Below are positions 1 through 64,000 of a DNA stretch of 64,000 nt, piece by piece. Source of the stretch: Collinsella sp. AK_207A. Lineage in GTDB: Bacteria; Actinomycetota; Coriobacteriia; Coriobacteriales; Coriobacteriaceae. Under the pieces are notes generated by a model. It saw nothing but the letters and a program-made list of their open reading frames with translations, searched no databases and was not told the origin of the DNA. The position numbers and the translations under genes are program-made. Every line of letters begins with the position of its first letter. Within the stretch, counting starts at the first letter, position 1. The stretch is taken from the NCBI RefSeq assembly GCF_902501965.1, contig NZ_CABWID010000019.1:62001-126000 (forward strand), in the 5' to 3' direction.

Positions 1-465
1 CTTGTTGCCTTGCATGGAATGGCGGCTGTCGTGCCGGCGCTTGATCATACCCTCGAGCGCATCCGCGTCGGCCGTCGCCAAGCGGCCGACGAATTCCACG
101 TCAGCCGGCATCCAATCCAGCTTAGGCAGGGCCTCGCGCGCCACCCAGCGGAGATCCTGCTGGTTGTCATTGCGCTCTGGCTGCGGCGAGTCATCAGCGA
201 GCTCGCACAGAAAGCACTCCATAGAGAGATGGAAGTCGTCGTAGTCATGTTCGACAGTGTAGCAGGCACGCAGGTCGGTCACGGTGACCTTCAGCTCCTC
301 GGCCAGCTCGCGCGCGCACGTCTCCTGTGCGCTTTCCCCGCGCTCGACCTTCCCGCCGGGAAACTCCCACAACCCGGCCATGCTGCCATATCCGCGTTGC
401 GCCACGAGCACGTGGCCATCCGACGCACGACGGATGACCCCCGCGGCAACGTGCACGACCTTCAC
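1..465 (-). CDS. Nudix hydrolase, MutT-like (3' end beyond window)
   Basis: Likely hydrolyses a nucleoside diphosphate derivative such as 8-oxo-dGTP. The reading frame is open to the left edge, so the C-terminus is missing. The Nudix box lies at about residues 38-60 (GGKVERGE, then RELAEEL); the usual glycine near its end is a lysine. The preceding LWEFPGGK is typical of the MutT/NudG group. The GTG start at 465 follows a G-rich SD-like stretch, and no other start lies close upstream in frame. The tail after the Nudix fold is basic. The substrate cannot be told from sequence. Confidence 0.8.
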   Translation of the reverse strand, partial: MKVVHVAAGVIRRASDGHVLVAQRGYGSMAGLWEFPGGKVERGESAQETCARELAEELKVTVTDLRACYTVEHDYDDFHLSMECFLCELADDSPQPERNDNQQDLRWVAREALPKLDWMPADVEFVGRLATADADALEGMIKRRHDSRHSMQGNK

Positions 466-634
466 GGCGAACCCCCATCTGAGCCAGATACAAAGAGACG
501 AGGCCGCACAGGCCCCGTTCCAAGCAATCTAGCAGGTTTGCACGCATGGCGCCAACAGCGGCTGTGCTCGCGCAGAAAGACGGGGCCTCGCGATCCCGTC
601 TGAGCAAGGTGGCAGGTTTGGAAGAAGCGGGCGA

Positions 635-1384
635 TCAAGAAACGAGCTCGATACCGACCATGCCCTCGTAAGCGACTGGTACGTCCGTGGTGAGCACGGT
701 CACATCGGCAAGCTCGGCAAACCGCACCGGCGCCACCCGGCCAAACTTGCTCGGGTCGGTGAGCACGAAGCGCCGCCCCGATGCCGTATGTTCAATCGAG
801 AGCCGTTTGACCTCGGCCTCTTCGCGATCGGGCGTCGTCAGGCCGCGCGCGGCGTCGATGCCGTTTGCACCCCAGAAGCCGAGCGTGAAGTGGTAGCGGG
901 AGAGGGCTTCGATCGCATCCGGTCCCACGACGGCACCCGTTGCCGCCTTGAGCTCGCCCCCCAGCAGCACCACCGTCAATCCGCGCGCCGCAAGGGACTG
1001 CGCATGCGGAGCGGAATCGGTAACGTAGGTGGCACCGCGCTCTTCCAGACAGCCCACCAACTCACGCGTCGTGGAGCCCGCGTCGATGTAGACGAAATCG
1101 TCAGGCCCCACCATCGCGGCAGCGGCGGCGGCAAGACGGCGTTTGTCGTCCGCATGCAGGCCATCGCGCTCGGAAATGGTCAGATCGCGCATCACGTGGG
1201 CATCCTCGCGTCGCGTGGCCCCGCCATGCACCTTGGCGAGTTTGTGAGCCGCGTCGAGTTTCTCCAGGTCGCGGCGCACGGTGGACTCAGATATCCCCAA
1301 ATCGGCAGCGAGCTGGGCCACCGTCACCGTACCATCGCGCTCAACCTCAGACAGAATATGGGCGTAGCGCTCCTCGGCGATCAT
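635..1384 (-). CDS. DeoR-family transcriptional regulator
   Basis: A 249-residue sugar-responsive repressor. Residues 1-60 form the DeoR winged helix-turn-helix, with recognition segment ISESTVRRDLEKL. The remainder is the DeoR C-terminal domain, related to sugar isomerases and binding a phosphosugar; GSTTREL (about 88-94) fits its phosphate-binding loop. It starts 4 bases after the Gfo/Idh dehydrogenase, so the two are co-transcribed and it probably regulates its own operon in response to a sugar-phosphate or inositol-type intermediate. The effector is unknown. Confidence 0.88.
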   Translation of the reverse strand: MIAEERYAHILSEVERDGTVTVAQLAADLGISESTVRRDLEKLDAAHKLAKVHGGATRREDAHVMRDLTISERDGLHADDKRRLAAAAAAMVGPDDFVYIDAGSTTRELVGCLEERGATYVTDSAPHAQSLAARGLTVVLLGGELKAATGAVVGPDAIEALSRYHFTLGFWGANGIDAARGLTTPDREEAEVKRLSIEHTASGRRFVLTDPSKFGRVAPVRFAELADVTVLTTDVPVAYEGMVGIELVS

Positions 1385-1388
1385 GAAC

Positions 1389-2486
1389 TCACCGCTCCTC
1401 GGGGTAGACCACGCCCCAGTCCGCGCGCAGCTTCGTCATGATGTCCATCACGTCTGCCGCGTAATCGATGAGCTTGGCGCGGTCGGCGTCACCCGCCACG
1501 ACCGCCTCAAGGTCGGCGATCTCGTAGCAGAGCGCGTAGGCCTCCTCGCCCGCAGACACCTCTTCCACACGGCCATCCGCGGTCCAGACGATCTTGGCCT
1601 TGTCCGCGCGCGGGTACGACTCGATCTCCAGATAGCACGTATCGAAGCTGATCATGGCGCGCTTGGGCTGCTTGGAGTGCAGGGAGAGGCTGAACACGCC
1701 CAGCTGGCCCTCGGCGTTGCGCATGACGAATCCGCTGGTCTGGTCAACGCCCGTGGAGGCGAGGTTCGCCAAGCTGACAATCTCGGTCGGCTGGCTCGCC
1801 ATAAAGAGACGCGCCGCGGAGAGCGCGTACACGCCGATATCCAGCATGGCACCACCGGCGAGCTTGGGATTGTAGAACCGGTTGGTGAGGTCGCCGTACT
1901 CCTTATAGCTGCCAAAGTTCACCTGGGCGAGGTTCATCTGACCAAACTCGCCCGCCGCGGCACGGCGACGCAGCTCGTGGTAGAGCGGCATGTGCAGAAT
2001 GGTCGTGGCATCCATGAGCTGCACGTGGTGCTCGGCGGCGATGGCGCGGGCCTCGGCGAGCTCGGCGGAGTTCAGGGTGATGGACTTCTCGCACAGTACG
2101 TGCTTACCCGCGGCGAGCGCTCCGCGCAGGTAGGTGATGTGCGTGTTGTGCGGCGTGGTGATGTAGATGGCGTCGATGGAAGGGTCGGCGTAGAGCTCCT
2201 CGAAGGTGTCGTACACGCGCTCCACGTGGTGGGCGGCGGCGAAGGCCTCGGCCTTTGACCGCGTGCGGTTCGCCACGCCGGCGAGCGTGCGGCCGGCCAA
2301 CGCGAGCGAGGCGGCCATCTGGTTGGCGATGACACCGCACCCGATGACGGCCCAGCGCAACTCGGGCGCCGTGAAGATGTCCGTGGGGAACGGCTTGTCC
2401 GCCACGGCGGCAAAGGCGGCCTGCGCCGCCGCGGCGGCGTCGAGCGGAGCGGCGGTCTGATGCGAAGCTTCTGCGGTAGTCGCCAT
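1389..2486 (-). CDS. Gfo/Idh/MocA-family oxidoreductase
   Basis: NAD(P)-dependent sugar or inositol dehydrogenase-like protein of 365 residues. The Rossmann motif VIGCGVIANQM is at about 47-57. The usual EKP motif appears as CEKSI (132-136), with proline replaced by serine. The C-terminal half is the Gfo/Idh alpha/beta substrate domain. An Ala-rich extension of about 40 residues precedes the Rossmann fold, which is unusual, but the ATG has a good SD (AAAGGAG, 7 nt upstream). First gene of a two-gene operon with the DeoR regulator. The substrate is not predictable. Confidence 0.88.
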   Translation of the reverse strand: MATTAEASHQTAAPLDAAAAAQAAFAAVADKPFPTDIFTAPELRWAVIGCGVIANQMAASLALAGRTLAGVANRTRSKAEAFAAAHHVERVYDTFEELYADPSIDAIYITTPHNTHITYLRGALAAGKHVLCEKSITLNSAELAEARAIAAEHHVQLMDATTILHMPLYHELRRRAAAGEFGQMNLAQVNFGSYKEYGDLTNRFYNPKLAGGAMLDIGVYALSAARLFMASQPTEIVSLANLASTGVDQTSGFVMRNAEGQLGVFSLSLHSKQPKRAMISFDTCYLEIESYPRADKAKIVWTADGRVEEVSAGEEAYALCYEIADLEAVVAGDADRAKLIDYAADVMDIMTKLRADWGVVYPEER

Positions 2487-2832
2487 AGATTGGCTCCTTT
2501 CGATTGATTGATTATGGCGATTATTGCTTGCTTCTGCTCATTTGTGAAGCTTTCTGCGCATTGCCACGCAAACGGAACAAATACGCCGGCGAACGGTCAG
2601 CGAAGACGCCATCCCGACGGCCCACACGCATACAATAGGGGTCCCAAGCGGGGTGCTTCGCCCTTCCTTAAGCATTCTGAACTGGAGTTTCCCTCCTTTC
2701 CACACCACCGGCAAAGGAACGTAAGAACTTCTTTAGACGAGTGGAGTGGCGGGGCCGGGCATAATGGTCTCAGCGCATCGAAGGCCCCAACGGCCGATGC
2801 GCAGAATAGGCGGACGAGCGAGGAGGCCACGC
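2487..2832. other. Intergenic region: promoter side of the oxidoreductase operon and leader of a small ORF
   Basis: No conserved gene is seen. The left part carries the SD and presumed promoter of the oxidoreductase. The right part holds a dyad with 8-bp arms at 2773-2780 and 2795-2802 (GCGCATCG / CGATGCGC), a weak -10-like CATAAT at 2760-2765, and a perfect SD AGGAGG at 2821-2826 that serves the small ORF at 2833. No convincing -35 box was found. Confidence 0.4.
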
Positions 2833-3021
2833 ATGCATTCTCCCAATGACGCAAGCACGACGCATGTGCTGCCTTCCCAACGTGCGAACCAATTCTCCTT
2901 CCCCCCGACACAGAGATTTGGCCTCCTCGCCTCCCCCGTCCGCAGCCAGGATCAACGCGAGAACCTCCAGGAGAGCTACGAACGCCTCCTTGACAGTCTC
3001 GAGCTTCGGCTGGCAAGTTAA
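2833..3021 (+). CDS. Possible small protein, 62 residues, unknown
   Basis: No family recognised. Support: the ATG follows a perfect SD AGGAGG with 6-nt spacing, the second half prefers G/C at codon third positions like the neighbours, and the C-terminus reads as an amphipathic charged helix (RENLQESYERLLDSLELRL). The first half is Ser/Pro/Thr/Gln-rich and probably disordered. A strong hairpin lies 19 bases after the stop, and the convergent rph gene ends beyond it. No signal peptide or membrane segment. It could be a chance ORF; homologues would settle it. Confidence 0.42.
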   Translation: MHSPNDASTTHVLPSQRANQFSFPPTQRFGLLASPVRSQDQRENLQESYERLLDSLELRLAS

Positions 3022-3039
3022 TCTCGCACGGAAACGCCG

Positions 3040-3072
3040 AAGGGCGCTCGCAAACCTTCTGCGAGCGCCCTT
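3040..3072. terminator. Hairpin between small ORF and rph
   Basis: Perfect 13-bp stem (3040-3052 with 3060-3072, AAGGGCGCTCGCA) and a 7-base loop. It sits 19 bases after the small plus-strand ORF and 33 bases after the rph stop on the other strand, so it may end transcripts from both sides. No long U tract follows on either strand. Confidence 0.55.
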
Positions 3073-3104
3073 CATTGCAATCAGCCATTGTAGAGAGTTG
3101 GATG

Positions 3105-3839
3105 TTAGTCGCGGAACCCCGTGACCTCGTTTTGCAGGTCGATGAGCTTCTTGATGCCCGCGTCGCCCAGGTCGAGCAGGGTGTTCAGCCGCGCGCGGTC
3201 GAACGTGATGCGCTCGCCCGTTCCCTGCAGCTCCACCATCTCGCCGGAATCCATGGCCACCAGGTTCATATCGACCTCGGCATTGGAGTCCTCGGAGTAG
3301 TCGAGGTCGAGCAGGCACGCGCCGTCAACCACGCCCATAGACACGGCGGCAACCTGACCGAGAAGCGGCAAGCGAGAGATTTTTCCCGCATCCACCCACG
3401 CCATGAGCGCGTCGTGGAGCGCCACCCATGCGCCGGTGATGCTCGCGGTCCGCGTGCCGCCATCGGCCTGAATCACGTCGCAATCGACGGTGACGGTGTA
3501 CTCACCCAGCGCCTTAAGGTTCACTGCAGCGCGGAGCGATCGACCGATCAGCCGCTCGATCTCCATGGAGCGACCCTTGCGACCTTTGTACTCGCGCGCG
3601 GTGCGACGTCCCGTCGCCGCCGGCAGCATGGCGTACTCGGCCGTCACCCAACCGGCACGGCTCGCACGACGCCACGCGGGCAGGCCCTCCTCGATGGTCG
3701 CGGCGCAGAGCACGCGCGTGTCGCCGAACTCCACCAGGCAAGAGCCGAGCGCGTTCTTCATCACCTCGCGCGTGAGCGTCACCTTGCGCATGGCATCCGC
3801 CGCACGCCCGTCCTTGCGGTTCACTTCGATCAGGTCCAT
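3105..3839 (-). CDS. rph: Ribonuclease PH
   Basis: Phosphorolytic 3'-5' exoribonuclease that trims tRNA 3' ends, 244 residues, the usual family length. Visible family features: KDGRAADAMR near the N-terminus, RRTAREYKGRKGRSMEIERLIGRSLRA, and the QADGGTRTASITGA segment with the phosphate-binding region. The ATG at 3839 has an SD (AAAGGA) 6 nt upstream; an in-frame extension into murI is possible but has no SD. Last gene of the murE-HAD-murI-rph run, 46 bases after murI. The frequent neighbour rdgB does not follow here. Confidence 0.95.
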   Translation of the reverse strand: MDLIEVNRKDGRAADAMRKVTLTREVMKNALGSCLVEFGDTRVLCAATIEEGLPAWRRASRAGWVTAEYAMLPAATGRRTAREYKGRKGRSMEIERLIGRSLRAAVNLKALGEYTVTVDCDVIQADGGTRTASITGAWVALHDALMAWVDAGKISRLPLLGQVAAVSMGVVDGACLLDLDYSEDSNAEVDMNLVAMDSGEMVELQGTGERITFDRARLNTLLDLGDAGIKKLIDLQNEVTGFRD

Positions 3840-3885
3840 GACGATCCTTTCAAACACAAAATCGGGGGCCACCCGACAGCTCAAG

Positions 3886-4773
3886 CTACCCCAGCAGTTC
3901 AAGCTCGCTGATGTCCACGCGCTCGATGCTGCGCAACGGCTGCCCAAAGATAAAGCTGCCCGCCGCGGCGAACTCGGCGATGTTCTCGGACGTGGTGGCA
4001 AAGCGATGCTCCGGCACCACCATATCAGGTGCGAGCTGCTCGCGGCGCGTGAGGATATCCGCCAGCTCGCGCGTCGTCTCCTCGGCGGAGCTCACCACGC
4101 GCACACCCGGTCCCAACGCCCGGCGAATCGGGTTCGCGAGCAAGGGGAAATGCGTGCAGCCGAGCACCACGGTGTCGATGCCCTCGGGCGCGAGCGGCCG
4201 CACCGTCTCGGCTACCTCGGCGCGAATCTTCGGCGTGTCGAATACGTCCTTGCCCTCAAGCCAGCGTTCCTGCAGATGCGCACCGGTCGCGAGCTCGCGC
4301 TCCACGATGTCCACAAAGCTCGAGGCAGGGCAGCTGTACACGTCCACGCCAGCATCGCGACCCTGAATGGCGCGCGTGTACGCGCCCGAGCGCACGGTGA
4401 GGTTGGTGGCCAGCACGCCCACCTTGCGCGTGCGCGTGGAGTTGATCGCCGCCCGGGCACCCGGGGCGATCACGCCGATCACCGGCACGGACAGCAGCTG
4501 CTGCAGCGTGGTGAGCGCCGCCGCGGTTGCCGTGTTGCAAGCGATCACGATGATCTTGACGTTCGCGCGCTCGAGCCAACGGCCCGCCTCGACGGCGAAC
4601 TTGCGAACCTCGCTCACGCTGCGCGTGCCGTACGGGCACCGCTCCGTATCACCGAAGTAGTAGATGGATTCGTGCGGGAGCGTCTCCGCAATGGCACGGG
4701 CCACGGTGAGTCCGCCCAAGCCGGAATCGAACACGCCGATCGGCCGTGCGTCGCCCACGATCTCCTCAGACAT
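3886..4773 (-). CDS. murI: Glutamate racemase
   Basis: Makes D-glutamate for peptidoglycan; 295 residues. N-terminal VFDSGLGGLTV (14-24) is the family signature. The two catalytic cysteines are present: Cys79 in ACNTATA and Cys206 in GCTHFPLL. The ATG is preceded by AGGAGG. It lies in the same run as two MurE ligases, which act just after D-Glu is added, so the context agrees with the call. Cytoplasmic. Confidence 0.96.
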   Translation of the reverse strand: MSEEIVGDARPIGVFDSGLGGLTVARAIAETLPHESIYYFGDTERCPYGTRSVSEVRKFAVEAGRWLERANVKIIVIACNTATAAALTTLQQLLSVPVIGVIAPGARAAINSTRTRKVGVLATNLTVRSGAYTRAIQGRDAGVDVYSCPASSFVDIVERELATGAHLQERWLEGKDVFDTPKIRAEVAETVRPLAPEGIDTVVLGCTHFPLLANPIRRALGPGVRVVSSAEETTRELADILTRREQLAPDMVVPEHRFATTSENIAEFAAAGSFIFGQPLRSIERVDISELELLG

Positions 4774-4853
4774 AGCAACCCCTCCTACCTTGCAGTCCTT
4801 CCGCGGCACGCGACATGAGCGCCTCAGTTCCTCCAAAACGCCCGCCTTCTCCG

Positions 4854-5762
4854 CTATACCGCGGACTGAGCCTCGAGCATGGTCTCCATGGTGTGTACCC
4901 AACCGGTCACACTGGAACCGCGCGCCACGAACGCGTTGTCCGCGCCTGCCAGGAATTCCCGGGCACCGGGATTCTCCAGACCGTTCTCCACCAGCAGGAA
5001 CACCTCCACAGCGCTCGCCATGGAGAAATCCGAGCGCGAGTCTCCCAGCGCCATGGTCTCAGCCGTATCGATGCCGCGCAACTTACAAAAGCGCTCGATC
5101 GCGCGCCCCTTGTTGAGGCCGCCCGGCTGGATGTTGAACGCGCGACCGCGAACGCCCCCGGGCAGTTTGAGCGTGGTGGGCGCGGAGATGTAGTTGAGGA
5201 AGCCGTTGTCGCTCCAGTCGAGCGCGAGCCCGCTCCGGGAGAGAATCTCCCGCGCCTCCTCATCGGGCACCTCGCCGCGCAACCCGATGGTCACCTCGCG
5301 GTACTTGTAGCCGTTGGCCATATCGTTGTGGTACTCCAGCAGCCCGGGCCAACGGCGCCCGAACTCCTCACAAATGCCCGTGCGCTCGATCACCTCGTGC
5401 GGCGTCAGGCCGCACGCCGGGTCGTAGGCCATGTCGGCGGTGAAGTACTCCCAGCGTCCGGCTCGGTCGTCCAGCGCCAAGATGCCGCCCATCTCGCCGA
5501 TGAAGGAGTTGAGCCCTAGCACGCGCGTGTCCTCATGAAGCATCGCGCGATTGCGGCCAGAGCACGGAATGATCTCCACGCCCGCCGCGCGCAGGCGCAG
5601 CAGCATCGAGACCAGATCCAAGCTCGGCGCACCATCGTCGCCCATGAGCACGCACGAGCTTCGAAGCATCGTTCCGTCCATGTCGGTGAACACGTAGCGA
5701 ATACGCGCGAGACGCTCGCGCAGAGCGCCCTCGGCACGTTCAGGCAGCGTGGAGCAAGACAT
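4854..5762 (-). CDS. HAD-superfamily hydrolase (Cof/IIB-like)
   Basis: Phosphatase-like protein of 302 residues. Motif I is FTDMDGTML (Asp27 nucleophile, Asp29 acid/base); a GDSRSD motif near the C-terminus takes the place of the usual GDxxND metal-binding motif. The middle region fits the large type IIB cap. The ATG at 5762 has GGGAGG upstream; a longer frame to 5864 lacks an SD. It sits between murE1 and murI in the same direction, so a role in wall precursor or sugar-phosphate metabolism is plausible, but the substrate is unknown. Confidence 0.82.
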   Translation of the reverse strand: MSCSTLPERAEGALRERLARIRYVFTDMDGTMLRSSCVLMGDDGAPSLDLVSMLLRLRAAGVEIIPCSGRNRAMLHEDTRVLGLNSFIGEMGGILALDDRAGRWEYFTADMAYDPACGLTPHEVIERTGICEEFGRRWPGLLEYHNDMANGYKYREVTIGLRGEVPDEEAREILSRSGLALDWSDNGFLNYISAPTTLKLPGGVRGRAFNIQPGGLNKGRAIERFCKLRGIDTAETMALGDSRSDFSMASAVEVFLLVENGLENPGAREFLAGADNAFVARGSSVTGWVHTMETMLEAQSAV

Positions 5763-5870
5763 TGAGCCTCCCGGTCGAACAGGTAGCAGACGTACAAACC
5801 TGCCCATCATAGCAGGAGAAAGGCGGCGTGCCGCCGAACCGGGCGACACGCCGCAGACGCTCATGAGTGC

Positions 5871-7421
5871 CTAACCCTCGATGAACTCCTTCGCCAACTC
5901 CATATCGCTCTTAACGGTTACAAAGTTGTCACCGCGCTGCTGATGCGTCTCGGCACCCTTGGCCAGCAACAGCACCACCGCCGGCCTGTGCCCGCGCGCA
6001 TATTCAAAGGCGCGCTTGGCCGCCAGCTCGCGATCCACCTGGATCTCGTAGTTGGCACCCGCAGGCAAGTGAGAGGCAACTTCCTCGCACAGCGCCAGCA
6101 CGTCCTCGTGGGCCGGATCCTCCTCCGAGAGGATCATGAGGTCGGAGTAGCGCGACGCCACCTCGGGGCACTCATGCCGGCGCTCTTGGGCCTTGTCACC
6201 ACGGGCGCCGAAGATGGAGACGATGGTATGCTCGGGGTACTCCTGGTGCACATAGCCAAAGATCGCCTCGTAGGAGTACTTGTTGTGCGCAAAGTCGACG
6301 ATGCCGATCACCTGGCCGTCCTTTGAGCGAATCATGTCCATGCGACCCGGAACGTGCACATGGAGCAGGCCCTCGAGGATGCACTCCATGGGCACGCCCA
6401 TGATGCGCGCGCAGGCGATGGCGGTCAGCGCATTCTCGACATTGAAGGTGCCGGGCATGCCCAGCTTGACCTCAACGGTCTGAGGCTCCCCCGCCGTCTC
6501 GGACAGCGCGGGCGAGAGCGTCAGCGTGAAGACGGCATCGGTCTCGTCGGAGTGGATATTGGTGGCGCACGCATCGGCCTCCGGATGCTCCACGCCGATG
6601 GTCACCACACGCTCAGCCTGCTTTGCCGCGGCCATCACCTCGTCGAGATGGTCCGTGCCCAGGTTCACGACTGCCGTGTGGCAGCGCTCGAAGATGCGCA
6701 GCTTGGAGGCGAGATAGTCGGCAAAGTCACGATGCTCGACCGGCGAGATGTGGTCGCGCGAGATATTGGTGAAGCAGGCGATGCTGAACGGCACACCCAG
6801 CACGCGGTTGTATTTAAGCGCCTGGCTCGAGACCTCGAGTAGCATGGCCTTGTGCCCGGCCTTGCGGCAGTTGTCCAGGTGACGCCAGAGCTCGGGTGCC
6901 TCGGGCGTGGTGTTGAACGCCTCGAAGTTCTCGATGCCGTCGTCGTTTAGGATGGAGCCCATGATGCCCGCGGAACGATGCTCGGCCTTCAGGATGGTGC
7001 GCAGCATGACGGTCGTGGACGACTTGCCCTTGGTACCGGTGACGCCCACGATGGTGAGGTCGCGATCGGGATGGTCGTAAAACACGGGTGGGATGGCCGC
7101 CATGGCGAGACGCACGTCGGTCACGACGATGCCGAGGCAGGACCGGGCGGCGGGCAGGTCCTTCAGCTCGTCGGCCAGCTGCTCGTTCGCCACGTAGCAC
7201 GCGGCACCGGCCTCGACCGCGCTCGTCAGGTAGCGCGGATGGAAGTGGATGCCCTTGGCAAAGAACAGATACCCCGGCTTGACCTCGCGGGAATCAAAGG
7301 TACATCCCGCCAACGGGGTGTCGAGCCCAGCTGCCCCCTCGGGCTGCGAGAGGGAAACGAAGAGCCCCTTTTCCTTCAGCACGCTGACGATGTCGCCGAT
7401 CGCAATCCCTGAACCGTTCAT
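5871..7421 (-). CDS. murE: MurE-like UDP-MurNAc-tripeptide ligase (copy 1)
   Basis: ATP-dependent ligase that adds the third amino acid to UDP-MurNAc-L-Ala-D-Glu; about 516 residues. Order: N-terminal UDP-binding domain (FDSREVKPG, 42-50), central domain with P-loop GVTGTKGKSST (127-137), NTTPEAPELWRHL, the HISPVEH region, and a C-terminal domain. Where diaminopimelate enzymes have DNPR this has EEDPAHE, so lysine or ornithine is a likelier substrate (inference). The ATG at 7421 has AGGAAGG 11 nt upstream; a GTG at 7460 is the alternative. Copy 2 lies directly upstream. Confidence 0.9.
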   Translation of the reverse strand: MNGSGIAIGDIVSVLKEKGLFVSLSQPEGAAGLDTPLAGCTFDSREVKPGYLFFAKGIHFHPRYLTSAVEAGAACYVANEQLADELKDLPAARSCLGIVVTDVRLAMAAIPPVFYDHPDRDLTIVGVTGTKGKSSTTVMLRTILKAEHRSAGIMGSILNDDGIENFEAFNTTPEAPELWRHLDNCRKAGHKAMLLEVSSQALKYNRVLGVPFSIACFTNISRDHISPVEHRDFADYLASKLRIFERCHTAVVNLGTDHLDEVMAAAKQAERVVTIGVEHPEADACATNIHSDETDAVFTLTLSPALSETAGEPQTVEVKLGMPGTFNVENALTAIACARIMGVPMECILEGLLHVHVPGRMDMIRSKDGQVIGIVDFAHNKYSYEAIFGYVHQEYPEHTIVSIFGARGDKAQERRHECPEVASRYSDLMILSEEDPAHEDVLALCEEVASHLPAGANYEIQVDRELAAKRAFEYARGHRPAVVLLLAKGAETHQQRGDNFVTVKSDMELAKEFIEG

Positions 7422-7596
7422 TGATGCCAAAACCTTCCTGGCTAATCCCTCTTGCAACACCCCTTACTGTGTCACACTTACGCCGCCGTTACACGCCATT
7501 CGGCACGAAAGGCCATAACGTCCATGCGTTGTTCCGAGAAATGTAAGCCTTGGCACCCTGAATCGGTCGGGGCAAGGAGGCCGCGCGTCGTCCGAT

Positions 7597-9162
7597 CTAT
7601 CGCTCCCGAATCAATTCTCGCGCCAGCTCAAGATCGCTTTTGACCGGCACGTACGCATCGCCGCGATGCTGACGTGTCTCCTCCCCCTTGGCGAGGAGCA
7701 AGACCAGCGCGCGACTCCCCTCGGCCGCGGCAAAGGCGGCATGGACGGCTTCTTCGCGATGCGGGATAATCCTGTACGCAGCCCCCGCTGGCACATTGGC
7801 GGCCATTTCCGCGCAGATGTCCTCCACGCGCTCGTGAGCGGGGTCCTCCTCGGTGAAGATCATCAGATCGCAGAAGGGCGCCGCCGCGCGCGGCAGCTCG
7901 CGGCGTCGATCCTCAGCCTTGCCTCCCGGGGCTCCGAATACGGCGATGACCTTACGGCCTGGATACTCTCGCCTCACCGTACCAAAGAGGGCGCGATACG
8001 AGAGCTCGTTGTGCGCGTAGTCCACGATGGCCACCACGTTCTCGTTCGCCGAACGCAGCACCTCCATGCGGCCGGGCACGCGCACCCGACGCAGGCCGCC
8101 GGCGATATGGTCGATGCCAACGCCCATGAGCCGCGCACAGGCAATGGCAGCAAGCGCGTTCTCCACGTTGAAGACGCCCGGCATATCGAGCTCGAACGCG
8201 TGCTCCTCATGGACACCCGAAGCGGAAATCGACGGGGAGAGCACCAGCGTGAAGGTGACCACGCCCTCGCGAGCGGTGACATCCCGGGCGCTCACGTTGG
8301 CGTCCGCGCGGTCAATGCCCACGGTCACCAAGCGCTCGGCCCGCCCCGCCGCGGCAATCACCCGGTCCGCATGAGCGCAGCCCAGGTTCACCACCGCCGT
8401 CTTGCACTGCTCAAAGATGCGAAGCTTGGAGGAGAAATAGTCCTCGAACGAAGGATGCTCGACAGCGGAGATATGGTCGCGGCCGATATTCAGGAAGCAC
8501 GCGATATCGAACGCGACGCCGCTCACGCGCTCGTACTTGAGCGCTTGACTGGAAACCTCCATAATCATGGCCCGGCGTCCAGCGCGGCGACAATTGGCCA
8601 GATGGCGCCAAAGCTCCGGTGCCTCGGGTGTGGTGTTTACCGCTTCCGCCTGTTCGATGCCGTCATCGCACATGATGGAACCCATGATGCCCGGCGTGCG
8701 CCCCGCGTCTTCCAGTATCGAACGCAGCATATACGACGTCGTCGTCTTGCCCTTGGTGCCCGTAATGCCCACCAAGGCAAGCTCGCGGTCGGGCCGTCCG
8801 TACACGATCGGCGAGACGACCGCCATGGCGCAGCGAATACTCGTGACGAAGATGGAGGGTACGGCGTCCGCACCGGCAACGGTGGCAAGCGCAGGAGCCA
8901 GGGTCGCGTCGGCAAGATAGCACGCGGCGCCCGCCTTGAGCGCTCGGACCAGATAGTCGGGTTTGAAGCGTGCGCCCTTGCAGAAGAAGAGCTCGCCCGG
9001 ATGCACTGCGCGCGAGTCGAACGAACAGCCGGCCAACGGGACGTCCAGAGCGGCCGCCGAAGCGGCGCAGCGTGCCTGTTCGGCCGGAGCAAGCAGTCCG
9101 TTTTTGGCGAGCGCCTCTACGACGTCGCGGACCGAAGCCACCCGCATATCCTGTGCCCCCAT
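7597..9162 (-). CDS. MurE-like UDP-MurNAc-tripeptide ligase (copy 2)
   Basis: Tandem paralogue of the next gene, 521 residues, with the same domain order and intact motifs: P-loop GITGTKGKTTT, NTTPEAPELWRHL, HISAVEH, and EEDPAHE at the substrate-specificity position. The two copies are clearly related over their full length but well diverged, so this is an old duplication. The ATG at 9162 follows GAGGAGG. First gene of the cell-wall run; 175 bases separate it from copy 1. The two could use different amino acids or substrates, or one may be inactive; sequence alone does not decide. Confidence 0.88.
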   Translation of the reverse strand: MGAQDMRVASVRDVVEALAKNGLLAPAEQARCAASAAALDVPLAGCSFDSRAVHPGELFFCKGARFKPDYLVRALKAGAACYLADATLAPALATVAGADAVPSIFVTSIRCAMAVVSPIVYGRPDRELALVGITGTKGKTTTSYMLRSILEDAGRTPGIMGSIMCDDGIEQAEAVNTTPEAPELWRHLANCRRAGRRAMIMEVSSQALKYERVSGVAFDIACFLNIGRDHISAVEHPSFEDYFSSKLRIFEQCKTAVVNLGCAHADRVIAAAGRAERLVTVGIDRADANVSARDVTAREGVVTFTLVLSPSISASGVHEEHAFELDMPGVFNVENALAAIACARLMGVGIDHIAGGLRRVRVPGRMEVLRSANENVVAIVDYAHNELSYRALFGTVRREYPGRKVIAVFGAPGGKAEDRRRELPRAAAPFCDLMIFTEEDPAHERVEDICAEMAANVPAGAAYRIIPHREEAVHAAFAAAEGSRALVLLLAKGEETRQHRGDAYVPVKSDLELARELIRER

Positions 9163-9387
9163 GCACCCTCCTCGTATCATGGAAAATCGGTAGCGTTATG
9201 CACCATTCCACCTGCCCATGAGGCTTGTGCATGAATAGCTATCGAATAATTGGATACATCGTAGCATGCACGGTGGGCGGAAGACGGGTGCCGACATGCC
9301 CAATCGGGCACCTGACAACTCCTTTACGACTCGCGCAAAAAATATCCAAATCGGAGCATTGAATCGGGTTTCGGGGCCGCGGCATGG

Positions 9388-9411
9388 AAACGGCCCCTCG
9401 CGAGGGGCCGT
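9388..9411 (-). terminator. Terminator after tRNA-Val
   Basis: Self-complementary 22-mer at 9390-9411 (ACGGCCCCTCG and its complement) beginning 11 bases after the tRNA-Val 3' end on the minus strand, followed by a short run of T. Confidence 0.7.
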
Positions 9412-9421
9412 GCCTGACCTG

Positions 9422-9497
9422 TGGTGGGCGACGAGGGATTCGAACCCCCAGCCTTGTGCGTGTAAAGCACCTGCGCTAACCGTTGCGCCAGTCGCCC
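9422..9497 (-). tRNA. tRNA-Val (anticodon UAC)
   Basis: A 76-nt cloverleaf on the minus strand: acceptor GGGCGAC pairs with GTCGCCC, anticodon loop TTTACAC gives UAC, T-loop TTCGAAT, 5-nt variable loop, and an encoded CCA end. The outermost anticodon-stem pair is G-A. It lies 53 bases downstream of argB in the same direction. Confidence 0.96.
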
Positions 9498-9550
9498 GTA
9501 AGAAACCAGTATAGCGGAACAGTAGCCAGATGTTGGAATCCGGGCGACCT

Positions 9551-10525
9551 TTACGCCTCTCCTTCAGCCTCATCCAGGTTTTCGGACAGGCGCGAGGCAA
9601 ACGCGCCCAGCGGATGGGGCTGCGTATCATGCTCGTACGCTACCTGCGTGGAGTGGATCACCGTACCCACGCCCGTGTCCGTCAGCAGCTCCAGCAGCAG
9701 CGAGTGCGGCGTGGTGCCGTTGATGATGTGCGCCCGGAAGACGCCGCCCTCAAGCGCCGCCACGCAGCTCTCCAACTTGGGAATCATGCCGCGCGCAATC
9801 TCGCCGTCCTCGATCATCTTTACCGCCTCCTCCAGTGTGAGATTGGAGATAAGCGAGTTCTTGTCGGAGAAGTCCTGGTACAGGCCGTCCACGTCCGTCA
9901 AGAAGATGACCTTGTGCGCGTGCACGGCGGCGGCGATGCGACCCGCGGCAACGTCTGCGTTGATGTTGTAGAACCCGCCATCCTCTCCCTGCGCCACCGT
10001 CGCCACCACGGGTATGTAGTCGGCTGCCATCAGGCTCTCCAGGTAGTCCGCGTTGACGCGGGTGATCTTGCCCACGCGCCCCAGCCCCGGGTCGAGCTCG
10101 GTGGCCACGATGGTGCCCGCGTCCGATCCGGACACCCCCACGGCCAGGTTGCCATGGGCGTTTACCGCGGCGACCAGTTCCTGGTTGACCTTTCCCACCA
10201 GCACCTCGCGCACGATCTCCATCGTCTCCGTCGTGGTGACGCGCTGACCGTCCCTGAACTCCACAGGCAGGTCGTAGTGCGCAAGTGCCTCATTGATGGC
10301 CTTGCCGCCTCCGTGCACGATCACCGGGTTCATGCCGATGATCTTGAGCAGCACGATATCGCTCATAACGTCAGCGCGGAGTCGTACATCCACCATCGCC
10401 GCGCCGCCGTACTTGATAACGACCGTCTTACCGGTCAGGTTCTTGATCCACGGCAGGGCCTCGAACAGGAGCTGCGCCGTTTCCTCGGCGGGCGCGACCG
10501 GGCGCGATTCATACGCGAATTTCAT
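9551..10525 (-). CDS. argB: Acetylglutamate kinase
   Basis: Second step of arginine synthesis: phosphorylates N-acetylglutamate. 324 residues. Motifs: KTVVIKYGGAAM (ATP-binding lysine), VHGGGKAIN, and the nucleotide-binding segment around VIFLTDVDGLYQD. The ATG at 10525 has a GAGG SD; the in-frame extension upstream overlaps argC. A short tail after the STQVAYEHD segment is longer than in many homologues. It follows argC by 38 bases; argJ and argD, often part of this operon, are not here. Confidence 0.95.
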   Translation of the reverse strand: MKFAYESRPVAPAEETAQLLFEALPWIKNLTGKTVVIKYGGAAMVDVRLRADVMSDIVLLKIIGMNPVIVHGGGKAINEALAHYDLPVEFRDGQRVTTTETMEIVREVLVGKVNQELVAAVNAHGNLAVGVSGSDAGTIVATELDPGLGRVGKITRVNADYLESLMAADYIPVVATVAQGEDGGFYNINADVAAGRIAAAVHAHKVIFLTDVDGLYQDFSDKNSLISNLTLEEAVKMIEDGEIARGMIPKLESCVAALEGGVFRAHIINGTTPHSLLLELLTDTGVGTVIHSTQVAYEHDTQPHPLGAFASRLSENLDEAEGEA

Positions 10526-10563
10526 GGGAGCCTCATTTCTGAAATGGGAGGAGCAGGCGTTTC

Positions 10564-11634
10564 TTAGACGGGCAGGGCGGTCAGGGGCAAACCTCGTCGC
10601 TCGTCGAGCCCGAACACGATGTTCGCGCACTGCACCGCTTGCCCCGCCGCACCCTTGCAGAGGTTATCAATCGCGCCCGTGGCAACGAGCACGCCGGCGC
10701 GGGCGTTCATGGAAAGTCCCACCTGGCAGACGTTCGTCCCCACCACGGAGGCCGTCTGCGGCTGCTTGCCCGCGTCGAGCACGCGCACAAAGGAGCGTTC
10801 CTGGTAGAAGGTGCGATACGCGGTCACGGCCCCATCGGTTGAAACCGCGCCCGCAGCTTCCGCGGTCAGCGGCAGCGTAACGGTGGACAGCAAACCGCGC
10901 TTGAGCGGCGCCAGGTGCGGCGTGAAGACCACGCGACCGGGCGCGCCAAGAATCTGCTCGATCTCGGGCGTATGACGATGGCTCCCCACGCCGTAGGCCT
11001 CGAGGTTCTCGTCTGCCGAGCAGAAATGCGTGCGCGCGTTGCAACCCTTGCCGGCGCCCGTGACGCCCGAGATGGCATCCACCACGATCGGCGCGTCCTC
11101 GCGAACCCAACCCGCTCGAATCGCGGGGGCAGCGGCAAGGGAGGTCGCCGTGGGATAGCAGCCCGCGCAAGCCACAAGCACGGCATCTCCCGCCGCACGG
11201 CGCTCGGCCGCGACGGCGAGCCCATCGGCGAAGAGCTCCGGCAACCCGAATGCGCGCTCCGCCAGCAGCTCGGGCGATGTATGCGGCGTCTGGTACCACG
11301 CCTCGTATATGGCAGGATCGCTCAGGCGGTAATCCGCGGAAAGGTCGATCACGGTAACGCCGGCAGCGTGCAGCTGCGGTGCCATCGCCAGCGCTGCGGT
11401 GTGCGGCACGGCGAGGAACACGGCATCGCAGATTGCGAGCGCCGGGTCGTCGTGCGTGGTGAACACCAGGTCCGAGACACCGGTAAACGCCGGATAGACG
11501 CTTGAGAGCGCCTGACCGGCGTCGGCGTTCGACGTGATGGCCACCAGCTCGAAATCCGGATGCTGTAAGAGCAAGCGAACCAGCTCGGCCCCCGCATAGC
11601 CTGCGGCACCGACCACAGCAACTTTGTATGCCAT
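10564..11634 (-). CDS. argC: N-acetyl-gamma-glutamyl-phosphate reductase
   Basis: Third step of arginine synthesis, using NADPH; 356 residues. Rossmann motif VGAAGYAGAELVRLL (8-22) and catalytic Cys159 in ACAGCYPTAT. The ATG at 11634 follows GAGGGGAG; a TTG 15 bases upstream is in frame but lies before the SD. First gene of argC-argB, just after the strong terminator of the alcohol dehydrogenase gene, so argCB should have its own promoter. Confidence 0.95.
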   Translation of the reverse strand: MAYKVAVVGAAGYAGAELVRLLLQHPDFELVAITSNADAGQALSSVYPAFTGVSDLVFTTHDDPALAICDAVFLAVPHTAALAMAPQLHAAGVTVIDLSADYRLSDPAIYEAWYQTPHTSPELLAERAFGLPELFADGLAVAAERRAAGDAVLVACAGCYPTATSLAAAPAIRAGWVREDAPIVVDAISGVTGAGKGCNARTHFCSADENLEAYGVGSHRHTPEIEQILGAPGRVVFTPHLAPLKRGLLSTVTLPLTAEAAGAVSTDGAVTAYRTFYQERSFVRVLDAGKQPQTASVVGTNVCQVGLSMNARAGVLVATGAIDNLCKGAAGQAVQCANIVFGLDERRGLPLTALPV

Positions 11635-11720
11635 AGGGTCTCCCCTCAACGCAGCCGCATATTGCAGCCTTTGTTATGCATTGAGTCGAAAGGATAGCAC
11701 CTCGTCATACGGATTCGTGC

Positions 11721-11762
11721 AAAAAGAAAAAGTGGCACATGGAGACGATCCCCATGTGCCAC
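11721..11762 (-). terminator. Terminator of the iron alcohol dehydrogenase gene
   Basis: 11-bp stem (11732-11742 with 11752-11762, GTGGCACATGG), then TTTTTCTTTTT on the minus strand: a textbook intrinsic terminator 29 bases after the stop. Confidence 0.9.
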
Positions 11763-11790
11763 GTGCAGTCAGAAATAACCCGACAGGAGC

Positions 11791-13005
11791 TTAGAAGTTG
11801 ACGGGCTCGTCCTTGTAGACGCACTCGAGCAGCTGCTCCATCTCCTCCTGCGTGGGCTTACGCGGGTTGGAGAGCGTGCAGGCGTCCAGCAGCGCGTTGG
11901 CGGCCACCTCGGACTTCTTGGCCTCGAACTCGGCGTAGTCGATGATGGACTCGTCGGCCTTCACGCCGTACTGGCCGTAGTTCTTGATGCCCTGCGGAAC
12001 ATCCAGCTTGTCGTTGAGGTCGCGAATCTCCTGGACCAGGGCCTCCACGAGCTCGTCCTCGGTCTCGCCGGCCAGGTGCAAGATCTCCTTGGCGATGTAG
12101 GCGTAGCGCGTCTTGGCCGCGGGCACCTTGGCGTTGAACTGAATGACCTTGCCGAGGTACATGGCGTTCGCGCAGCCGTGGATGATGTGGTCGCCGGAGT
12201 AGGCGGCACCGGTCTTGTGCGCCATGGAGTGCACGATGCCGAGCAGGCCCGAGGAGAAGGCGATGCCGGCGATGCACTGGGCCTCGTGCATGTGGGCGCG
12301 GGCCTCATGGTCGCCCTGGTAGCTCTTGGGCAGCCACTCGACGATCTCGCGGATGGCGTGCAGCGCGTTGGCGTCGGTGAACATGGAGCTGGCGGTGGAG
12401 ACGTAGGCCTCGATGGCGTGCGTCAGCGCGTCCATGCCGGTGTGGGCGCAGAGCTTCTGCGGCATGGTATAGGTGAGCTCGGGGTCCACGATGGCCACAT
12501 CGGGCGTGATGTTGAAGTCGGCCAGCGGGTACTTGATGCCCTTCTCGTAGTCCGTGATGACGGAGAACGCGGTGACCTCGGTCGCGGTGCCGGAGGTCGA
12601 GGAGATGGCGCAGAACTTGGCCTTCTGGCGCAGCTCGGGGAAGCTGAACGGGACCACGGCCTCCTCGAAGGTCTCGTCCGGGTACTCGTAGAACAGCCAC
12701 ATGGCCTTGGCGGCGTCGATGGGCGAACCGCCGCCGATGCCGATGATCCAGTCGGGCTGGAACTCGGTCATGGCCTTGGCGCCGCGCATGACGGTCTCAA
12801 CGGACGGGTCGGACTCGACGCCCTCGAACAGCTGGACCTCGAAACCGGCCTCCTTGAGGTCGGCCTCCACGTCCTGCAGGAAGCCACCGCGACGCATGGA
12901 GCCGCCACCGGTGACGACGATGGCGCGCTTGCCCTTGAGCTTCTTCACCTCATGACGAGCGCCCTCACCAAAGTACAAGTCGCGCGGATTGGTGAACTGT
13001 CCCAT
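11791..13005 (-). CDS. Iron-containing (group III) alcohol dehydrogenase
   Basis: NAD(P)H-dependent alcohol/aldehyde oxidoreductase of 404 residues, probably for redox balance in fermentation. Visible features: GGGSMRRGGF near the N-terminus, GIGGGSPIDAAKAM (nucleotide-binding), and the metal-binding region with HTGMDALTHAIEAY and HSMAHKTGAAY. The ATG at 13005 has GGAGG 7 nt upstream; the frame extends to 13146 but without an SD. Single gene with its own terminator. Butanol-dehydrogenase-like enzymes are close in motif, but the substrate is unproven. Confidence 0.9.
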   Translation of the reverse strand: MGQFTNPRDLYFGEGARHEVKKLKGKRAIVVTGGGSMRRGGFLQDVEADLKEAGFEVQLFEGVESDPSVETVMRGAKAMTEFQPDWIIGIGGGSPIDAAKAMWLFYEYPDETFEEAVVPFSFPELRQKAKFCAISSTSGTATEVTAFSVITDYEKGIKYPLADFNITPDVAIVDPELTYTMPQKLCAHTGMDALTHAIEAYVSTASSMFTDANALHAIREIVEWLPKSYQGDHEARAHMHEAQCIAGIAFSSGLLGIVHSMAHKTGAAYSGDHIIHGCANAMYLGKVIQFNAKVPAAKTRYAYIAKEILHLAGETEDELVEALVQEIRDLNDKLDVPQGIKNYGQYGVKADESIIDYAEFEAKKSEVAANALLDACTLSNPRKPTQEEMEQLLECVYKDEPVNF

Positions 13006-13269
13006 ATCTTGCCTCCACTTCACAAGCCCCTCTTGGCTTGATATTGGACGGAGCCCCTTTGGCCCCGTATTGACCAGGGATTGGGAACATCGCGCCAGGC
13101 GATCGCACGCGACGTTCTCAAGTCGCTTTGCAAGGTTCATCGGCATCTATTTTACTCCCCCATCCGTGCGGCGAATTCGTGATTCCCCGCGTACTCGGAC
13201 CTCTTTCTATAGACTGGACTCTGCGTTAAACAACGGCGAAGATTCTTATCCTCCCGGGAGGTGACAGCC

Positions 13270-13653
13270 ATGAAGAAAGGCGATCGACTGCTTGTCGTCG
13301 CTCTGGCCGCGGCACTCGTTGCCTTTGGAGGCTGGTGGCTGCTCTCCCGCGTCACCGCCGCCGGCAGCAGCGCGGAGGGTGGCCCGGTGGTGGTCTGCCA
13401 GACCAAGGACGGCTTCTATCGTGCAGATCCGCTGAGCTCTGACGCTACGTACACCGTAAAGACCAAGGCAGGCGACTGGAACGTCGTGCAGATCAAAGAC
13501 GGCGAGGTTGATGTGACCAAGGCGAACTGCGCCAACCAGGTCTGCGTCGACCACGACCCCATCCGCCAAGAGGGCGAGCAGATCGTTTGCCTACCGCACG
13601 GCATGGTGGTCGAGGTTGTTGCGAACGAGGCCGACGCCACATCGCTCTCGTAG
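13270..13653 (+). CDS. NusG domain II-containing protein
   Basis: A 127-residue membrane-anchored protein. A signal anchor or single membrane helix spans about residues 8-26, after KKGD. The rest is the NusG-II-like domain with its typical two cysteines (ANCANQVC) and IVCLPHGMVVEV. This family is common in anaerobic Gram-positives, often near redox or quinone genes; its job is not established. The ATG at 13270 has GGGAGG 8 nt upstream; a GTG at 13261 abuts that SD and is less likely. Confidence 0.85.
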   Translation: MKKGDRLLVVALAAALVAFGGWWLLSRVTAAGSSAEGGPVVVCQTKDGFYRADPLSSDATYTVKTKAGDWNVVQIKDGEVDVTKANCANQVCVDHDPIRQEGEQIVCLPHGMVVEVVANEADATSLS

Positions 13654-13766
13654 CACCCGCCGCCCCGCGTGGTCCGACCCGCCCGCGCAGCCTTCGCCTG
13701 CTCCGCCTACCTTGGTGCGCCAAAGGGGTATAGTGTTCCAATTACCGAAGCTCGAAGGGAGGCGCC

Positions 13767-14846
13767 ATGGCCTTTGACCCTTTGCAGGAGGACTGCCAGC
13801 GCCTCATACTGCAGAACATGCGCCGCGAGAACATCTCCATCACCGATGAGGCCTACGTGGAGCACTGCCTTGCAACGTACGAGGGCGATCCCGCGCCGCT
13901 GGTCAAAACGGATCGCGACCGTTCGTTCCACCTCACCGCCAGGGCCGCCGTGCTCGCAGACTACCGGGTACCGTTCCTCACGGACGAGACCGAGGCGGAT
14001 CGCCAGGAAGACCTGGCTGTCGGCTACCTCGAAGAGGCCGTCGAGCTGGACGATCGCAACTGGGACGCCCGGCGCATGCTCGCCGAGATCGACGCCGAGT
14101 CCACCACGGGGTTCGTCTCCTATCTCTCCGAGCACGTAGGCCAGGTGCTTGAAGATGCCCACGCCGCCGCCGACGAGGCCCGCAGCCCCTTCGAGCGCGA
14201 ACTTGCAGTCGAGCTGGAAACTCGCCCGTACCTGCGCTGGCTTGCAACCCTCTCGTCGCGCCTGCTCATTGCCGGGCGATACCGAGCCTCACTCGAAGTG
14301 GCCGAACAGAGCCTTGCGCTCGCACCAACCGATCCCGCCGGCGTTCGACACACCGGCATGCTCTCCCTGGCCAAGCTCGAAGCCGATCAAGACGAGCTCC
14401 GGCGCTTCCGTCGTCGGCACGCCGTGGCCTATCAGGCGGGCAGTCCGTTGCAGCGCCGCCATCACCTTTCCGAGAAGCGGCCCGACCCCTGGACGCTCTT
14501 GGCCCAGCTGAGCGCCGCGTGGCGCGCGTTTGACAACGCAGGCGCACGCAAACTGCTGGGTACCCTGGTGCGCTCCTGCCCCAATGCGGCCCAAGCGCTC
14601 TACCAGCAGATGGAGTTTCCCGAGGGCCTGTATTCTCGCGTGGCGGTGACGCCCGGCAGCGACGACGAGCTTATCCTCGCCATCAGCGAAGCGACCCCGC
14701 TGCTCCAAGAGGGCCTGGGGGCTCCCGACAACGCGAGCTTTGCCGTGTGGATCGCCGAGCACGAGGTCGTTACCGACGCGCTAGACGAGAAGGACCGCGC
14801 GAACGCACGGAATTACCGAGCGCCTCGCCCGAGCAGCGAGAATTGA
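13767..14846 (+). CDS. Unknown protein with TPR-like helical repeats (A)
   Basis: No named family recognised. 359 residues, soluble, almost all helical. Repeats resemble tetratricopeptides: AVGYLEEAVELDDRNWDAR near 95-113 and RYRASLEVAEQSLALAPTD near 170-190. An SD (GGGAGG) precedes the ATG and a TATAGT box lies about 40 bases upstream. The next gene starts 7 bases later and shares its architecture, including a C-terminal FAVWIAEHE matched there by FATWAADVP. No catalytic motif is visible; a scaffold or protein-interaction role is likely. Confidence 0.7.
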   Translation: MAFDPLQEDCQRLILQNMRRENISITDEAYVEHCLATYEGDPAPLVKTDRDRSFHLTARAAVLADYRVPFLTDETEADRQEDLAVGYLEEAVELDDRNWDARRMLAEIDAESTTGFVSYLSEHVGQVLEDAHAAADEARSPFERELAVELETRPYLRWLATLSSRLLIAGRYRASLEVAEQSLALAPTDPAGVRHTGMLSLAKLEADQDELRRFRRRHAVAYQAGSPLQRRHHLSEKRPDPWTLLAQLSAAWRAFDNAGARKLLGTLVRSCPNAAQALYQQMEFPEGLYSRVAVTPGSDDELILAISEATPLLQEGLGAPDNASFAVWIAEHEVVTDALDEKDRANARNYRAPRPSSEN

Positions 14847-14852
14847 TTCGCC

Positions 14853-15917
14853 ATGGAACCTGCTGCCTACCTCCCCGCCTACCTTGAGCGCCAATACCTG
14901 GCCTCGCATCCGGACCTCACCTCTGCCGCCCGGGAACTGCTCCACGCGGAAGTGACAAAGCATCCTGAGCGCTATGCCACGAGCGAGCACGCCCGCGTGC
15001 TGCTCGCCTATGCCGACGTTCACAACCGCATGATGCGCGACCTGACCGGGCTCGACGACCTCTCCGACGAGGAGTTCGAACGGCGCCAGGCCAAGATCTT
15101 CGGCGAAGCGCAGACCACGCTCGCGAAGCTCTGCGAGGTCGACCGCCTATGCGTCGATGCGCAGTGCTCGAAGATCATGCTCGCCGACGTGCCCCTCGAC
15201 TACTGCCTGCGCGACCTGCTCGCACTCGAGGAGCGGGTGCGCTCCTACCTCTGTGGCGCCGTTGAGGGGTTCGATCCGGACGCGCCGCATTATTGGAACG
15301 AGCGCTCGCTTGCCAAAACCGGCGAAACCGCAGTGGAACGCACCGTTGCGGAACCCGAAGTCATCGGGTGGCTACATACGCTCGAGGCCATTTCCCAGCT
15401 CTGTCTTGCGAGCGCACGGTATCGTGCCGCCGCGCGCTATGCGCGGCAGGTCGTTCGCGCAGAGGGCTACCTCACGCACGCGGGCGGCGTGCTGCTCCTC
15501 GCCTGCGCCCGCCTGGAAGACGAAGAGGGCTTTTTCGCCGCCGCGCATGACCTGGATGGCAGACTACCGAGCGCGGATAACGCAAGCGCCGTCGGGACGA
15601 TCGAGAATTCCCCGTGGTACCTTCTCGGCCGCGCGGTTCTGCTCTACAAACTCGGCCGCGAGAAAAGCGCCCAGCGCGCACTCCGCGACTTCTCCAAGCG
15701 CTGCGAAGGCGGCGCCTTCTTCCTGTTGAATCCCATCTACCTGAGTCCCTACCTGCCCGTTCGTCCACCCGTGCGCCATGCATGGGAGCTGAGCCACCAG
15801 GCCACCTGGGAGGCGGACGGCATCATCTCGGACACGCCCGACTTCGCCACCTGGGCGGCAGACGTGCCCGGCATCAGCGACGCTTCCGAGGAATTCGCGC
15901 GCGCCAACGGGTTCTAA
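14853..15917 (+). CDS. Unknown protein with TPR-like helical repeats (B)
   Basis: 354 residues, a diverged paralogue of the gene just upstream and almost certainly co-transcribed with it (6-base gap). Shared blocks in the same order: a helix pair ending ARYRAAARYARQVVRAE, then the ACARLEDEE region, SPWYLLGRAVLLYKLG, and FATWAADVPG near the C-terminus. It is acidic, has no signal peptide and no enzyme motif. The SD is weak, so translation may be coupled to the first gene. Confidence 0.7.
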   Translation: MEPAAYLPAYLERQYLASHPDLTSAARELLHAEVTKHPERYATSEHARVLLAYADVHNRMMRDLTGLDDLSDEEFERRQAKIFGEAQTTLAKLCEVDRLCVDAQCSKIMLADVPLDYCLRDLLALEERVRSYLCGAVEGFDPDAPHYWNERSLAKTGETAVERTVAEPEVIGWLHTLEAISQLCLASARYRAAARYARQVVRAEGYLTHAGGVLLLACARLEDEEGFFAAAHDLDGRLPSADNASAVGTIENSPWYLLGRAVLLYKLGREKSAQRALRDFSKRCEGGAFFLLNPIYLSPYLPVRPPVRHAWELSHQATWEADGIISDTPDFATWAADVPGISDASEEFARANGF

Positions 15918-16122
15918 AGGCTCCAAGCGATGCACGAGTCCGGGCTGCCCTTTCGCGCGAACCCAGCTGCCGCGTCGCCACAGCCGAACCCCCCCCGCTT
16001 GACCGTATCTTGTCTATCACAACGCATAGCCATGACACACACTTGATAAACCGTACGGACAATGGAAGCAGTGACGCCCCGCATTCCGCGATGGCGCACT
16101 GCAACCAAAGGAAGTACCCGGT

Positions 16123-16983
16123 ATGGCAGATCAAACTACCCCGGCCCCGAGCACAAGCACCTCCGCAGGCGGTGGCCAGTCCGGACACACGCCGCTCACC
16201 TACCGCGTGGAGATGACGATGGCATGGTTCCGCGACGTCTACAAGCAGCAGAACATGGCCTATTACCGCAAGATGGGCATCTTTTGCCTCGTGTTCGGCA
16301 TCCCGCTCACGCTCGTCTCGCTCTACATCCTGATCTCCGATCCCTCCGAGACCACCCTGGAGAGCATCGGCGCCATCGCGCTTTTTGGCGCACTGAGCGT
16401 CATGGGCGTCATGATGATGCAGGGCAAGGGCATCATGATGAGGACGCGCAAAGGCGAGCTCTCATCGTTCTTCGCCACGCACGGCATGCCCAATCCGCAC
16501 GGCCCCTACTCGCTGGAAGACCTGCACTGCGAATACGATGTCACCGTGCGCGACCTGGGCTTTGAGGAGACCGTAACCTTTGAGAACGGACTCAAGCTCG
16601 TGACCAAGCAGCCCTGGGTCGTCCTTACCGGCAAGGGCAGAGAGGCCCAGGGGGGCTATACCTTCGCCGCGAACGATGGCAAGAACTCGTCGCTCTGGTA
16701 CAACATGCTGGGCATCAACGCGCTCATCCGCGAGGGCCTGGAGTCCACGCCGCTCGTGGTGCCGCGCGCCGTCGAGAATCAGAACCCGTGGCTCGTGGCC
16801 TGGATCTCGAACGCCATCGAGAGCCAGCGCACCGCGGTCAAGGGCAAGGACGGCGGCTCCGACCAGCTGAAGGAGAAGATCTCGGCTTGGGCGGGCGTCG
16901 ATGCCTATCTGCCCGACGGTCGCAAGGCCGATCCCACGAGCTCGAAGGACTCCGAAGAGGTCAAGCGCTTGCTCGAGGAGTAG
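16123..16983 (+). CDS. Unknown membrane protein, two helices
   Basis: 286 residues, not recognised. Layout: Ser/Thr/Gly-rich N-terminus (1-25), a cytoplasmic helix with MAWFRDVYKQQNMAYYRKMG, two membrane helices at about 51-72 and 82-100, then a soluble C-terminal domain of about 185 residues ending in charged, helical sequence. The paired helices and large tail suggest an inner-membrane scaffold. An SD AAAGGAAG sits 8 nt before the ATG. The 205-base gap upstream has a TTGACC at 15999-16004 but no clear -10 at the right distance. Confidence 0.68.
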   Translation: MADQTTPAPSTSTSAGGGQSGHTPLTYRVEMTMAWFRDVYKQQNMAYYRKMGIFCLVFGIPLTLVSLYILISDPSETTLESIGAIALFGALSVMGVMMMQGKGIMMRTRKGELSSFFATHGMPNPHGPYSLEDLHCEYDVTVRDLGFEETVTFENGLKLVTKQPWVVLTGKGREAQGGYTFAANDGKNSSLWYNMLGINALIREGLESTPLVVPRAVENQNPWLVAWISNAIESQRTAVKGKDGGSDQLKEKISAWAGVDAYLPDGRKADPTSSKDSEEVKRLLEE

Positions 16984-17008
16984 GCTGGCCCCTGCAACCT
17001 AAAGCCAG

Positions 17009-17149
17009 AAGCCAGACACGGCCTCGTCCTCTTGGAAATCGCATGTTGGAACCTCAGCCGCGCGTTTTGCGCTAACCGCCCACCGCGCGCTTGCGCTACA
17101 TTAGCAAGGTTCAACATCGCTTTTGGAGAGGACGAGGCGTGTCTGGCTT
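17009..17149 (+). promoter_or_regulatory. Inverted repeat that can mask the FKBP gene start
   Basis: The left arm (17009-17032) is the reverse complement of the right arm (17127-17149) over 23 bp with one bulged G. The right arm holds the SD, the GTG start and the first codons of the FKBP gene; the 94-base loop lies between. If the upstream strand is transcribed, the ribosome site would be locked in a long hairpin. Pairing is read directly; regulation is inference. Confidence 0.6.
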
Positions 17150-17603
17150 TTCACTCAAGAACCGAGTAACCGTGCACTATACCGGCAGCTTTGACGACGG
17201 CGAGGTGTTCGACACCACCGAGGGGCGCGAGCCGCTCACCTATGTTGAGGGGGCGCACGAGGTCGTTCCCGGCTTTGAGGCGGCCGTCGTCGGCATGCAG
17301 CCCGGCGAGAAGAAGCAAATCCATCTGGAGCCCAAAGACGCCTATGGTGAGCGCACGCCCGAACTCGTGTACCACATGCCCACCATCGAGATTCCCAACT
17401 ACGACGACCTCGTGGTGGGGCAGATGATCTACCTCATGAACGGCGAGGGCTATCAGCAGCTCGCTCGTGTGCTCCGCGTGGAGGACGACGGCGACACCTA
17501 CTTTGATTTCAACCACCCCATGGCTGGGAGCGCAATCAACTTCGACCTTGAACTCATCAGCCGCGAGCCGGTTGATGCGGAGAAATCCAAGGACGCCGAG
17601 TAG
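17139..17603 (+). CDS. FKBP-type peptidyl-prolyl isomerase, SlyD-like
   Basis: Folding helper of 154 residues. Typical SlyD order: FKBP strand VTVHYTG with DTTEGREPLTY, then PGFEAAVVGMQPGEKK, an inserted IF domain at about 70-125, and return to the FKBP fold (NHPMAGSAINFDLEL). It lacks the His-rich metal-binding tail of E. coli SlyD. The GTG start is set by the SD GGAGAGG; a TTG further upstream is in frame but has no SD. The start region is matched by an inverted copy in the leader. Confidence 0.9.
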   Translation: MSGFSLKNRVTVHYTGSFDDGEVFDTTEGREPLTYVEGAHEVVPGFEAAVVGMQPGEKKQIHLEPKDAYGERTPELVYHMPTIEIPNYDDLVVGQMIYLMNGEGYQQLARVLRVEDDGDTYFDFNHPMAGSAINFDLELISREPVDAEKSKDAE

Positions 17604-17637
17604 CGCGAACGCCGACTCTGGGGAGGGACTGGCTCTC

Positions 17638-18420
17638 ATGCTCAAACCGCAACGGGGCATCTGCTGCGCCGGATGTCCGCATCGCGCCGCATATGTGGTG
17701 GTTAAGGATGTCATTCGCCGAGGACGCGGACACGTGATCTGCGGAGAGGCCGGCTGCCCCGCGGTGGGACACGTGCACCCCGCAGCGACCGCCTGTCCCG
17801 GCGGTCAGGCCGAGCTCATGTCCATGTACAACAAGCCGGTACCCCAGGGTACGCCCGAGGAGCCTGGTTCGGTGGTATGCGCGCATTTCGTCCTGGACGC
17901 CGATGTTGCCGCCGACGATGGCACGCGGTTTGGCGCGGAGCAGCTCGCCGGCGAGGGGGCGTGCGCGATTCTCTGCGTCATGGCGTCGAGCAAGGTCTTT
18001 CTGAGCGAGGGCGCGGTGACCGACCTCGGCCGGCATCTGCAGCGTCTTGGCTACTCGAGCATCGCGCTCGCCGATCCGCTTGACACCGCAGGCACCGGGG
18101 ACATGCTTCGTGAGCTTGTGGAGGCGGGCGGGGTACACGCCCTGGTCTTCGCCTCCCCCTGCGCTCAGCTCCAGCGCACGGCCATCCTCGCCCCCGCCGA
18201 GGTGGAGCGCGTCTCGTGCGTGGGATGCATGCGCTGCGTGCAGATCACCGCGTGCCCGGCCCTCAGCTTTCGCCCGCCCGCAGCGTTCATCGATCCGGAT
18301 GCGTGCGCCGGCTGCGATCTTTGCTCCGACTACTGCCGAACCCGCGTGATCCTGACGCCGCGGGCCGATATGACGCCTGCTCAGCGCCACGCCGAGCGGC
18401 TGGCCGCGGCAGGGGCTTAG
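17638..18420 (+). CDS. Shortened IorA-like Fe-S protein
   Basis: 260 residues resembling indolepyruvate:ferredoxin oxidoreductase alpha subunit (IorA) with most of it missing. Residues 9-16 (CCAGCPHR) match the start of IorA's thiamine-diphosphate domain, and LADPLDT to FASPCAQL (about 145-178) its end. Residues 194-233 form a two-cluster ferredoxin module with cysteines at 194, 197, 200, 206 and 223, 226, 229, 233. IorA has GDIGC where this has GEAGC. The length is far below the roughly 600 of IorA, so catalysis is doubtful; electron transfer or regulation is likelier. SD GGGAGGG lies 10 nt upstream. Confidence 0.65.
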   Translation: MLKPQRGICCAGCPHRAAYVVVKDVIRRGRGHVICGEAGCPAVGHVHPAATACPGGQAELMSMYNKPVPQGTPEEPGSVVCAHFVLDADVAADDGTRFGAEQLAGEGACAILCVMASSKVFLSEGAVTDLGRHLQRLGYSSIALADPLDTAGTGDMLRELVEAGGVHALVFASPCAQLQRTAILAPAEVERVSCVGCMRCVQITACPALSFRPPAAFIDPDACAGCDLCSDYCRTRVILTPRADMTPAQRHAERLAAAGA

Positions 18421-18489
18421 CTTCGAAGGTTCACCCGGCGCTGTGCCGAACGATGCTTCAGCGCAGCGCCCCCGATTCTGCAGGTACGC

Positions 18490-19032
18490 CTACGATGCCA
18501 GGTGCGCGCGGCCCAGGGCACGATGCGCCGCCAAGCCGATGCTCGCCCCCACAAAGAGCTTCACGGCATCCGGAATGATGAACGGAATCACCGCCACGGC
18601 AAGGGCACCAGGAAGACTGAGCTGGGCCACGGCCATGAGCTGGACGGTACCGCATGCGTAGGCGATGAGTAGCATGGTGACATCCGCGAACAGCAAGCGC
18701 GCCAGCTCCGGCATGCTCTCCGGCAGCACGCGCACGAGCGTCGTCGCGGCAAAGATGCCAATGAGGAATCCCCATAGAAAGCCACCCGTGGGACCGGCCA
18801 GCGTCCCGATGCCTGCTCCAAAGCCCGCGAACACGGGCAGGCCGATGCCCCCCAGCAGCAGATATGCGGCAACGGCCAGGCAGGCACCCTGGCGGTCGAG
18901 CACCGCCGGCAGGAGCGCGAGCACCATGGTCTGCAGCGTAAAGGGAACTGGACCGATGGCCAAACTCACCCAAGCGGAGATAGCGAGGAGCGCGACGGAG
19001 ATACCTGCTCGCGCGACGGTCTGGACGTTCAT
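18490..19032 (-). CDS. bioY: Biotin transporter BioY (ECF S component)
   Basis: Substrate-binding membrane subunit for biotin uptake; 180 residues with about six hydrophobic helices. The family signature is seen in PFTLQTMVLALLPAVLDRQGA, YLLLGGIGLPVFAG and GPTGGFLWGF. The ATG at 19032 has GGAG 7 nt upstream. The ECF ATPases and EcfT are not nearby, as is common for group II S components. A structured leader lies just upstream. Confidence 0.93.
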   Translation of the reverse strand: MNVQTVARAGISVALLAISAWVSLAIGPVPFTLQTMVLALLPAVLDRQGACLAVAAYLLLGGIGLPVFAGFGAGIGTLAGPTGGFLWGFLIGIFAATTLVRVLPESMPELARLLFADVTMLLIAYACGTVQLMAVAQLSLPGALAVAVIPFIIPDAVKLFVGASIGLAAHRALGRAHLAS

Positions 19033-19061
19033 GGAATTCTCCTTTGTGGAGGGCACAGCTT

Positions 19062-19137
19062 CTTACGTACGGGATGATAGGCGGGCGGAACCTGGCCCCG
19101 CGCGAGCGCTCGGCGAAAGGCGTTAATCCCACGTAAG
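19062..19137 (-). promoter_or_regulatory. Structured leader upstream of bioY
   Basis: On the bioY strand, 19126-19137 (CTTACGTGGGAT) pairs with 19062-19075 (ATCCCGTACGTAAG), 12 bp with a 2-base bulge. The enclosed 50 bases contain a GC hairpin (GCGGG / CCCGC). The basal stem ends about 30 bases before the bioY start. It resembles no riboswitch I can name. Confidence 0.4.
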
Positions 19138-19180
19138 CGCCGCCTTTTGCAGCACGGTGCCGACCATGCGGAAACTCTGC

Positions 19181-19186
19181 TATACT
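19181..19186 (+). promoter_or_regulatory. -10 element of tRNA-Glu
   Basis: TATACT ends 10 bases before the mature 5' end of tRNA-Glu. The -35 region at normal distance is a weak match. Confidence 0.45.
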
Positions 19187-19196
19187 CTTGCGCGCT

Positions 19197-19270
19197 GTCC
19201 CCATCGTCTAGCGGCCTAGGACGCCACCCTTTCAAGGTGGATATCGCGGGTTCGAATCCCGCTGGGGGCA
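19197..19270 (+). tRNA. tRNA-Glu (anticodon UUC)
   Basis: A 74-nt cloverleaf. Acceptor GTCCCCA pairs with TGGGGGC, anticodon loop CTTTCAA gives UUC, the T-arm GCGGG-TTCGAAT-CCCGC is perfect, and the discriminator is A. CCA is not encoded, unlike the tRNA-Val in this window. Confidence 0.96.
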
Positions 19271-19284
19271 CCCTTGAAGATAAC

Positions 19285-19318
19285 GGCTCGGAACCAACGC
19301 TGGCTCCGAGCCCTTTTT
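19285..19318 (+). terminator. Terminator of tRNA-Glu
   Basis: 8-bp stem GGCTCGGA / TCCGAGCC (19285-19292 with 19305-19312), then CTTTTTCGTTTT. Confidence 0.85.
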
Positions 19319-19425
19319 CGTTTTGCCCGAGAGCCGCGCTTCTACAGAAAAATGCTCCCCGGCGAGGGCCGAGGAGCGGTCTTCAAGCAAGTAAATTACC
19401 ACACAAGCATCAGGAGAGTCGCTGG

Positions 19426-19457
19426 CTGAGCGAAGGGCACAGGGGCCCCTCGCTCAG
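19426..19457 (-). terminator. Hairpin after glutamine synthetase
   Basis: 12-base arms (19426-19437 with 19446-19457) with one mismatch, 17 bases after the stop of the synthetase gene. No U tract follows, so termination is only probable. Confidence 0.5.
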
Positions 19458-19473
19458 TCCCGGGAAAGCGAGC

Positions 19474-21564
19474 CTACACGTAGAACAGGATGTCGTCGTA
19501 CGTGGGCACCGGCCAGTAGTCGGCGGCCACGAGCTCCTCCATGCTGTCCACGGCGGTGCGCAGCGTCTCCATGGCAGGCACGACCTCGTGCGCGTACACG
19601 TTGGCCTGCTCCTGAGCATCCTCGGTGCCCTCGGCCTTCTGGTGCACGGCGTCCAGGGCCTTGATGGAATCGTTGATATCGGTGATGCCGTTGCACAGCT
19701 TGTTGAGCGTGTTCTGCTCGCACTGCATCGCAGCCTCGGCGCCGGCGGCACGGATAGCCTCCAGGCCCTTGGCAACCTTGGTGGCATAGGCGGTGATCAC
19801 CGGACGATAGGTGCGGCGAGCCTCGCGGATCATCGTCGTGGCCTCGATGTTCAGCAGCTTGTTGTACTTCTCGAGCTTGACCTCGTAGCGGCTGAGCACC
19901 TCAACCTTGGACAGCACGCCCAAGCTGCTGAAGAGCTCGACGGCCTTGTCGGCGGCAAACGCAGGCAGCGCGTCGGCCGTGGTGTGCAGGTTGGGCAGGC
20001 CGCGCTTCTCGGCCTCAACGGGCCACTCGTCGGAGTAGCCGTTGCCGTCGAAGAGTACGCGACGATGCGCGGTCAGGCTCTGCTTGCAGAACTCGAGCGC
20101 ACGCTCCTCAAAGTCATCCTCGGAGACGCCCTCCATAGCAGCGGAGAAATCGTTAAGCGTCTTGGCGACGGCGCAGTCGAGCACCATGTTGGCGTCGGAC
20201 GGGTTGGCCTCGGAACCGAGCGCGCGGAACTCGAACTTATTGCCGGTGAAGGCAAACGGGGAGGTACGGTTGCGGTCGGTGTTGTCCTGGCGCAGCTTGG
20301 GCAGGATGTCGGAGCCCAGATCGAGCACGCCATGCTTGGCATGGACGGAAGCCTCGCCGTCGACGATCTTCTCGACGACCTCGGTGAGCGCGTCGCCCAG
20401 AAAGATGGAGATGATCGCGGGGGGCGCCTCGTTCGCGCCCAGGCGGTGATCGTTACCGGCCGAGGCAACGCTCGCGCGCAGCAGCTCGGCGTACTCGTCC
20501 ACGGCGGCGATGACGCTCGTCAGGAAGACCACGAACTGCAGATTGTCGGCAGGGGTGTCACCCGGATCGAGCAGGTTCTCAGACTCGGAGCCGATGGACC
20601 AGTTGTTGTGCTTACCAGAGCCGTTGATGCCCTCGAACGGCTTCTCATGCAGCAGGCACACCAGGTCGTGACGGGAAGCGATGAGCTTCATCTTCTCCAT
20701 GGTCACCAGGTTGTTATCGATGGCCTGGTTAGCCTCGGAGTACACGGGGGCGAGCTCGTGCTGGCACGGGGCGACCTCGTTGTGCTTGGTCTTGGCCGGA
20801 ATGCCGAGCGCCCAGAGCTCGTCGTCCAGATCCTTCATATAGGCGGAGACGGTCGGACGGATGGCGCCGAAGTAGTGCTCCTCGAGCTCCTGACCCTTGC
20901 AGGGGGCGGCGCCGAAGAGCGTGCGGCCGGTGATCACCAGGTCGCGGCGCTTGCGGTAGGCCTCCTTCTTGATGAGGAAGTACTCCTGCTCGTTGCCGAC
21001 GTTGGTGACGACGCGCTTGGGGTCCTTGCCAAAGTAGGCGAGCACGCGCTTGGCGGCCTTGTCCAGCGCGGTCATGGAACGCAGCAGCGGGGTCTTCTTG
21101 TCGAGTGCCTCGCCGGTGTAGCTGCAGAACGCCGTGGGGATGCAGAGCACCTCGTCCTTGATGAAGGCAGGGCTCGTGGGATCCCACGCGGTGTAGCCGC
21201 GGGCCTCGAAGGTGGCGCGCAGGCCACCGTTGGGGAAGCTGGAAGCGTCCGGCTCGGCTTGGATCAGCTCCTTGCCCGAGAACTTGGTGATGGCGGTGCC
21301 GTCATGCACGGGCTCGAGGAAGCTGTCGTGCTTCTCGGAGGTGATGCCGGAGAGCGGCTGGAACCAGTGCGCGTAGTGCGTGGCGCCGTGCAGCAGCGCC
21401 CACTCCTTCATCGCATGGGCAACGGCGTTGGCAACATCGATGTCGAGCGCCTTGCCCTCCTCGATGGTGGCAACCATCTTCTTGTAGACGTCCTTCGGCA
21501 GCCACTTCTTCATCACGGCTTCCGAGAACACCTCGGTTCCGAAGCGGTCGGTAAGATCGGCCAT
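19474..21564 (-). CDS. glnN: Glutamine synthetase type III
   Basis: Forms glutamine from glutamate, ammonia and ATP. 696 residues is diagnostic of the large type III (GlnN) class. The catalytic core shows [19 protein letters not shown] and [18 protein letters not shown]; the type III-specific N-terminal region begins [16 protein letters not shown] and the C-terminal helical region carries [17 protein letters not shown]. The ATG is preceded by AAGGGAG. Single gene with a dyad in its upstream region, and the main ammonia-assimilation enzyme seen in the window. Confidence 0.95.
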
Positions 21565-21962
21565 GCGGAACTCCCTTCGTTGGGCGTCCTATGCCTTCTG
21601 GCGGCGGACGCAGCGACCTGAGAACAACTCGGTAGATTAGAAGCGCCGTGTTTCGCCGTCGTTAACGGGACGTTGCCGGCGCGAAACATCTCCCCTGAGC
21701 GTAGCGCAGGAGGTCAGAGAGGCGCGTGACGGCCATCAGATTGCATAAAGCATCATCTGATATGCATAACAGCGAAGCAAACACGGCCTCACCGGACTTC
21801 TTCGGGGGCAAAACACCGCGCTATCGAACGAGCAGATCCCTTTCTCGTTTTACTCGTTCGGTCGTGCGGTGTTTCCGCCTCAACCCGCACCGGCAGAGCA
21901 CGCTGCGGTAGAATCTCCCGCCAGAGGAAAGACCAGAGACAACGCGGACCGAGGGGAACCAC
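21565..21962. promoter_or_regulatory. Divergent region between glutamine synthetase and metF
   Basis: No gene is seen. Two inverted repeats occur: TGTTTCG at 21649-21655 with CGAAACA at 21682-21688 on the synthetase side, and a nested stem on the metF side, 21811-21819 with 21866-21874 (AAACACCGC) enclosing 21825-21832 with 21853-21860 (CGAACGAG). The first could be an operator, the second a leader hairpin or attenuator about 90 bases before metF. No S-box or other named riboswitch was recognised. Confidence 0.45.
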
Positions 21963-22838
21963 ATGCGCGTAGACGATATCTTCAAGCAGGCAAAACAGGC
22001 GGGCGCGCTCCCCGTCTCCTTTGAGATGTTCCCGCCCAAGGGAGACCTCACCATGGAGAAGGCCCGCGAGGTGGCAGGTTCCTGGGCCGAGCTGCACCCC
22101 GATTTCATCAGCGTCACGTACTCCGCCGGCGGCTCCGGCAACAAGGGCGCCACGGCAGACATCGCCCATATGATTACCGATGAGCTGGGTATTCCCTCGG
22201 TAGCTCACCTCACCTGCATCTCCCTTACCCGCGAGGGTCTCAAGGAGAAGATCGAGGACTTCCGCGCGCACGGCATCCGGAACGTGTTGGCGCTCCGCGG
22301 TGACGTACCGCACGATGCCTCGAACATCCCGGACACGCCCGACTTCCACTACGCCAAGGACATCATTCCTCAGCTGGTAGACGCCGGTTTCTGTGTGGGC
22401 GCGGCCGCCTACACCGAGGGGCACATCGAGTGCGACGACCTGCAGACCTCGATCGAGCACCTCAAGCAGAAGCAGGACGCGGGCGCGAGCTTCTTCGTCA
22501 CGCAGCTCTTCTTCGATAACGAGTACTTCTACCGCTTTCGCGAGCGCGCCGACAAGGCCGGTATCACCGTGCCCGTCACCGCCGGCATCATGCCGTTCAT
22601 GAGCAAGGACCAGGTTGCCCGCATGGTCTTCATGTGCGGCGCCTCGCTCCCCTCCCCCGTCATCAAGCTGCTGGCCCGCTACGAGAACGACCCGGATTCG
22701 CTCCGCGCCGCCGGCATCGAGTACGCCTGCCGCCAGCTCGAGAATCTGCGCGACCATGGCGCCGAGGGCCTGCACGTCTACGCCATGAACCGCCCGAGCG
22801 TCGCCCGCGCCTGCATGAGCGCGATCAGAGGCGCGTGA
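21963..22838 (+). CDS. metF: 5,10-methylenetetrahydrofolate reductase
   Basis: Makes 5-methyl-THF for methionine synthase; 291 residues. Family features: PVSFEMFPPKGD (catalytic Glu region), the HLTCISLTR strand, NVLALRGDVPHD, and FFVTQLFFDNEYFY. FAD-dependent, cytoplasmic. Its TGA stop overlaps the ATG of the next gene by one base (TGATG), so translation is coupled to the MetH reactivation protein, which gives metF a clear methionine-cycle context. Confidence 0.95.
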   Translation: MRVDDIFKQAKQAGALPVSFEMFPPKGDLTMEKAREVAGSWAELHPDFISVTYSAGGSGNKGATADIAHMITDELGIPSVAHLTCISLTREGLKEKIEDFRAHGIRNVLALRGDVPHDASNIPDTPDFHYAKDIIPQLVDAGFCVGAAAYTEGHIECDDLQTSIEHLKQKQDAGASFFVTQLFFDNEYFYRFRERADKAGITVPVTAGIMPFMSKDQVARMVFMCGASLPSPVIKLLARYENDPDSLRAAGIEYACRQLENLRDHGAEGLHVYAMNRPSVARACMSAIRGA

Positions 22839-23614
22839 TGACCTCGTCCGCTTCAGCCTCCGACGTTCCCGCCGGGCTCGCCCGCCCCGCCCTCTATCAA
22901 CCAACGGCCGACGAGCACCCTTGGCTCAACCGCGCGGAGATGCTTCGCTACCTGGGCTACTCAGGCCAGGACATCGAACCCGAACTCGAGCAGCGCATCG
23001 AGCACGTGGTCACGGACCTGGAGCGCGACATCTCCCCTCGCGGCGTGCGGCGCGTCTTTGCCGTGGACGCAAGCGAGACGGACGCCACCGGCGAACCCTG
23101 CATCCGCCTGATAGGCACCGCTGTGGAGCTCACCGGACGCGATATCTACCGTCATCTCAAAGACGCGCGTTACTGTGCGCTCCTCGCCTGCACCCTCGGT
23201 ATGGCGAGCGAGCGCAAGCTCCGCATGCTCGGCAGCCAGCACCCACTGGAAAGCGCCGTCTTCGATGCCGCTTGCTCGGCCTACGTGGAAGCGGCCGTCG
23301 GCCAGATGGACGACGCCGTGCGCGACAGCGCAGCCCAGCTGGGACTCTCTTGCAACTGGCGCTTCAGCTGCGGCTATGGAGACTGTCCGCTTGCCGCGCA
23401 GCGCAGCATCGTCGCCGCGCTCAACGCCGCGCGCCTGATCGGCCTCACCGTGACGCCCACCAACCTCTTGCTCCCCACGAAGAGCGTGACGGCGATGATC
23501 GGCCTCTTCGACGGCCCGGTACACGATGCCAAGAGCCGTCCCACCTGCAACATCTGCCGTCTCCGCGAGGAATGCCGGTTCCGCGCGCGCGGCACCACCT
23601 GCTACAGCGCGTAG
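22838..23614 (+). CDS. MetH reactivation-domain protein
   Basis: Stand-alone version of the C-terminal activation domain of B12-dependent methionine synthase, 258 residues. It binds S-adenosylmethionine and serves reductive remethylation of inactive cob(II)alamin. Signature near residues 175-215: RFSCGYGDCPLAAQRSIV followed by LIGLTVTPTNLLLPTKSVTAMIG. A Cys-rich end (CNICRLREECRF) is typical of the free-standing form. Translation is coupled to metF. The MetH encoded convergently lacks this domain, so the two should act together. Confidence 0.9.
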   Translation: MTSSASASDVPAGLARPALYQPTADEHPWLNRAEMLRYLGYSGQDIEPELEQRIEHVVTDLERDISPRGVRRVFAVDASETDATGEPCIRLIGTAVELTGRDIYRHLKDARYCALLACTLGMASERKLRMLGSQHPLESAVFDAACSAYVEAAVGQMDDAVRDSAAQLGLSCNWRFSCGYGDCPLAAQRSIVAALNAARLIGLTVTPTNLLLPTKSVTAMIGLFDGPVHDAKSRPTCNICRLREECRFRARGTTCYSA

Positions 23615-23841
23615 GGGCCTCTGCCCGGAGCGGGACGCCGGAGGGGCGTGCTCTCCGTTCTCGCGAAACTGGAAAACCTCGCGCCGAACGCGCAGGAACG
23701 AGCAAAACGAAGATGGGCGCGGTTTCAATTCGGGCCCGTTTCCGCTGCTCGTTCCTGGCGTTCGGCGTGAGGTTTCCTCAGTTCGCTCGAAAGGGGTCGC
23801 ACGCCCCTCCGGCGTCCCGCTCCGGGCCGAGGCCCCTACGC
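23609..23841. repeat. 233-bp imperfect inverted repeat at converging gene ends
   Basis: The outer 43 bases (23609-23651 and 23799-23841) match at 42 positions; further blocks (CGCCGAACGC, AGGAACGAGCA) carry the pairing inward to about 23704 and 23746. Both arms begin with GCGTAG, the last codon and stop of the gene on that side. Either strand would fold into a roughly 230-nt hairpin. Confidence 0.9.
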
Positions 23842-26415
23842 TCCGAAAACCTCCTCGGCGATGCGCGCGCTCTCCGCGGCATCCTTGGCGTAGTAGTCGG
23901 CGCCGATCTGCTCGGCGTACTCAGGCGTCAGCACCGCGCCGCCGACGATGATCTTCACCCCCGGCGCCTTGGCGTGGAGCAGCTTGATGGTCTCCTCCAT
24001 GTTGGCGACGGTCGTGGTCATGAGCGCGGAGAGGCCAACCAGATGGATATCGCGCTTGAGCACCTCGTCCAGCACGGCCTGTGGCTCCACATCGCGTCCG
24101 AGGTCGAAGACTGTGTAGCCATAATTGTCCAGCAGCATCTTCACGATGTTCTTACCGATGTCGTGGATGTCGCCCTTGACCGTGGCCAGCACGATCGAGC
24201 CCTTGTCCGCGATCTCGTTTGCGGGCATGAGGCGCTTGATGGTATCGAAACCCGCGCGCGCGGCCTCGGCGGAGGCCATGAGCTGCGGCAGGAAGAACTC
24301 GCCCTTGTCGAAGCGCTCGCCCACCTCGTCGAGCGCGGGGATGAACTGCTCGTTGATGAGCTCCATGGGATCGGTCGTCTTGAGCAGTTCCTCGGTAAGC
24401 GGCGCGACCTCGCCCTTGCGGCCCGAGATTACCAGCTGGCGAATGGAGCTGCTTGCACCCGCGCTCGTCCCCGCCGGCAGAGCCCCAGACGCGCTCGGCG
24501 CGCTCGGCGCGCTCGCGCCCGAAGCGCCAGAAGCACCCGCGCCGACGGGAACCTTGTACGGGTCGGCCCAGCCGGCATATCGCTCGATGAAGGCCACCGA
24601 GCCCTCGTCCTCGGCGTCGAGCACACGGTAGGCGCGCACGGCATCCATGTAGCGCGCGCTGCCCGGGTTCATGATCGGCGCATCCAGGCCGGCACCGAAC
24701 GCGGCCGAGAGAAACGTGGCGTTCAGCAGCTCGCGCGCGGGCAAGCCGAAGCTCACGTTGGAGACGCCGAGCGCGCACTTCACACCCAAGCGCTCCTTGC
24801 ACATGCTCACCGCGCGCAGGATCTGCTCCACCTGGCGCTGGTTGGTCGAGGCGGTCATGACCAGGCAGTCGATGAGGATGCGCTCGGGCCCGATCCCCCA
24901 GCGCGCGGCCTCGCCCACGATGCGCCGGGCGATGGCGAAGCGGGCCTCAGCCGTCTCGGGAATGCCGTCCTCGTCGAGCGCCAGGCCGATCACGTCCGTG
25001 CCGTAGTGCGCCACGATGGGGAAGATCTGGTCCATGATCTCGCGCTTGCCGTTCACCGAGTTGATGATGGGCTTGCCGGCGTAGCGGCGTACGGCGGCCT
25101 CCACGGCGGCGGGGTCGGTGGAATCGATCTGCAAGGGTAGCAGCGTGGCCGCGGACAGCGACTCCACGGCGCGCTGGATGGTCTCCACCTCGTCGATCTC
25201 GGGCAGGCCCACGTTCACGTCCAGGATGTCCGCACCCTGTTCCTGCTGGCTGATGCCCTGGCTCACCACGTAGTCCATGTCGCCCGCGCGCAGAGCCGCC
25301 TGCAGGCGCTTCTTACCGGTGGGGTTGATGCGCTCGCCGATAACGGCGATCCGATGCGCGGTCGCCGGCAGGCTCACCAGCGTCTGGGCCGAGGTGGTCG
25401 TGAGCGCGGGCGCAGGCGTGGCGGGGCGGACCTCCGGAGCGATGCCCCGCGGCTCGATGAGCCCGTTCAACAGGCGAATGTAGTCGGGGTTGGTGCCACA
25501 GCACCCGCCGACCACCCGCACGCCGTCCTCCACCATGCCGGCCACGGCGTCGGCGTACTCCTGCGGCGTGATGTCGTAGACCGTGCGCTCGTCTTCTACG
25601 CGCGGCAGGCCCGCATTGGCCTGCACCATGACGGGGCGGCTCGTGACCTCGAGCATGCGGGCGGCAAAGGGCCGGAGCTGTGCCGGGCCGAGCGAGCAGT
25701 TGATGCCCAGCACGTCCACGCCGAGCGCCTCGAGCGTCACCGCGGCAACCTCGGGGCTCGTGCCCAGGAAGGTACGCCCATCGGCCTCGAAGGTCATGGT
25801 AGCGAAGATGGGTAGGTTGGAGTTCTCCTTGGCGGCAAGCACCGCGGCCTTGATCTCGAGCAGGTCCGTCATGGTCTCGATGATGAAGAGATCCACGCCC
25901 GCGGCCACGCCGGCGCGCACCTCCTCGGCAAAGAGCTCGTAAGCCTCATCGAAGGTCATGGTGCCGAGCGGACGGAGCAGCGTGCCCAGGGGCCCGATGT
26001 CACCCGCCACGTAGCGCGCCCCAGAGTTGCGCGCGCACCGGACGGCAGCGGCAAAGACCTCGTCCACGGTGTACGCGCCGCCGCCCTCCGCCTCGAGCTT
26101 GGCCCGGTTAGCGCCAAAGGTGTTGGTGGTGACGACCTCGCTTCCCGCCGCCACATACGCGGCATGGATGCCCGTCACCTCATCCGGGTTGCTGATGCAG
26201 AGGAGCTCAGGCAGCGCGCCCGCCTCGAGCCCCGCGGCCTGCAGCATGGTACCCATGCCGCCATCGAACAGCAGATGGCGCTCACCGGCGAGCACGGCGG
26301 TCAGATCGGCGTCCGCCACCTGCAGCTTCGAACGGTCTCGTGGCTCGTAGGCGGCAGCATGTGCCCCCAGCCCGGTCAGGCGGTTCACGTAATCGAGCGG
26401 TGCCGGCTTCGCCAT
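23836..26415 (-). CDS. metH: B12-dependent methionine synthase, lacking the reactivation domain
   Basis: Transfers methyl from 5-methyl-THF to homocysteine; 859 residues. Domains in order: homocysteine-binding (zinc cysteines in NCSLGPAQ and GGCCGTNP), pterin-binding (IGERINPTGKKRL), an Ala/Ser/Gly/Pro-rich linker near 625-660, the cobalamin cap, and the B12 domain with the cobalt ligand in GDIHDIGKNIV. It ends after the B12 domain, where E. coli MetH has a further domain of about 330 residues; that function is encoded convergently next door. The ATG at 26415 has AGGGAG upstream. No B12 or SAM riboswitch was recognised upstream. Confidence 0.95.
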   Translation of the reverse strand: MAKPAPLDYVNRLTGLGAHAAAYEPRDRSKLQVADADLTAVLAGERHLLFDGGMGTMLQAAGLEAGALPELLCISNPDEVTGIHAAYVAAGSEVVTTNTFGANRAKLEAEGGGAYTVDEVFAAAVRCARNSGARYVAGDIGPLGTLLRPLGTMTFDEAYELFAEEVRAGVAAGVDLFIIETMTDLLEIKAAVLAAKENSNLPIFATMTFEADGRTFLGTSPEVAAVTLEALGVDVLGINCSLGPAQLRPFAARMLEVTSRPVMVQANAGLPRVEDERTVYDITPQEYADAVAGMVEDGVRVVGGCCGTNPDYIRLLNGLIEPRGIAPEVRPATPAPALTTTSAQTLVSLPATAHRIAVIGERINPTGKKRLQAALRAGDMDYVVSQGISQQEQGADILDVNVGLPEIDEVETIQRAVESLSAATLLPLQIDSTDPAAVEAAVRRYAGKPIINSVNGKREIMDQIFPIVAHYGTDVIGLALDEDGIPETAEARFAIARRIVGEAARWGIGPERILIDCLVMTASTNQRQVEQILRAVSMCKERLGVKCALGVSNVSFGLPARELLNATFLSAAFGAGLDAPIMNPGSARYMDAVRAYRVLDAEDEGSVAFIERYAGWADPYKVPVGAGASGASGASAPSAPSASGALPAGTSAGASSSIRQLVISGRKGEVAPLTEELLKTTDPMELINEQFIPALDEVGERFDKGEFFLPQLMASAEAARAGFDTIKRLMPANEIADKGSIVLATVKGDIHDIGKNIVKMLLDNYGYTVFDLGRDVEPQAVLDEVLKRDIHLVGLSALMTTTVANMEETIKLLHAKAPGVKIIVGGAVLTPEYAEQIGADYYAKDAAESARIAEEVFGA

Positions 26416-27128
26416 GATGCGCTCCCTAGCAGAGAAGGTCGGTTCATGCGGCATCAGTATACGCGCCCCGACGCCGCCCGCGGCGAGAGGCCCGCGTTGT
26501 CACAGCCTGGAGACGGGAAGGCGTCAACCGCCGCACCGGTCGGGGGATCTCCAGCACATGGGAGCGATAGGCGTTCACCTGGAGCGCAACGCGACCGGCT
26601 GGTGCCGTCGCAGGCGCGTCGGCGGGGCGGCGGTCGTCGAGGGGGCGTTCTCAGACAACCTCGAGGGGATCGCGTGGACTGGACCACGATCGACGGTCCC
26701 GAAGGGGGACGCACACCACTTTTTTCGCCGCACGGCTGCAAGACCGGTGGGAGAAGCTCAGTTCTGTAAAGTTCCCGGGGGCTTTTCAGGGTGACAGCGC
26801 TCCCAAACCGGCTTTACATGGGGTGCTGGGCCCACGTTGCACCACATTCTTATCTAATTTGTTCAGTAACATGAGGGGCTTGGACCGCGTTGGTGACCAT
26901 AGACGCTCCCCAACTATACAGAACTGAGCTTATTCCACCATTTTTGGAGCGGATTCGAGAAAAAGTGGCGGGAGAACCACAGCGAAGGCGTCTCGGGGCG
27001 CTGGAGACGCATGTGCAGGGGTGGTTTTTTGAATAATGAGAAGCGTCCCCAAAATGGGAGAGGCCGGCGGCTGCGGGGTTGGACGCGGCCGTCGACCTCC
27101 TGCAGGGCGCTTAAACAGAGAGAACGGT
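26416..27128. other. 713-base intergenic region: metH promoter side and a repeat element
   Basis: No coding region supported. Near metH a TATACT box lies on the minus strand. The middle holds the 194-bp element with terminal inverted repeats. The right part has two hairpins: GCGTCTC / GAGACGC (26988-26994 with 27004-27010), and GTGG / CCAC (26965-26980) followed by five T on the minus strand, a weak terminator candidate for the surface phosphoesterase gene. Confidence 0.4.
26746..26939. mobile_element. 194-bp element with 28-bp terminal inverted repeats (MITE or invertible DNA)
   Basis: The left end (26746-26773) and the reverse complement of the right end (26912-26939) agree at 25 of 28 bases, sharing AAGCTCAGTTCTGTA. 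The roughly 140-base interior has no ORF of note but a further palindrome at 26815-26845. No target-site duplication is obvious. It is either a non-autonomous transposon relic or an invertible segment. Confidence 0.55.
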
Positions 27129-30100
27129 CTAGCCCTCGTCGGACTGATCATTGGGGCGCGCGGCTCCGTAGATGCCGGCGCCAATCACACCGGCACCGAG
27201 GGCTGCCGCCCCGACGACCGCGGCGAGGCTATCGTCGCCCGTCTGGGGCAGGTTTCGCTTCGTCGCGGGCTTCTTGCCGCCGCTCGCATTCGGATTGCCG
27301 GTGTTCGACCCGCCCTGACCGTTGCCGTTGTTGCCGTTGCCGCCGTTGCCGCCAGGGTTATTGCCGCCGCCCGCATTCGGCTTCACGAAACCATCCTTGT
27401 GCTGATACACGGCAAGCGTTCCCGAGACCTCATGCGCGGCAAATACCAGCGGGTATCCCGTGGGGCTCGACGACGCCGGCACAAAGGCCAAGCCCTCCGG
27501 AGACACGTCCCCCTGTGCCGGATCGCATCCCTTCTTGGGGAAGTCGACCGAGAAGTCGCGGGTATTGATGTAGTCCACGAACGCCGGATTCGCGGGATCG
27601 GTCACATCGTAGGCCATCACGCCGCCAATGCGCTCAAGCCCCACGTAGGCGTACACCTTGTCGCCCACCGAACCCACGACCACGCTCTCCGGCTCCGGCC
27701 CCTTTGCATCGCTTCGGCTGTCGCGCTTGTTGTTCTTGTTCGACGCGTTGAAATGGTCGGGATAGCGCTTCGCCGTGATGCGCTCGAAGTCGCTTCCGCT
27801 GTCGAATACCTGAACGAGGCCGTCGTCCGTCTTCTCGTAGACGGAGAAGGAGCGGCCGCCGAGCATGTACTTCGGCGTGCCCGGCGCCGGATTGCCATTC
27901 CCGTCGAGCGCCGGAGCGGGCAGACCGTCCATCTTGTCGGGGTCCAGCACCTCAGCCTTGACGTCTTGCCAAAGCGCATCGACGGCAACGACGTCCTCCT
28001 TGATGTTGGTATACGCAGCGTCCCCTTCACCCCACTCGCTCGCGTCGCCCTCATTTGCCGTGAGCACGTAGGTCTTGCCATCCTTCTCCAGGCAGGCAAT
28101 GCCGTCCGGCATATACACGCCGCGCAGGTTGCCCCACCGGATGTCGACCTTCTTGTCCTTCCAGGCATCGATCTCGTTCGTCGCGATCAGATGGTTCTTG
28201 AATCCCAAAGGATCGACCGAGGTGAACGCCCCCTGCCCGAGGTCCAGGGTCGCCACGGCGTTGGCCTCCTGCAGCGTGACGAACGCGCGGGTGGAATCCG
28301 GTGAGACGGCGATGTACTCGGGCTCAAAGTCCGTCGAGGGGTTCAGTCCCTTCTTCAGCAGCACGCCCCGCGCCGTCAGCGCATCGCGCCGCGCGTCCCA
28401 CGCGTCAAAGTACACGGTGGTCGCCTGCTTGGTGTCGAGGTCCACGATGGTGACGGAACCCTTGGGATCCACCGTTCCCGCGCCAAATCCCTCGCGCGGC
28501 TCGCCCTCGTCCGCCGTGAGGACACGGGAGCCGTCAGGGGTAAAGCACACCATGTCGGGCTGAACGCCCGCCTCGTAGTCGGCGCTGTACTCGCCATCCA
28601 GGGTGAGCAGCAGCACCCGTCCGCGGTCGGCATAGCCCTTGGCCTGCACGGCAACGGCAACCAGCTTGCGCGCCTCGTTCACCGCCACGCTCGTGATGTC
28701 GCCGAACGCGAACCCCTCGATCATCTTCGACACGTCGAGGCGCTTGAGCATCTTGAGCTCAACCGCCGCGCCCGCCGACACACCCTCCTTCAAACCGGAT
28801 AGGTCGACCACATCGAGCGTCTGCTCGTGGCCATTCACCAGATAGGCGCGCGCCGACGCGGCGCTCACCGCCACGATCTCGGCAACGCCGCCATCTTGGG
28901 AGGAATAACCGGTGGCATAGCTCGCGACCTTCTCGAGCACGCCGTTTCCGTCGTAGCCGTACGCGCGATCGGGCGTGCGCCAGATGGGGAACGAGTCAAA
29001 GAGCACCGGTTTCGCCGTCGGGTCCCCCTTGGTGTCGAAGCAATAGCTGTCGACGGTGCCCTTCTCGGTATCGAGCACCGAGAACTCGGTCACGTCGTTG
29101 CTCATGAAATAGGGCTTGCCGCTATTCGCAAGCGCCGCCTCGCCGTGCGTGGGCATCTGCGGCGAGAGACCATAGGGGTCGCCCTGCACCACGTAGTCCG
29201 CCTCATGGCCCCGATACGGGGCGGCAAGCGCCTTGTCCCCGGTGAAGCCCGGCGCAATGGCAGCAGGGTAGCCACCGTCTTTGCGCGAGAGCGTGTCCAG
29301 GAAGGCGCTGTACGAGTTGCCGTTGTTGGACGTCTCCAGGATATTGATGCCGCTCGCCGTCTTGAAGCGATTCCACAGGTGGGAGTGAGCGTTGAAGATA
29401 AGGTCCACACCGTACTGCTCGAACAGCGGCTCAACGTCGTTTAAGAGGTAGTCCTGGTCCATCGGGTAGGTGTAGACGATCTGCTCGCGTCCGTCGGCAA
29501 GCGTCACCTTGTTCTCAACCGGATCCGTGTAGCAGGGAATCGCGTTGCCGCCCAGGCTGTGGAACTGCCAGTGGAACATGACCATCTTGTACTTGGCATT
29601 TTGGAACTCAGCGCTCTTGAGTTCGCCCAGCAGGAAGTTGTACTGGTCGCTCCCCTTCTTGATGGGGTCGAAGATATGGTCACCAAAGCCGCGCGCTGCA
29701 TCCGTGGGACCGGTTGCGCCGGCGGGATCCACGTAACGCGTCGCCGACGTATCGCCCATGCCGTTGGAGCGCCAGATACGCGCCACGTTGAGCACGACGA
29801 GGCGGATATCGCCGATCGTCACGGCGTAGTAGCGCTCATCCCCCTCGTTGCTCTTGGGCAGGGAGAGAATGTCGCTGTAGCTCTGTACGTTCCAGGAGTT
29901 ATCGAGGATGAACTGCTCCTTGACGACGGGATCGCCGGAAGGATTCACCTTGGCGGCGCGCTCCTGGTACAGTGCCTCGGCATAGGCGCGGGGTTTGGGA
30001 TTGTTGAACTCGGAGGACAGCACATCGGTCTTGTCATCTTCCGCGATCGCACCCGTGTACACGCCCATCGTCTCGTGGTTGCCAATCGCCGTGTAGCTGG

Positions 30101-30971
30101 GCGCGTTTTGAAGCAGCGGCGCGCCCGAGTAGGTGTTCCCGTTCACCACATGCTGCTCGGTGCCCTGGTAGACGCCGAAGTAGGAGCACTGGTTATCCTT
30201 GACGTCGCTGAACCAGTCCTCGAAGCCGTCGCCGCGGTCCACGATGTCGCCGTTGGCAAGCACCACGTCGATCTGCGGGAACAGCTCATGGAGCTTCTGC
30301 ATGTTGGCGGGAACCATCTTCTTGCGCTGAATGTCGGAGGTCAGCAGGACCTTGAGCGGGGCACCCGGCTGCGCCTGGGCCTGCAGACGGTTGATACCGC
30401 TCACCGCGGCGTCATCGGAAAGCTCGGAGGTCTCCTTATCCTTCCAGGAACCAGAAAGCACCTGGTAGGGAATCCGTTCGGCATCTCGTCCCGTAAAGGC
30501 GGGCAGCCCCGTCACCACGGCCTCGTGCCGATACACCTTATGCGGCTTGCCGTTGTTATCGCGAATGCGCGCCGGTTCGGTCGTCTCCGCCTCAACTTGG
30601 CGCGAGTAGGGTGCGTCTTGCCCGTTCTCGAACAGCCGGACGACGTTCGCCTCCGTATCCACCTCCGTGAACCAGACGACGTTCACGGAATCGGCCTCCG
30701 GAATCTGGAGGAACGGCTGCGTCAGCAGGGCGGGCGCGGGCTGGGTCGCCTGTTCGGACGTTGCCGGTTGCTGGGCCTCCGCGGTCTGCTGCACGTCCTG
30801 CGGCGCTTCCTCGGCAAAGGCGTCGGTTGCCGCAAAGAGGCCCACCTGGCCGGCAACCAAGGCACCCGCGAGCGCGCTTCGACGCGTGACGAGATGTCCG
30901 CCGGACGACGGCGTCGCAACGGGCGATGCCCCGCCGACCTGTTCGTTCCATTCAGAATGATGCGTGTTCAC
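27129..30971 (-). CDS. Cell-wall-anchored metallophosphoesterase with beta-propeller-like domain
   Basis: 1280-residue surface protein. A Tat-like leader (TRRSALAGALVAG to DAFAEE, about 30-54) comes first. Then a calcineurin-like phosphoesterase: LLTSDIQ, ANGDIVDRGDG, IGNHET, FNAHSHLW. The second half (about 690-1180) is a choice-of-anchor I/phytase-like propeller region rich in repeated strands. A Gly/Asn-rich spacer, LPQTG, a hydrophobic helix and a charged tail follow for sortase anchoring. The GTG at 30971 has GGAGGG 6 nt upstream; an in-frame GTG at 31022 lacks an SD. Likely releases phosphate from nucleotides or phosphoesters outside the cell; substrate unknown. Confidence 0.85.
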   Translation of the reverse strand: MNTHHSEWNEQVGGASPVATPSSGGHLVTRRSALAGALVAGQVGLFAATDAFAEEAPQDVQQTAEAQQPATSEQATQPAPALLTQPFLQIPEADSVNVVWFTEVDTEANVVRLFENGQDAPYSRQVEAETTEPARIRDNNGKPHKVYRHEAVVTGLPAFTGRDAERIPYQVLSGSWKDKETSELSDDAAVSGINRLQAQAQPGAPLKVLLTSDIQRKKMVPANMQKLHELFPQIDVVLANGDIVDRGDGFEDWFSDVKDNQCSYFGVYQGTEQHVVNGNTYSGAPLLQNAPSYTAIGNHETMGVYTGAIAEDDKTDVLSSEFNNPKPRAYAEALYQERAAKVNPSGDPVVKEQFILDNSWNVQSYSDILSLPKSNEGDERYYAVTIGDIRLVVLNVARIWRSNGMGDTSATRYVDPAGATGPTDAARGFGDHIFDPIKKGSDQYNFLLGELKSAEFQNAKYKMVMFHWQFHSLGGNAIPCYTDPVENKVTLADGREQIVYTYPMDQDYLLNDVEPLFEQYGVDLIFNAHSHLWNRFKTASGINILETSNNGNSYSAFLDTLSRKDGGYPAAIAPGFTGDKALAAPYRGHEADYVVQGDPYGLSPQMPTHGEAALANSGKPYFMSNDVTEFSVLDTEKGTVDSYCFDTKGDPTAKPVLFDSFPIWRTPDRAYGYDGNGVLEKVASYATGYSSQDGGVAEIVAVSAASARAYLVNGHEQTLDVVDLSGLKEGVSAGAAVELKMLKRLDVSKMIEGFAFGDITSVAVNEARKLVAVAVQAKGYADRGRVLLLTLDGEYSADYEAGVQPDMVCFTPDGSRVLTADEGEPREGFGAGTVDPKGSVTIVDLDTKQATTVYFDAWDARRDALTARGVLLKKGLNPSTDFEPEYIAVSPDSTRAFVTLQEANAVATLDLGQGAFTSVDPLGFKNHLIATNEIDAWKDKKVDIRWGNLRGVYMPDGIACLEKDGKTYVLTANEGDASEWGEGDAAYTNIKEDVVAVDALWQDVKAEVLDPDKMDGLPAPALDGNGNPAPGTPKYMLGGRSFSVYEKTDDGLVQVFDSGSDFERITAKRYPDHFNASNKNNKRDSRSDAKGPEPESVVVGSVGDKVYAYVGLERIGGVMAYDVTDPANPAFVDYINTRDFSVDFPKKGCDPAQGDVSPEGLAFVPASSSPTGYPLVFAAHEVSGTLAVYQHKDGFVKPNAGGGNNPGGNGGNGNNGNGQGGSNTGNPNASGGKKPATKRNLPQTGDDSLAAVVGAAALGAGVIGAGIYGAARPNDQSDEG

Positions 30972-31301
30972 GATAGTCCCTCCACTGTGGGCGCGAATAG
31001 ATTCGGCGTGCACATACTCCACTTTTGTAAAGTATCTGAGGGATATCAGGTCATCACGTTGCCCAGAACAGCGTGTCGTAAGGAAATAAACGCTTTCGTA
31101 ATATGCTTGTTAGATAGACAGTTTTATGCAGCACCGCTCGCTCGCGTATCGGCCGTTGCGTGGGGAGCATCATGGCAACGGACGCGGGCGACGCCGGCGG
31201 GTGCGCCCGCAGCCCGGCCCCCGATGTGCCGCGCGAAAAGCGCGGCGACCCGGTCAGCCTGAATCGCCGGCCCGCAACCGCCTGGTGCCAGCCCCGTCCT
31301 G
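30972..31301. other. Intergenic region between topA and the surface phosphoesterase
   Basis: 330 bases with no supported gene. The AT-richer part near 31020-31130 should hold the phosphoesterase promoter, though I could not fix the boxes. A GC hairpin with a GAAAA loop (31228-31234 with 31240-31246, GCCGCGC) lies after the topA stop and may end its transcript; it has no U tract. Confidence 0.35.
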
Positions 31302-33839
31302 CTAGGCCTTCTTTGCCGCCGTCTTCTTTGACGCCGTCTTCTTGGCCGCGGGCTTTTTCGCCGCCGCCTTCTTGGCGCCCGCCCCCGCACGGCCGCGCGC
31401 GGGCTTCTTCTCCTTGCCCGGGCAATCCATGTTCACGCAGATCTTCCAGGGACCGCGTGCCGTGTTCACGATCACCATCGGCGCCCCGCAATCCGGACAG
31501 GTCTCGCCCGTCGCCTCGAGCTTGCCGCGTTGCGGCAGAGGGTAGGAGACACCGCACTCGTCGTAGTTGGTGCAGCGGATGAAACGCTTGCCGCTCTTCT
31601 CGCTCTTATGCGCGATGAGGTCGCCATGGCGCCCTGCCTCGGCGCACACCTTGCACTCCCCCACCTTGAGGTCGGGCTCAAAGTTGGTGGGGCACTTGGG
31701 GTTGACGCACATCTCGTACGCCTTTTGCCGGAACGGCTGGCACTTGATGCGCGGCGCCCCGCACTCCGGGCACACGGCCGCCTCGCCCTCGAGCGGGCTC
31801 ACCTTCACGCCGGAAGGCACAGGATAGGTCACGTCGCAGTCCGGCCAGCCCATACAGCCGATGAAGCTGCCGCGCGTCTTGGCCGAGGTCTTCATCACCA
31901 GGTCCTTGCCGCACTTGGGGCACGCGCCCACGCGCGCATCCGCCGTCACGGCATCGCTGATGGCCTCGCCCAGATCGTCCTTGTGCCCGATGAGCTCGTC
32001 CAGCATACCGGCGAGCAGCGCGCGCGAGTGCTCCACCACGTGATCTTGGGTATCGCGCCCCTCCGCCACGGCAGTCATATCCTGATCGAGTTCCGCGGTC
32101 ATGTCGGGCGTGGTCACGCGGGGCGCGTAGCTCGAGAGCGCGTCCACGATGGCCATGCCGAGCTGGCTCGGCTCGAGCGGATCGTTCTTGAGGTAGCGCA
32201 CCTGCTCCAGGCGCTCGATGATGCTTGCGCGCGTGGACTTGGTGCCGAGCCCCCGCTTCTCCATCTCCTGCACCAGACGGCCCCGACTGTAGCGCGCCGG
32301 CGGCTCGGTCTGCTTGGCCTCGAGCTTGATATCGTGCACGTCAACTGTATCGCCCTGCGAGAGCGCCGGCAGCTGCTCATCGCGCTTGAGGCCATAGGGA
32401 TAGGCCTCGCGGAAGCCAGCATCTACCAGCACGTCTCCAGAAGCCGTAAAGGACTCGCCGGCAACGTCCAGCGCGATCTTGGTGTTCTCGATGGTGGCGG
32501 GGCCCATGAGCGTGGCCAGGAAGCGTCGCGCGATCAGGTAGTAGAGCTTCTGCTGGCCACCGTCCAGGCTCTCCGGATCGCCCTGCCCCGTGGGGTGAAT
32601 GGGCGGGTGGTCCGTGGTCTCGGTCTTGCCGCGCGTGGGCTTCATCGGACCGGCGAGCACCTTCTTGCACACCGGGGCGAGCGCAGGAGAGCCTGCGGCC
32701 AGGCCCTTCACGATACCCTCGAGGTCGAGCGTGCGCGGGTAGACGGTGTTGTCCACGCGGGGGTACGAGATGAGGCCCGCCATGTAGAGGCTCTCCGCGA
32801 TACGCATGGTGCGCGCGGGGCTGATACCCTCGGCCGCCGCGGCGGCTTGCAGGGAGGTGGTGTTGAACGGCACCGGCGCGGGCTGCTTGCGGCTCCGCTT
32901 ATCCACCGAGGTCACCGTGGCGGTCGTGGCGTCCTTCACGTGGCCGTATGCCGCCTCGGCCTCGTCGCGCACCTTGAAGCGCACCGTCGCGTGGCCGATC
33001 TTGAACTCATGGCCAGCGCTTTCGCCCATGCCGCGAATCTGCCAGTAGTCCTCCGGCACAAAGGCCAGACGCTCGCGCTCGCGCTCAACCACCAGAGCGA
33101 GCGTGGGCGTTTGCACGCGGCCCGCGGAGCGCACGTTGCCAAAGCCGCCGAACTTGGCGAGCGTCAGATAGCGCGTGAGTACGGCACCCCAGATGAGGTC
33201 GATGTACTGGCGGCTCTCGCCGGCGTCGGCCAGGTCGTGATCAAGCTCCACCAGATGCTCGAAGGCCTCCGTCACCTCGCCCTTGATGAGCGCGGAGTAC
33301 CGGGCGCGCTTGGCGGGAACGTCGGGTGCTACCTCGCGTACCATGTTGAGCGCGTCGGAACCGATGAGTTCACCCTCGCGGTCGAAGTCCGTGGCGATGA
33401 TCACTTCGTCGGATTTCTTGGCGAGGTTCTTGAGAACGCGGATGATCTCTTTCTCGGCGGGCTGCTTGATGATAGGAGCCCAGGTGAGGTAGGGCAGGCT
33501 CTCGACCTTCCAGCCCTTGATATCGATGCCATCCTTGAGGAACGGCTTGCGCTTGGAATCGTAGGGTGGGCGCGCCAGGCCGTCCGGTACGTCGGCGGGA
33601 AGTATCTCGCCGTCCTCCGTCACGCTGTACCAGCCCTGCTTCTTGTTGAAGAGGACCGCCTGCGGAAAGTCCGGCGCCAGGATGTGGCCGGCGAGGCCCA
33701 TGGAAACCCATTCCTCGCCGTCCACGGTAAAGCGGTAGACCTGCGTGTTGTAGACCTTATCGGTCTTGGGCTTGCCGGTGGATAGCAGCTGCGCGATCTT
33801 CTGCGCGGCGATGTTCTTCTCTGCAACGACGAGCTTCAA
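31302..33839 (-). CDS. topA: DNA topoisomerase I (type IA)
   Basis: Relaxes negative supercoils; 845 residues. Toprim motifs VVAEKNIAAQKIA and TDFDREGELIG; active-site Tyr in GLISYPRVDNTVYP. The core looks archaeal-like (for example ALIKGEVTEAFEHL). After about residue 610 come four zinc-ribbon-like modules starting CPKCGKD, CPECGAP, CKVCAEA and CPDCGAP, then a basic Lys/Ala tail, as in actinobacterial enzymes. The start is TTG, supported by AAGGGG 7 nt upstream. Single gene. Confidence 0.95.
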   Translation of the reverse strand: MKLVVAEKNIAAQKIAQLLSTGKPKTDKVYNTQVYRFTVDGEEWVSMGLAGHILAPDFPQAVLFNKKQGWYSVTEDGEILPADVPDGLARPPYDSKRKPFLKDGIDIKGWKVESLPYLTWAPIIKQPAEKEIIRVLKNLAKKSDEVIIATDFDREGELIGSDALNMVREVAPDVPAKRARYSALIKGEVTEAFEHLVELDHDLADAGESRQYIDLIWGAVLTRYLTLAKFGGFGNVRSAGRVQTPTLALVVERERERLAFVPEDYWQIRGMGESAGHEFKIGHATVRFKVRDEAEAAYGHVKDATTATVTSVDKRSRKQPAPVPFNTTSLQAAAAAEGISPARTMRIAESLYMAGLISYPRVDNTVYPRTLDLEGIVKGLAAGSPALAPVCKKVLAGPMKPTRGKTETTDHPPIHPTGQGDPESLDGGQQKLYYLIARRFLATLMGPATIENTKIALDVAGESFTASGDVLVDAGFREAYPYGLKRDEQLPALSQGDTVDVHDIKLEAKQTEPPARYSRGRLVQEMEKRGLGTKSTRASIIERLEQVRYLKNDPLEPSQLGMAIVDALSSYAPRVTTPDMTAELDQDMTAVAEGRDTQDHVVEHSRALLAGMLDELIGHKDDLGEAISDAVTADARVGACPKCGKDLVMKTSAKTRGSFIGCMGWPDCDVTYPVPSGVKVSPLEGEAAVCPECGAPRIKCQPFRQKAYEMCVNPKCPTNFEPDLKVGECKVCAEAGRHGDLIAHKSEKSGKRFIRCTNYDECGVSYPLPQRGKLEATGETCPDCGAPMVIVNTARGPWKICVNMDCPGKEKKPARGRAGAGAKKAAAKKPAAKKTASKKTAAKKA

Positions 33840-34051
33840 GGTACAACCCCTTATCTACCTGCCTTGCGCGAGGCTATCGTCCGCGCGCACCACTCGGGTT
33901 CCCCAGTATACACATAGGCCCGGACCCCTTTTATACGTCACACCCTGCCCACGACCTGCCCACGACCCGCCCACACCATACCCGTCCAAACTTGCCGGGA
34001 GAATCGCGTGGTAGAATCCCCTCGCACGCACTCGAGAGAAAGCAGCACCTC

Positions 34052-34348
34052 ATGGCACTCACCGGTAAGCAGATCCGCACGCTTCGCGCCCTCGCGCACC
34101 ACCTCGACCCCGTGGTGTTCGTCGGAAAGGCCGACGTCACCGAGGCGGTGGCCAAGCAGGCCGACCAGGCACTCGAGGCCCACGAGCTCATCAAATGCGG
34201 CGTGCAGGACGGCAGCGAGCTCACCACCCGCGAGGCCGCCGAAGCGCTCGCGGAGGTAACGACCTCCGAGGTCGTCCAGGTCATCGGCCATCGCTTCGCC
34301 CTCTACCGCGAGAGCCACAAGAAGGATATCGAACACATCAAGCTGTAG
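34052..34348 (+). CDS. yhbY: YhbY-family RNA-binding protein
   Basis: Small CRM-domain protein (98 residues) that associates with the pre-50S ribosome. Family signature: LTGKQIRTLRALAHHLDPVVFVGKADVTEAV, then HELIKCGVQ and VQVIGHRFALYRES. The ATG at 34052 opens the conserved MALTGKQ start; the SD is weak (GAGAG). Lone gene facing outward from topA. Confidence 0.93.
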   Translation: MALTGKQIRTLRALAHHLDPVVFVGKADVTEAVAKQADQALEAHELIKCGVQDGSELTTREAAEALAEVTTSEVVQVIGHRFALYRESHKKDIEHIKL

Positions 34349-34414
34349 CCGCTGGGCGCAGGGCGGCTCGGAGAAGCCTCGCTTCTTCCCGACCGCTCTG
34401 CAGCCCGATGTGCG

Positions 34415-34603
34415 TCAGCCCTCGAACTTCCCCAGGAGATTCCTACGACAGTCTTCAAGGTACTCCACACGGACCTCTCCCGACTCCTCGTCGAACACAT
34501 AGTAGATGCCATGGCGGGCCACGGACGTCACGCGCACCTCATGCGGGGGCCGAGCCGATTCGTAAATCGGGTCGTATACGGAGCCTATGGGGGAAACGCG
34601 CAA
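34415..34603 (-). CDS. Small unknown protein, 62 residues
   Basis: Not recognised, but the sequence reads as a real small beta-rich protein: VRVTSVARHGIYYVFDEES followed by VRVEYLEDCRRNLLG. It starts at TTG 34603 with GAGAGG 10 nt upstream, 18 bases after the radical-SAM gene and in the same direction, so probably in its operon. No signal peptide or membrane segment. Confidence 0.5.
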   Translation of the reverse strand: MRVSPIGSVYDPIYESARPPHEVRVTSVARHGIYYVFDEESGEVRVEYLEDCRRNLLGKFEG

Positions 34604-34621
34604 GCGCCCGAAGCCTCTCGC

Positions 34622-35947
34622 CTACTTCACCGTGCCGTCTGCAAAGGTCAGGTCGCGCTCGGGACCCGTCAGCTGGGCGCGCGCCTGGTCGCGCAGCTCG
34701 TTCAAGCCGGAGAGGAACTGCCGCTGCATCACGAGCGTGTAGTAGCGCCCCTTGGTGGTGAGCGTGAGCTCGTCTTCGTTATCGGTGGCGAAGGCACCGT
34801 TCGCGCGCATGAACGCCATCTCTACCGGCAGGCCGCGCTCCACGCTCTCGCCGAAGTCGGCTTCAAAGCGCTTCTTATCCAGACGCAGGGCGTAGAGGTC
34901 CTGCATGAAGCGGTAGCACATGAGGTCGTGCTTGCTCATCTTGGTCTTGCCCATGAGGCTCATGTGCCCGGCCTCGATGTCCTCGTTGTATTCCTTGATA
35001 CTGAAGGTGTTCACGTAGATGGTGCCGTCGAGGTGCGTCACCGAGCCAGAGCCGATCGCCGGATACTCCTCGTAGGACACACCGAACTCATCCACCGGCG
35101 CCTCGCCGCAGGCGTGCAGATCCCGGCCGGCACGGTTGAAGGTCCAGACCGTACGGCGCTCGAACTCCGGATTCTCTCCCCCGGCAAGCGCCTCGTCGAG
35201 CATCTGGTAGTACGTGAACTCGCGGTCCCACTCGGGCTTGCCGAGCGTCTCGAGCATGTGCCGCGTGGTAGCGTTCGAGAAGTAGAGCGGGCTGAACGTG
35301 GTCTGTTGGCAGCCGCACGCCTTTATGCGCTCCACGTCGCGCATCAGCACGTCCTCGGTCTCGCTCGGGAAGTTGAAGATCATATCTACGTTCAGGATGT
35401 CGAAATAATCCTTCGCGATGCCGATCCGCTCGAAGATCTCGTCTCCGCTCCCGTACTTGTCGTAGCGATCCATCTGCTTGAGCAACGTGTCATCGAAACT
35501 CTGCACGCCCACCGAGAGACGCTGGATGCGACCCTTCATCTTGTCCAGGTACGGCTGCGTCAGGTGATTGGGGTTGGTCTCCGAGCACACCTCCTTGATG
35601 TGGAAGTTCTCACGGGCCAGGTCGAGCGTCTCGCAGAGCTCATCGATCATGATGGTGGGCGTGCCACCGCCGCAATAGATGCTCTCGAAGTCGTATCCCA
35701 GATCCTTGAGCATCATCATCTCGCGGCGCAGATTCTGGAAGTAGGGACGCGCCACGTCCTCGCGGAACGGATAGCGGTTGAAGCTGCAGTACGGGCACAG
35801 GCGCTGGCAGAACGGAACGTGCATATAGAGCATGTAGTGGATGCCCGGCTTGGGCGCCGGCATCATCTTCTCCGTTACGGGCTCGAGCTTGAGCTCGCGC
35901 TTCGTCATGGTCTTGATAACCTTCGTCAGCATGCGTTCAGAAATCAC
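34622..35947 (-). CDS. Radical SAM protein of the HemN/HemW type
   Basis: About 441 residues. The radical-SAM cluster motif is CQRLCPYC in MHVPFCQRLCPYCSF, followed by YCGGGTPT (SAM-binding) and RLSVGVQSFDD, all typical of coproporphyrinogen III oxidase-like enzymes. A HemN-type C-terminal domain follows. It could be an oxygen-independent oxidase, a heme chaperone (HemW) or an anaerobic heme-handling enzyme; motifs alone do not separate these, and no heme genes are nearby. The GTG at 35947 has GGAG 6 nt upstream; an ATG at 35959 abuts an SD too closely. Confidence 0.8.
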   Translation of the reverse strand: MISERMLTKVIKTMTKRELKLEPVTEKMMPAPKPGIHYMLYMHVPFCQRLCPYCSFNRYPFREDVARPYFQNLRREMMMLKDLGYDFESIYCGGGTPTIMIDELCETLDLARENFHIKEVCSETNPNHLTQPYLDKMKGRIQRLSVGVQSFDDTLLKQMDRYDKYGSGDEIFERIGIAKDYFDILNVDMIFNFPSETEDVLMRDVERIKACGCQQTTFSPLYFSNATTRHMLETLGKPEWDREFTYYQMLDEALAGGENPEFERRTVWTFNRAGRDLHACGEAPVDEFGVSYEEYPAIGSGSVTHLDGTIYVNTFSIKEYNEDIEAGHMSLMGKTKMSKHDLMCYRFMQDLYALRLDKKRFEADFGESVERGLPVEMAFMRANGAFATDNEDELTLTTKGRYYTLVMQRQFLSGLNELRDQARAQLTGPERDLTFADGTVK

Positions 35948-36057
35948 GCGGCACTCCATCTCCTCGTTTGGTCCAGTGCTGCAGTGTACACCTTGCACGA
36001 CGCGCGGACCCAACGGGAAAACTCATCGCAGGCGCTCACCACGCGCGAACCGTTCCA

Positions 36058-39000
36058 CTAGCCCTGCGCGAGCAGGATACGGCCGCCCCGCTCGCCCGTG
36101 ATCTCCTCATAGACCCTGCGCGTCTCCTCATCGGGCCCGCCATGGGGGCCTCCGCCCAGGTGCCCGAGATGGGTGCCGTAGAGCTCTACCGCCTCCCGCT
36201 TTCTCCCGCAGAGCGCGAAGACCCGCATTGCACGCCGGAGCAGATCCTCTCGTACGGGCATCAGCTTGAGTGCGGCATCGACCAGCCAGGATGCCGTTGG
36301 CAGATCCTCCTCCTCAACCGCCGCGTCTATACCGCGCAGGAGGCAGTCAACGTAGCGGGAGGCGAACGCGAGGCGCTGATGCATGAAAAACGTCGCGTCG
36401 CCCGTCTGGGGAACGAAGAGCGGGCCGCGATAGATCTGCTCGAGCTTGAGACAGCTCTCGATGACCTCCCGCGACGACATACCCATCCGCTTGAGCAGGA
36501 TCTCGCGAGCGAGCAGCTCGAACCGCACCACGTCCGACGAGATGAACTCACCGTTCAGCGCGAGGCCATCGCCTTGCGTGAGCACGTATTGCGGACCGTC
36601 CTCCGTCTGGTGAAACGCCCTCCTGAGCGCCGATGAGGTGGCGTAGAGGTTCTGACGGGCCCGCTTGTAATCGATCTGCGGCCACATCTCGTCGATGAGC
36701 GTGCTCCGGCACACGTACGTCCCTAGGCAGAGCGTCAGACGGGCCGCAAGCACGCAGACCTTCCGTTGCCGCCACAGCTCGTCGGTCATCACATGGCCCG
36801 CGCGAACAACGCTGAACCCGCCGAACAAGCCGATGCTTGCCATACCCGCATCCCACGGCACCGTCTCCGAGACCACCTCGAACAGGGGCTCCGCGCGCTC
36901 TGCCCCACGGGTCCCAAGCGTATACGCCTCTGCGACGGCGGGCGGCAAGAGGCGCCGGACCGAATCCGCCCGCTCGCCGAGTGCGAACATGGCCAGGCGT
37001 GCCAACGGCCTGAAGCGCTCATCGAGCAGCAGGTCCTTATTCATCGAGAACCAGACGGACAAATCTGAGTCGAAGCGCGCGGATGAGAGGTGGAGTGCCA
37101 CGGACCAGGCCTGCGCAGGCGTGGTCACCTCAGCCGAGAGATCGATCAGCTCCGCCTCGTCGCGCACCCCGATGCGCGGGCTGTTGAGCAGCATGGCCGA
37201 ACGCTCCAGCAGGTAGGCCCACGAACGCAGGAATCCCTGCTCCTCCGTCGCCAATTTGAGCACTTGCTGCCCGCGGAACAGCGCATTCGCCAACTGACCG
37301 ATCGTCAGTGCCTGCCAGCCCTCGCAGAGCAGGCAGAACAGCTGCGTGGGAAGATCGGACTCGCGCACCGCCATGGTGCCGGCGTCGTTGAACGCGCGCT
37401 CGTCCACCACCGGCAAACCTGCGAGCAACCTCCGCACGGAGGCCACGAGACGCACACGGCCCACCAGGCTCATGAGGCGGCGCTCCGTTGCCCGGCGCTC
37501 CAGCTGCCGCAGCTCCTCATCGGTGTCTTTGACGTTGCGGGTGCCGCGGTTCAGTGCCTCGTCCAATAAGAGGTCGAGGTAGATCAGCAGATGAGGCACG
37601 TTCAGCTCGTCATGATCCTCCCAACGCTCAGCTTGCTTGCGCATCTCGGACACGTCGACGTCCCCCGTGCCTCCCACCAGGCGTCCGTAGACCCTCGCAT
37701 GGGCGAGCAGGTCGCGCACCGGCTCCGATGCCGCGCGCACCCGGAACGAATCGGGCATCTCCGGCAGGTCGATACCGCTGCACGAACCCCAAACACGGCG
37801 AAACGCACGGGCCGTGCACCAATCGCCCGGCGCGATATCGCGCTGCACCTCGCTCGCCCGCCGCGCCAGTTCCCGAGCCGACGCCCGCGCCAAGCGATAG
37901 TCGCCCATCGTAAGGGCAGATACGTAGAACGCCAGGACCACACCGATCTCCAAGGTAGTCATGCGCGCCCCCTCCATACCCGAAAGCGCGCGACGGACGA
38001 ACGGCGCATGTCCCGTCAAGGCGAACTGCACGGGGAATTGGTCGACGATCTGCACGATGGCATCGCGCGGCATATAGCTATCCATCAGCTGTATCGCGGC
38101 GTCCACACGCTGTGCGCGCATATGGATACGCACCGCCTTCTCGAGGAAGCGCGGGCTTTCCTCGGCAAGCTCCGCCCGAAGTGACATAGTCTCCTTGCTC
38201 CGGGAAGCCAGACACGAGAACTTTCTCGTCGTCGCGTCCACGCCGAACACCGGATAGTCATGCGTCAGGCTCACGACGGTCTCGCTCCGCACGCGCACCC
38301 CGCATCGGTCAAGCTCCGCCAGGGTTCCGCCACCCAACAACAGCATGATGGCAAAGAGCCGGTGCAGCCTCCCGCCTGTTTCACCGGCCTCCTCGAGTAT
38401 CGCGCGATAAAGCCTCACCGCCTGCGCCTCGAGGGCGCGCATGCCATCCGGCCCCGTGGTGGTCACCGCGCGCAGCGCGGCCACCAGCGCCGGCACGCCC
38501 TGGGTGAGCGCGTAGACATCCAGGGAGCTCGAGATTGAGAAGAGATGGGCCCAGACGGCATATTCACGCGGCTGCACGCGCATCGCCTGAGCCGTTACCT
38601 TGGCAGAATCTCCCAGCGCACTCATAAAGGGGCGGTTCGCCGGCGTGCAGGCAACCACGAGGCGAAACCCTTTGTCTCTGAGTTCACGAAGTCGGGAAAC
38701 GAGCATCTCCGTTTCCGCTGCGTCCACCAGCGGAAGGTCGTCTACAAGTAGATGGGGAATCATCTCCGAGGTAAACTCGTCTACGCATGAGGCTAGGCGA
38801 CCGCAGAGTTCGCTGACCGTGAGCGGCCCCGCGTTTATGACCACCGGAACGCCACGCGCAGGATCCCCCTCGATCGCCGCTGCGCACTGCAGCAGAAGTG
38901 CCGTCTTCCCAAAGCCCTGCGGGGCGCACACGAAGACGATTCCCGCCGTAGCGCACTCCTCCAGCACCCGGCGAACCAGACGCTCTCGATAGACGACGCA

Positions 39001-39102
39001 ACCCGTGCCCTCGATCACGTCTCCCCTGATCGCGCTTGGCCCGTTCCTCCACGCTGCCGCCACCGGTGTCGCTGATTGCGCCTTTCCCGTCTCTTCCGCC
39101 AT
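36058..39102 (-). CDS. Large P-loop/BTAD transcriptional regulator
   Basis: 1014 residues. The N-terminus has an AAA/STAND-like P-loop ATPase (Walker A APQGFGKTALL near 60; LLVDDLPL as Walker B near 118). The middle is about 450 residues of helical repeat. The C-terminus has a winged-helix plus BTAD module of SARP/AfsR type: IGLFGGFSVVRAG, ELWRQRKVCVLAARL, then QNLYATSSALRRAF and the BTAD helices. Unlike MalT it has no LuxR domain, and the DNA-binding module is C-terminal. Adjacent targets are not obvious. The SD is AAGGG 8 nt before the ATG. Confidence 0.78.
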   Translation of the reverse strand: MAEETGKAQSATPVAAAWRNGPSAIRGDVIEGTGCVVYRERLVRRVLEECATAGIVFVCAPQGFGKTALLLQCAAAIEGDPARGVPVVINAGPLTVSELCGRLASCVDEFTSEMIPHLLVDDLPLVDAAETEMLVSRLRELRDKGFRLVVACTPANRPFMSALGDSAKVTAQAMRVQPREYAVWAHLFSISSSLDVYALTQGVPALVAALRAVTTTGPDGMRALEAQAVRLYRAILEEAGETGGRLHRLFAIMLLLGGGTLAELDRCGVRVRSETVVSLTHDYPVFGVDATTRKFSCLASRSKETMSLRAELAEESPRFLEKAVRIHMRAQRVDAAIQLMDSYMPRDAIVQIVDQFPVQFALTGHAPFVRRALSGMEGARMTTLEIGVVLAFYVSALTMGDYRLARASARELARRASEVQRDIAPGDWCTARAFRRVWGSCSGIDLPEMPDSFRVRAASEPVRDLLAHARVYGRLVGGTGDVDVSEMRKQAERWEDHDELNVPHLLIYLDLLLDEALNRGTRNVKDTDEELRQLERRATERRLMSLVGRVRLVASVRRLLAGLPVVDERAFNDAGTMAVRESDLPTQLFCLLCEGWQALTIGQLANALFRGQQVLKLATEEQGFLRSWAYLLERSAMLLNSPRIGVRDEAELIDLSAEVTTPAQAWSVALHLSSARFDSDLSVWFSMNKDLLLDERFRPLARLAMFALGERADSVRRLLPPAVAEAYTLGTRGAERAEPLFEVVSETVPWDAGMASIGLFGGFSVVRAGHVMTDELWRQRKVCVLAARLTLCLGTYVCRSTLIDEMWPQIDYKRARQNLYATSSALRRAFHQTEDGPQYVLTQGDGLALNGEFISSDVVRFELLAREILLKRMGMSSREVIESCLKLEQIYRGPLFVPQTGDATFFMHQRLAFASRYVDCLLRGIDAAVEEEDLPTASWLVDAALKLMPVREDLLRRAMRVFALCGRKREAVELYGTHLGHLGGGPHGGPDEETRRVYEEITGERGGRILLAQG

Positions 39103-39585
39103 CGTTCAAACCCTTCTCCCTGGTATCACGTCGCAGCCGCAACGCTACCGTGAAGCGAAAGGCAGAACCCGGATCATTTGCAAGTTCCGGGACTGCGTGG
39201 AGATGAGCGCGAGATTCGTCGAGATCTGTGAGGAGACGTGGCACCGCGGGCAAAAGGCCAGCGTCTCCTGCCACCCGCGCTATCCATGGCGGTGCGTGGC
39301 TACCGTACGCAAACCATCCTCAGCCATATCCTGACCATTTACCGATTGACGGGGCCAAAAGGTGCAATACATCCGGCCATCTGCGTAAACGGTATCTTAC
39401 AACCCACTACTTCGATATGTCAGATTGTCAGTGCACCGAATCGGAATCCCCGTCAGGTTGCACGGTTCCGGTGGAAAACCATCCTCCCAAAGCAAAGGCC
39501 CCTGTTTCCAGGGACCTTCACCGTTCACGTTGTTCGCGTGATGCCAAGAAGCCGCGGAGCGTCTTTCCCGAATCATCGCCCGCGC
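39103..39585. other. Intergenic region, 483 bases
   Basis: No coding region supported. It holds the nagB terminator at its right end and a weak plus-strand promoter-like pair (TTGACG 39346-39351, ATACAT 39368-39373) with no convincing gene downstream. The promoter of the large regulator must lie near 39110-39200 but I could not place it. Confidence 0.35.
39495..39518 (-). terminator. Terminator after nagB
   Basis: 10-base arms (39495-39504 with 39509-39518, AAGGCCCCTG) with one mismatch and a TTTC loop, 68 bases after the nagB stop, then interrupted T runs on the minus strand. Confidence 0.6.
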
Positions 39586-40314
39586 TTAATGGCAGAGGGC
39601 GAGCGCTTCCTCGTCGGCAACCACCGTGCAGTTGGTGTGCAGCTGCAGGATGGACGCCGGGCAGGCAGGCGTTACCGGACCAAAGCACATGTCGTAGACG
39701 GCTTGGGCCTTCTTGGGACCATTGGCCACCACGAGGATGCTCCGCGCGCGCATGATGGTCTGCACGCCCATCGTGTAGGCCTGACGCGGCACGTCGTCGA
39801 TGCTCTCGAACAGGCGGCTGTTGGCCTGGATGGTGCTCTCCGTCAGATCGACGCAGTGCGTCCCCTTAGAGAACACGCTATCCGGCTCGTTGAAACCGAT
39901 GTGACCGTTGTTGCCGATACCCAGAAGCTGCAGGTCGGGGTATCCCGCCGCCTCGACCATGCGGTCATACTCAGCACAGGCGGCGTCGGCATCCGGGTTC
40001 GCGCCATCGGGCACATGGGTGTTCGCCAGGTCGATATTGATGCCATGGAAGAAATTCTTGTTCATGAAGTAGTGGTAGCTTTGCGGGTCGTCGTGGCCCA
40101 GGCCGCGGTACTCATCCAAGTTATAGGTGCTGACCTCGGCAAAGTCCACGTCACCCTTCTCATACCACTTGATGAGCTGCTCGTAGGCGCCAATGGGCGT
40201 GCTGCCCGTTGCCAAGCCGAGCACACAATCCGGCTTCAGGATCACCTGAGCCGAGATGATGTTCGCTGCCTTCCGGCTCATATCGGCATAGTCTTTGGCA
40301 TGGATGATGCGCAT
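39586..40314 (-). CDS. nagB: Glucosamine-6-phosphate deaminase
   Basis: Converts glucosamine-6-phosphate to fructose-6-phosphate and ammonia; 242 residues. Motifs: LGLATGSTPIGAYEQL (phosphate loop), NLDEYRGL with catalytic Asp, and GIGNNGHIGFNEP with the catalytic His. The ATG has GGGGAGG upstream. It lies after PTS IIA and glmM, so the cluster joins amino-sugar breakdown and wall precursor synthesis. The 172-base gap before it could hold a separate promoter. Confidence 0.96.
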   Translation of the reverse strand: MRIIHAKDYADMSRKAANIISAQVILKPDCVLGLATGSTPIGAYEQLIKWYEKGDVDFAEVSTYNLDEYRGLGHDDPQSYHYFMNKNFFHGINIDLANTHVPDGANPDADAACAEYDRMVEAAGYPDLQLLGIGNNGHIGFNEPDSVFSKGTHCVDLTESTIQANSRLFESIDDVPRQAYTMGVQTIMRARSILVVANGPKKAQAVYDMCFGPVTPACPASILQLHTNCTVVADEEALALCH

Positions 40315-40486
40315 GGTGGTTCCTCCCCATCGCGAAGCGCGGCACCAGGGCGTGTACGCGCGAGTCAGAACACAAGGTCGCGTCGGGGCCCCTGCCCGTC
40401 CACGACAGGTCCATCATAGCGCACGAAGCCGCGCGCTCACTTTCCGTTTTTAGCTGAAACCGGCGGGAACCAGCGCTTCCGAACAA

Positions 40487-40987
40487 TTAACGCTCGCGCA
40501 CCACGATCAGGTCGTCCAGCTCGTTCACGTAGCGGCCCTCCGCACCATCCAAGCTCGAGAACTCCAAGGCATTGCACACCAAGATGGGAACGGTCAGGTC
40601 GAGTCCCTCCTCTTCGATCGCCTTGCGGTCGAATTCGATGAGCACGTCCCCCCGATGAACCATATCGCCCGTCTCAACATGCACGGTGAAGTGCCTGCCC
40701 CGCAGCGCCACGGTATCCAAGCCCACATGAACCAGCACGTCGAGGCCATCGTGGGTATGCAGCGCCACGGCATAGCCGGTTGGAAAAATCGTCTCGATCT
40801 TAGCGTCGGCAGGGGCAACCACTCGATCTCCCGTAGGCTGGATGGCAACGCCCTCTCCCAAGAGCCCGTCGGCAAACGTCTGGTCGGACACATCCGCCAA
40901 AGGCAGCACGCGCCCGGCAATCGGCGATGAAAGCACCATCGCCCGACGATGGCGCAGTCCCAGGGACTTCTTCAGCCCTTCGAACAT
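40487..40987 (-). CDS. PTS glucose-type IIA component
   Basis: 166-residue phosphocarrier of the Glc (Crr) family. The phosphorylated His lies in VLVHVGLDTVAL, with its partner His in VALHTHDG; SPIAGRVLPLADVSD and DRVVAPADAKIETIF are the other family blocks. Soluble and free-standing, so it may feed a IIBC encoded elsewhere or have a regulatory role. It follows glmM by 18 bases. Confidence 0.92.
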   Translation of the reverse strand: MFEGLKKSLGLRHRRAMVLSSPIAGRVLPLADVSDQTFADGLLGEGVAIQPTGDRVVAPADAKIETIFPTGYAVALHTHDGLDVLVHVGLDTVALRGRHFTVHVETGDMVHRGDVLIEFDRKAIEEEGLDLTVPILVCNALEFSSLDGAEGRYVNELDDLIVVRER

Positions 40988-41005
40988 ACGGTCCCTGCGC
41001 CTCCT

Positions 41006-42343
41006 TTAGGGTAGTTCCCGCTTCACAACCGATACGATACCATCAACGGCGTCCTGCGCGGCGCGCTCGGTCTCGGCTTCGGCCATCACGCGAATGAGCG
41101 GCTCGGTGCCGGAGGTGCGGACCAGCACCCGACCCTTGTCGCCAAGCTCTTCTTCGGCGGCGCGCACCGCGGCCCAAACGGCCTCGCAGCCGTCCAAGTC
41201 TTCCTTATGCTCGGAACGAACGTTCACGAGCACCTGCGGATACACCTTCATAGGTGCGCACAGCGCGGAGAGCGTCTCGCGCTCGGCGCGGATGACCTCC
41301 ATGATGCGCAGCGAGGTCATGATGCCATCGCCGGTGCACTCGATATCGCCGAAGATGATGTGTCCGGACTGCTCGCCACCCAGGCTATAGCCCTTCTCGC
41401 GCATGCAGGCGTACACGTTCTTGTCGCCCACCGCGGTGACCTCAAAGGAAAGCTTGGCGTCATCGAGCGCCTTAAACAGGCCAAGGTTGCTCATGACCGT
41501 GGGCACGACGGTACCGCCGGCAAGGCGTCCATGCTTATTGAGGTAAGTACCGCACACGTAGAGGATCATGTCACCATCCACCACGTTGCCGCGCTCGTCC
41601 ACGGCAAGGCAGCGATCGGCGTCGCCGTCATAGGCAAAGCCGGCGTCGAGCCCCTGCTCAACCACAAAGCGGCGCAGACGGTCCATATGGGTGGAGCCGC
41701 AGTCCACGTTGATGTTCAGGCCGTCGGGAACGCTATTGATGACGTGAACCTCGGCGCCCAGGGCATCGAACACGGGCTTCGCCACCGAAGAGGCGGAACC
41801 GTTGGCGCAATCCAGGCCCACGCGCACGCCCTGCAGCGAGAAGTTGGCGCTCGCGATGAGGTGCGCGATGTAGCGGTTGCGGCCCTGCATGTAATCGATC
41901 GTGCAACCGATGGCGTCGCCCACGGCAAAGGGCACCTCGCAGTTGCCGTCGATGTAGTCCTCGATGCGCTCCAAGACGTCCTCGTCCATCTTGTAGCCTT
42001 CGCCGTTCACGAGCTTGATGCCGTTATCGGTATAGGGGTTGTGGCTCGCCGAGATCATGATGCCGCAGTCAAAGCGACCGTCGACCGTCTCATAGGCAAC
42101 GCCGGGTGTGGGAATGACGTGCAGCAGGTAGGCATCGGCACCGGAAGCCACCAGGCCGGCGACGATACCGGACTCGAGCATGTAGCTCGAGCGACGCGTG
42201 TCCTTGCCCACGATCACGCGGGCACGACGCTCCAAGCGGGCGCCGTAGTACCAGCCGACAAAGCGACCGATCTTGTAAGCGTGCTCCACGGTGAGAACGC
42301 AGCCCGCCTCGCCGCGGAAACCGTCGGTGCCAAAGTACTTCAT
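41006..42343 (-). CDS. glmM: Phosphoglucosamine mutase
   Basis: Interconverts glucosamine-6-P and glucosamine-1-P on the way to UDP-GlcNAc; 445 residues. MKYFGTDGFRGEAG start, phosphoserine loop ISASHNPYTDNG, metal loop DGDADRC, and C-terminal VRTSGTEPLIRVM. The ATG at 42343 has AAGGGA upstream; the extension to 42439 lacks support. First gene of the amino-sugar cluster, after the rplM-rpsI terminator. Confidence 0.96.
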   Translation of the reverse strand: MKYFGTDGFRGEAGCVLTVEHAYKIGRFVGWYYGARLERRARVIVGKDTRRSSYMLESGIVAGLVASGADAYLLHVIPTPGVAYETVDGRFDCGIMISASHNPYTDNGIKLVNGEGYKMDEDVLERIEDYIDGNCEVPFAVGDAIGCTIDYMQGRNRYIAHLIASANFSLQGVRVGLDCANGSASSVAKPVFDALGAEVHVINSVPDGLNINVDCGSTHMDRLRRFVVEQGLDAGFAYDGDADRCLAVDERGNVVDGDMILYVCGTYLNKHGRLAGGTVVPTVMSNLGLFKALDDAKLSFEVTAVGDKNVYACMREKGYSLGGEQSGHIIFGDIECTGDGIMTSLRIMEVIRAERETLSALCAPMKVYPQVLVNVRSEHKEDLDGCEAVWAAVRAAEEELGDKGRVLVRTSGTEPLIRVMAEAETERAAQDAVDGIVSVVKRELP

Positions 42344-42442
42344 GTGGTCATCCCTTCGATATGGTGCCGCATGGCGACGTGCCGTATCCGAAATCCCATG
42401 CCCCGAAGGGCAGAATCGCTCGCAGATACAATACCCCATTTA

Positions 42443-42481
42443 CACAGAAACGGGACCCACCGAACGTTCGGTAGGTCCCGT
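42443..42481 (-). terminator. Terminator of rplM-rpsI
   Basis: 32-base palindrome (42450-42481) with a 16-base half-stem and one mismatch, then TTTCTGTGT on the minus strand, about 30 bases after rpsI. Confidence 0.85.
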
Positions 42482-42511
42482 ATGCAAAATGCGTTCGCTC
42501 CCGAAAGCGGA

Positions 42512-42907
42512 TTAGCGCTTGGAGAACTGCGGTGCGCGACGGGCCTTCTTGAGGCCGTACTTCTTACGCTCGACCACGCGGGCGTCGCGGGTGAGGAAGC
42601 CGGCGCGCTTGAGGTCGGCGCGGTAGTCGCCAGCCTTCAGCAGGGCGCGGGCGATGCCCAGACGCAGGGCGCCGGACTGGCCGGTGATGCCGCCGCCGTC
42701 GCACAGCGCGATGACGTCGAAGGAACCGGCGGTGTCGGTCACCTTGAAGGGGGCGATGGCGTCCTCAACAAGCTGCTTGCGGCCGAAGTACTCCTCGGCG
42801 TCGCGCTTGTTGACGGTCACCTTGCCGGTGCCGGGCACGATACGGACGCGGGCAACGGCGTTCTTGCGACGGCCGGTGCCGTAGTAGACAACGGTGTTCT
42901 CAGCCAT
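42512..42907 (-). CDS. rpsI: 30S ribosomal protein S9
   Basis: 131 residues, full length. Family features: [28 protein letters not shown], the [19 protein letters not shown] segment, and the basic tail [12 protein letters not shown] that reaches the P site. It starts 3 bases after rplM stops, the standard L13-S9 pair. Confidence 0.98.
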
Positions 42908-42910
42908 GCT

Positions 42911-43354
42911 TTAGCCCTCCAGCTCGATCTTGACGGGGTTCTGGGCCGCGTGCGGATGCTCCGCGCCGGCATACACCTTGAGCTTCTTGAGCTGGGCGCG
43001 ACCAAGCGTGGTCTTGGGGAGCATGCCGCGAACGGCGCGCTCGATGACCTGCTCGGGGTGCTTCTCCATAGCCTGGGCGAACGACTCGGCCTTGAGACCG
43101 CCGTTGTAACCCGTGTGGCGATAGTAGGTCTTCGTAGCCGCCTTGTTGCCGGTAAGCTGGACCTTATCGGCATTGATGACGACGACGAAATCGCCGCAGT
43201 CGGAGTTGGGCGTGTACTGCGGCTTGGTCTTACCGCGCAGAATGGCAGCAACCTGCGTGGCGAGGCGGCCGAGCACGGCGCCGTCGGCATCCACGAGCAC
43301 CCAGTTGCGCTGGGCCTCGGTCTGCTTGGTGTAGTGAGTCGACTTGGTAATCAA
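42911..43354 (-). CDS. rplM: 50S ribosomal protein L13
   Basis: 147 residues. Family features: [50 protein letters not shown] and [24 protein letters not shown]. The start is set at TTG 43354, 5 nt after GGAG and matching the usual L13 length; the frame runs on to 43411 without support. Promoter and about 60-nt leader lie directly upstream. Confidence 0.95.
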
Positions 43355-43422
43355 CTTGACTCCTCCATGTACAGATACGTGTCGTTTACAGAGATTCACG
43401 GGGCTCTGCAAGTAACCGTGTC

Positions 43423-43450
43423 ATTGTATCGCGGCATGACGACGCGTCAA
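43423..43450 (-). promoter_or_regulatory. Promoter of rplM-rpsI
   Basis: On the minus strand TTGACG (43450-43445), 16-base spacer, TACAAT (43428-43423). Transcription should start near 43415. A dyad ATTTATCT / AGATAAAT (43453-43460 with 43471-43478) sits directly upstream of the -35 box. Confidence 0.75.
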
Positions 43451-43491
43451 CGATTTATCTTCGTCTCCACAGATAAATGCCGCAGGCAAAC

Positions 43492-43547
43492 GCCGTACCG
43501 CCGAACGGGAAAAGGGCTTCGTCCGTTTCCCCGTTCGGCGGTACGGC
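43492..43547 (-). terminator. Hairpin after the patatin gene
   Basis: Perfect 18-bp stem (43492-43509 with 43530-43547), 13 bases after the patatin stop. Little U follows, but the stem is strong and separates the gene from the rplM promoter. Confidence 0.65.
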
Positions 43548-43559
43548 GAGCCCGTGCTT

Positions 43560-44435
43560 CTAGCCCAGAAAACCCCGAATCGCGCGGAGTTGGCGCTTGG
43601 CCTCCTGGCGTCCCTGGATGTAGAGATCGAGCAGTTTGGTGGGGTCGCGCTCGATATGCCCCACCTCTACGGGCCGCTGCGGTGCCAGCACGAGCGCGCG
43701 CCCGGCGTCCTCGTACGCCCAGATATGCTCGCGCTGCTCGTTGTAGCGCTCGTGACGGGTCGCCAGGGCCTCGAGCAGATACGGATAGGTACCGTACGCC
43801 GCGCGCGCGGCCGGCATGAACTCGTATGGCGCCTTCTGGTAGCCACGGTGCTGGGTAAGGACCACGATCGCGCGATCAAAGCCCGCGTCTTCGAGCACGT
43901 GCTCAACCGGGACGGAATCGGCGATGCCGCCGTCCAGGTACTTGTTGCCCCCGATCTCTACCGGCTGTGTCACCAAGGGCAGCGAGGTGGAAGCGCGCAC
44001 GGCGTCGATGTCCAGCTCCGCGTTGCTAACCGGCAGGTACTCCGCCGTGCCGAAGAGAATGTTGGTAACCGTGGCGTAGAGCCGCATGGGGTTGACGTCG
44101 TACGCTTCGGCGTCAAAGGGATCGAGCCGATCCTGAATGTCGTTCAGCAAGAAGTCGTAGCCGACCATGCTCCCGGAGGTTATGTACGACTTCGCGCCGA
44201 TGTAGCGCGAATCGTTGCAGAAGGCTAGGCTGATGCGATTGGCCCGCCCGATCTGGCGCGACTTGTAGTTGATGCCGTTCAGCGTGCCGGCCGAGACGCC
44301 ATAGGTAGCGTCCACCTCGATACCGTTCTCCATGAAAACGTCCAGCACGCCGGCCGTGAACTGCCCGCGAAAGCTACCGCCCTCAAGAACCAGCGCCACC
44401 TTACCCGCGTTGCCCGCCGCATCGATTCCCGCCAT
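43560..44435 (-). CDS. Patatin-like phospholipase
   Basis: Serine lipid acyl hydrolase of 291 residues. Oxyanion loop GGSFRGQFTAG, nucleophile elbow GVSAGTLNG, and catalytic Asp in YLDGGIADSVP form the Ser-Asp dyad. Related to the bacterial DUF6363-containing patatins, with a C-terminal helical part ending in QEAKRQLRAIRGFL. No signal peptide. The ATG at 44435 has AAAGG upstream. The lipid substrate is unknown. Confidence 0.88.
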   Translation of the reverse strand: MAGIDAAGNAGKVALVLEGGSFRGQFTAGVLDVFMENGIEVDATYGVSAGTLNGINYKSRQIGRANRISLAFCNDSRYIGAKSYITSGSMVGYDFLLNDIQDRLDPFDAEAYDVNPMRLYATVTNILFGTAEYLPVSNAELDIDAVRASTSLPLVTQPVEIGGNKYLDGGIADSVPVEHVLEDAGFDRAIVVLTQHRGYQKAPYEFMPAARAAYGTYPYLLEALATRHERYNEQREHIWAYEDAGRALVLAPQRPVEVGHIERDPTKLLDLYIQGRQEAKRQLRAIRGFLG

Positions 44436-44478
44436 ACCGCGCCTTTCGTCGTTTTGATTCGTTCCCTCGCTTGTACCC

Positions 44479-44506
44479 AAAAAGCCCCCGGAACGATTCC
44501 GAGGGC
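44479..44506 (-). terminator. Terminator of the 151-residue protein gene
   Basis: 10-base arms (44484-44493 with 44497-44506) around a 3-base loop, with five T after the stem on the minus strand, 28 bases past the stop. Confidence 0.85.
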
Positions 44507-44534
44507 CTTACCGAGTGGAGGGTTCGCCGGCAAC

Positions 44535-44990
44535 CTACAGCGACTTCACCTGCGCCGCGATCGCGTCGAGCTGGGCGAGCTGCGCCTCGCACGCAGCGTC
44601 GTCGGCGGCAAGCGCCGCCAGGCTCCGGTAGAAGAACGCGTTGACCTCGGGAGCGAACGCGCCGGCCTCGAGCATGGGGAGCGTGAGGTCGGTCAGCTCG
44701 ATGAGGCTATCCAGCAGGCTGGTCTTGACCTGCGTGAGCTCCCCCTCGTACGTTCCGGCAACCTGGGCACCATGATGGTCGCCCACGTGCTCCATGAGCG
44801 CGGTCACCTGCTGGGCGCGGGCCGCGAACTCCCCGTCGGAGAGGTTCTGGCCGAGCGCGGCGACGTTGCCCATCACGATGCCAGCGGGGCGGCCGCAGGG
44901 AACGAACTCCGGATCGTCGTTCATGGCGTTGGTGATGGTACCGCCCAGACCGATGAGGGCGTTGGTGAGAACCTTGCTGGAATCGGACAT
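44535..44990 (-). CDS. Unknown protein, 151 residues
   Basis: Not recognised. Acidic, Ala/Leu-rich and mostly helical; no signal peptide or membrane helix. Notable stretch: DPEFVPCGRPAGIVMGNVAALG near 26-47, then amphipathic helices to the end. The ATG at 44990 has AAAGGGA 7 nt upstream. It has its own terminator, so is probably a single-gene unit. Confidence 0.7.
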   Translation of the reverse strand: MSDSSKVLTNALIGLGGTITNAMNDDPEFVPCGRPAGIVMGNVAALGQNLSDGEFAARAQQVTALMEHVGDHHGAQVAGTYEGELTQVKTSLLDSLIELTDLTLPMLEAGAFAPEVNAFFYRSLAALAADDAACEAQLAQLDAIAAQVKSL

Positions 44991-45141
44991 GGTATATCCC
45001 TTTCTGATCATCTGCGAGCTGCGTCCGTACTGCGAACTGCGAGCTGTAAAGCGTTCGTTTGCTTCAGCTAACTCGTTTAGGATACCCAATGGCATGCATT
45101 GCTGCTACCCGCTTCACAAGCACTATGTAACTTGATTTATA

Positions 45142-45187
45142 GCGGCCGGGGTCGACCGCGCCTTCCCGCGCAATCGACCCTGGCCGC
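45142..45187 (-). terminator. Hairpin after the MFS-CBS gene
   Basis: 14-base arms (45142-45155 with 45174-45187, one mismatch) with a GCGC / GCGC inner pairing, 44 bases after the MFS-CBS stop. No strong U tract. Confidence 0.55.
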
Positions 45188-45231
45188 TTGAAAAAAGCCT
45201 CCCCTTTTCGATGCCTCGGGGTTTCGAGGAT

Positions 45232-47127
45232 TTACTTGCTCTCGTTGACCAGGTAGGTCTCCATGGCGTAGTGCGTGATGTCGGAGCGGTTGATGACGCC
45301 CACCAGCTTGCCACCATCCAGCACGGGTACCTTCTTAAGGTGGTTCTCGCCCAGCACGCGGCATACCTCGGGCAGGTCGGCATGCACGTCCACGCTCACC
45401 ACGCTTGGCTCGGCGATATCCGCCACGTGCATGGCGGCGAGCTCCTCGCAGCGCGCCCTGAAGTCCGGAATCGTGGGGTCGATGAGCGTTATGAGCGAGG
45501 TGGGGTTCATCGCGATGCCCACTCCCGTCCCCTTGGAGAGGAACCGCAGGATATCGCCATCGGAGACAAAGCCCACCGGTATGCCCTCCGCGTTCACCAC
45601 CGGGACCGCAGACACGCCGTGGTCCACGAACAGCTGCATCGCGTCTGTGACGGTCGCCGTGTCCGGCAGCGTGTACACCTCGCGCTTCATGATGGATTCG
45701 AGCACGGTGCGGCGGGCATTGTCGGGGTCGGCGCCAGCCGCGTCGCCCGGCTTGTCTTTCACAAAGAGCAGCACGAGCACAAAGACCGCCGCGCACATCG
45801 CCGCAGCCACGCCGAAGGCGGCGTTGATACCCGTAATGCCGGCATCGGCGGCGCTCATGGATCCCACGCTGGTCGAGGACACGGCCGAGGACACCGATAC
45901 GAGCACGGCGGTGCCGAGCGAGCCGGCGACCATGCGCAGGGTGTTGTTGACCGAGGTGCCATGGCTAATGAGCTTGTTATCCAGCGCATTCATGCCCCAG
46001 GTGGTGGTCGGCATGTTCACGAGGGCGATGGAGCCCATGCGAATGGTGTAGAGCACCACGATCAGGGCGATCGGCGTGTTGTCGTGCAGCATGAAGAAGC
46101 CAAGCGACGAGAATGTCAGCGCCGCGGTGCCCGTTAGCACGAGCCTGCGCGGGCCGTTCTTATCGAAGACGCGGCCGGCCCACGGACCGAGCGCACCCAT
46201 CAGCAGGGCGCCGGGCAGGATGACCAGACCCGAGACCGTGGCGGAGAAACCGCGATAGGTTTGCAGGTAGATGGGCATGAGCATGCCGCCAGCAAAGAGC
46301 GTGGCCTGCACGAGCATGGCGATGACGGCGCTCGTGAGGAACTTGCGGCTCGTGAAGACGCGGAGCTCGAGCATCGGCTTCTCCAGCCTGAGCTGGCGGT
46401 GCACGAACAGCGCCACGACCAAGACGCCAGCAACGGTAATTACCAGGTCGAGGGGGTTCACACCTTCGGAGCCGATGGTCGAGCAACCGTAGAGCAGCCC
46501 AATCAGTCCGAGCGAGGACATGATGACGGACGGCTTGTCGAGCTTCGCCGCCCTGTTCTGCTCGCCTACATTGGTGAGGAAGAAGAAGGCGAGGATGATG
46601 GCGAGCGTTGAGAGGACCGTCACGATGTAGAGCATCGCATGCCAGCCCGCATGGTCGATCACCAAGCCGGCAAGCGAGGGGCCCACGGCCGGCGCGAAGG
46701 CGATGACCAAGGAGAAGATGCCCATCGCGCTACCACGCTTGTCCGAGGGGAAGGTGAGCATGAGCACAGTCATCACGAGCGGCATGACGATACCGGCACC
46801 GGACGCCTGGATCATGCGGCCCGCAAGCAGGATGCCGAAGCTGGGGCCCCATCCGGCAATCAGGCTGCCCGCCGCGAAGACACCGAGCGCACCCATGTAG
46901 AGCGCACGGGTGGAGAAGCGCTCGATCAAGAAGGCGGTGACGGGGATCATGATGGCGTTGACCATGGTGAATCCGGTGGTGAGCCACTGCACCGTGGTGG
47001 TGCCGACCTGCATCTCCTTCATGATGGACGCCATCGCCGGCGTCATGAGCGTCTGGTCGAGCACGGCGATGAACGTGCCGAAGATCAACACACATACCAT
47101 TTCGACCTGTTTTCTTGTGAGCCCCAT
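45232..47127 (-). CDS. MFS (DHA2-type) transporter fused to a CBS-domain pair
   Basis: 631 residues. Residues 1 to about 470 form a drug:H+ antiporter of the 14-helix EmrB/QacA group: VLDQTLMTPAMASI in helix 1, QWLTTGFTMVNAIMIP, and the antiporter motif C region GIFSLVIAFAPAVGPSLAGLV. Residues about 490-631 are two CBS motifs (DAMQLFVDHGVSAVPVV; VCRVLGENHLKKVPVL), which usually bind adenosine nucleotides. The fusion suggests export gated by nucleotide state (inference). ATG at 47127 behind GGGGG. Divergent from a TetR gene that likely represses it. Confidence 0.88.
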   Translation of the reverse strand: MGLTRKQVEMVCVLIFGTFIAVLDQTLMTPAMASIMKEMQVGTTTVQWLTTGFTMVNAIMIPVTAFLIERFSTRALYMGALGVFAAGSLIAGWGPSFGILLAGRMIQASGAGIVMPLVMTVLMLTFPSDKRGSAMGIFSLVIAFAPAVGPSLAGLVIDHAGWHAMLYIVTVLSTLAIILAFFFLTNVGEQNRAAKLDKPSVIMSSLGLIGLLYGCSTIGSEGVNPLDLVITVAGVLVVALFVHRQLRLEKPMLELRVFTSRKFLTSAVIAMLVQATLFAGGMLMPIYLQTYRGFSATVSGLVILPGALLMGALGPWAGRVFDKNGPRRLVLTGTAALTFSSLGFFMLHDNTPIALIVVLYTIRMGSIALVNMPTTTWGMNALDNKLISHGTSVNNTLRMVAGSLGTAVLVSVSSAVSSTSVGSMSAADAGITGINAAFGVAAAMCAAVFVLVLLFVKDKPGDAAGADPDNARRTVLESIMKREVYTLPDTATVTDAMQLFVDHGVSAVPVVNAEGIPVGFVSDGDILRFLSKGTGVGIAMNPTSLITLIDPTIPDFRARCEELAAMHVADIAEPSVVSVDVHADLPEVCRVLGENHLKKVPVLDGGKLVGVINRSDITHYAMETYLVNESK

Positions 47128-47186
47128 GGGCAACCCCCGATTCGCTTGTACGAATTGATGCGGTTCCTTTTCCCCGTCTGTGTGAA

Positions 47187-47219
47187 ATAATATACTTAGT
47201 ATAAACTTCTATCAAGTTT
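47187..47219 (-). promoter_or_regulatory. Promoter of the MFS-CBS gene with overlapping operators
   Basis: On the minus strand TTGATA (47215-47210), 17-base spacer, TATTAT (47192-47187). Two palindromes overlap it: AAACTT-5-AAGTTT (47203-47219) over the -35 box, and TATACT-T-AGTATA (47191-47203) over the spacer and -10. They are good candidates for the divergent TetR regulator. Confidence 0.7.
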
Positions 47220-47260
47220 CTTGTACTGCGTTATGATGGGGCGTGAAAGGAGGGCATCGT

Positions 47261-47911
47261 ATGAACAACGAGGACGGAGAGCGCGAGCTGGGCCTGCGCG
47301 AACGGAAGAAGTTGAAGCTGCGGCGCGATATCGAGCGCACGGCGTTGCAGAGCGTGCTCGAGCGCGGCTACGACGAGACGACCATCGAGCTTATCTGCCG
47401 TGAGGTCGAAATCTCCAAGAAGACGTTCTTCAACTACTTCTCCTCCAAGGAAGCGGCGCTGCTAGGCGACCACCATGTTGACTGCTCCGCCGAGACGCTG
47501 GGCGCGGCGCTGGAAGCGGCGGGCGACCGGCCGTACCTGAAGACGGTGACGGGATTTGTGTCCGGGGTGCTCTACCCCGCGTCCGACAGCCCCGAAGTCA
47601 TGCACCTGCGCAGCCAGGTGATCGCTGCCATTCCCCAGTTGGCGTTTCGCAGCCGCAAGGACATGGTGTGCCTGAACAAGACGACATCGGACTGCTTGCG
47701 GACGTATCTCTCCGCGCATCCGGAACGTCGCGTACTGCCCGAGCAGCCGCTTGACGCAGAGTGCATCGCGGCGATGTCCACGGCGCTGAACATCGCTCGG
47801 TCGCGGTACCTGCTGGCGCTTTGCTGTCCCGGCGAATGGAGCGCTGACGACGCGGGAGAGCTGCTGTGGAGTTACTTGGACCGGGCTGGGCGCACCATCG
47901 GGGTCATATGA
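47261..47911 (+). CDS. TetR-family transcriptional regulator
   Basis: 216 residues. N-terminal helix-turn-helix with RDIERTALQSVLERGYDETTIELICREVEISKKTFFNYFSSKEAAL, the standard TetR signature. The ligand domain (about 70-216) is specific to this protein. The ATG at 47261 has AAAGGAGG 7 nt upstream. Divergent from the MFS-CBS exporter, so probably its repressor, released by an exported compound. Confidence 0.9.
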   Translation: MNNEDGERELGLRERKKLKLRRDIERTALQSVLERGYDETTIELICREVEISKKTFFNYFSSKEAALLGDHHVDCSAETLGAALEAAGDRPYLKTVTGFVSGVLYPASDSPEVMHLRSQVIAAIPQLAFRSRKDMVCLNKTTSDCLRTYLSAHPERRVLPEQPLDAECIAAMSTALNIARSRYLLALCCPGEWSADDAGELLWSYLDRAGRTIGVI

Positions 47912-48017
47912 ACGGTAACAGGAGCTGCGGATGAAACATGCAACGCCATATGCGTAAACCGGCCGAGTTTTGGCCCGGATACGCATGTGGCGTTGCGTTG
48001 CGGGAAGCGTTACCGTT
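47911..48017 (+). terminator. Nested hairpins after the TetR gene
   Basis: Outer stem AACGGTAAC / GTTACCGTT (47911-47919 with 48009-48017) starts on the last base of the TetR stop and ends in a T run. It encloses a second stem (47941-47956 with 47980-47995, one mismatch). Likely the tetR terminator, of unusual size. Confidence 0.65.
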
Positions 48018-48095
48018 TTTCGTTCATTTGAACCGAACTTGCCTGCTCGCATTCTCGAACAAACGAACCAGAGACGTTCGTTCACGGGCACGCAG

Positions 48096-48124
48096 TTGGA
48101 CCGGATGTCGCTGCGTGCTATAGT
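48096..48124 (+). promoter_or_regulatory. Promoter of ssrA
   Basis: TTGGAC (48096-48101), 17-base spacer, TATAGT (48119-48124). The start would be near 48131, leaving a leader of about 68 nt to be removed from the tmRNA precursor. A dyad AACGAAC / GTTCGTT (48062-48082) lies just upstream. Confidence 0.65.
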
Positions 48125-48198
48125 GGTTCGACCAAGCCGTGCGGTCCAGTCGCGCGACTCGTGTTCTTTGACAGGTCGGAGCGCGACCTCATTTCTGA

Positions 48199-48563
48199 GG
48201 GGGCGACTGGTTTCGACACGATAGCTCTGAGAGAGGAAGCAGGCCGTGGTCTCCTCGCCACGTTAAACAGGGGTACCGTCAAATTGAATTGACAACAACT
48301 CTTCTTATGAGCCTCTGGCTCTCGCTGCTTAATTAATTTGCGGCGCGTCGACCCGGGGATTTCCCCGACTCCGGTGAGACGTCATTTCAGGGGAATGCTC
48401 CCGCGCACGTAATCGGTATGGCGCGGGCTAAGACCGAACCGGTTGGGGTTTCGCGAGCGTGTCGCTTCGCGCAAGAAGCCCGAGATTAAATAAGCGACTG
48501 AGCCTGGAGATGCCGATCAGGGGGCTTTCGTGGACCGGAGTTCGATTCTCCGCGCCTCCACCA
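48199..48563 (+). ncRNA. ssrA: Transfer-messenger RNA (tmRNA)
   Basis: 365 nt. The 5' GGGGGCG pairs with CGCCTCC before A-CCA at 48560-48563; GGTTTCGACA and the terminal GTTCGATTC T-loop are the usual tmRNA marks. The tag frame runs from about 48292 to the TAA at 48331 and ends DNNSSYEPLALAA, with the ALAA degron. The exact resume codon is uncertain because a TGA lies two codons before the Asp. Rescues stalled ribosomes with SmpB. Confidence 0.96.
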
Positions 48564-48572
48564 TTAGTTCAG

Positions 48573-48610
48573 TGCGCCCTGTAGCCGCCTAGGCCGCAGG
48601 GCGCATTTTC
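48573..48610 (+). terminator. Terminator of ssrA
   Basis: 9-bp stem TGCGCCCTG / CAGGGCGCA (48573-48581 with 48597-48605), then TTTTCATTT. Confidence 0.85.
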
Positions 48611-48637
48611 ATTTCCGTACCGCGGAGAATCGAACTC

Positions 48638-48907
48638 CTATGCGATGTTTCGCCCATGCGGCAGGGCAACGAACTCGAGTAGGTCACGGATAGAGTCGTA
48701 GCGATACACGATGACAAACGGCGGGAACGGCAGTTTGCGGATGTCCGGGCCATAATCGTCTCGCAGGGATTTCTGTACGTTCGGAGAGCCTATGCCGGGA
48801 AGGGCTTCGATTGACGCGAGTACTCCGTCAAGGCGCATCCGGAGCTTTTCGGACACGATATCTGCAACAGACTCTGCAAACTGATTAGAATAACTTACCT
48901 CACGCAT
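48638..48907 (-). CDS. RelE/ParE-type toxin
   Basis: 89 residues. Pattern of the RelE/ParE fold: YSNQFAESVADIVSEKLRMRLDGVLASIEALPGIGS, then IRKLPFPPFVIVYRYD and a short C-terminal strand (DLLEFVALPHGRNI). Overlaps the end of the antitoxin gene by 8 bases, the common order. It could act as an mRNA interferase or gyrase poison; the sequence does not say which. Lies just after ssrA on the opposite strand. Confidence 0.8.
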   Translation of the reverse strand: MREVSYSNQFAESVADIVSEKLRMRLDGVLASIEALPGIGSPNVQKSLRDDYGPDIRKLPFPPFVIVYRYDSIRDLLEFVALPHGRNIA

Positions 48908-49220
48908 CAGAACCACCGGGCCGCCTCGCGCGAATCTCTGCGGCACGGGCAAACATCGCTTCACGCGATGTCGTATACCGTCCCACCTCGAGGTCTGCGA
49001 TGCCCCTTCCCACTTCATCATGCAGATACTGCTCGTATGCGGCATCCTCGCGCTCTCGCCTAATGAGGTCATCGAACACCTGCATGCCCATGAACACATA
49101 GGCACCCCGGCCATTCTCGGTAATATGGACGATGCCCTTGTCAGCCTGCTCCTTGACCGCCTTGGGATTCTTGGAAATCGCCGTGATAGGGTAGATGGAA
49201 GGGGATTTGTAGATAGACAT
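48900..49220 (-). CDS. Phd/YefM-family antitoxin
   Basis: 106 residues from ATG 49220, which has AAGGAG 6 nt upstream. The Phd/YefM-like DNA-binding part is SPSIYPITAISKNPKAVKEQ to GRGAYVFMGMQVFDDLI; the acidic C-terminal half would wrap the toxin. A second in-frame ATG at 49301 has an even stronger SD (AAAGGAGG, 6 nt) and would give 133 residues. A TATAAT box and two direct repeats fall between the two starts. Confidence 0.82.
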   Translation of the reverse strand: MSIYKSPSIYPITAISKNPKAVKEQADKGIVHITENGRGAYVFMGMQVFDDLIRREREDAAYEQYLHDEVGRGIADLEVGRYTTSREAMFARAAEIRARRPGGSDA

Positions 49221-49251
49221 TGCAGGCTCCTTATCACCTAATTGGATGATG

Positions 49252-49271
49252 ATAGCCTGATTATAGTCTGA
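49252..49271 (-). promoter_or_regulatory. Putative operator/promoter of the toxin-antitoxin pair
   Basis: Direct repeats ATAGCCTGA (49252-49260) and ATAGTCTGA (49263-49271) spaced 11 bases, about one helical turn, overlapping a minus-strand TATAAT (49265-49260). The -35 match is weak. Autoregulation by the antitoxin is inferred. Confidence 0.45.
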
Positions 49272-49301
49272 CTGAACTGCTTCCTTGAGTTGATCTATCA
49301 T

Positions 49302-49634
49302 TTCCGACCTCCTTTCACAAGCGGGACGATGCTCTCTTTAACCCTACGGCAGAAGCCTCTTTTGGTTTTCAACAGCTTCCAAATGTGTCTTTCCATAAGG
49401 GGGGTTGTAGATTCTACGGCCGTTCTTCCGATGACCACCCACCCCGCCCAAGGTGCCGTTCATCTCATAATTACAAACGTGTGTTCTATTTCGGTACCGA
49501 ACTCTGTGGAAAACCAAGGCGCGACGCCCGGAAAATGTCTTTGAACATCTTCACAACTGGACCCGCCGACGGACGGCAACGTCAAATGACGTATACGTTC
49601 TCACCTACGTCGCAGCCGGTTTGTCAACCCCTAC
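49302..49634. other. Intergenic stretch without a supported gene
   Basis: About 330 bases with lower GC than the surroundings. Apart from the SD of the longer antitoxin start (49308-49315) nothing specific was seen. Confidence 0.3.
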
Positions 49635-49671
49635 AAGGTGGTGCAGTGGGACAGTCCCCATGTACCACCTT
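49635..49671. repeat. REP-like palindrome
   Basis: Stem AAGGTGGT / ACCACCTT (49635-49642 with 49664-49671) with an inner GGG / CCC. On the minus strand it carries TACATGGGG and CCACTGCACCAC, also found at 26815-26845. Confidence 0.5.
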
Positions 49672-50041
49672 GCTGGAGGAATCAGCTACGCGCCCGATAT
49701 CCTCAAAAAAGCCTTTCTACACCCAGGAGTTCGGATTCGACTACGCCACTTTCCAGCGCCATCTGCGCCTTGCCTGGCGTCCGCACGACCTATGGGACGG
49801 GCTGCACCCTGTGCTCTGGGACGGCCCTTTCGCGCTGTCTTCTTCGAAGACCTCATCGAGAAGGGCCGCGGGACCGTCTTCGCGGTCCGCTACGACGATG
49901 TCCACGACATCATCGAATGGTGCCGCATCCCCCCGTCTCGCTGTCATTCGCCTCAAGGGCGGAGCCGGCGAGCTCCTCGTACGCACCGATCTGATGGAAC
50001 CTGCGACCTGGCAATGCATCAAGAAACTCTGCAGCGCGTAG
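49660..50041 (+). pseudogene. Frameshifted remnant of an unknown gene
   Basis: Protein-like sequence alternates between two frames: ISYAPDILKK, then (other frame) PFYTQEFGFDYATFQRHL to LWDGPF, then AVFFEDLIEKGRGTVFAVRYDD to IEWCRIPP, then AVIRLKGGAGELLVRTDL to the TAG at 50041. Two of the switches fall at short homopolymers (A6 near 49711, C6 near 49930). The C-terminal part faintly recalls YcxB-like proteins. Decay is likely; sequencing error is possible. Confidence 0.45.
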
Positions 50042-50053
50042 CGCGTGCGGCAC

Positions 50054-50090
50054 AAAAAAGTGGTCCATTGGGAGTGGCCCAATGGACCAC
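50054..50090 (-). terminator. Terminator of gatCAB
   Basis: Perfect 13-bp stem (50060-50072 with 50078-50090, GTGGTCCATTGGG) followed by TTTTTT on the minus strand, 8 bases after gatB. Confidence 0.93.
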
Positions 50091-50097
50091 GTTCCGG

Positions 50098-51780
50098 TTA
50101 GGAGAGCGCCGCACGCAGGAGCTCGTTGAAGAGTTTGGGGTTGCCCTTGCCGCGACTCGCCTTCATGCACTGGCCAACCAGATAGCCGATGACCTTCTGG
50201 TTGCCATCTCGGTACTGCTGTGCCTGGTCGGAGCAATTGGCGAGCACCTCGTCAACGATCGGCTGCAGCGCTCCGGTGTCGCTCACCTGGCGCATGCCGC
50301 GCGCGTCCACGATCTTGTTGGGATCATCCCCGCTCTCTGCCATGAGGCCGAACACCTCATGCGCCTGGTTGGAGCTGATGGCATCGCTCGCAAGCAGCTT
50401 GGCAAGGGCCGCCACCTGGGCAGGCGTCAGACCGGAGTCCGCCAAACTCGACCCCGCCGCCTTGAGATAGGCCACGAGCTCGTTGACGATCAGATTCGCC
50501 ACGGTCTGGGCTTCCTTACCGGAGAGCCCGGCCGCCGCAGCCTCGAAGAACGCCGCCGTCTCCGGGTCGCCCGCGATCTGCTCGGCATCAGCGCGCTTGA
50601 TGCCAAAGCTCGCCTCGAACCGCGCCCGCTTGGCATCGGGCAGCTCGGGCAGCTCGGAGCGGCACTCGTCCACGAATTCATCGGAGAGGTCGTACGGAGC
50701 CAGGTCGGGATCGGGGAACAGACGGTAGTCGTCCGCCGTCTCCTTCACGCGCATCACCACGGTGCGCTTGCGGGAAGGCTCCCAGTGGCGCGTCTCCTGG
50801 TAGATGATGCCGCCCTCCTCAAGCACCTCGGCCTGACGGCAGATCTCGTAGGCGAGGCCGTCGTGCAGGCTCTTGAAGGAGTTGAGGTTCTTGAGCTCGG
50901 TCTTGGTGCCGAGCTTGGTCTCGCCTCGGCGGCGCAGCGACACGTTACCGTCGCAGCGCATGGAACCGTGCTCCATCGAGCAGTCGGAGATGCCGAGCGT
51001 GAGGAAGATGCGGCGCAGCTTCTCCATGAAGAGGCGCGCCTCCTCGGGCGTGCGCAGATCCGGCTCGGTCACGAGCTCGATCAGCGGGGTACCGCAACGG
51101 TTGTAGTCGATGAGCGACTCCGCGGCCGCGGTGATGCGGCCCTCCTCGCCGCCCAGATGCGTCATCTTGGCGGCATCCTCCTCCATGTGGATGCGCAAGA
51201 TGCGGATGGGCACCGTGTAGGAGCCGTCGTCGTGACGCTCGGCCAGCTGGAGGTGCGAGGTATCGTAGCCCGCCATATGAGCGGGCGCACCCGCCGTGCC
51301 ACCCTCGGGCATCTGAGCGGACATGCTGGTGGAGAGGCCCACGGCGTTGGCACTCGCGGAAGCCAGGCTCTGCGCCTCGGCCTCGCCGAACGCGCACGCC
51401 GGACGCTCGGCGGCACCGCGCCCCGTGACCTCCAGATCCAGATGCCCGTGCATGCAGAAGGCGATGGGGCCCTGCGTGGTCTGGAAGTTCTTGGCCATAT
51501 CCGGATAGAAGTAGTGCTTCCGGTAGAACATGCTGTGCTTCATGATCTGGCAGTTCGTAGCCAGGCCCGCTTTCACGATGGAGCGGATAGCCTGGCGGTT
51601 GGGCACCGGCAGCGCGCCGGGCAGGCCCAGGCACACCGGGCACACGTTGGCGTTCGGCTCGTCCTCATGGCTGAGCTTGCAGCCACAAAACATCTTGGTG
51701 TCGAGCGTGGTGAGCTCGGTATGGATCTCGAGACCGATCACGGCCTCCCAGTCCTTCAGGACCTCGGCGAGCTCCTTCAT
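50098..51780 (-). CDS. gatB: Asp/Glu-tRNA amidotransferase subunit B
   Basis: Kinase/tRNA-binding subunit that converts Glu-tRNA(Gln) or Asp-tRNA(Asn) to the amides. 560 residues, longer than the usual 480-500. Family motif WEAVIGLEIHTEL at the start, CPVCLGLPGALPVPN, YNRCGTPLIELVTEPD, and the C-terminal YqeY-like tail domain. Its ATG overlaps the gatA stop by 4 bases (ATGA). Confidence 0.96.
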   Translation of the reverse strand: MKELAEVLKDWEAVIGLEIHTELTTLDTKMFCGCKLSHEDEPNANVCPVCLGLPGALPVPNRQAIRSIVKAGLATNCQIMKHSMFYRKHYFYPDMAKNFQTTQGPIAFCMHGHLDLEVTGRGAAERPACAFGEAEAQSLASASANAVGLSTSMSAQMPEGGTAGAPAHMAGYDTSHLQLAERHDDGSYTVPIRILRIHMEEDAAKMTHLGGEEGRITAAAESLIDYNRCGTPLIELVTEPDLRTPEEARLFMEKLRRIFLTLGISDCSMEHGSMRCDGNVSLRRRGETKLGTKTELKNLNSFKSLHDGLAYEICRQAEVLEEGGIIYQETRHWEPSRKRTVVMRVKETADDYRLFPDPDLAPYDLSDEFVDECRSELPELPDAKRARFEASFGIKRADAEQIAGDPETAAFFEAAAAGLSGKEAQTVANLIVNELVAYLKAAGSSLADSGLTPAQVAALAKLLASDAISSNQAHEVFGLMAESGDDPNKIVDARGMRQVSDTGALQPIVDEVLANCSDQAQQYRDGNQKVIGYLVGQCMKASRGKGNPKLFNELLRAALS

Positions 51781-53297
51781 GCGCGCTCACCCCCCTTCCC
51801 GGCAAAACCGGGCGCAACGGAAAGCGCAGGGGCCCCGTCGGCGCCGGCAAATCCACGCTCCACCGCGCGTGCGAACATGAGCAGGTCACGGTCCCTGAAA
51901 GCCGGACCCTGCAGCTGCACGGCAACCGGCAGCTGAGAATCCTCGCCCAGGCCAACCGGCACCGAGATGCCACCGTTGCCCGCGATGTTCAGCGAGATGG
52001 TGTACATATCGGAAAGGTACATCTGCGTCGGGTCCGAGATTTCGCCGAACTTAAACGCGGCGCGCGGGCTCGCCGGCATGAGGATGGTGTCCACCTTCTG
52101 GTAGGCGGCGGCGTAGTCGCGCGTGATGAGCGTGCGCGCCTTGGCGGCGGCGTAGTAGTACTTGTCGTACACGCCTGAGGACAGCAGGTACGCGCCGAGC
52201 ATCTGGCGGCGCTTGGCCTCCTGGCCAAAACCGTGCGCGCGCGAGAGCGAGCTCTGCTCGGCCAGCGTGGCACACATCGGCTCCTGGTAGCCGTAGCGCA
52301 CGCCGTCGAAGCGCGCGAGGTTGGAGAACGCCTCGGCCGGACCGATGACGTAGTAGGCGGCGATGGCAGCATCCAGATGCGGCAGCTCAACTTCCACCAG
52401 CTCGGCACCCTGATCCACCAACTTCTCGGCAGCAAGCTCCACAGCGCGCTTAACCTCGGGCATAAGCCCCTCGGCCTCCATGAACGCGGGGATGATGCCG
52501 ACTCTGCGACCGGCGATGTCGTCGTTCAGGTGCTCGAGAAAGTCCACCGGACAGTCCTGGCTCGTGCAGTCGTACGGGTCCTTGCCGGCGCCCACGAGCG
52601 CGTTCATGGCAAGTGACACGTCGGACACGCTGCGCCCGAAGGGCCCCACCTGGTCGAGCGAGCTGCCGAAGGCCACCACGCCGTAACGGGAAACGGCCCC
52701 ATAGGTGGGCTTCATACCCACCACGCCGCAGAGCGAAGCGGGCTGGCGAATGGAACCGCCGGTATCGGAGCCAAGCGCGAGCGTGGCCTCGCCGGCTGCC
52801 ACCGCCGCGGCGCTGCCGCCCGAGGAGCCGCCGGGCACGCGCTCGGTGTCCCACGGATTGTTCGTGCGGTGAAACGCGCTGGACTCGGTGGAGGAGCCGA
52901 AGGCGAACTCGTCCATGTTGGCCTTGCCAACGGGCAGGCAACCCGCCTCGAGCATGCGCGCCACACAGGTGGCCGTATAGGGCGACTCGTAGTTCTCGAG
53001 CATGCGGCTCGCGCAGGTGGTGCGCGTGCCAATCAGATTCATGTTGTCCTTGATCGCCAGCGGTACACCCGCGAGCGGGGGCAGGGGCTCGCCGGCAGCG
53101 CGGGCGGCATCGACGCGAGCGGCGGCCGCACGGGTTAGCTCGGGCGTCACCTGCAGGTAAGCCTGCACCTCCGGCTCGCGCGCCTCAACGGCAGCGAGGG
53201 CGGCGTCGGCCACCTCGGCAGCGGAGAACTCCCCCGCGGCAATGCCTGAGGCGATCTGCGCGGCGGAAAGGGTATCCAGGTTCAGGGTCTCGGCCAT
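51777..53297 (-). CDS. gatA: Asp/Glu-tRNA amidotransferase subunit A
   Basis: Glutaminase subunit that releases ammonia for GatB; 506 residues. Amidase signature: Lys in AIKDNMNL, the GGSSGGSAAAVAAGEA loop with catalytic serines, and GSDTGGSIRQPASLCG. Its ATG overlaps the gatC stop by one base (TAATG), so the three genes are translationally coupled. Confidence 0.97.
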   Translation of the reverse strand: MAETLNLDTLSAAQIASGIAAGEFSAAEVADAALAAVEAREPEVQAYLQVTPELTRAAAARVDAARAAGEPLPPLAGVPLAIKDNMNLIGTRTTCASRMLENYESPYTATCVARMLEAGCLPVGKANMDEFAFGSSTESSAFHRTNNPWDTERVPGGSSGGSAAAVAAGEATLALGSDTGGSIRQPASLCGVVGMKPTYGAVSRYGVVAFGSSLDQVGPFGRSVSDVSLAMNALVGAGKDPYDCTSQDCPVDFLEHLNDDIAGRRVGIIPAFMEAEGLMPEVKRAVELAAEKLVDQGAELVEVELPHLDAAIAAYYVIGPAEAFSNLARFDGVRYGYQEPMCATLAEQSSLSRAHGFGQEAKRRQMLGAYLLSSGVYDKYYYAAAKARTLITRDYAAAYQKVDTILMPASPRAAFKFGEISDPTQMYLSDMYTISLNIAGNGGISVPVGLGEDSQLPVAVQLQGPAFRDRDLLMFARAVERGFAGADGAPALSVAPGFAGKGGERA

Positions 53298-53608
53298 TAG
53301 TTATCGCCCCCGTCTCCCAAAATAGAGGGCACGCGGAACATGCGACCCCGGCTGGAGCCGGCGTTGTCGAGCGCGGCATTGAGCGGCAGCGCGCGCTCGG
53401 CGTCAACGGCGTCGTCGCGCATGACGTTCACCAGGTCTCCGATGGGATGGAACGTAGGAGCAACGTCCTCGTCCGCATACTTCAGGATGGGCGCGAGAAT
53501 GTCGACGGCATCGTTCATATAGGCCGTCATCTGCGCGAGCTCATCCCCCTCCAACGCGATGCGCGCGTAGTCAGCAATGCCGCGCACGTCGTTCTCGCTG
53601 AGTGCCAT
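53297..53608 (-). CDS. gatC: Asp/Glu-tRNA amidotransferase subunit C
   Basis: 103-residue assembly subunit of GatCAB. Family pattern: MALSENDVRGIADYARIAL, MNDAVDILAPILKYAD, DVAPTFHPIGDLVNVMRDD and RMFRVPSIL. The ATG at 53608 has GGAAGGAG upstream. First gene of gatCAB; presence of GatCAB suggests that at least one of GlnRS or AsnRS is missing from the genome. Confidence 0.95.
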   Translation of the reverse strand: MALSENDVRGIADYARIALEGDELAQMTAYMNDAVDILAPILKYADEDVAPTFHPIGDLVNVMRDDAVDAERALPLNAALDNAGSSRGRMFRVPSILGDGGDN

Positions 53609-53743
53609 AGGCGCTCCTTCCAAATCGCCAGAATGCTCCCCATTATAGGCGGCGCGCCCGTCGCACCGATGGAGCAACGAGCGCGATATGTCGAATTAAC
53701 GGGTGCAGACCGGACGCAGGGAGCGTCCAAAGCGGGCGCATCC

Positions 53744-53783
53744 AAAAAAACAGGCGCTCCCGTTGATGATCGAAAGCGCCTGT
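53744..53783 (-). terminator. Terminator of ppc
   Basis: Stem CAGGCGCT / AGCGCCTG (53751-53758 with 53775-53782) then TTTTTTT on the minus strand, 24 bases after ppc. Confidence 0.9.
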
Positions 53784-53806
53784 TCCTCATACCGTGTGAA
53801 ACGCGA

Positions 53807-56521
53807 TTACCCCGTGTTCTGGAGTCCTGCGGAGACGCCGGTCACGGTCTCCAGGATGAGCGAGAGGTACTCGGCCTTGGCCTCCTCGGAGAGTTCCTCC
53901 TGGTTGGCGCGCACCTCGCGCAGCGCGCGCACCTGGGCGAGCGAAAGCGCGTCCACGTACGGGTTGCGCACGCGCACGGCGCGGCCGAGCACGCGACGGT
54001 GCTGCAGCGGCCATTCGTCGCCCACGATCCGCAGCACCCAGCTGCGGGTCAGCCACATCTCGTTGTAGACCTTGGTGGCAAGGTCGGAGCGGTCGGCCAG
54101 GGCCAGGTACATCTTGGCGATGCGCTGGTCGGTCTTGGCAAGCGACATCTCGATGTTGTCGATGAACGTGGTGAAGAGCGGCCACTCCTTGTAGGCACGC
54201 TGCAGCAGTTCCAGGTTCTCGAGCTTCTCGCACGCGCTCCCGAGACCGTACCATGCGGCCAGGTTGATGCGCGCCTGGCTCCAGGAGAACACCCAAGGAA
54301 TAGTGCGCAGGTCGTCCAGGCTCTTGGCGCCCAGGCCACGCTTGGCCGGACGGCTGCCGATGGGCAGCAGGCCCACCTCGGTCAGCGGGGTGACGGTCGA
54401 GAACCACGGCGTGAAGTCCTCGGTATGCAGCAGGTCGAGGAAGGCCTCGTGGCTTGCCTGGGAGAGGACATCCGCCATGTCCGCGTACTTCTCGGTCATC
54501 TCGGTGTTGATCCGCTCAACGGACGGCGCGGAGGTGAGCAGCGTGGCCGCGGCGACGCTCTCCACATGACGCTGGGCGAGCACCGGGTTGCCGTAGCGTG
54601 CGAAGATGACCTCCCCCTGCTCCGTCAGCTTGAAGCAGCTGTTGACCGAACCCTTGGGCTGCGCCAGCACGGCTTTGTTGGCCGGGCCGCCGCCGCGGCC
54701 CACGGCGCCGCCGCGACCATGCATCAGCACGAGGTCGATGTCGTTGCGCTCCGCCCACGCGGCGATGCGCACCTCGGCAGCGTGCAGTGCAAGCGTGGCG
54801 GTCGTGGGGCCGGCGTCCTTGGAGGAGTCGGAGTAGCCGAGCATGACCTCCATCTTGCGGTTGGTCTTCGCCAGACGCGCCTGCACCGCCGGCACGCTCA
54901 GCATGCCGTCCAGCACGTTCACGCAGCCCTCGAGGTCCTCAAGCTGCTCGAAGAGCGGGATGACGTCGATCTCGGGCACGTCCTCGGGGTGCGCGAAGGC
55001 AAGGTTCGCCAGCTCGTACACGTCGGCCACGTTCTGCGCGCTCTTGGTGAACGAGATGATGTAGCGGCGCGCGGCCTTGATGCCGTAGCGCTTTTGGATC
55101 ATGCCGAGCGCGCGGAAGGTGTCGAGCACCTCGCGCGTCATGGGTTGCAGCTCGCCATTGCGACCGTGCTCGTGGATATCGGCCAGGGCGCGGCTGTGCA
55201 CCACGGAATGCTGACGGAACTCGGTCTCGACCATGTGAAAGCCGAAGGTCTCGACCTGCCAGATGATGGTCTGCACCGGACCGTAGGCGGCGCGCACGGC
55301 ACCGGCCTCGGCCAAGCTGCGCTGCACCACGCGAAGATCGGCCAGGAACTCATCGGCGTTGCGGTACATGGTGTCGGCGTTGCGCCGGATGGTGGCATCC
55401 AGGCGGTCAGCCATCACGAGCATGACAGCGCGGTGCAGCTCGGAAGCGGAGATGAGCTCGGCGCGCGAGGTGAGCTTCTCGCTCATCTCAACCTGATGGT
55501 CCCACAGGTTGACGAGCTCCTCGGAAGGCTTGGTGTAGGTAGCCTCGAGCGTGAGGTTGCGGCCCACGCGGCGGCACTTCTCCTCGAGCTTGCCGATCAT
55601 GTGTGTGGCGTACTTGCGCGCCACCTCGCGGCTCACCTTGGCGGTCACGTTGGGGTTGCCGTCGCGGTCGGTGCCGATCCAGCTGCCGGGGTGGAAGAAC
55701 GCCGGGCACACGGGCGGCACGGTACCGGCCCTATCGCCCAGAATCCAATCGTCAAAGCGGCGGTACACCATGGGGATGGTGTCGAACAACGTAGTATCGA
55801 AGATGTCGATGATGGTGTCGGCTTCTTCAACCGGCGTGGGCTTCTTGAGCGCGATGGGGCTCGTACGCACCAGGGCATCGATCTCCTGGAGCATATGGCG
55901 CTCGTTCTCCATCAGATCCGAACCGCCCAGCAGCGGACGCTCGGCTAGGAGCCGGCCGATGCGACGGATCTTGCCCTCAACGGCTTTGCGGCGCGCCTCG
56001 GTGGGGTGCGCGGTGAAGACGGGATGGAACTCCAGACGGTTGAGCAGCTCGGTGGCGCGCTCGCGACCCACCTCGTCGATGAGCTGGTGATAGGCCACGG
56101 TCAGCTCATTCGCGGGGTCGGTGGGGGACCCCACGGAAACGTCCCCCTCGCGCTGGTGCAGCACGCTCACCCGGTAGTTCTCCTCAGTCAGATTGGCCAG
56201 GTGGAAGAACGTCGTGAACGCGCGGACGAGCACCTGGGCATGCTCGATATCGAGCGAGTCGATGAGCGCCACGGCATCGCGAAACGCGGCAACGCTCGGC
56301 GCGTCGCCCTGCGGGATGCCCTGCTCATCGGTCGTCTCGTCGGCGGCCGCGGTGCCGGGGTTGCCCTCGTTTGCCACCACGACGCTGCCGAGCAGCTGGT
56401 CGAAGAGCGAGCGGATGGCAGGATCGTATTCATCGAGCACCCGGCGCTCCAGGCGCAGGAAGAGCTCGAGGTTCTCCCGTAGACTATCCGGGATATCAAT
56501 CTCGGTAATGTCGGTGGTCAA
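53807..56521 (-). CDS. ppc: Phosphoenolpyruvate carboxylase
   Basis: Anaplerotic conversion of PEP and bicarbonate to oxaloacetate; 904 residues. Motifs: VFTAHPTEARR (catalytic His), GYSDSSKDAGPTTA, HGRGGAVGRGGGP, and the C-terminal QNTG that ends at the active site. The start is TTG 56521 with AAGGGGG 8 nt upstream; an ATG 6 bases before it is out of frame. Single gene with a terminator. Fits a fermenter making succinate or aspartate. Confidence 0.97.
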   Translation of the reverse strand: MTTDITEIDIPDSLRENLELFLRLERRVLDEYDPAIRSLFDQLLGSVVVANEGNPGTAAADETTDEQGIPQGDAPSVAAFRDAVALIDSLDIEHAQVLVRAFTTFFHLANLTEENYRVSVLHQREGDVSVGSPTDPANELTVAYHQLIDEVGRERATELLNRLEFHPVFTAHPTEARRKAVEGKIRRIGRLLAERPLLGGSDLMENERHMLQEIDALVRTSPIALKKPTPVEEADTIIDIFDTTLFDTIPMVYRRFDDWILGDRAGTVPPVCPAFFHPGSWIGTDRDGNPNVTAKVSREVARKYATHMIGKLEEKCRRVGRNLTLEATYTKPSEELVNLWDHQVEMSEKLTSRAELISASELHRAVMLVMADRLDATIRRNADTMYRNADEFLADLRVVQRSLAEAGAVRAAYGPVQTIIWQVETFGFHMVETEFRQHSVVHSRALADIHEHGRNGELQPMTREVLDTFRALGMIQKRYGIKAARRYIISFTKSAQNVADVYELANLAFAHPEDVPEIDVIPLFEQLEDLEGCVNVLDGMLSVPAVQARLAKTNRKMEVMLGYSDSSKDAGPTTATLALHAAEVRIAAWAERNDIDLVLMHGRGGAVGRGGGPANKAVLAQPKGSVNSCFKLTEQGEVIFARYGNPVLAQRHVESVAAATLLTSAPSVERINTEMTEKYADMADVLSQASHEAFLDLLHTEDFTPWFSTVTPLTEVGLLPIGSRPAKRGLGAKSLDDLRTIPWVFSWSQARINLAAWYGLGSACEKLENLELLQRAYKEWPLFTTFIDNIEMSLAKTDQRIAKMYLALADRSDLATKVYNEMWLTRSWVLRIVGDEWPLQHRRVLGRAVRVRNPYVDALSLAQVRALREVRANQEELSEEAKAEYLSLILETVTGVSAGLQNTG

Positions 56522-56714
56522 GGCATATCCCCCTTCGACGCCGTCCTTAAGCCGCAGCTATTATAGGCATCGGAAAACGAGGCACTTTATCTAGCAAAAG
56601 CATTTCCAAGCGATTCCATACAATCGGCGAACGGAAGCGCTGCCTCCCTAAACGGCATCGACGGGGTCGCCGAAGGTCCGCCGCACGTGTTGCGCGTGCA
56701 TACAGGACCAACAC

Positions 56715-56914
56715 TGCCAAGCAGACGTTCCACCAGGGAGGGGCGGTTGCTCGGCTGGCCTGCCACCAGGAGGAGGTTGCTAAGCAGATTTGCCACCAGG
56801 AGGAGGTTGCTAAGCAGACCTGCCACCAGCAGGAGGTTGCTAAGCAGACCTGCCACCAGGAGGAGGTTGCTAAGCAGATTTGCCACCAGGAGGAGGTTGC
56901 TTAGCAGATTTGCC
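56715..56914. repeat. Tandem 30-bp repeat array, left orientation
   Basis: Five units of exactly 30 bp (from 56747, 56777, 56807, 56837, 56867) plus a partial sixth to 56914. The consensus joins TTGCTAAGCAGATTTGCC and ACCAGGAGGAGG. A degenerate copy precedes it at about 56715-56746. Units differ at few positions; each holds the palindrome TGCTNAGCA. No spacers, so not CRISPR. Confidence 0.95.
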
Positions 56915-56940
56915 GTGAAGACCCTGTTTTCGAGGCTCTG

Positions 56941-57092
56941 ATGGCAAATGTGCTTAGCAAATCCCCCTTGATGGCAAATGTGCTTAGCAAATCCCCCCTT
57001 TGCTGGTGCGTCTGCTTAGCAAATCCCTCTTGCCGGTTCGTCCGCTGAGCAACGACCGCCTGCTTGGTGACCCATGTGCTTAGCAACGGGCC
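56941..57092. repeat. Tandem 30-bp repeat array, opposite orientation
   Basis: Five units of about 30 bp (from 56941, 56971, 57001, 57031, 57061), the first two nearly identical and the last three degenerate. The core GGCAAATGTGCTTAGCAA is the reverse complement of the left array core. A 26-base unique spacer (56915-56940) separates the arrays. Confidence 0.9.
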
Positions 57093-57213
57093 AATTGGCG
57101 TTGTTCCGCGTCCGGTTTCGATTGCGCCGCCGCGCCGGAAGACCAACCGGCGCGGCCCGTTTCAGTTTCAACCCGGCGAGGGTGCCAACACCCCCACCAG
57201 ATAGGAGCCATCT

Positions 57214-57347
57214 ATGGCAAGCATCCATTTCAACCCCCGCATCCTCGGACGGCTCAGGACACCTTCCTGAGCGCCGAGGAGGCGATTGCGCAGGGCTTTG
57301 CCGACAAGGTCGCCGGCCTGCCCACCGCGAACCGCACCGCCGCATAA
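57214..57347 (+). pseudogene. Fossil of a Clp-like (phage maturation) protease
   Basis: An SD (TAGGAG) and ATG at 57214 open a short frame, MASIHFNPRILGRLRTP, that stops at 57270. From 57258, in another frame, runs DTFLSAEEAIAQGFADKV to the TAA at 57347, which matches the C-terminal end of ClpP-like proteases, especially prophage head-maturation types. The middle of the gene is gone. Best read as an internal deletion with loss of frame; the N-terminal part is less certain. Confidence 0.45.
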
Positions 57348-57351
57348 CGCA

Positions 57352-57390
57352 AAAGCGGTCCACGGGAAGCACCCCCGTGGACCGCTTTTT
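57352..57390. terminator. Bidirectional terminator
   Basis: 12-bp stem GCGGTCCACGGG (57355-57366 with 57374-57385), flanked by AAAA on the left and TTTTT on the right, so it serves the permease (minus) and anything read from the repeat region (plus). Confidence 0.88.
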
Positions 57391-57416
57391 GGTTGAACCG
57401 AATGACGGCGAACAGG

Positions 57417-58730
57417 CTACGCCAGCAGGAAGTACACCAGGAAGGCGATAGCGGCCACCCACATGAGCGGCTTGACCTTCTTGATCTGGCCGGTCACAGC
57501 GGCGACGATCACATACGCGATGAAGCCGAAGCCGATGCCGTCGGAGATGGAGTAGGTGAAGGGCACACCCGCGGCGATCATGAACGCCGGGAAGCCCTCG
57601 AGCAGGTCGGACCAATCGATCTCGTGCACCTCGCCCATCATGAGGAAGCCCACGAACACGAGCGCGCCGCAGGTGGCGGCAGAGTTCACGATGGCGATGA
57701 TCGGCGAGAAGAACGCGGCGAGCAGGAAGAGCACGCCCGTCGTCACGGAGGTCAGACCGGAGCGGCCGCCGTCGGCGGCACCGGAGGTGGACTCAACGAA
57801 AGTGGTGATGGAAGAGGCACCGAAGAAACCGCCCACGGCAGCAGCGGCAGAGTCAACGATCAGGATCTGCTTGATATCCTTGACGTTGCCGTCCTCGGTC
57901 AGGAAGTCACCCTGCTTGGCAACGGCCATGGCGGTGCCCATGGTGTCGAAGAAGTCGGACATCATGAGCGAGAACGCGAAGACGATGAGCGTGGGGTTGG
58001 TGAGCACCTTCACGATGCCCATCGTGCCGCCCTCATCCGTGAGGAACGGCGCGCCGATGGAGGAGAAGTCGAGGCCGGAGACGATGCCGGTGGGCATCTG
58101 CGTCACGCCTAGGGGAATACCGGCGATCACGGAGACCACGATGCCGATCAGTAGGGCGCCGGGCACGCGCAGGGAATAGAGCACCACCGTCGCGATGATG
58201 GAGATGAGCGCGATGATGAACGTGGGGCTCGTAACCTCGCCGAGTGTGACCATGGTGGACTCGTCGGCGACGATGATGCCGCCGTCCTTCAGGCCGATCA
58301 TGGCAATGAAGAGTCCGAGGCCCACGGAGATGGCGTGGCGCAGCGAGACGGGGATGGCGTCCATGATGGCCTCGCGCAGACCGCAGAGCACGAGAATGAG
58401 AATGGCAACGCCCTCGATGAAGATGACGGCGTTAGCAGCGTGCCAGTCGCCACCAGCGACGGCAGTGAGCGTGTAAGCGACCACAGCGTTCACGCCCATG
58501 CCCGAGGCGCAAGCCAGCGGACGGTTGGAGAAGACGCCCATGAGAATCGTCATGATGCCGGCGCCCAGGCAGGTGGCCGTCACCGCGGCGGCGGCGGGGA
58601 TGCCCGCCTCCGAGAGCAGCAACGGGTTCACCGCGATGATGTAGGCCATCGCGAGGAACGTCGTCAGGCCGGCGCGTAGCTCCGTTCCGACGTTGGAGCC
58701 GCGCTCCGAGAGCTTGAAGAACTGTTCCAT
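57417..58730 (-). CDS. NCS2-family purine permease (AzgA-like)
   Basis: Membrane transporter of 437 residues with about 12-14 helices, probably for hypoxanthine, guanine or adenine. AzgA-group features: ELRAGLTTFLAMAYIIAVNPLLL at the start, GMGVNAVVAYTL, SDFFDTMGTAMAVAKQGDFL, and GASSITTFVESTSGAADGGRSGLTSV. The ATG at 58730 has GGGGAG 8 nt upstream. Single gene between two terminators. The exact base transported is not certain. Confidence 0.9.
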   Translation of the reverse strand: MEQFFKLSERGSNVGTELRAGLTTFLAMAYIIAVNPLLLSEAGIPAAAAVTATCLGAGIMTILMGVFSNRPLACASGMGVNAVVAYTLTAVAGGDWHAANAVIFIEGVAILILVLCGLREAIMDAIPVSLRHAISVGLGLFIAMIGLKDGGIIVADESTMVTLGEVTSPTFIIALISIIATVVLYSLRVPGALLIGIVVSVIAGIPLGVTQMPTGIVSGLDFSSIGAPFLTDEGGTMGIVKVLTNPTLIVFAFSLMMSDFFDTMGTAMAVAKQGDFLTEDGNVKDIKQILIVDSAAAAVGGFFGASSITTFVESTSGAADGGRSGLTSVTTGVLFLLAAFFSPIIAIVNSAATCGALVFVGFLMMGEVHEIDWSDLLEGFPAFMIAAGVPFTYSISDGIGFGFIAYVIVAAVTGQIKKVKPLMWVAAIAFLVYFLLA

Positions 58731-58779
58731 ACTCGTGTCTCCCCTTTCCCTTGTGAATAAAGACACGTCGATAAGGTAC

Positions 58780-58814
58780 CAGAAAACAAACACCCGCGCA
58801 GCTGAGCGCGGGTG
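58780..58814 (-). terminator. Terminator of uppP
   Basis: 9-bp stem CACCCGCGC / GCGCGGGTG (58791-58799 with 58806-58814), then TTTGTTTTC on the minus strand. Confidence 0.88.
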
Positions 58815-58874
58815 CAAACACGTAACGGAAATGTCGATTGAGGCCAAGAAGCCCGAGGAATGTGCTCGGAAACG

Positions 58875-59843
58875 CTACAGCCCGAGCACGGGAACAGCCA
58901 CCAGGAAGTACGCGAGCACGAGGATGCCAAGCACGATGCGGTACACGCCGAACGCCTTGAAGTCGTGCTTCTTCACAAAGCCCATGAGCCAGCGAATCGA
59001 GAGCAACGAGACCACAAAGGCCACCGCGCAGCCCGCCAGCAGGATCACGGTACCGTTCATATCGAACGAGCCGCCCTTGAGGAAGAACTTGACCACCTTG
59101 AGTAGGCTCGCGCCAAACATAACGGGAATGGCCAGGAAGAACGTGAACTTGGACGCCACCTCGCGCGTGCAGCCCAAAAGCAAGCCGCCGATGATGGTGG
59201 AGCCGGAGCGCGAGGTGCCGGGCACAAGCGAGAGCACCTGGAAGCACCCGATGCCAAGCGCCGTCTTCCACGAAAGGTCCTCGAGCGAGGCAATCTTGCC
59301 GAAGTCGGTATCGTCGGTGGCGTCAGCGTCAGCAGCCGAGCTGGCGAAGTGCGCGCCCGCGGGACGGGATCCGGGCAGCGCGCCGGCGGCCATGAGCTCC
59401 ACACGCTTGGCGGCGCGGCGCCGCTCGATCACGATGAACGCCACGCCGTATGCCACGAGCGCGGCGGCGACCACGGGCGCGTTGTAGAAGTGCTCCTCCA
59501 TCCAGTCATTCAGCGGCAAGCCGATCGCCGCGGCGGGGATGCATCCCAGCACGATCTTGCCCCAGAGCTTCCAGGTATCGCGCCGGCCGTCCTTGCCCTT
59601 AGAGGGGCTGAACGGATTCAGCTCGCGGAAAAACAGCACGCAGACGGCCAGGATGGCACCGAGCTGGATAACCACGAGGTACATATTGATGAAGGCGGTG
59701 TTGCGCGCCGCGTCGGCGTACACGCTCATCTTCACGAACTCGTCCACCAGGATCATATGGCCCGTGGACGAGATAGGCAGCCACTCCGTGATGCCCTCGA
59801 CGATGCCCAGCAGCACCGATTTCAGCAGTTCGATGATATCCAA
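58875..59843 (-). CDS. uppP: Undecaprenyl-diphosphatase
   Basis: Recycles the lipid carrier for wall synthesis; also gives bacitracin tolerance. 322 residues with about 8 helices. Catalytic regions: GIVEGITEWLPISSTGHMIL and the PGTSRSGSTI phosphate loop. A poorly conserved cytoplasmic insert of about 50 residues (from RRRAAKRVEL) makes it longer than the usual 270. The start is TTG 59843 with AGGGAG 6 nt upstream. A wall-related gene outside the mur run. Confidence 0.94.
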   Translation of the reverse strand: MDIIELLKSVLLGIVEGITEWLPISSTGHMILVDEFVKMSVYADAARNTAFINMYLVVIQLGAILAVCVLFFRELNPFSPSKGKDGRRDTWKLWGKIVLGCIPAAAIGLPLNDWMEEHFYNAPVVAAALVAYGVAFIVIERRRAAKRVELMAAGALPGSRPAGAHFASSAADADATDDTDFGKIASLEDLSWKTALGIGCFQVLSLVPGTSRSGSTIIGGLLLGCTREVASKFTFFLAIPVMFGASLLKVVKFFLKGGSFDMNGTVILLAGCAVAFVVSLLSIRWLMGFVKKHDFKAFGVYRIVLGILVLAYFLVAVPVLGL

Positions 59844-60095
59844 GGAGAACTCCCTTGCCCCCAGGGCGCCCGTACGCCCGCACGTTCAGTTCGTTCATTA
59901 TGACCCCGCAGCTCAACAGGCCCTGAAAATGCACGGACAAAACGAACGCCGTTCATCCGGTGTTCAGGTAATCCGCGCCGCCCCTACCGCACACGGAAAA
60001 GTTCGGTCGGCGCGCGGGGAGGCGGGGTATACCTGTGACAAGGTAAGCCGTCCGCGCGGATGCACGAGCCGCGCGGCATATGTTTGGAGGTCACC

Positions 60096-60533
60096 ATGCA
60101 CGAGGGCTATTCCAAGATTTTCGTTTCGCTCGACGGCACCGAGCAGCAGGACTTTGTACTCGCGCGCGCCATCAAGGTCGCCGCGAACAACGGCGCAAGC
60201 CTCGTCATCGGCCACGTCATCGATTCCACGGCGCTCGAATCCGCCGGATCCTATCCCGTCGACCTGGTTAACGGACTCGAAGAGGCATTCCGCTCCTCCA
60301 TTGCCAAGCAGGTTGAGGAAGCCGAGGCCAATCCCGACATCCCAAGCGTTGAGGTCATCGTCCGCGCCGGCCGCATCCGCGAGACGCTCAAGGACGAGAT
60401 GCTCGACGTGGTAAAACCCGACCTGGTGCTTTGCGGCGCCCGCGGCCTATCGAGCATCAAGTACGCGTTGCTCGGGTCCATCTCCACATTCCTGCTGCGC
60501 AACACGGATTGCGACATCTTGGTCGTGAAGTAA
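60096..60533 (+). CDS. Universal stress protein (UspA family)
   Basis: 145 residues. Usp fold with IFVSLDGTEQQDFVLARAIKVA at the start and the ATP-binding loop GARGLSSIKYALLGSIS before a final LRNTDCDILVVK. Probably binds ATP and acts in stress or growth arrest. The ATG at 60096 has GGAGG 6 nt upstream. Single gene with a strong terminator and a TATACC box about 65 bases upstream. Confidence 0.92.
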   Translation: MHEGYSKIFVSLDGTEQQDFVLARAIKVAANNGASLVIGHVIDSTALESAGSYPVDLVNGLEEAFRSSIAKQVEEAEANPDIPSVEVIVRAGRIRETLKDEMLDVVKPDLVLCGARGLSSIKYALLGSISTFLLRNTDCDILVVK

Positions 60534-60562
60534 CGCCGCGCCGGCTCAAACGGCAAGGCATC

Positions 60563-60605
60563 GCCCCTCCCCACGCTCGTCTTCGAGCTTGGGGAGGGGC
60601 TTTTC
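60563..60605 (+). terminator. Terminator of the universal stress gene
   Basis: 11-bp stem GCCCCTCCCCA / TGGGGAGGGGC (60563-60573 with 60590-60600), then TTTTC. Confidence 0.9.
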
Positions 60606-60635
60606 GTGACACGGCACCCTTGGCGATGCGCAGCC

Positions 60636-61712
60636 CTATCCCTCGAAATAGCTGTACTTGTTTGCGGGAAAGCTGAACTCCACCGTAAACGAGCTTCCCG
60701 GCACGGATGTCGCCGCCACGTTCACGTTCATCTTGTCGCAGAGCTTTTTCACCAGATAGAGCCCAATGCCCGTTGAGCGCTTGCCCGCATGGCCGGCCTC
60801 TCCGGAACGGCCCGCCTCCCCGGTAAAGCCCTTGTCGAACACGCGCGGCAGATCGGCCGCGCTCACGCCGCACCCGTTGTCGGACACGCGCAGCACCACG
60901 CGCTCTTCAGCCGACCCCGCATCGAGCAGCCGGGCCGAGAACTCGATACGCGCCCCCTCGGTCCGTGCGTACTTGATGCTGTTCTGCACCACCTGGCCCA
61001 AAATGAACGCCATCCACTTTTCATCCGTAAACACGCGCTGGTCCAAATCGTGTAGCACCGGCGCCACGCCCGCGGCGATGAGCTCGCGCGCATTGGCCTT
61101 CACCGCGCTTGCCACCAAGTCGCTCAGGGCATAGCTCCGAATGAGGTAGTCGCGGTCGAGCGTTTCCGAGCGGGCATAGAAGAGTGCCTGTTCGATATAG
61201 CCCTCTGTGCGATCGAGTTCCTCATCCAACGCATCCAGACGGGCCCGCGCGCCCTCATCGAGCTCTCCCTCGGCCCGCAGGTTCTCCGCCATCAGGTGCG
61301 CCGCTGCAAGCGGGCTCTTGGCCTCGTGCACCCAGGTCTCCACGTACTCGCGGTAATCGACCACGCGTCGCTGCGCGTCGGCGACTTCATCGCTCGCCGT
61401 CTTGGCCATGGCGCGCAGGGCGGCGAACACGAGCGCATCCTCGGCAGCATCGGGATGCTCCATAAGCTCGTTGAACCAGAGCGGATTCGCGCCCTCGTCC
61501 GTAAATCGCGCCAGATCGCGGTAGAACTCGCGCCGGGCCAGAAAGACCGCCACAAGCTCCGCGAGCGCACAGCCGACGCCGATGCCGCACACCAGCACGA
61601 TGACTGGCCATCCGACCCCTGTCGTGGCCAGCACGAACGCAATCAGCGCGAACGACGCGAGCGCGAGGGCCACCGAGAGCAGGTTCGACCGGATAAAGGT
61701 TCCGAAGCCCAT
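60636..61712 (-). CDS. Sensor histidine kinase, intramembrane-sensing type
   Basis: 358 residues. Two membrane helices near 10-57 joined by a very short loop, no extracellular sensor, as in BceS-type kinases. The H-box is YVETWVHEAKSPLAA; ATP-binding boxes are VQNSIKYA (N), VSDNGCGV (G1) and STGIGLYLVKKLC (G2). It starts 5 bases after the response regulator. BceS-type kinases usually sense antimicrobial peptides through a partner ABC transporter, which is not encoded nearby. Confidence 0.92.
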   Translation of the reverse strand: MGFGTFIRSNLLSVALALASFALIAFVLATTGVGWPVIVLVCGIGVGCALAELVAVFLARREFYRDLARFTDEGANPLWFNELMEHPDAAEDALVFAALRAMAKTASDEVADAQRRVVDYREYVETWVHEAKSPLAAAHLMAENLRAEGELDEGARARLDALDEELDRTEGYIEQALFYARSETLDRDYLIRSYALSDLVASAVKANARELIAAGVAPVLHDLDQRVFTDEKWMAFILGQVVQNSIKYARTEGARIEFSARLLDAGSAEERVVLRVSDNGCGVSAADLPRVFDKGFTGEAGRSGEAGHAGKRSTGIGLYLVKKLCDKMNVNVAATSVPGSSFTVEFSFPANKYSYFEG

Positions 61713-61717
61713 GGCGC

Positions 61718-62389
61718 CTACACCGTATAGCCCTGGCCGCGCTTGGTGACCAGATAGTTCGCAACACCGATCTTCTCGAGCGTGGCGCGCAGGCGGTTGA
61801 TATTCACCGTAAGGGTGTTGTCGTCGATGAACGCCTCAGATTCCCACAGGTCGCGCATGATATCGGCCCGCGGAACCACCTGTCCGGCGCGGGACATGAG
61901 CAAGGCCAGGATGCGGCACTCATTTTTGGTGAGTTCCACCTCGCGCCCGTTGGCCCGCGCAACCGATCGCGCCGAATCGAGCTCCACCCCGTTGTGGGAG
62001 AGGATCGTCGCCGCACCGCCGTCGGCACGGCGCAACAGGGCTTGAATGCGCGCCACGAGCACGCGCAGCCGATACGGCTTGGGAATGAAGTCATCCGCCC
62101 CCAGGTTCATGGCCATGACCTCATCGATCTCGGTGGTGCGAGACGTCAGCACGATAATGGGCACCTGGCTGTGCTCGCGTAGATCGCGCGCGATGAACTG
62201 CCCGTCCGTTCCCGGCAGCGTAAGGTCGAGGAGCACTAGGTCGGGAGCGGCGGCCAGTATATCCGGCACCACGCGATCAAAGCGCTCGGCCGCAGCCGTG
62301 CGGAACCCCTCGCGCTCGAGCGCCCGCGCAAGCTCCCCAGCAATAGCGGCGTCATCCTCCACGATGTATACGAACGGCTTCTCCAGCAA
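61718..62389 (-). CDS. Response regulator, OmpR/PhoB family
   Basis: 223 residues from TTG 62389, chosen because AAAGGGGG lies 8 nt upstream; ATG starts further up (62416, 62434) are in frame but precede that SD. Receiver domain with acidic pair VEDD, phospho-acceptor Asp in LVLLDLTLPG and Lys in FIPKPY; a winged-helix domain ends NINRLRATLEKIG and TKRGQGYTV. Partner of the kinase just downstream. Confidence 0.93.
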   Translation of the reverse strand: MLEKPFVYIVEDDAAIAGELARALEREGFRTAAAERFDRVVPDILAAAPDLVLLDLTLPGTDGQFIARDLREHSQVPIIVLTSRTTEIDEVMAMNLGADDFIPKPYRLRVLVARIQALLRRADGGAATILSHNGVELDSARSVARANGREVELTKNECRILALLMSRAGQVVPRADIMRDLWESEAFIDDNTLTVNINRLRATLEKIGVANYLVTKRGQGYTV

Positions 62390-62464
62390 GACGGCCACCC
62401 CCTTTCGATCCTGCATTATCGCACGAGCGCGCACGTTCCGACCTTTCGGCCGGGCGTTGCGGAC

Positions 62465-62508
62465 ACAAAGAAGGGGCCGGGCTCCGATCGCCTCGGAACC
62501 CGGCCCCT
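62465..62508 (-). terminator. Terminator of cstA
   Basis: 9-bp stem GGGGCCGGG / CCCGGCCCC (62473-62481 with 62499-62507) with additional inner pairs, then TTCTTTGTG on the minus strand. Confidence 0.85.
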
Positions 62509-62539
62509 CGCATGTACTGAATTCTATCAGCCTGTTGAG

Positions 62540-64000
62540 TTACGCCGTCGCGGCATCGCTCCCGGTGGCAGCCTGCTCGGCCTCGGCTTGGCAGTGCTCG
62601 CGGCCCAACTCGGTCCACTCGGGCTCCTCGTCGGGGATGGAACCGGCCCCCTTGGTGAAGAACTCCTTCAGGCAGTTGTAGGCAACGATCACACCGAGTA
62701 CCAGCAGCAGCACCGCGAAGATGAGCTGCAAGCCCTTCGTGGCAGCCACCGACATGGCCGCCGAGGCCGCCGTGGCGGGGATGGTGCCAAAGAACCCGAA
62801 CTGGCCGATGACGGCAATGCAACCCATGATGCTCTGGACGAGCGAGGTGCCGGTACAGGCCAGCAGAAACACCACGGGAATGTAGAGCATCCAGCCCTTG
62901 CGGCCCGTGCACTTGCAGAACACGGCGAGGGTGATCATGGTCATGCCGCCCAGCAGCTGGTTGGAGGCACCAAAGAGCGCCCAGATGTTGCTATAGCCGC
63001 CAAAGGCGAGCACCATGCCGAGCGCCAGCGTCACGACCGTTGCGAACCAGGGGTTGCCGAGCACCTTCATGGCGCCGGACTTCTCCTTATCGAGCGCCAG
63101 GGCGTCGTTGGTGCGAGCGAAGAACTCGGAGAACGAGGTGCGGCCGATACGGCACACGGCGTCGACGGACGTCAGGGCAAGGGCGGAGACGCTCATGGTC
63201 ATGAACACGTTGGCCAGCGTGGCGTTCACGCCAAAGGCCTCCATGCCACGGGAGACGCCCGTGGAGAAGATCGTGAACGGCGTGGCGGCAACGCCCGCGT
63301 TCAACGCACCGGTACCGGCGGTGTTCAGATCGGAATACATGATGGCTGCGACGATGATGGCAAGGATGCCCACGAAGGACTCGGTCACCATGGCGCCGTA
63401 GCCCACCTTGACCGCATCCTCCTCGCGCTCAACCTGCTTGGAAGAGGTACCGGAGCTCACCAGGCTGTGGAAGCCGGAAAGCGCGCCACAGGCAACGGAC
63501 ACGAACAGCAGCGGGAACATATTGCCCGAGGCAGTGGTAAAGCCGGTGAAGGCGGGGGCCGTCATCTGAGCCTGGCCGTTCGCACCGAGCACCACGATGC
63601 CGAGCACGGCGCAGATGATCATGGCGAGCATCATGATGGAGGTCAGGTAGTCGCGCGGGGTCTTCAGCACCTGGATGGGCACCGAGCTCACGATGAGCAG
63701 GTACACGGCCACCACGGCAAACCAACCGTACTTGTCGAGATAGATGGGGAAGTTCATGCCCACGGCAAAGGTGAGCAGAATGGCGATCACGGCCACCGCG
63801 AGCTCGCGAGGACCCTCGAGGTTCCACTTGCGGCAAGCCCAGCCAAAGAACATGGCGCCGAAGGTGAGCAGGATGGAGATGGTGCCCGCAGCGCCCGCAG
63901 CATAGGACTTGGCGGCGCCGTTCACGCCCACGCCCACGCCGGCGGAAACCACGTCATCGGGCTTCATGGCAAAGGTGCCGGCAACCATATCGACGAACGC
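62540..64000 (-). CDS. cstA: Carbon starvation protein CstA (5' end beyond window)
   Basis: Membrane transporter for pyruvate or peptides used under carbon limitation. 486 residues are visible and the frame is open to the right edge (AFVDMVAGTFA), so the N-terminus is missing. CstA-family features: FHSLVSSGTSSKQVEREEDA, GYGAMVTESFVGILAII, SALALTSVDAVCRIGR and WALFGASNQLLGGMTMI, with many hydrophobic helices. A C-terminal charged tail follows the last helix. Upstream of the two-component genes, but with its own terminator. Confidence 0.94.
   Translation of the reverse strand, partial: AFVDMVAGTFAMKPDDVVSAGVGVGVNGAAKSYAAGAAGTISILLTFGAMFFGWACRKWNLEGPRELAVAVIAILLTFAVGMNFPIYLDKYGWFAVVAVYLLIVSSVPIQVLKTPRDYLTSIMMLAMIICAVLGIVVLGANGQAQMTAPAFTGFTTASGNMFPLLFVSVACGALSGFHSLVSSGTSSKQVEREEDAVKVGYGAMVTESFVGILAIIVAAIMYSDLNTAGTGALNAGVAATPFTIFSTGVSRGMEAFGVNATLANVFMTMSVSALALTSVDAVCRIGRTSFSEFFARTNDALALDKEKSGAMKVLGNPWFATVVTLALGMVLAFGGYSNIWALFGASNQLLGGMTMITLAVFCKCTGRKGWMLYIPVVFLLACTGTSLVQSIMGCIAVIGQFGFFGTIPATAASAAMSVAATKGLQLIFAVLLLVLGVIVAYNCLKEFFTKGAGSIPDEEPEWTELGREHCQAEAEQAATGSDAATA

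Follow-up and report, generated by a model that had tools for sequence, protein, structure and literature searches.

Large gene-end hairpins with a short constant core and variable, matching arms appear to form an undescribed family

Introduction

Mobile intergenic repeats of the ERIC/MITE-like kind are recognised by sequence over their whole length. They are units of about 100-170 bp that lie in intergenic DNA in many copies, according to the available parts of PMC2759123 and PMC2229807, and in this they resemble the element described here, which differs in that only a core is conserved. REP and BIME sequences, tagged with GTAG or CGTC, are likewise dispersed palindromes that lie mostly downstream of coding regions, and many of them are probably transcribed (PMC3733652, available in part). 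The same part of that source gives REPs a length of 20-40 bp and a terminal unpaired tag, GTAG or CGTC beside a stem of 5-13 bp (8-9 bp for CGTC), whereas the present element measures about 70 to 300 bp, carries its core inside the hairpin and has outer arms that are unrelated between the copies of its own genome. Its copies there are 62-303 nt long as computed, with at least two cut short inside their arms; 37 further copies (37 of 85 loci passed the filters) have a median length of 110 and a median outer stem of 28 pairs, and in the consensus of 47 copies CGTC lies within the hairpin, flanked by a stem on either side, and a terminal tag is absent.

Intrinsic (Rho-independent) terminators are similar to the element in that a GC-rich hairpin stands directly behind the stop codon of a gene, and in some species a plain hairpin stands at groEL. 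The element differs from them in its conserved core, the length of its outer stem and a U-tract that is usually missing. Palindromic structured-RNA candidates from the human microbiome, which occur on both strands and of which 230 of 250 are predicted terminators (PMC8040213, in its available part), are alike by description. Template switching has been proposed to make and repair stems (PMC8794818, available in part), with perfect stems and multibase compensatory change in one event as the point of likeness; the stems treated in that part belong to RNA genes, whereas we deal with a dispersed element with an imperfect core. In yeast, quasi-palindrome mutation rises with transcription, as stated in the accessible portion of PMC3820800. 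Collinsella-1 (RF01700) is an Rfam family named in PMC2864571 (seen in extract); it had no match to the element among the Rfam families tested, and no family reached its gathering score at the element in the window region or at eight relative loci. In the open-access literature searched, nothing was recognised as a description of the element. The large hairpins appear to be an undescribed family that also occurs in numerous related genomes; its short core is constant, and its long arms are variable yet matching.

Results

A 233-nt hairpin between two convergent genes

The window, that is, the whole stretch of DNA analysed, comprises 64,000 nt (G000:C19:62001-126000) from the genome of a member of the Coriobacteriia, which measures 2.12 Mb and is assembled in 24 contigs. 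Direct reading and a repeat search found at 23609-23841 an inverted repeat of 233 nt, a single hairpin between two convergent genes (Table 1). A sequence-only reading had described this repeat as having 42 of 43 matching outer bases and as starting at both ends with GCGTAG, the last codon and stop of both genes; both descriptions hold, the former also against shuffled sequence. According to the repeat search, the outer arms of 43 nt each are 98% complementary and separated by 147 nt, and they continue inwards imperfectly (76%) at 23655-23691/23758-23794 and perfectly over 12 nt at 23693-23704/23746-23757. The inner 147 nt is no loop and contains further arms and the conserved part of the element, in which the three outer core pairs of this copy are UUC/GAA, not UCC/GGA. 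The whole hairpin folds with -206.6 kcal/mol on the + strand (z -18.7; equalled by 0 of 200 shuffles) and with -200.3 kcal/mol on the - strand (z -18.3), and its gapless hairpin score of 40 compares with a best score of 15 when the 64-kb window was dinucleotide-shuffled 60 times. Chance or composition as the source of the hairpin was ruled out by these z-scores and shuffled windows.

The protein of the upstream sense gene had no NCBIfam match, and the true start of this gene is probably further in than listed. The gene on the opposite strand is presumably metH, a name that we gave it from its sequence.

Table 1 Features of the hairpin and its two flanking genes (window coordinates)
Feature	Position	Strand	Remarks
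Upstream sense gene	22634..23614	+	3' end overlaps left arm by 6 nt; ORF as listed
Left outer arm	23609..23651	+	Copy-specific; first 6 bases are last codon and stop of the + gene; absent from other copies
Conserved left core TCTCGCGAAACTGG	23659..23672	+	From alignment of 13 copies
Left inner helix	23673..23703	+	Variable yet compensated
Second conserved stretch AAAACGAAGATG	23704..23715	+	Precedes apical loop; partner CCGC at 23742-23745
Right inner helix	23746..23775	+	Partner of left inner helix
Conserved right core TCAGTTCGCT	23778..23787	+	Imperfect partner of left core, fixed bulges
Right outer arm	23799..23841	+	Complementary 42/43; last 6 bases are last codon and stop of metH
metH-like gene	23836..26454	-	3' end overlaps right arm by 6 nt

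The core recurs with other arms in the same genome

The sequence-only reading had proposed a blastn search with one arm, and had counted arms absent from every sister strain against the palindrome. BLASTN within the genome gave a divided answer, the outer arms being unique and the inner part recurring elsewhere, and because the arms differ at every copy, their absence from sister strains cannot separate the cases. Thirteen copies aligned by the inner part have TCGCGARACTGG or a near form on the left and CAGTTCGCT or a near form on the right; these core halves pair imperfectly with fixed bulges, a second conserved stretch follows near the tip, and the core spans 127-129 nt in all 13. The left-core pattern with at most one mismatch occurs at 35 places in the genome, against 7 for a backward control.

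A covariance model built from aligned copies, R1, found 38 distinct places, with a single count per hairpin and without one weak match (E 0.36), and a few further candidates came from pattern search and from a second model, R2 (below). The 38 places divide into 20 long copies and 18 short ones. In the short class the long inner part gives way to a small AAAACGGCTTYGCCGTTTT-like hairpin, and the groEL copy is intermediate. The short copies were accepted because each of them shows the core. Weak R1 matches alone prove little, since a perfect, REP-like palindrome in G040 is matched by this model as well (both strands, E 3.5e-6). Every copy in the genome differs from the others and the outer arms are unrelated, the same core being found with different arms behind other genes. 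This speaks against the inversion-duplication of a gene end that had been offered as an origin, as does the fact that only GCGTAG is genic. In one copy (L036/L066, G000:C24:75470-75628) the left core is the complement of the right core, the fixed mismatches are lost and the palindrome is nearly perfect.

A shorter core is widespread in the order

By BLASTN, 3 of 42 relatives from the genus had one match of 43-50 nt at 1e-3, and R1 matched 0 of 42 genomes of the genus, 0 of 64 of the family and 0 of 394 of the order (seven candidates scored per genome in the order search). The species-private repeat that these searches suggested was overturned by a shorter core in relatives. Hairpins in 20-kb samples of sister species carry TCCTCGCG...CGCTGCGG, which forms the outer half of the core in the short class, and a pattern search for this half found a recurrent long-armed form in several genera together with many chance matches, the backward control giving similar counts in many genomes.

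Model R2 was built from 14 sites, all of other species and originally found by the exact core pattern, so that core invariance is partly circular. Among the copies of the genome under study, R2 matched 13 of the 18 short ones, including that of groEL (11 with E at most 0.01, one 0.021 and one 0.55), one further place and 0 of the 20 long ones, the window copy included. The place of the window copy in the wider family therefore rests on the short class, to which the long class is tied by R1 and by the common core. A whole-genome search with 150 of 3,403 candidates scored gave two places at E at most 0.01, and the order scan, with 12 candidates scored per genome, gave none in this genome. Across the order, the scan found matches in at least 114 of 395 genomes and at least 22 of 123 genera, lower bounds at this number of scored candidates, and all but three of the 114 positive genomes fall within two families; with more scoring, 2-18 matches were found in each of 12 chosen genomes. 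In 700 kb of sister DNA, R2 found five strong places, two of them (L225, L233) training sites. The earlier suggestion of a dispersed palindromic element is borne out by the 38 places in one genome and by the short core relative in 114 of 395 genomes of the order.

In 47 aligned R2 matches, 7 of which are in the model, the core CGTCCTCG...CTGCGG is nearly invariant. Its order-wide form, GUCCUCG ... CUGCGG, contains as drawn a U.C mismatch and one bulged U, and the sole pair that varies much is U-A in 37 rows and U-G in 10. At the metH loci of one genus, 0 of 30 had an R2 match, including the window's own locus, which carries a long copy, and none of the metH orthologues read in 29 sister genomes has a window-type core behind it.

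A scan of named genomes with the long core returned at least 105 stretches from many phyla, which we read as chance; among the 80 matches listed, 27 make at least 10 pairs between the motif halves. Viral contigs gave 2, 8 and 14 matches, and inspection of these 24 found no convincing copy. One contig listed as viral has a short core with 35 outer pairs (L408:7424-7445) that might be a prophage-carried copy, and two other viral-contig matches have 22 (L410) and 18 (L405) outer pairs. In G041, two core hairpins stand about 140 nt apart in the same orientation (L313:1362-1432 and 1501-1573), and ZMP/ZTP riboswitch matches lie about 1 kb from the core hairpins of two relatives (L247:2372-2457, L260:2476-2561).

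The hairpins stand behind genes in the sense orientation

At 30 loci from the order scan, the upstream coding frame is in sense at 29 and its stop lies at most 80 nt from the match at 24. The six outside the latter count are L309, which is antisense, L303, which has an earlier in-frame stop (by another reading, its gene ends 17 nt before the hairpin), and L310, L313, L319 and L324, where no stop is close by. Since they include orthologue sets (formate-tetrahydrofolate ligase, phosphoribosylformylglycinamidine synthase, rplX) and three pyruvate:ferredoxin oxidoreductase sites, the 30 loci are not independent of one another. In the genome under study, a gene ends in sense no more than 41 nt from 28 of the 38 copies (14 of 20 long, 14 of 18 short). 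Ten copies remain: seven follow a gene of the opposite strand, two lie between divergent genes and one is unclear. The long copy at G000:C4:41994-42144 lies between divergently read genes, against the 3'-end rule.

Among the genes that precede copies in this species are groEL, rplX, one for a class II aldolase, rpoD, grpE, htpG, leuA, ilvC, prs, rho and gltX; of 28 upstream proteins tested, three had no family match at the set limit, besides the window's own. In other genera, the upstream genes include groEL, rplX and those for class II aldolases, pyruvate:ferredoxin oxidoreductase, formate-tetrahydrofolate ligase and phosphoribosylformylglycinamidine synthase, and the rplX site is common to this species and another genus. 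We take these host genes to be highly expressed. Downstream of groEL, where copies occur in many genera, an R2 match was found in 16 of 29 genomes, and the remaining groEL 3' ends have a plain hairpin or a hairpin with a different loop; in this comparison the groEL stop was misplaced for L380 and L385. Another loop, TGTTCGA ... TCAGAACA, recurs behind groEL in G023 and G016 (L366, L372; compare L381 of G029), and perhaps represents a second module family.

U-tracts are scarce behind the stems

Five T in ten, taken as a U-tract, follow the stem in none of the 20 long copies of the genome and in 4 of the 18 short ones; for two copies (C14:208644, C15:82717) the computed edge fell inside the arm, and the edge taken by eye is still followed by fewer than five T in ten. 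T-rich windows are found behind 7 of the 37 further copies, against 9 of 37 in the control, and a GCGTT/CGTTT tail behind 10 of 37, against 1 of 37. Intrinsic termination is therefore without support from these tracts, and marking or protection of the 3' end by a putative bound factor is proposed. The position and sense orientation of the copies suggest that the core would act in the mRNA 3' end or while that end is being made, and the U-G tolerance at its varying pair fits a reading as RNA.

Arms differ wholly at some orthologous sites, and mismatches show no clear G-U excess

In the inner helices of the 13 aligned copies, 31 of 44 pairs have at least one two-sided change; pairing amounts to 94.2% of cells and drops to 75.0% on shuffling and to 35-47% if the partner is slid. 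At a site in genus g3, G050 and G054 have the same element (L336, L340) and G053 has other arms (L338), with upstream flanks 97-99% and downstream flanks 92-94% identical. Likewise, at a first site in the window's genus, G009, G010, G012 and G031 share one arm set (L343, L345, L346, L348) and G002 and G024 (L347, L352) have another that is wholly different, between flanks that are 92-96% identical upstream and 88-93% downstream (for G009, about 110 nt aligned, at 84-87%). At a second site, L341, L350 and L351 have the outer arm of L353 but not its inner hairpin, and at a third the arms differ next to a 98% identical upstream flank, with the downstream flank also different (L344, L349 versus L358). 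Within G002, loci L353 and L357 have the same outer arm around different inner hairpins, and L354 and L356 have nearly the same inner hairpin within different outer arms, which argues that blocks may have been exchanged. Elements of the G001/G002 type (L341-L358) have a nested inner hairpin inside the core, often TCCTGCTCC...GGAGC, with arms and hairpins mixed between loci.

In nine chosen sets of orthologues that share their arms, from which the reversed pair L334/L328 was left out, variation was seen at 36 of 451 hairpin pairs. Ten of the 36 are two-sided and all Watson-Crick, seven of these coming from the four long-type sets; the other 26 include a one-sided state (7 G-U, 4 A-C, 15 other). 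Template switching would therefore not be the sole process. Isolated mismatches within helices amount to 18 G-U, 13 A-C and 16 other beside 3,082 Watson-Crick pairs, a count in which 17 of 70 relatives are missing (no exact core, or duplicate). Selection on RNA pairing would be expected to give an excess of G-U, of which these few events give no clear sign. An earlier count over whole arms (34 G-U and 35 A-C in the genome under study, 28 and 20 in relatives), which includes fixed core mismatches and tails and omits 2 of 38 own copies and 13 of 70 relatives, is superseded by the count of isolated mismatches. The replacement of arms between orthologues, the exchange of blocks, the mismatch spectrum and the copy at C24:75470 fit a process in which one arm would be copied onto the other. 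The core is imperfect in nearly all copies, which argues for selection on it.

Discussion

The explanation that we prefer, and to which we give an even chance, is that the window palindrome is an enlarged version, specific to its lineage, of a gene-3'-end hairpin element found in the order; the core of this element would act in the sense transcript, and its arms would largely be rewritten by template switching in replication. Read as RNA, the core would mark, end or protect the mRNA 3' end by binding a putative factor. Template switching would copy one arm onto the other, so that both change at once, selection on the core would resist this copying, and exchange between copies would replace an entire inner hairpin or outer arm in one piece. 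In the species under study, further modules may have been placed inside the first, giving hairpins of 200-300 bp, and the window hairpin, which separates two convergent genes, would serve both transcripts. We also put forward, tentatively, a more far-reaching form, in which the hairpins are a class of self-rewriting elements: a core cassette in the 3'-end hairpins of housekeeping genes would be recognised in the transcript, imperfect as it is, by a trans-acting factor, the arms would be re-synthesised as complements by template switching in replication, with a faster turnover of the stems than of the genes beside them, and cassettes would be nested to 300 bp.

If the preferred explanation is true, the family would be a natural case of RNA stems kept largely by a DNA mechanism and less by selection on pairing, with an orthologous series at hand for a direct test of such DNA-level upkeep. 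Covariation, the usual proof of a selected RNA structure, would need a second reading here. The element would also be a widespread, unnamed 3'-end element of the order, and its core could be used to fish out the putative binding partner.

The main rival to a 3'-end mark or protection is a mobile non-autonomous cassette, a possible though doubtful alternative, in which a putative transposase would insert the cassette in sense into terminator hairpins and nest it in earlier copies. Such movement would account for groEL genes that have a plain hairpin, an R2 module or another module in different species, for an outer stem GGAAGCCC-GGAGG that is alike by eye in plain and filled form (L378, L381), for the common outer arm of two G002 loci and the nearly common inner hairpin of two, and for nested modules in G002-type copies and in the species under study. 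However, transposons and MITEs are judged by conserved termini and target duplications, and here the termini are not conserved, the outer arms being unrelated between copies, and no target duplication was seen by eye; moreover, occupied sites are often common to several species, and none of the 24 viral-contig matches was convincing as a copy on inspection, with L408 a possible one.

We consider it unlikely that the hairpins are structured RNAs under ordinary compensatory selection, with arms that pair because the RNA hairpin must form. The strong covariation, the sense orientation, the U-G tolerated at the core pair and the one-sided intermediates between orthologues, seven of them G-U, agree with this, but G-U is not clearly above A-C among isolated mismatches or between orthologues, and whole arms are replaced at orthologous sites. 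The stable 3' RNA structure of the sequence-only reading stands as regards position and orientation (24 of 30 loci in relatives, 28 of 38 own copies) and lacks in the mismatch spectrum any sign of selection on RNA pairing.

That the hairpins are ordinary, unusually long bidirectional terminators, with a core of no special function, is very unlikely: they do lie at gene ends, and plain hairpins are found behind the same genes in sister species, but the core is nearly invariant across two families of the order and the long class is without U-tracts. The palindrome had been called far beyond a terminator, which is right as to its size; at groEL its relatives take the place that plain hairpins have in sister species, but the long class is without U-tracts. 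Assembly is difficult for palindromes, but an artefact of this kind is extremely unlikely, as every copy in the genome differs and hairpins of the wider family are present in the one-contig genomes G002, G037, G123 and G124.

Other palindromes were seen beside the gene-3'-end hairpin element. An inverted repeat at 48537-48638 of the window has an arm, GGAGTTCGATTCTCCGCG, that resembles the 3' part of a tRNA; the idea that it holds tRNA parts found no support, ARAGORN finding no tRNA gene in 48300-48900. A plain hairpin of 23 bp with a 12-nt loop at 43491-43548 of the window is unlike the family and is possibly an ordinary bidirectional terminator. In relatives, other dispersed REP-like palindromes with GGGGACGTACCT-, GGGGACGGGTTCG- or GGGGACAGGCAC-like motifs occur at L215-L218 (G014), L234, L238, L239, L242 and L243.
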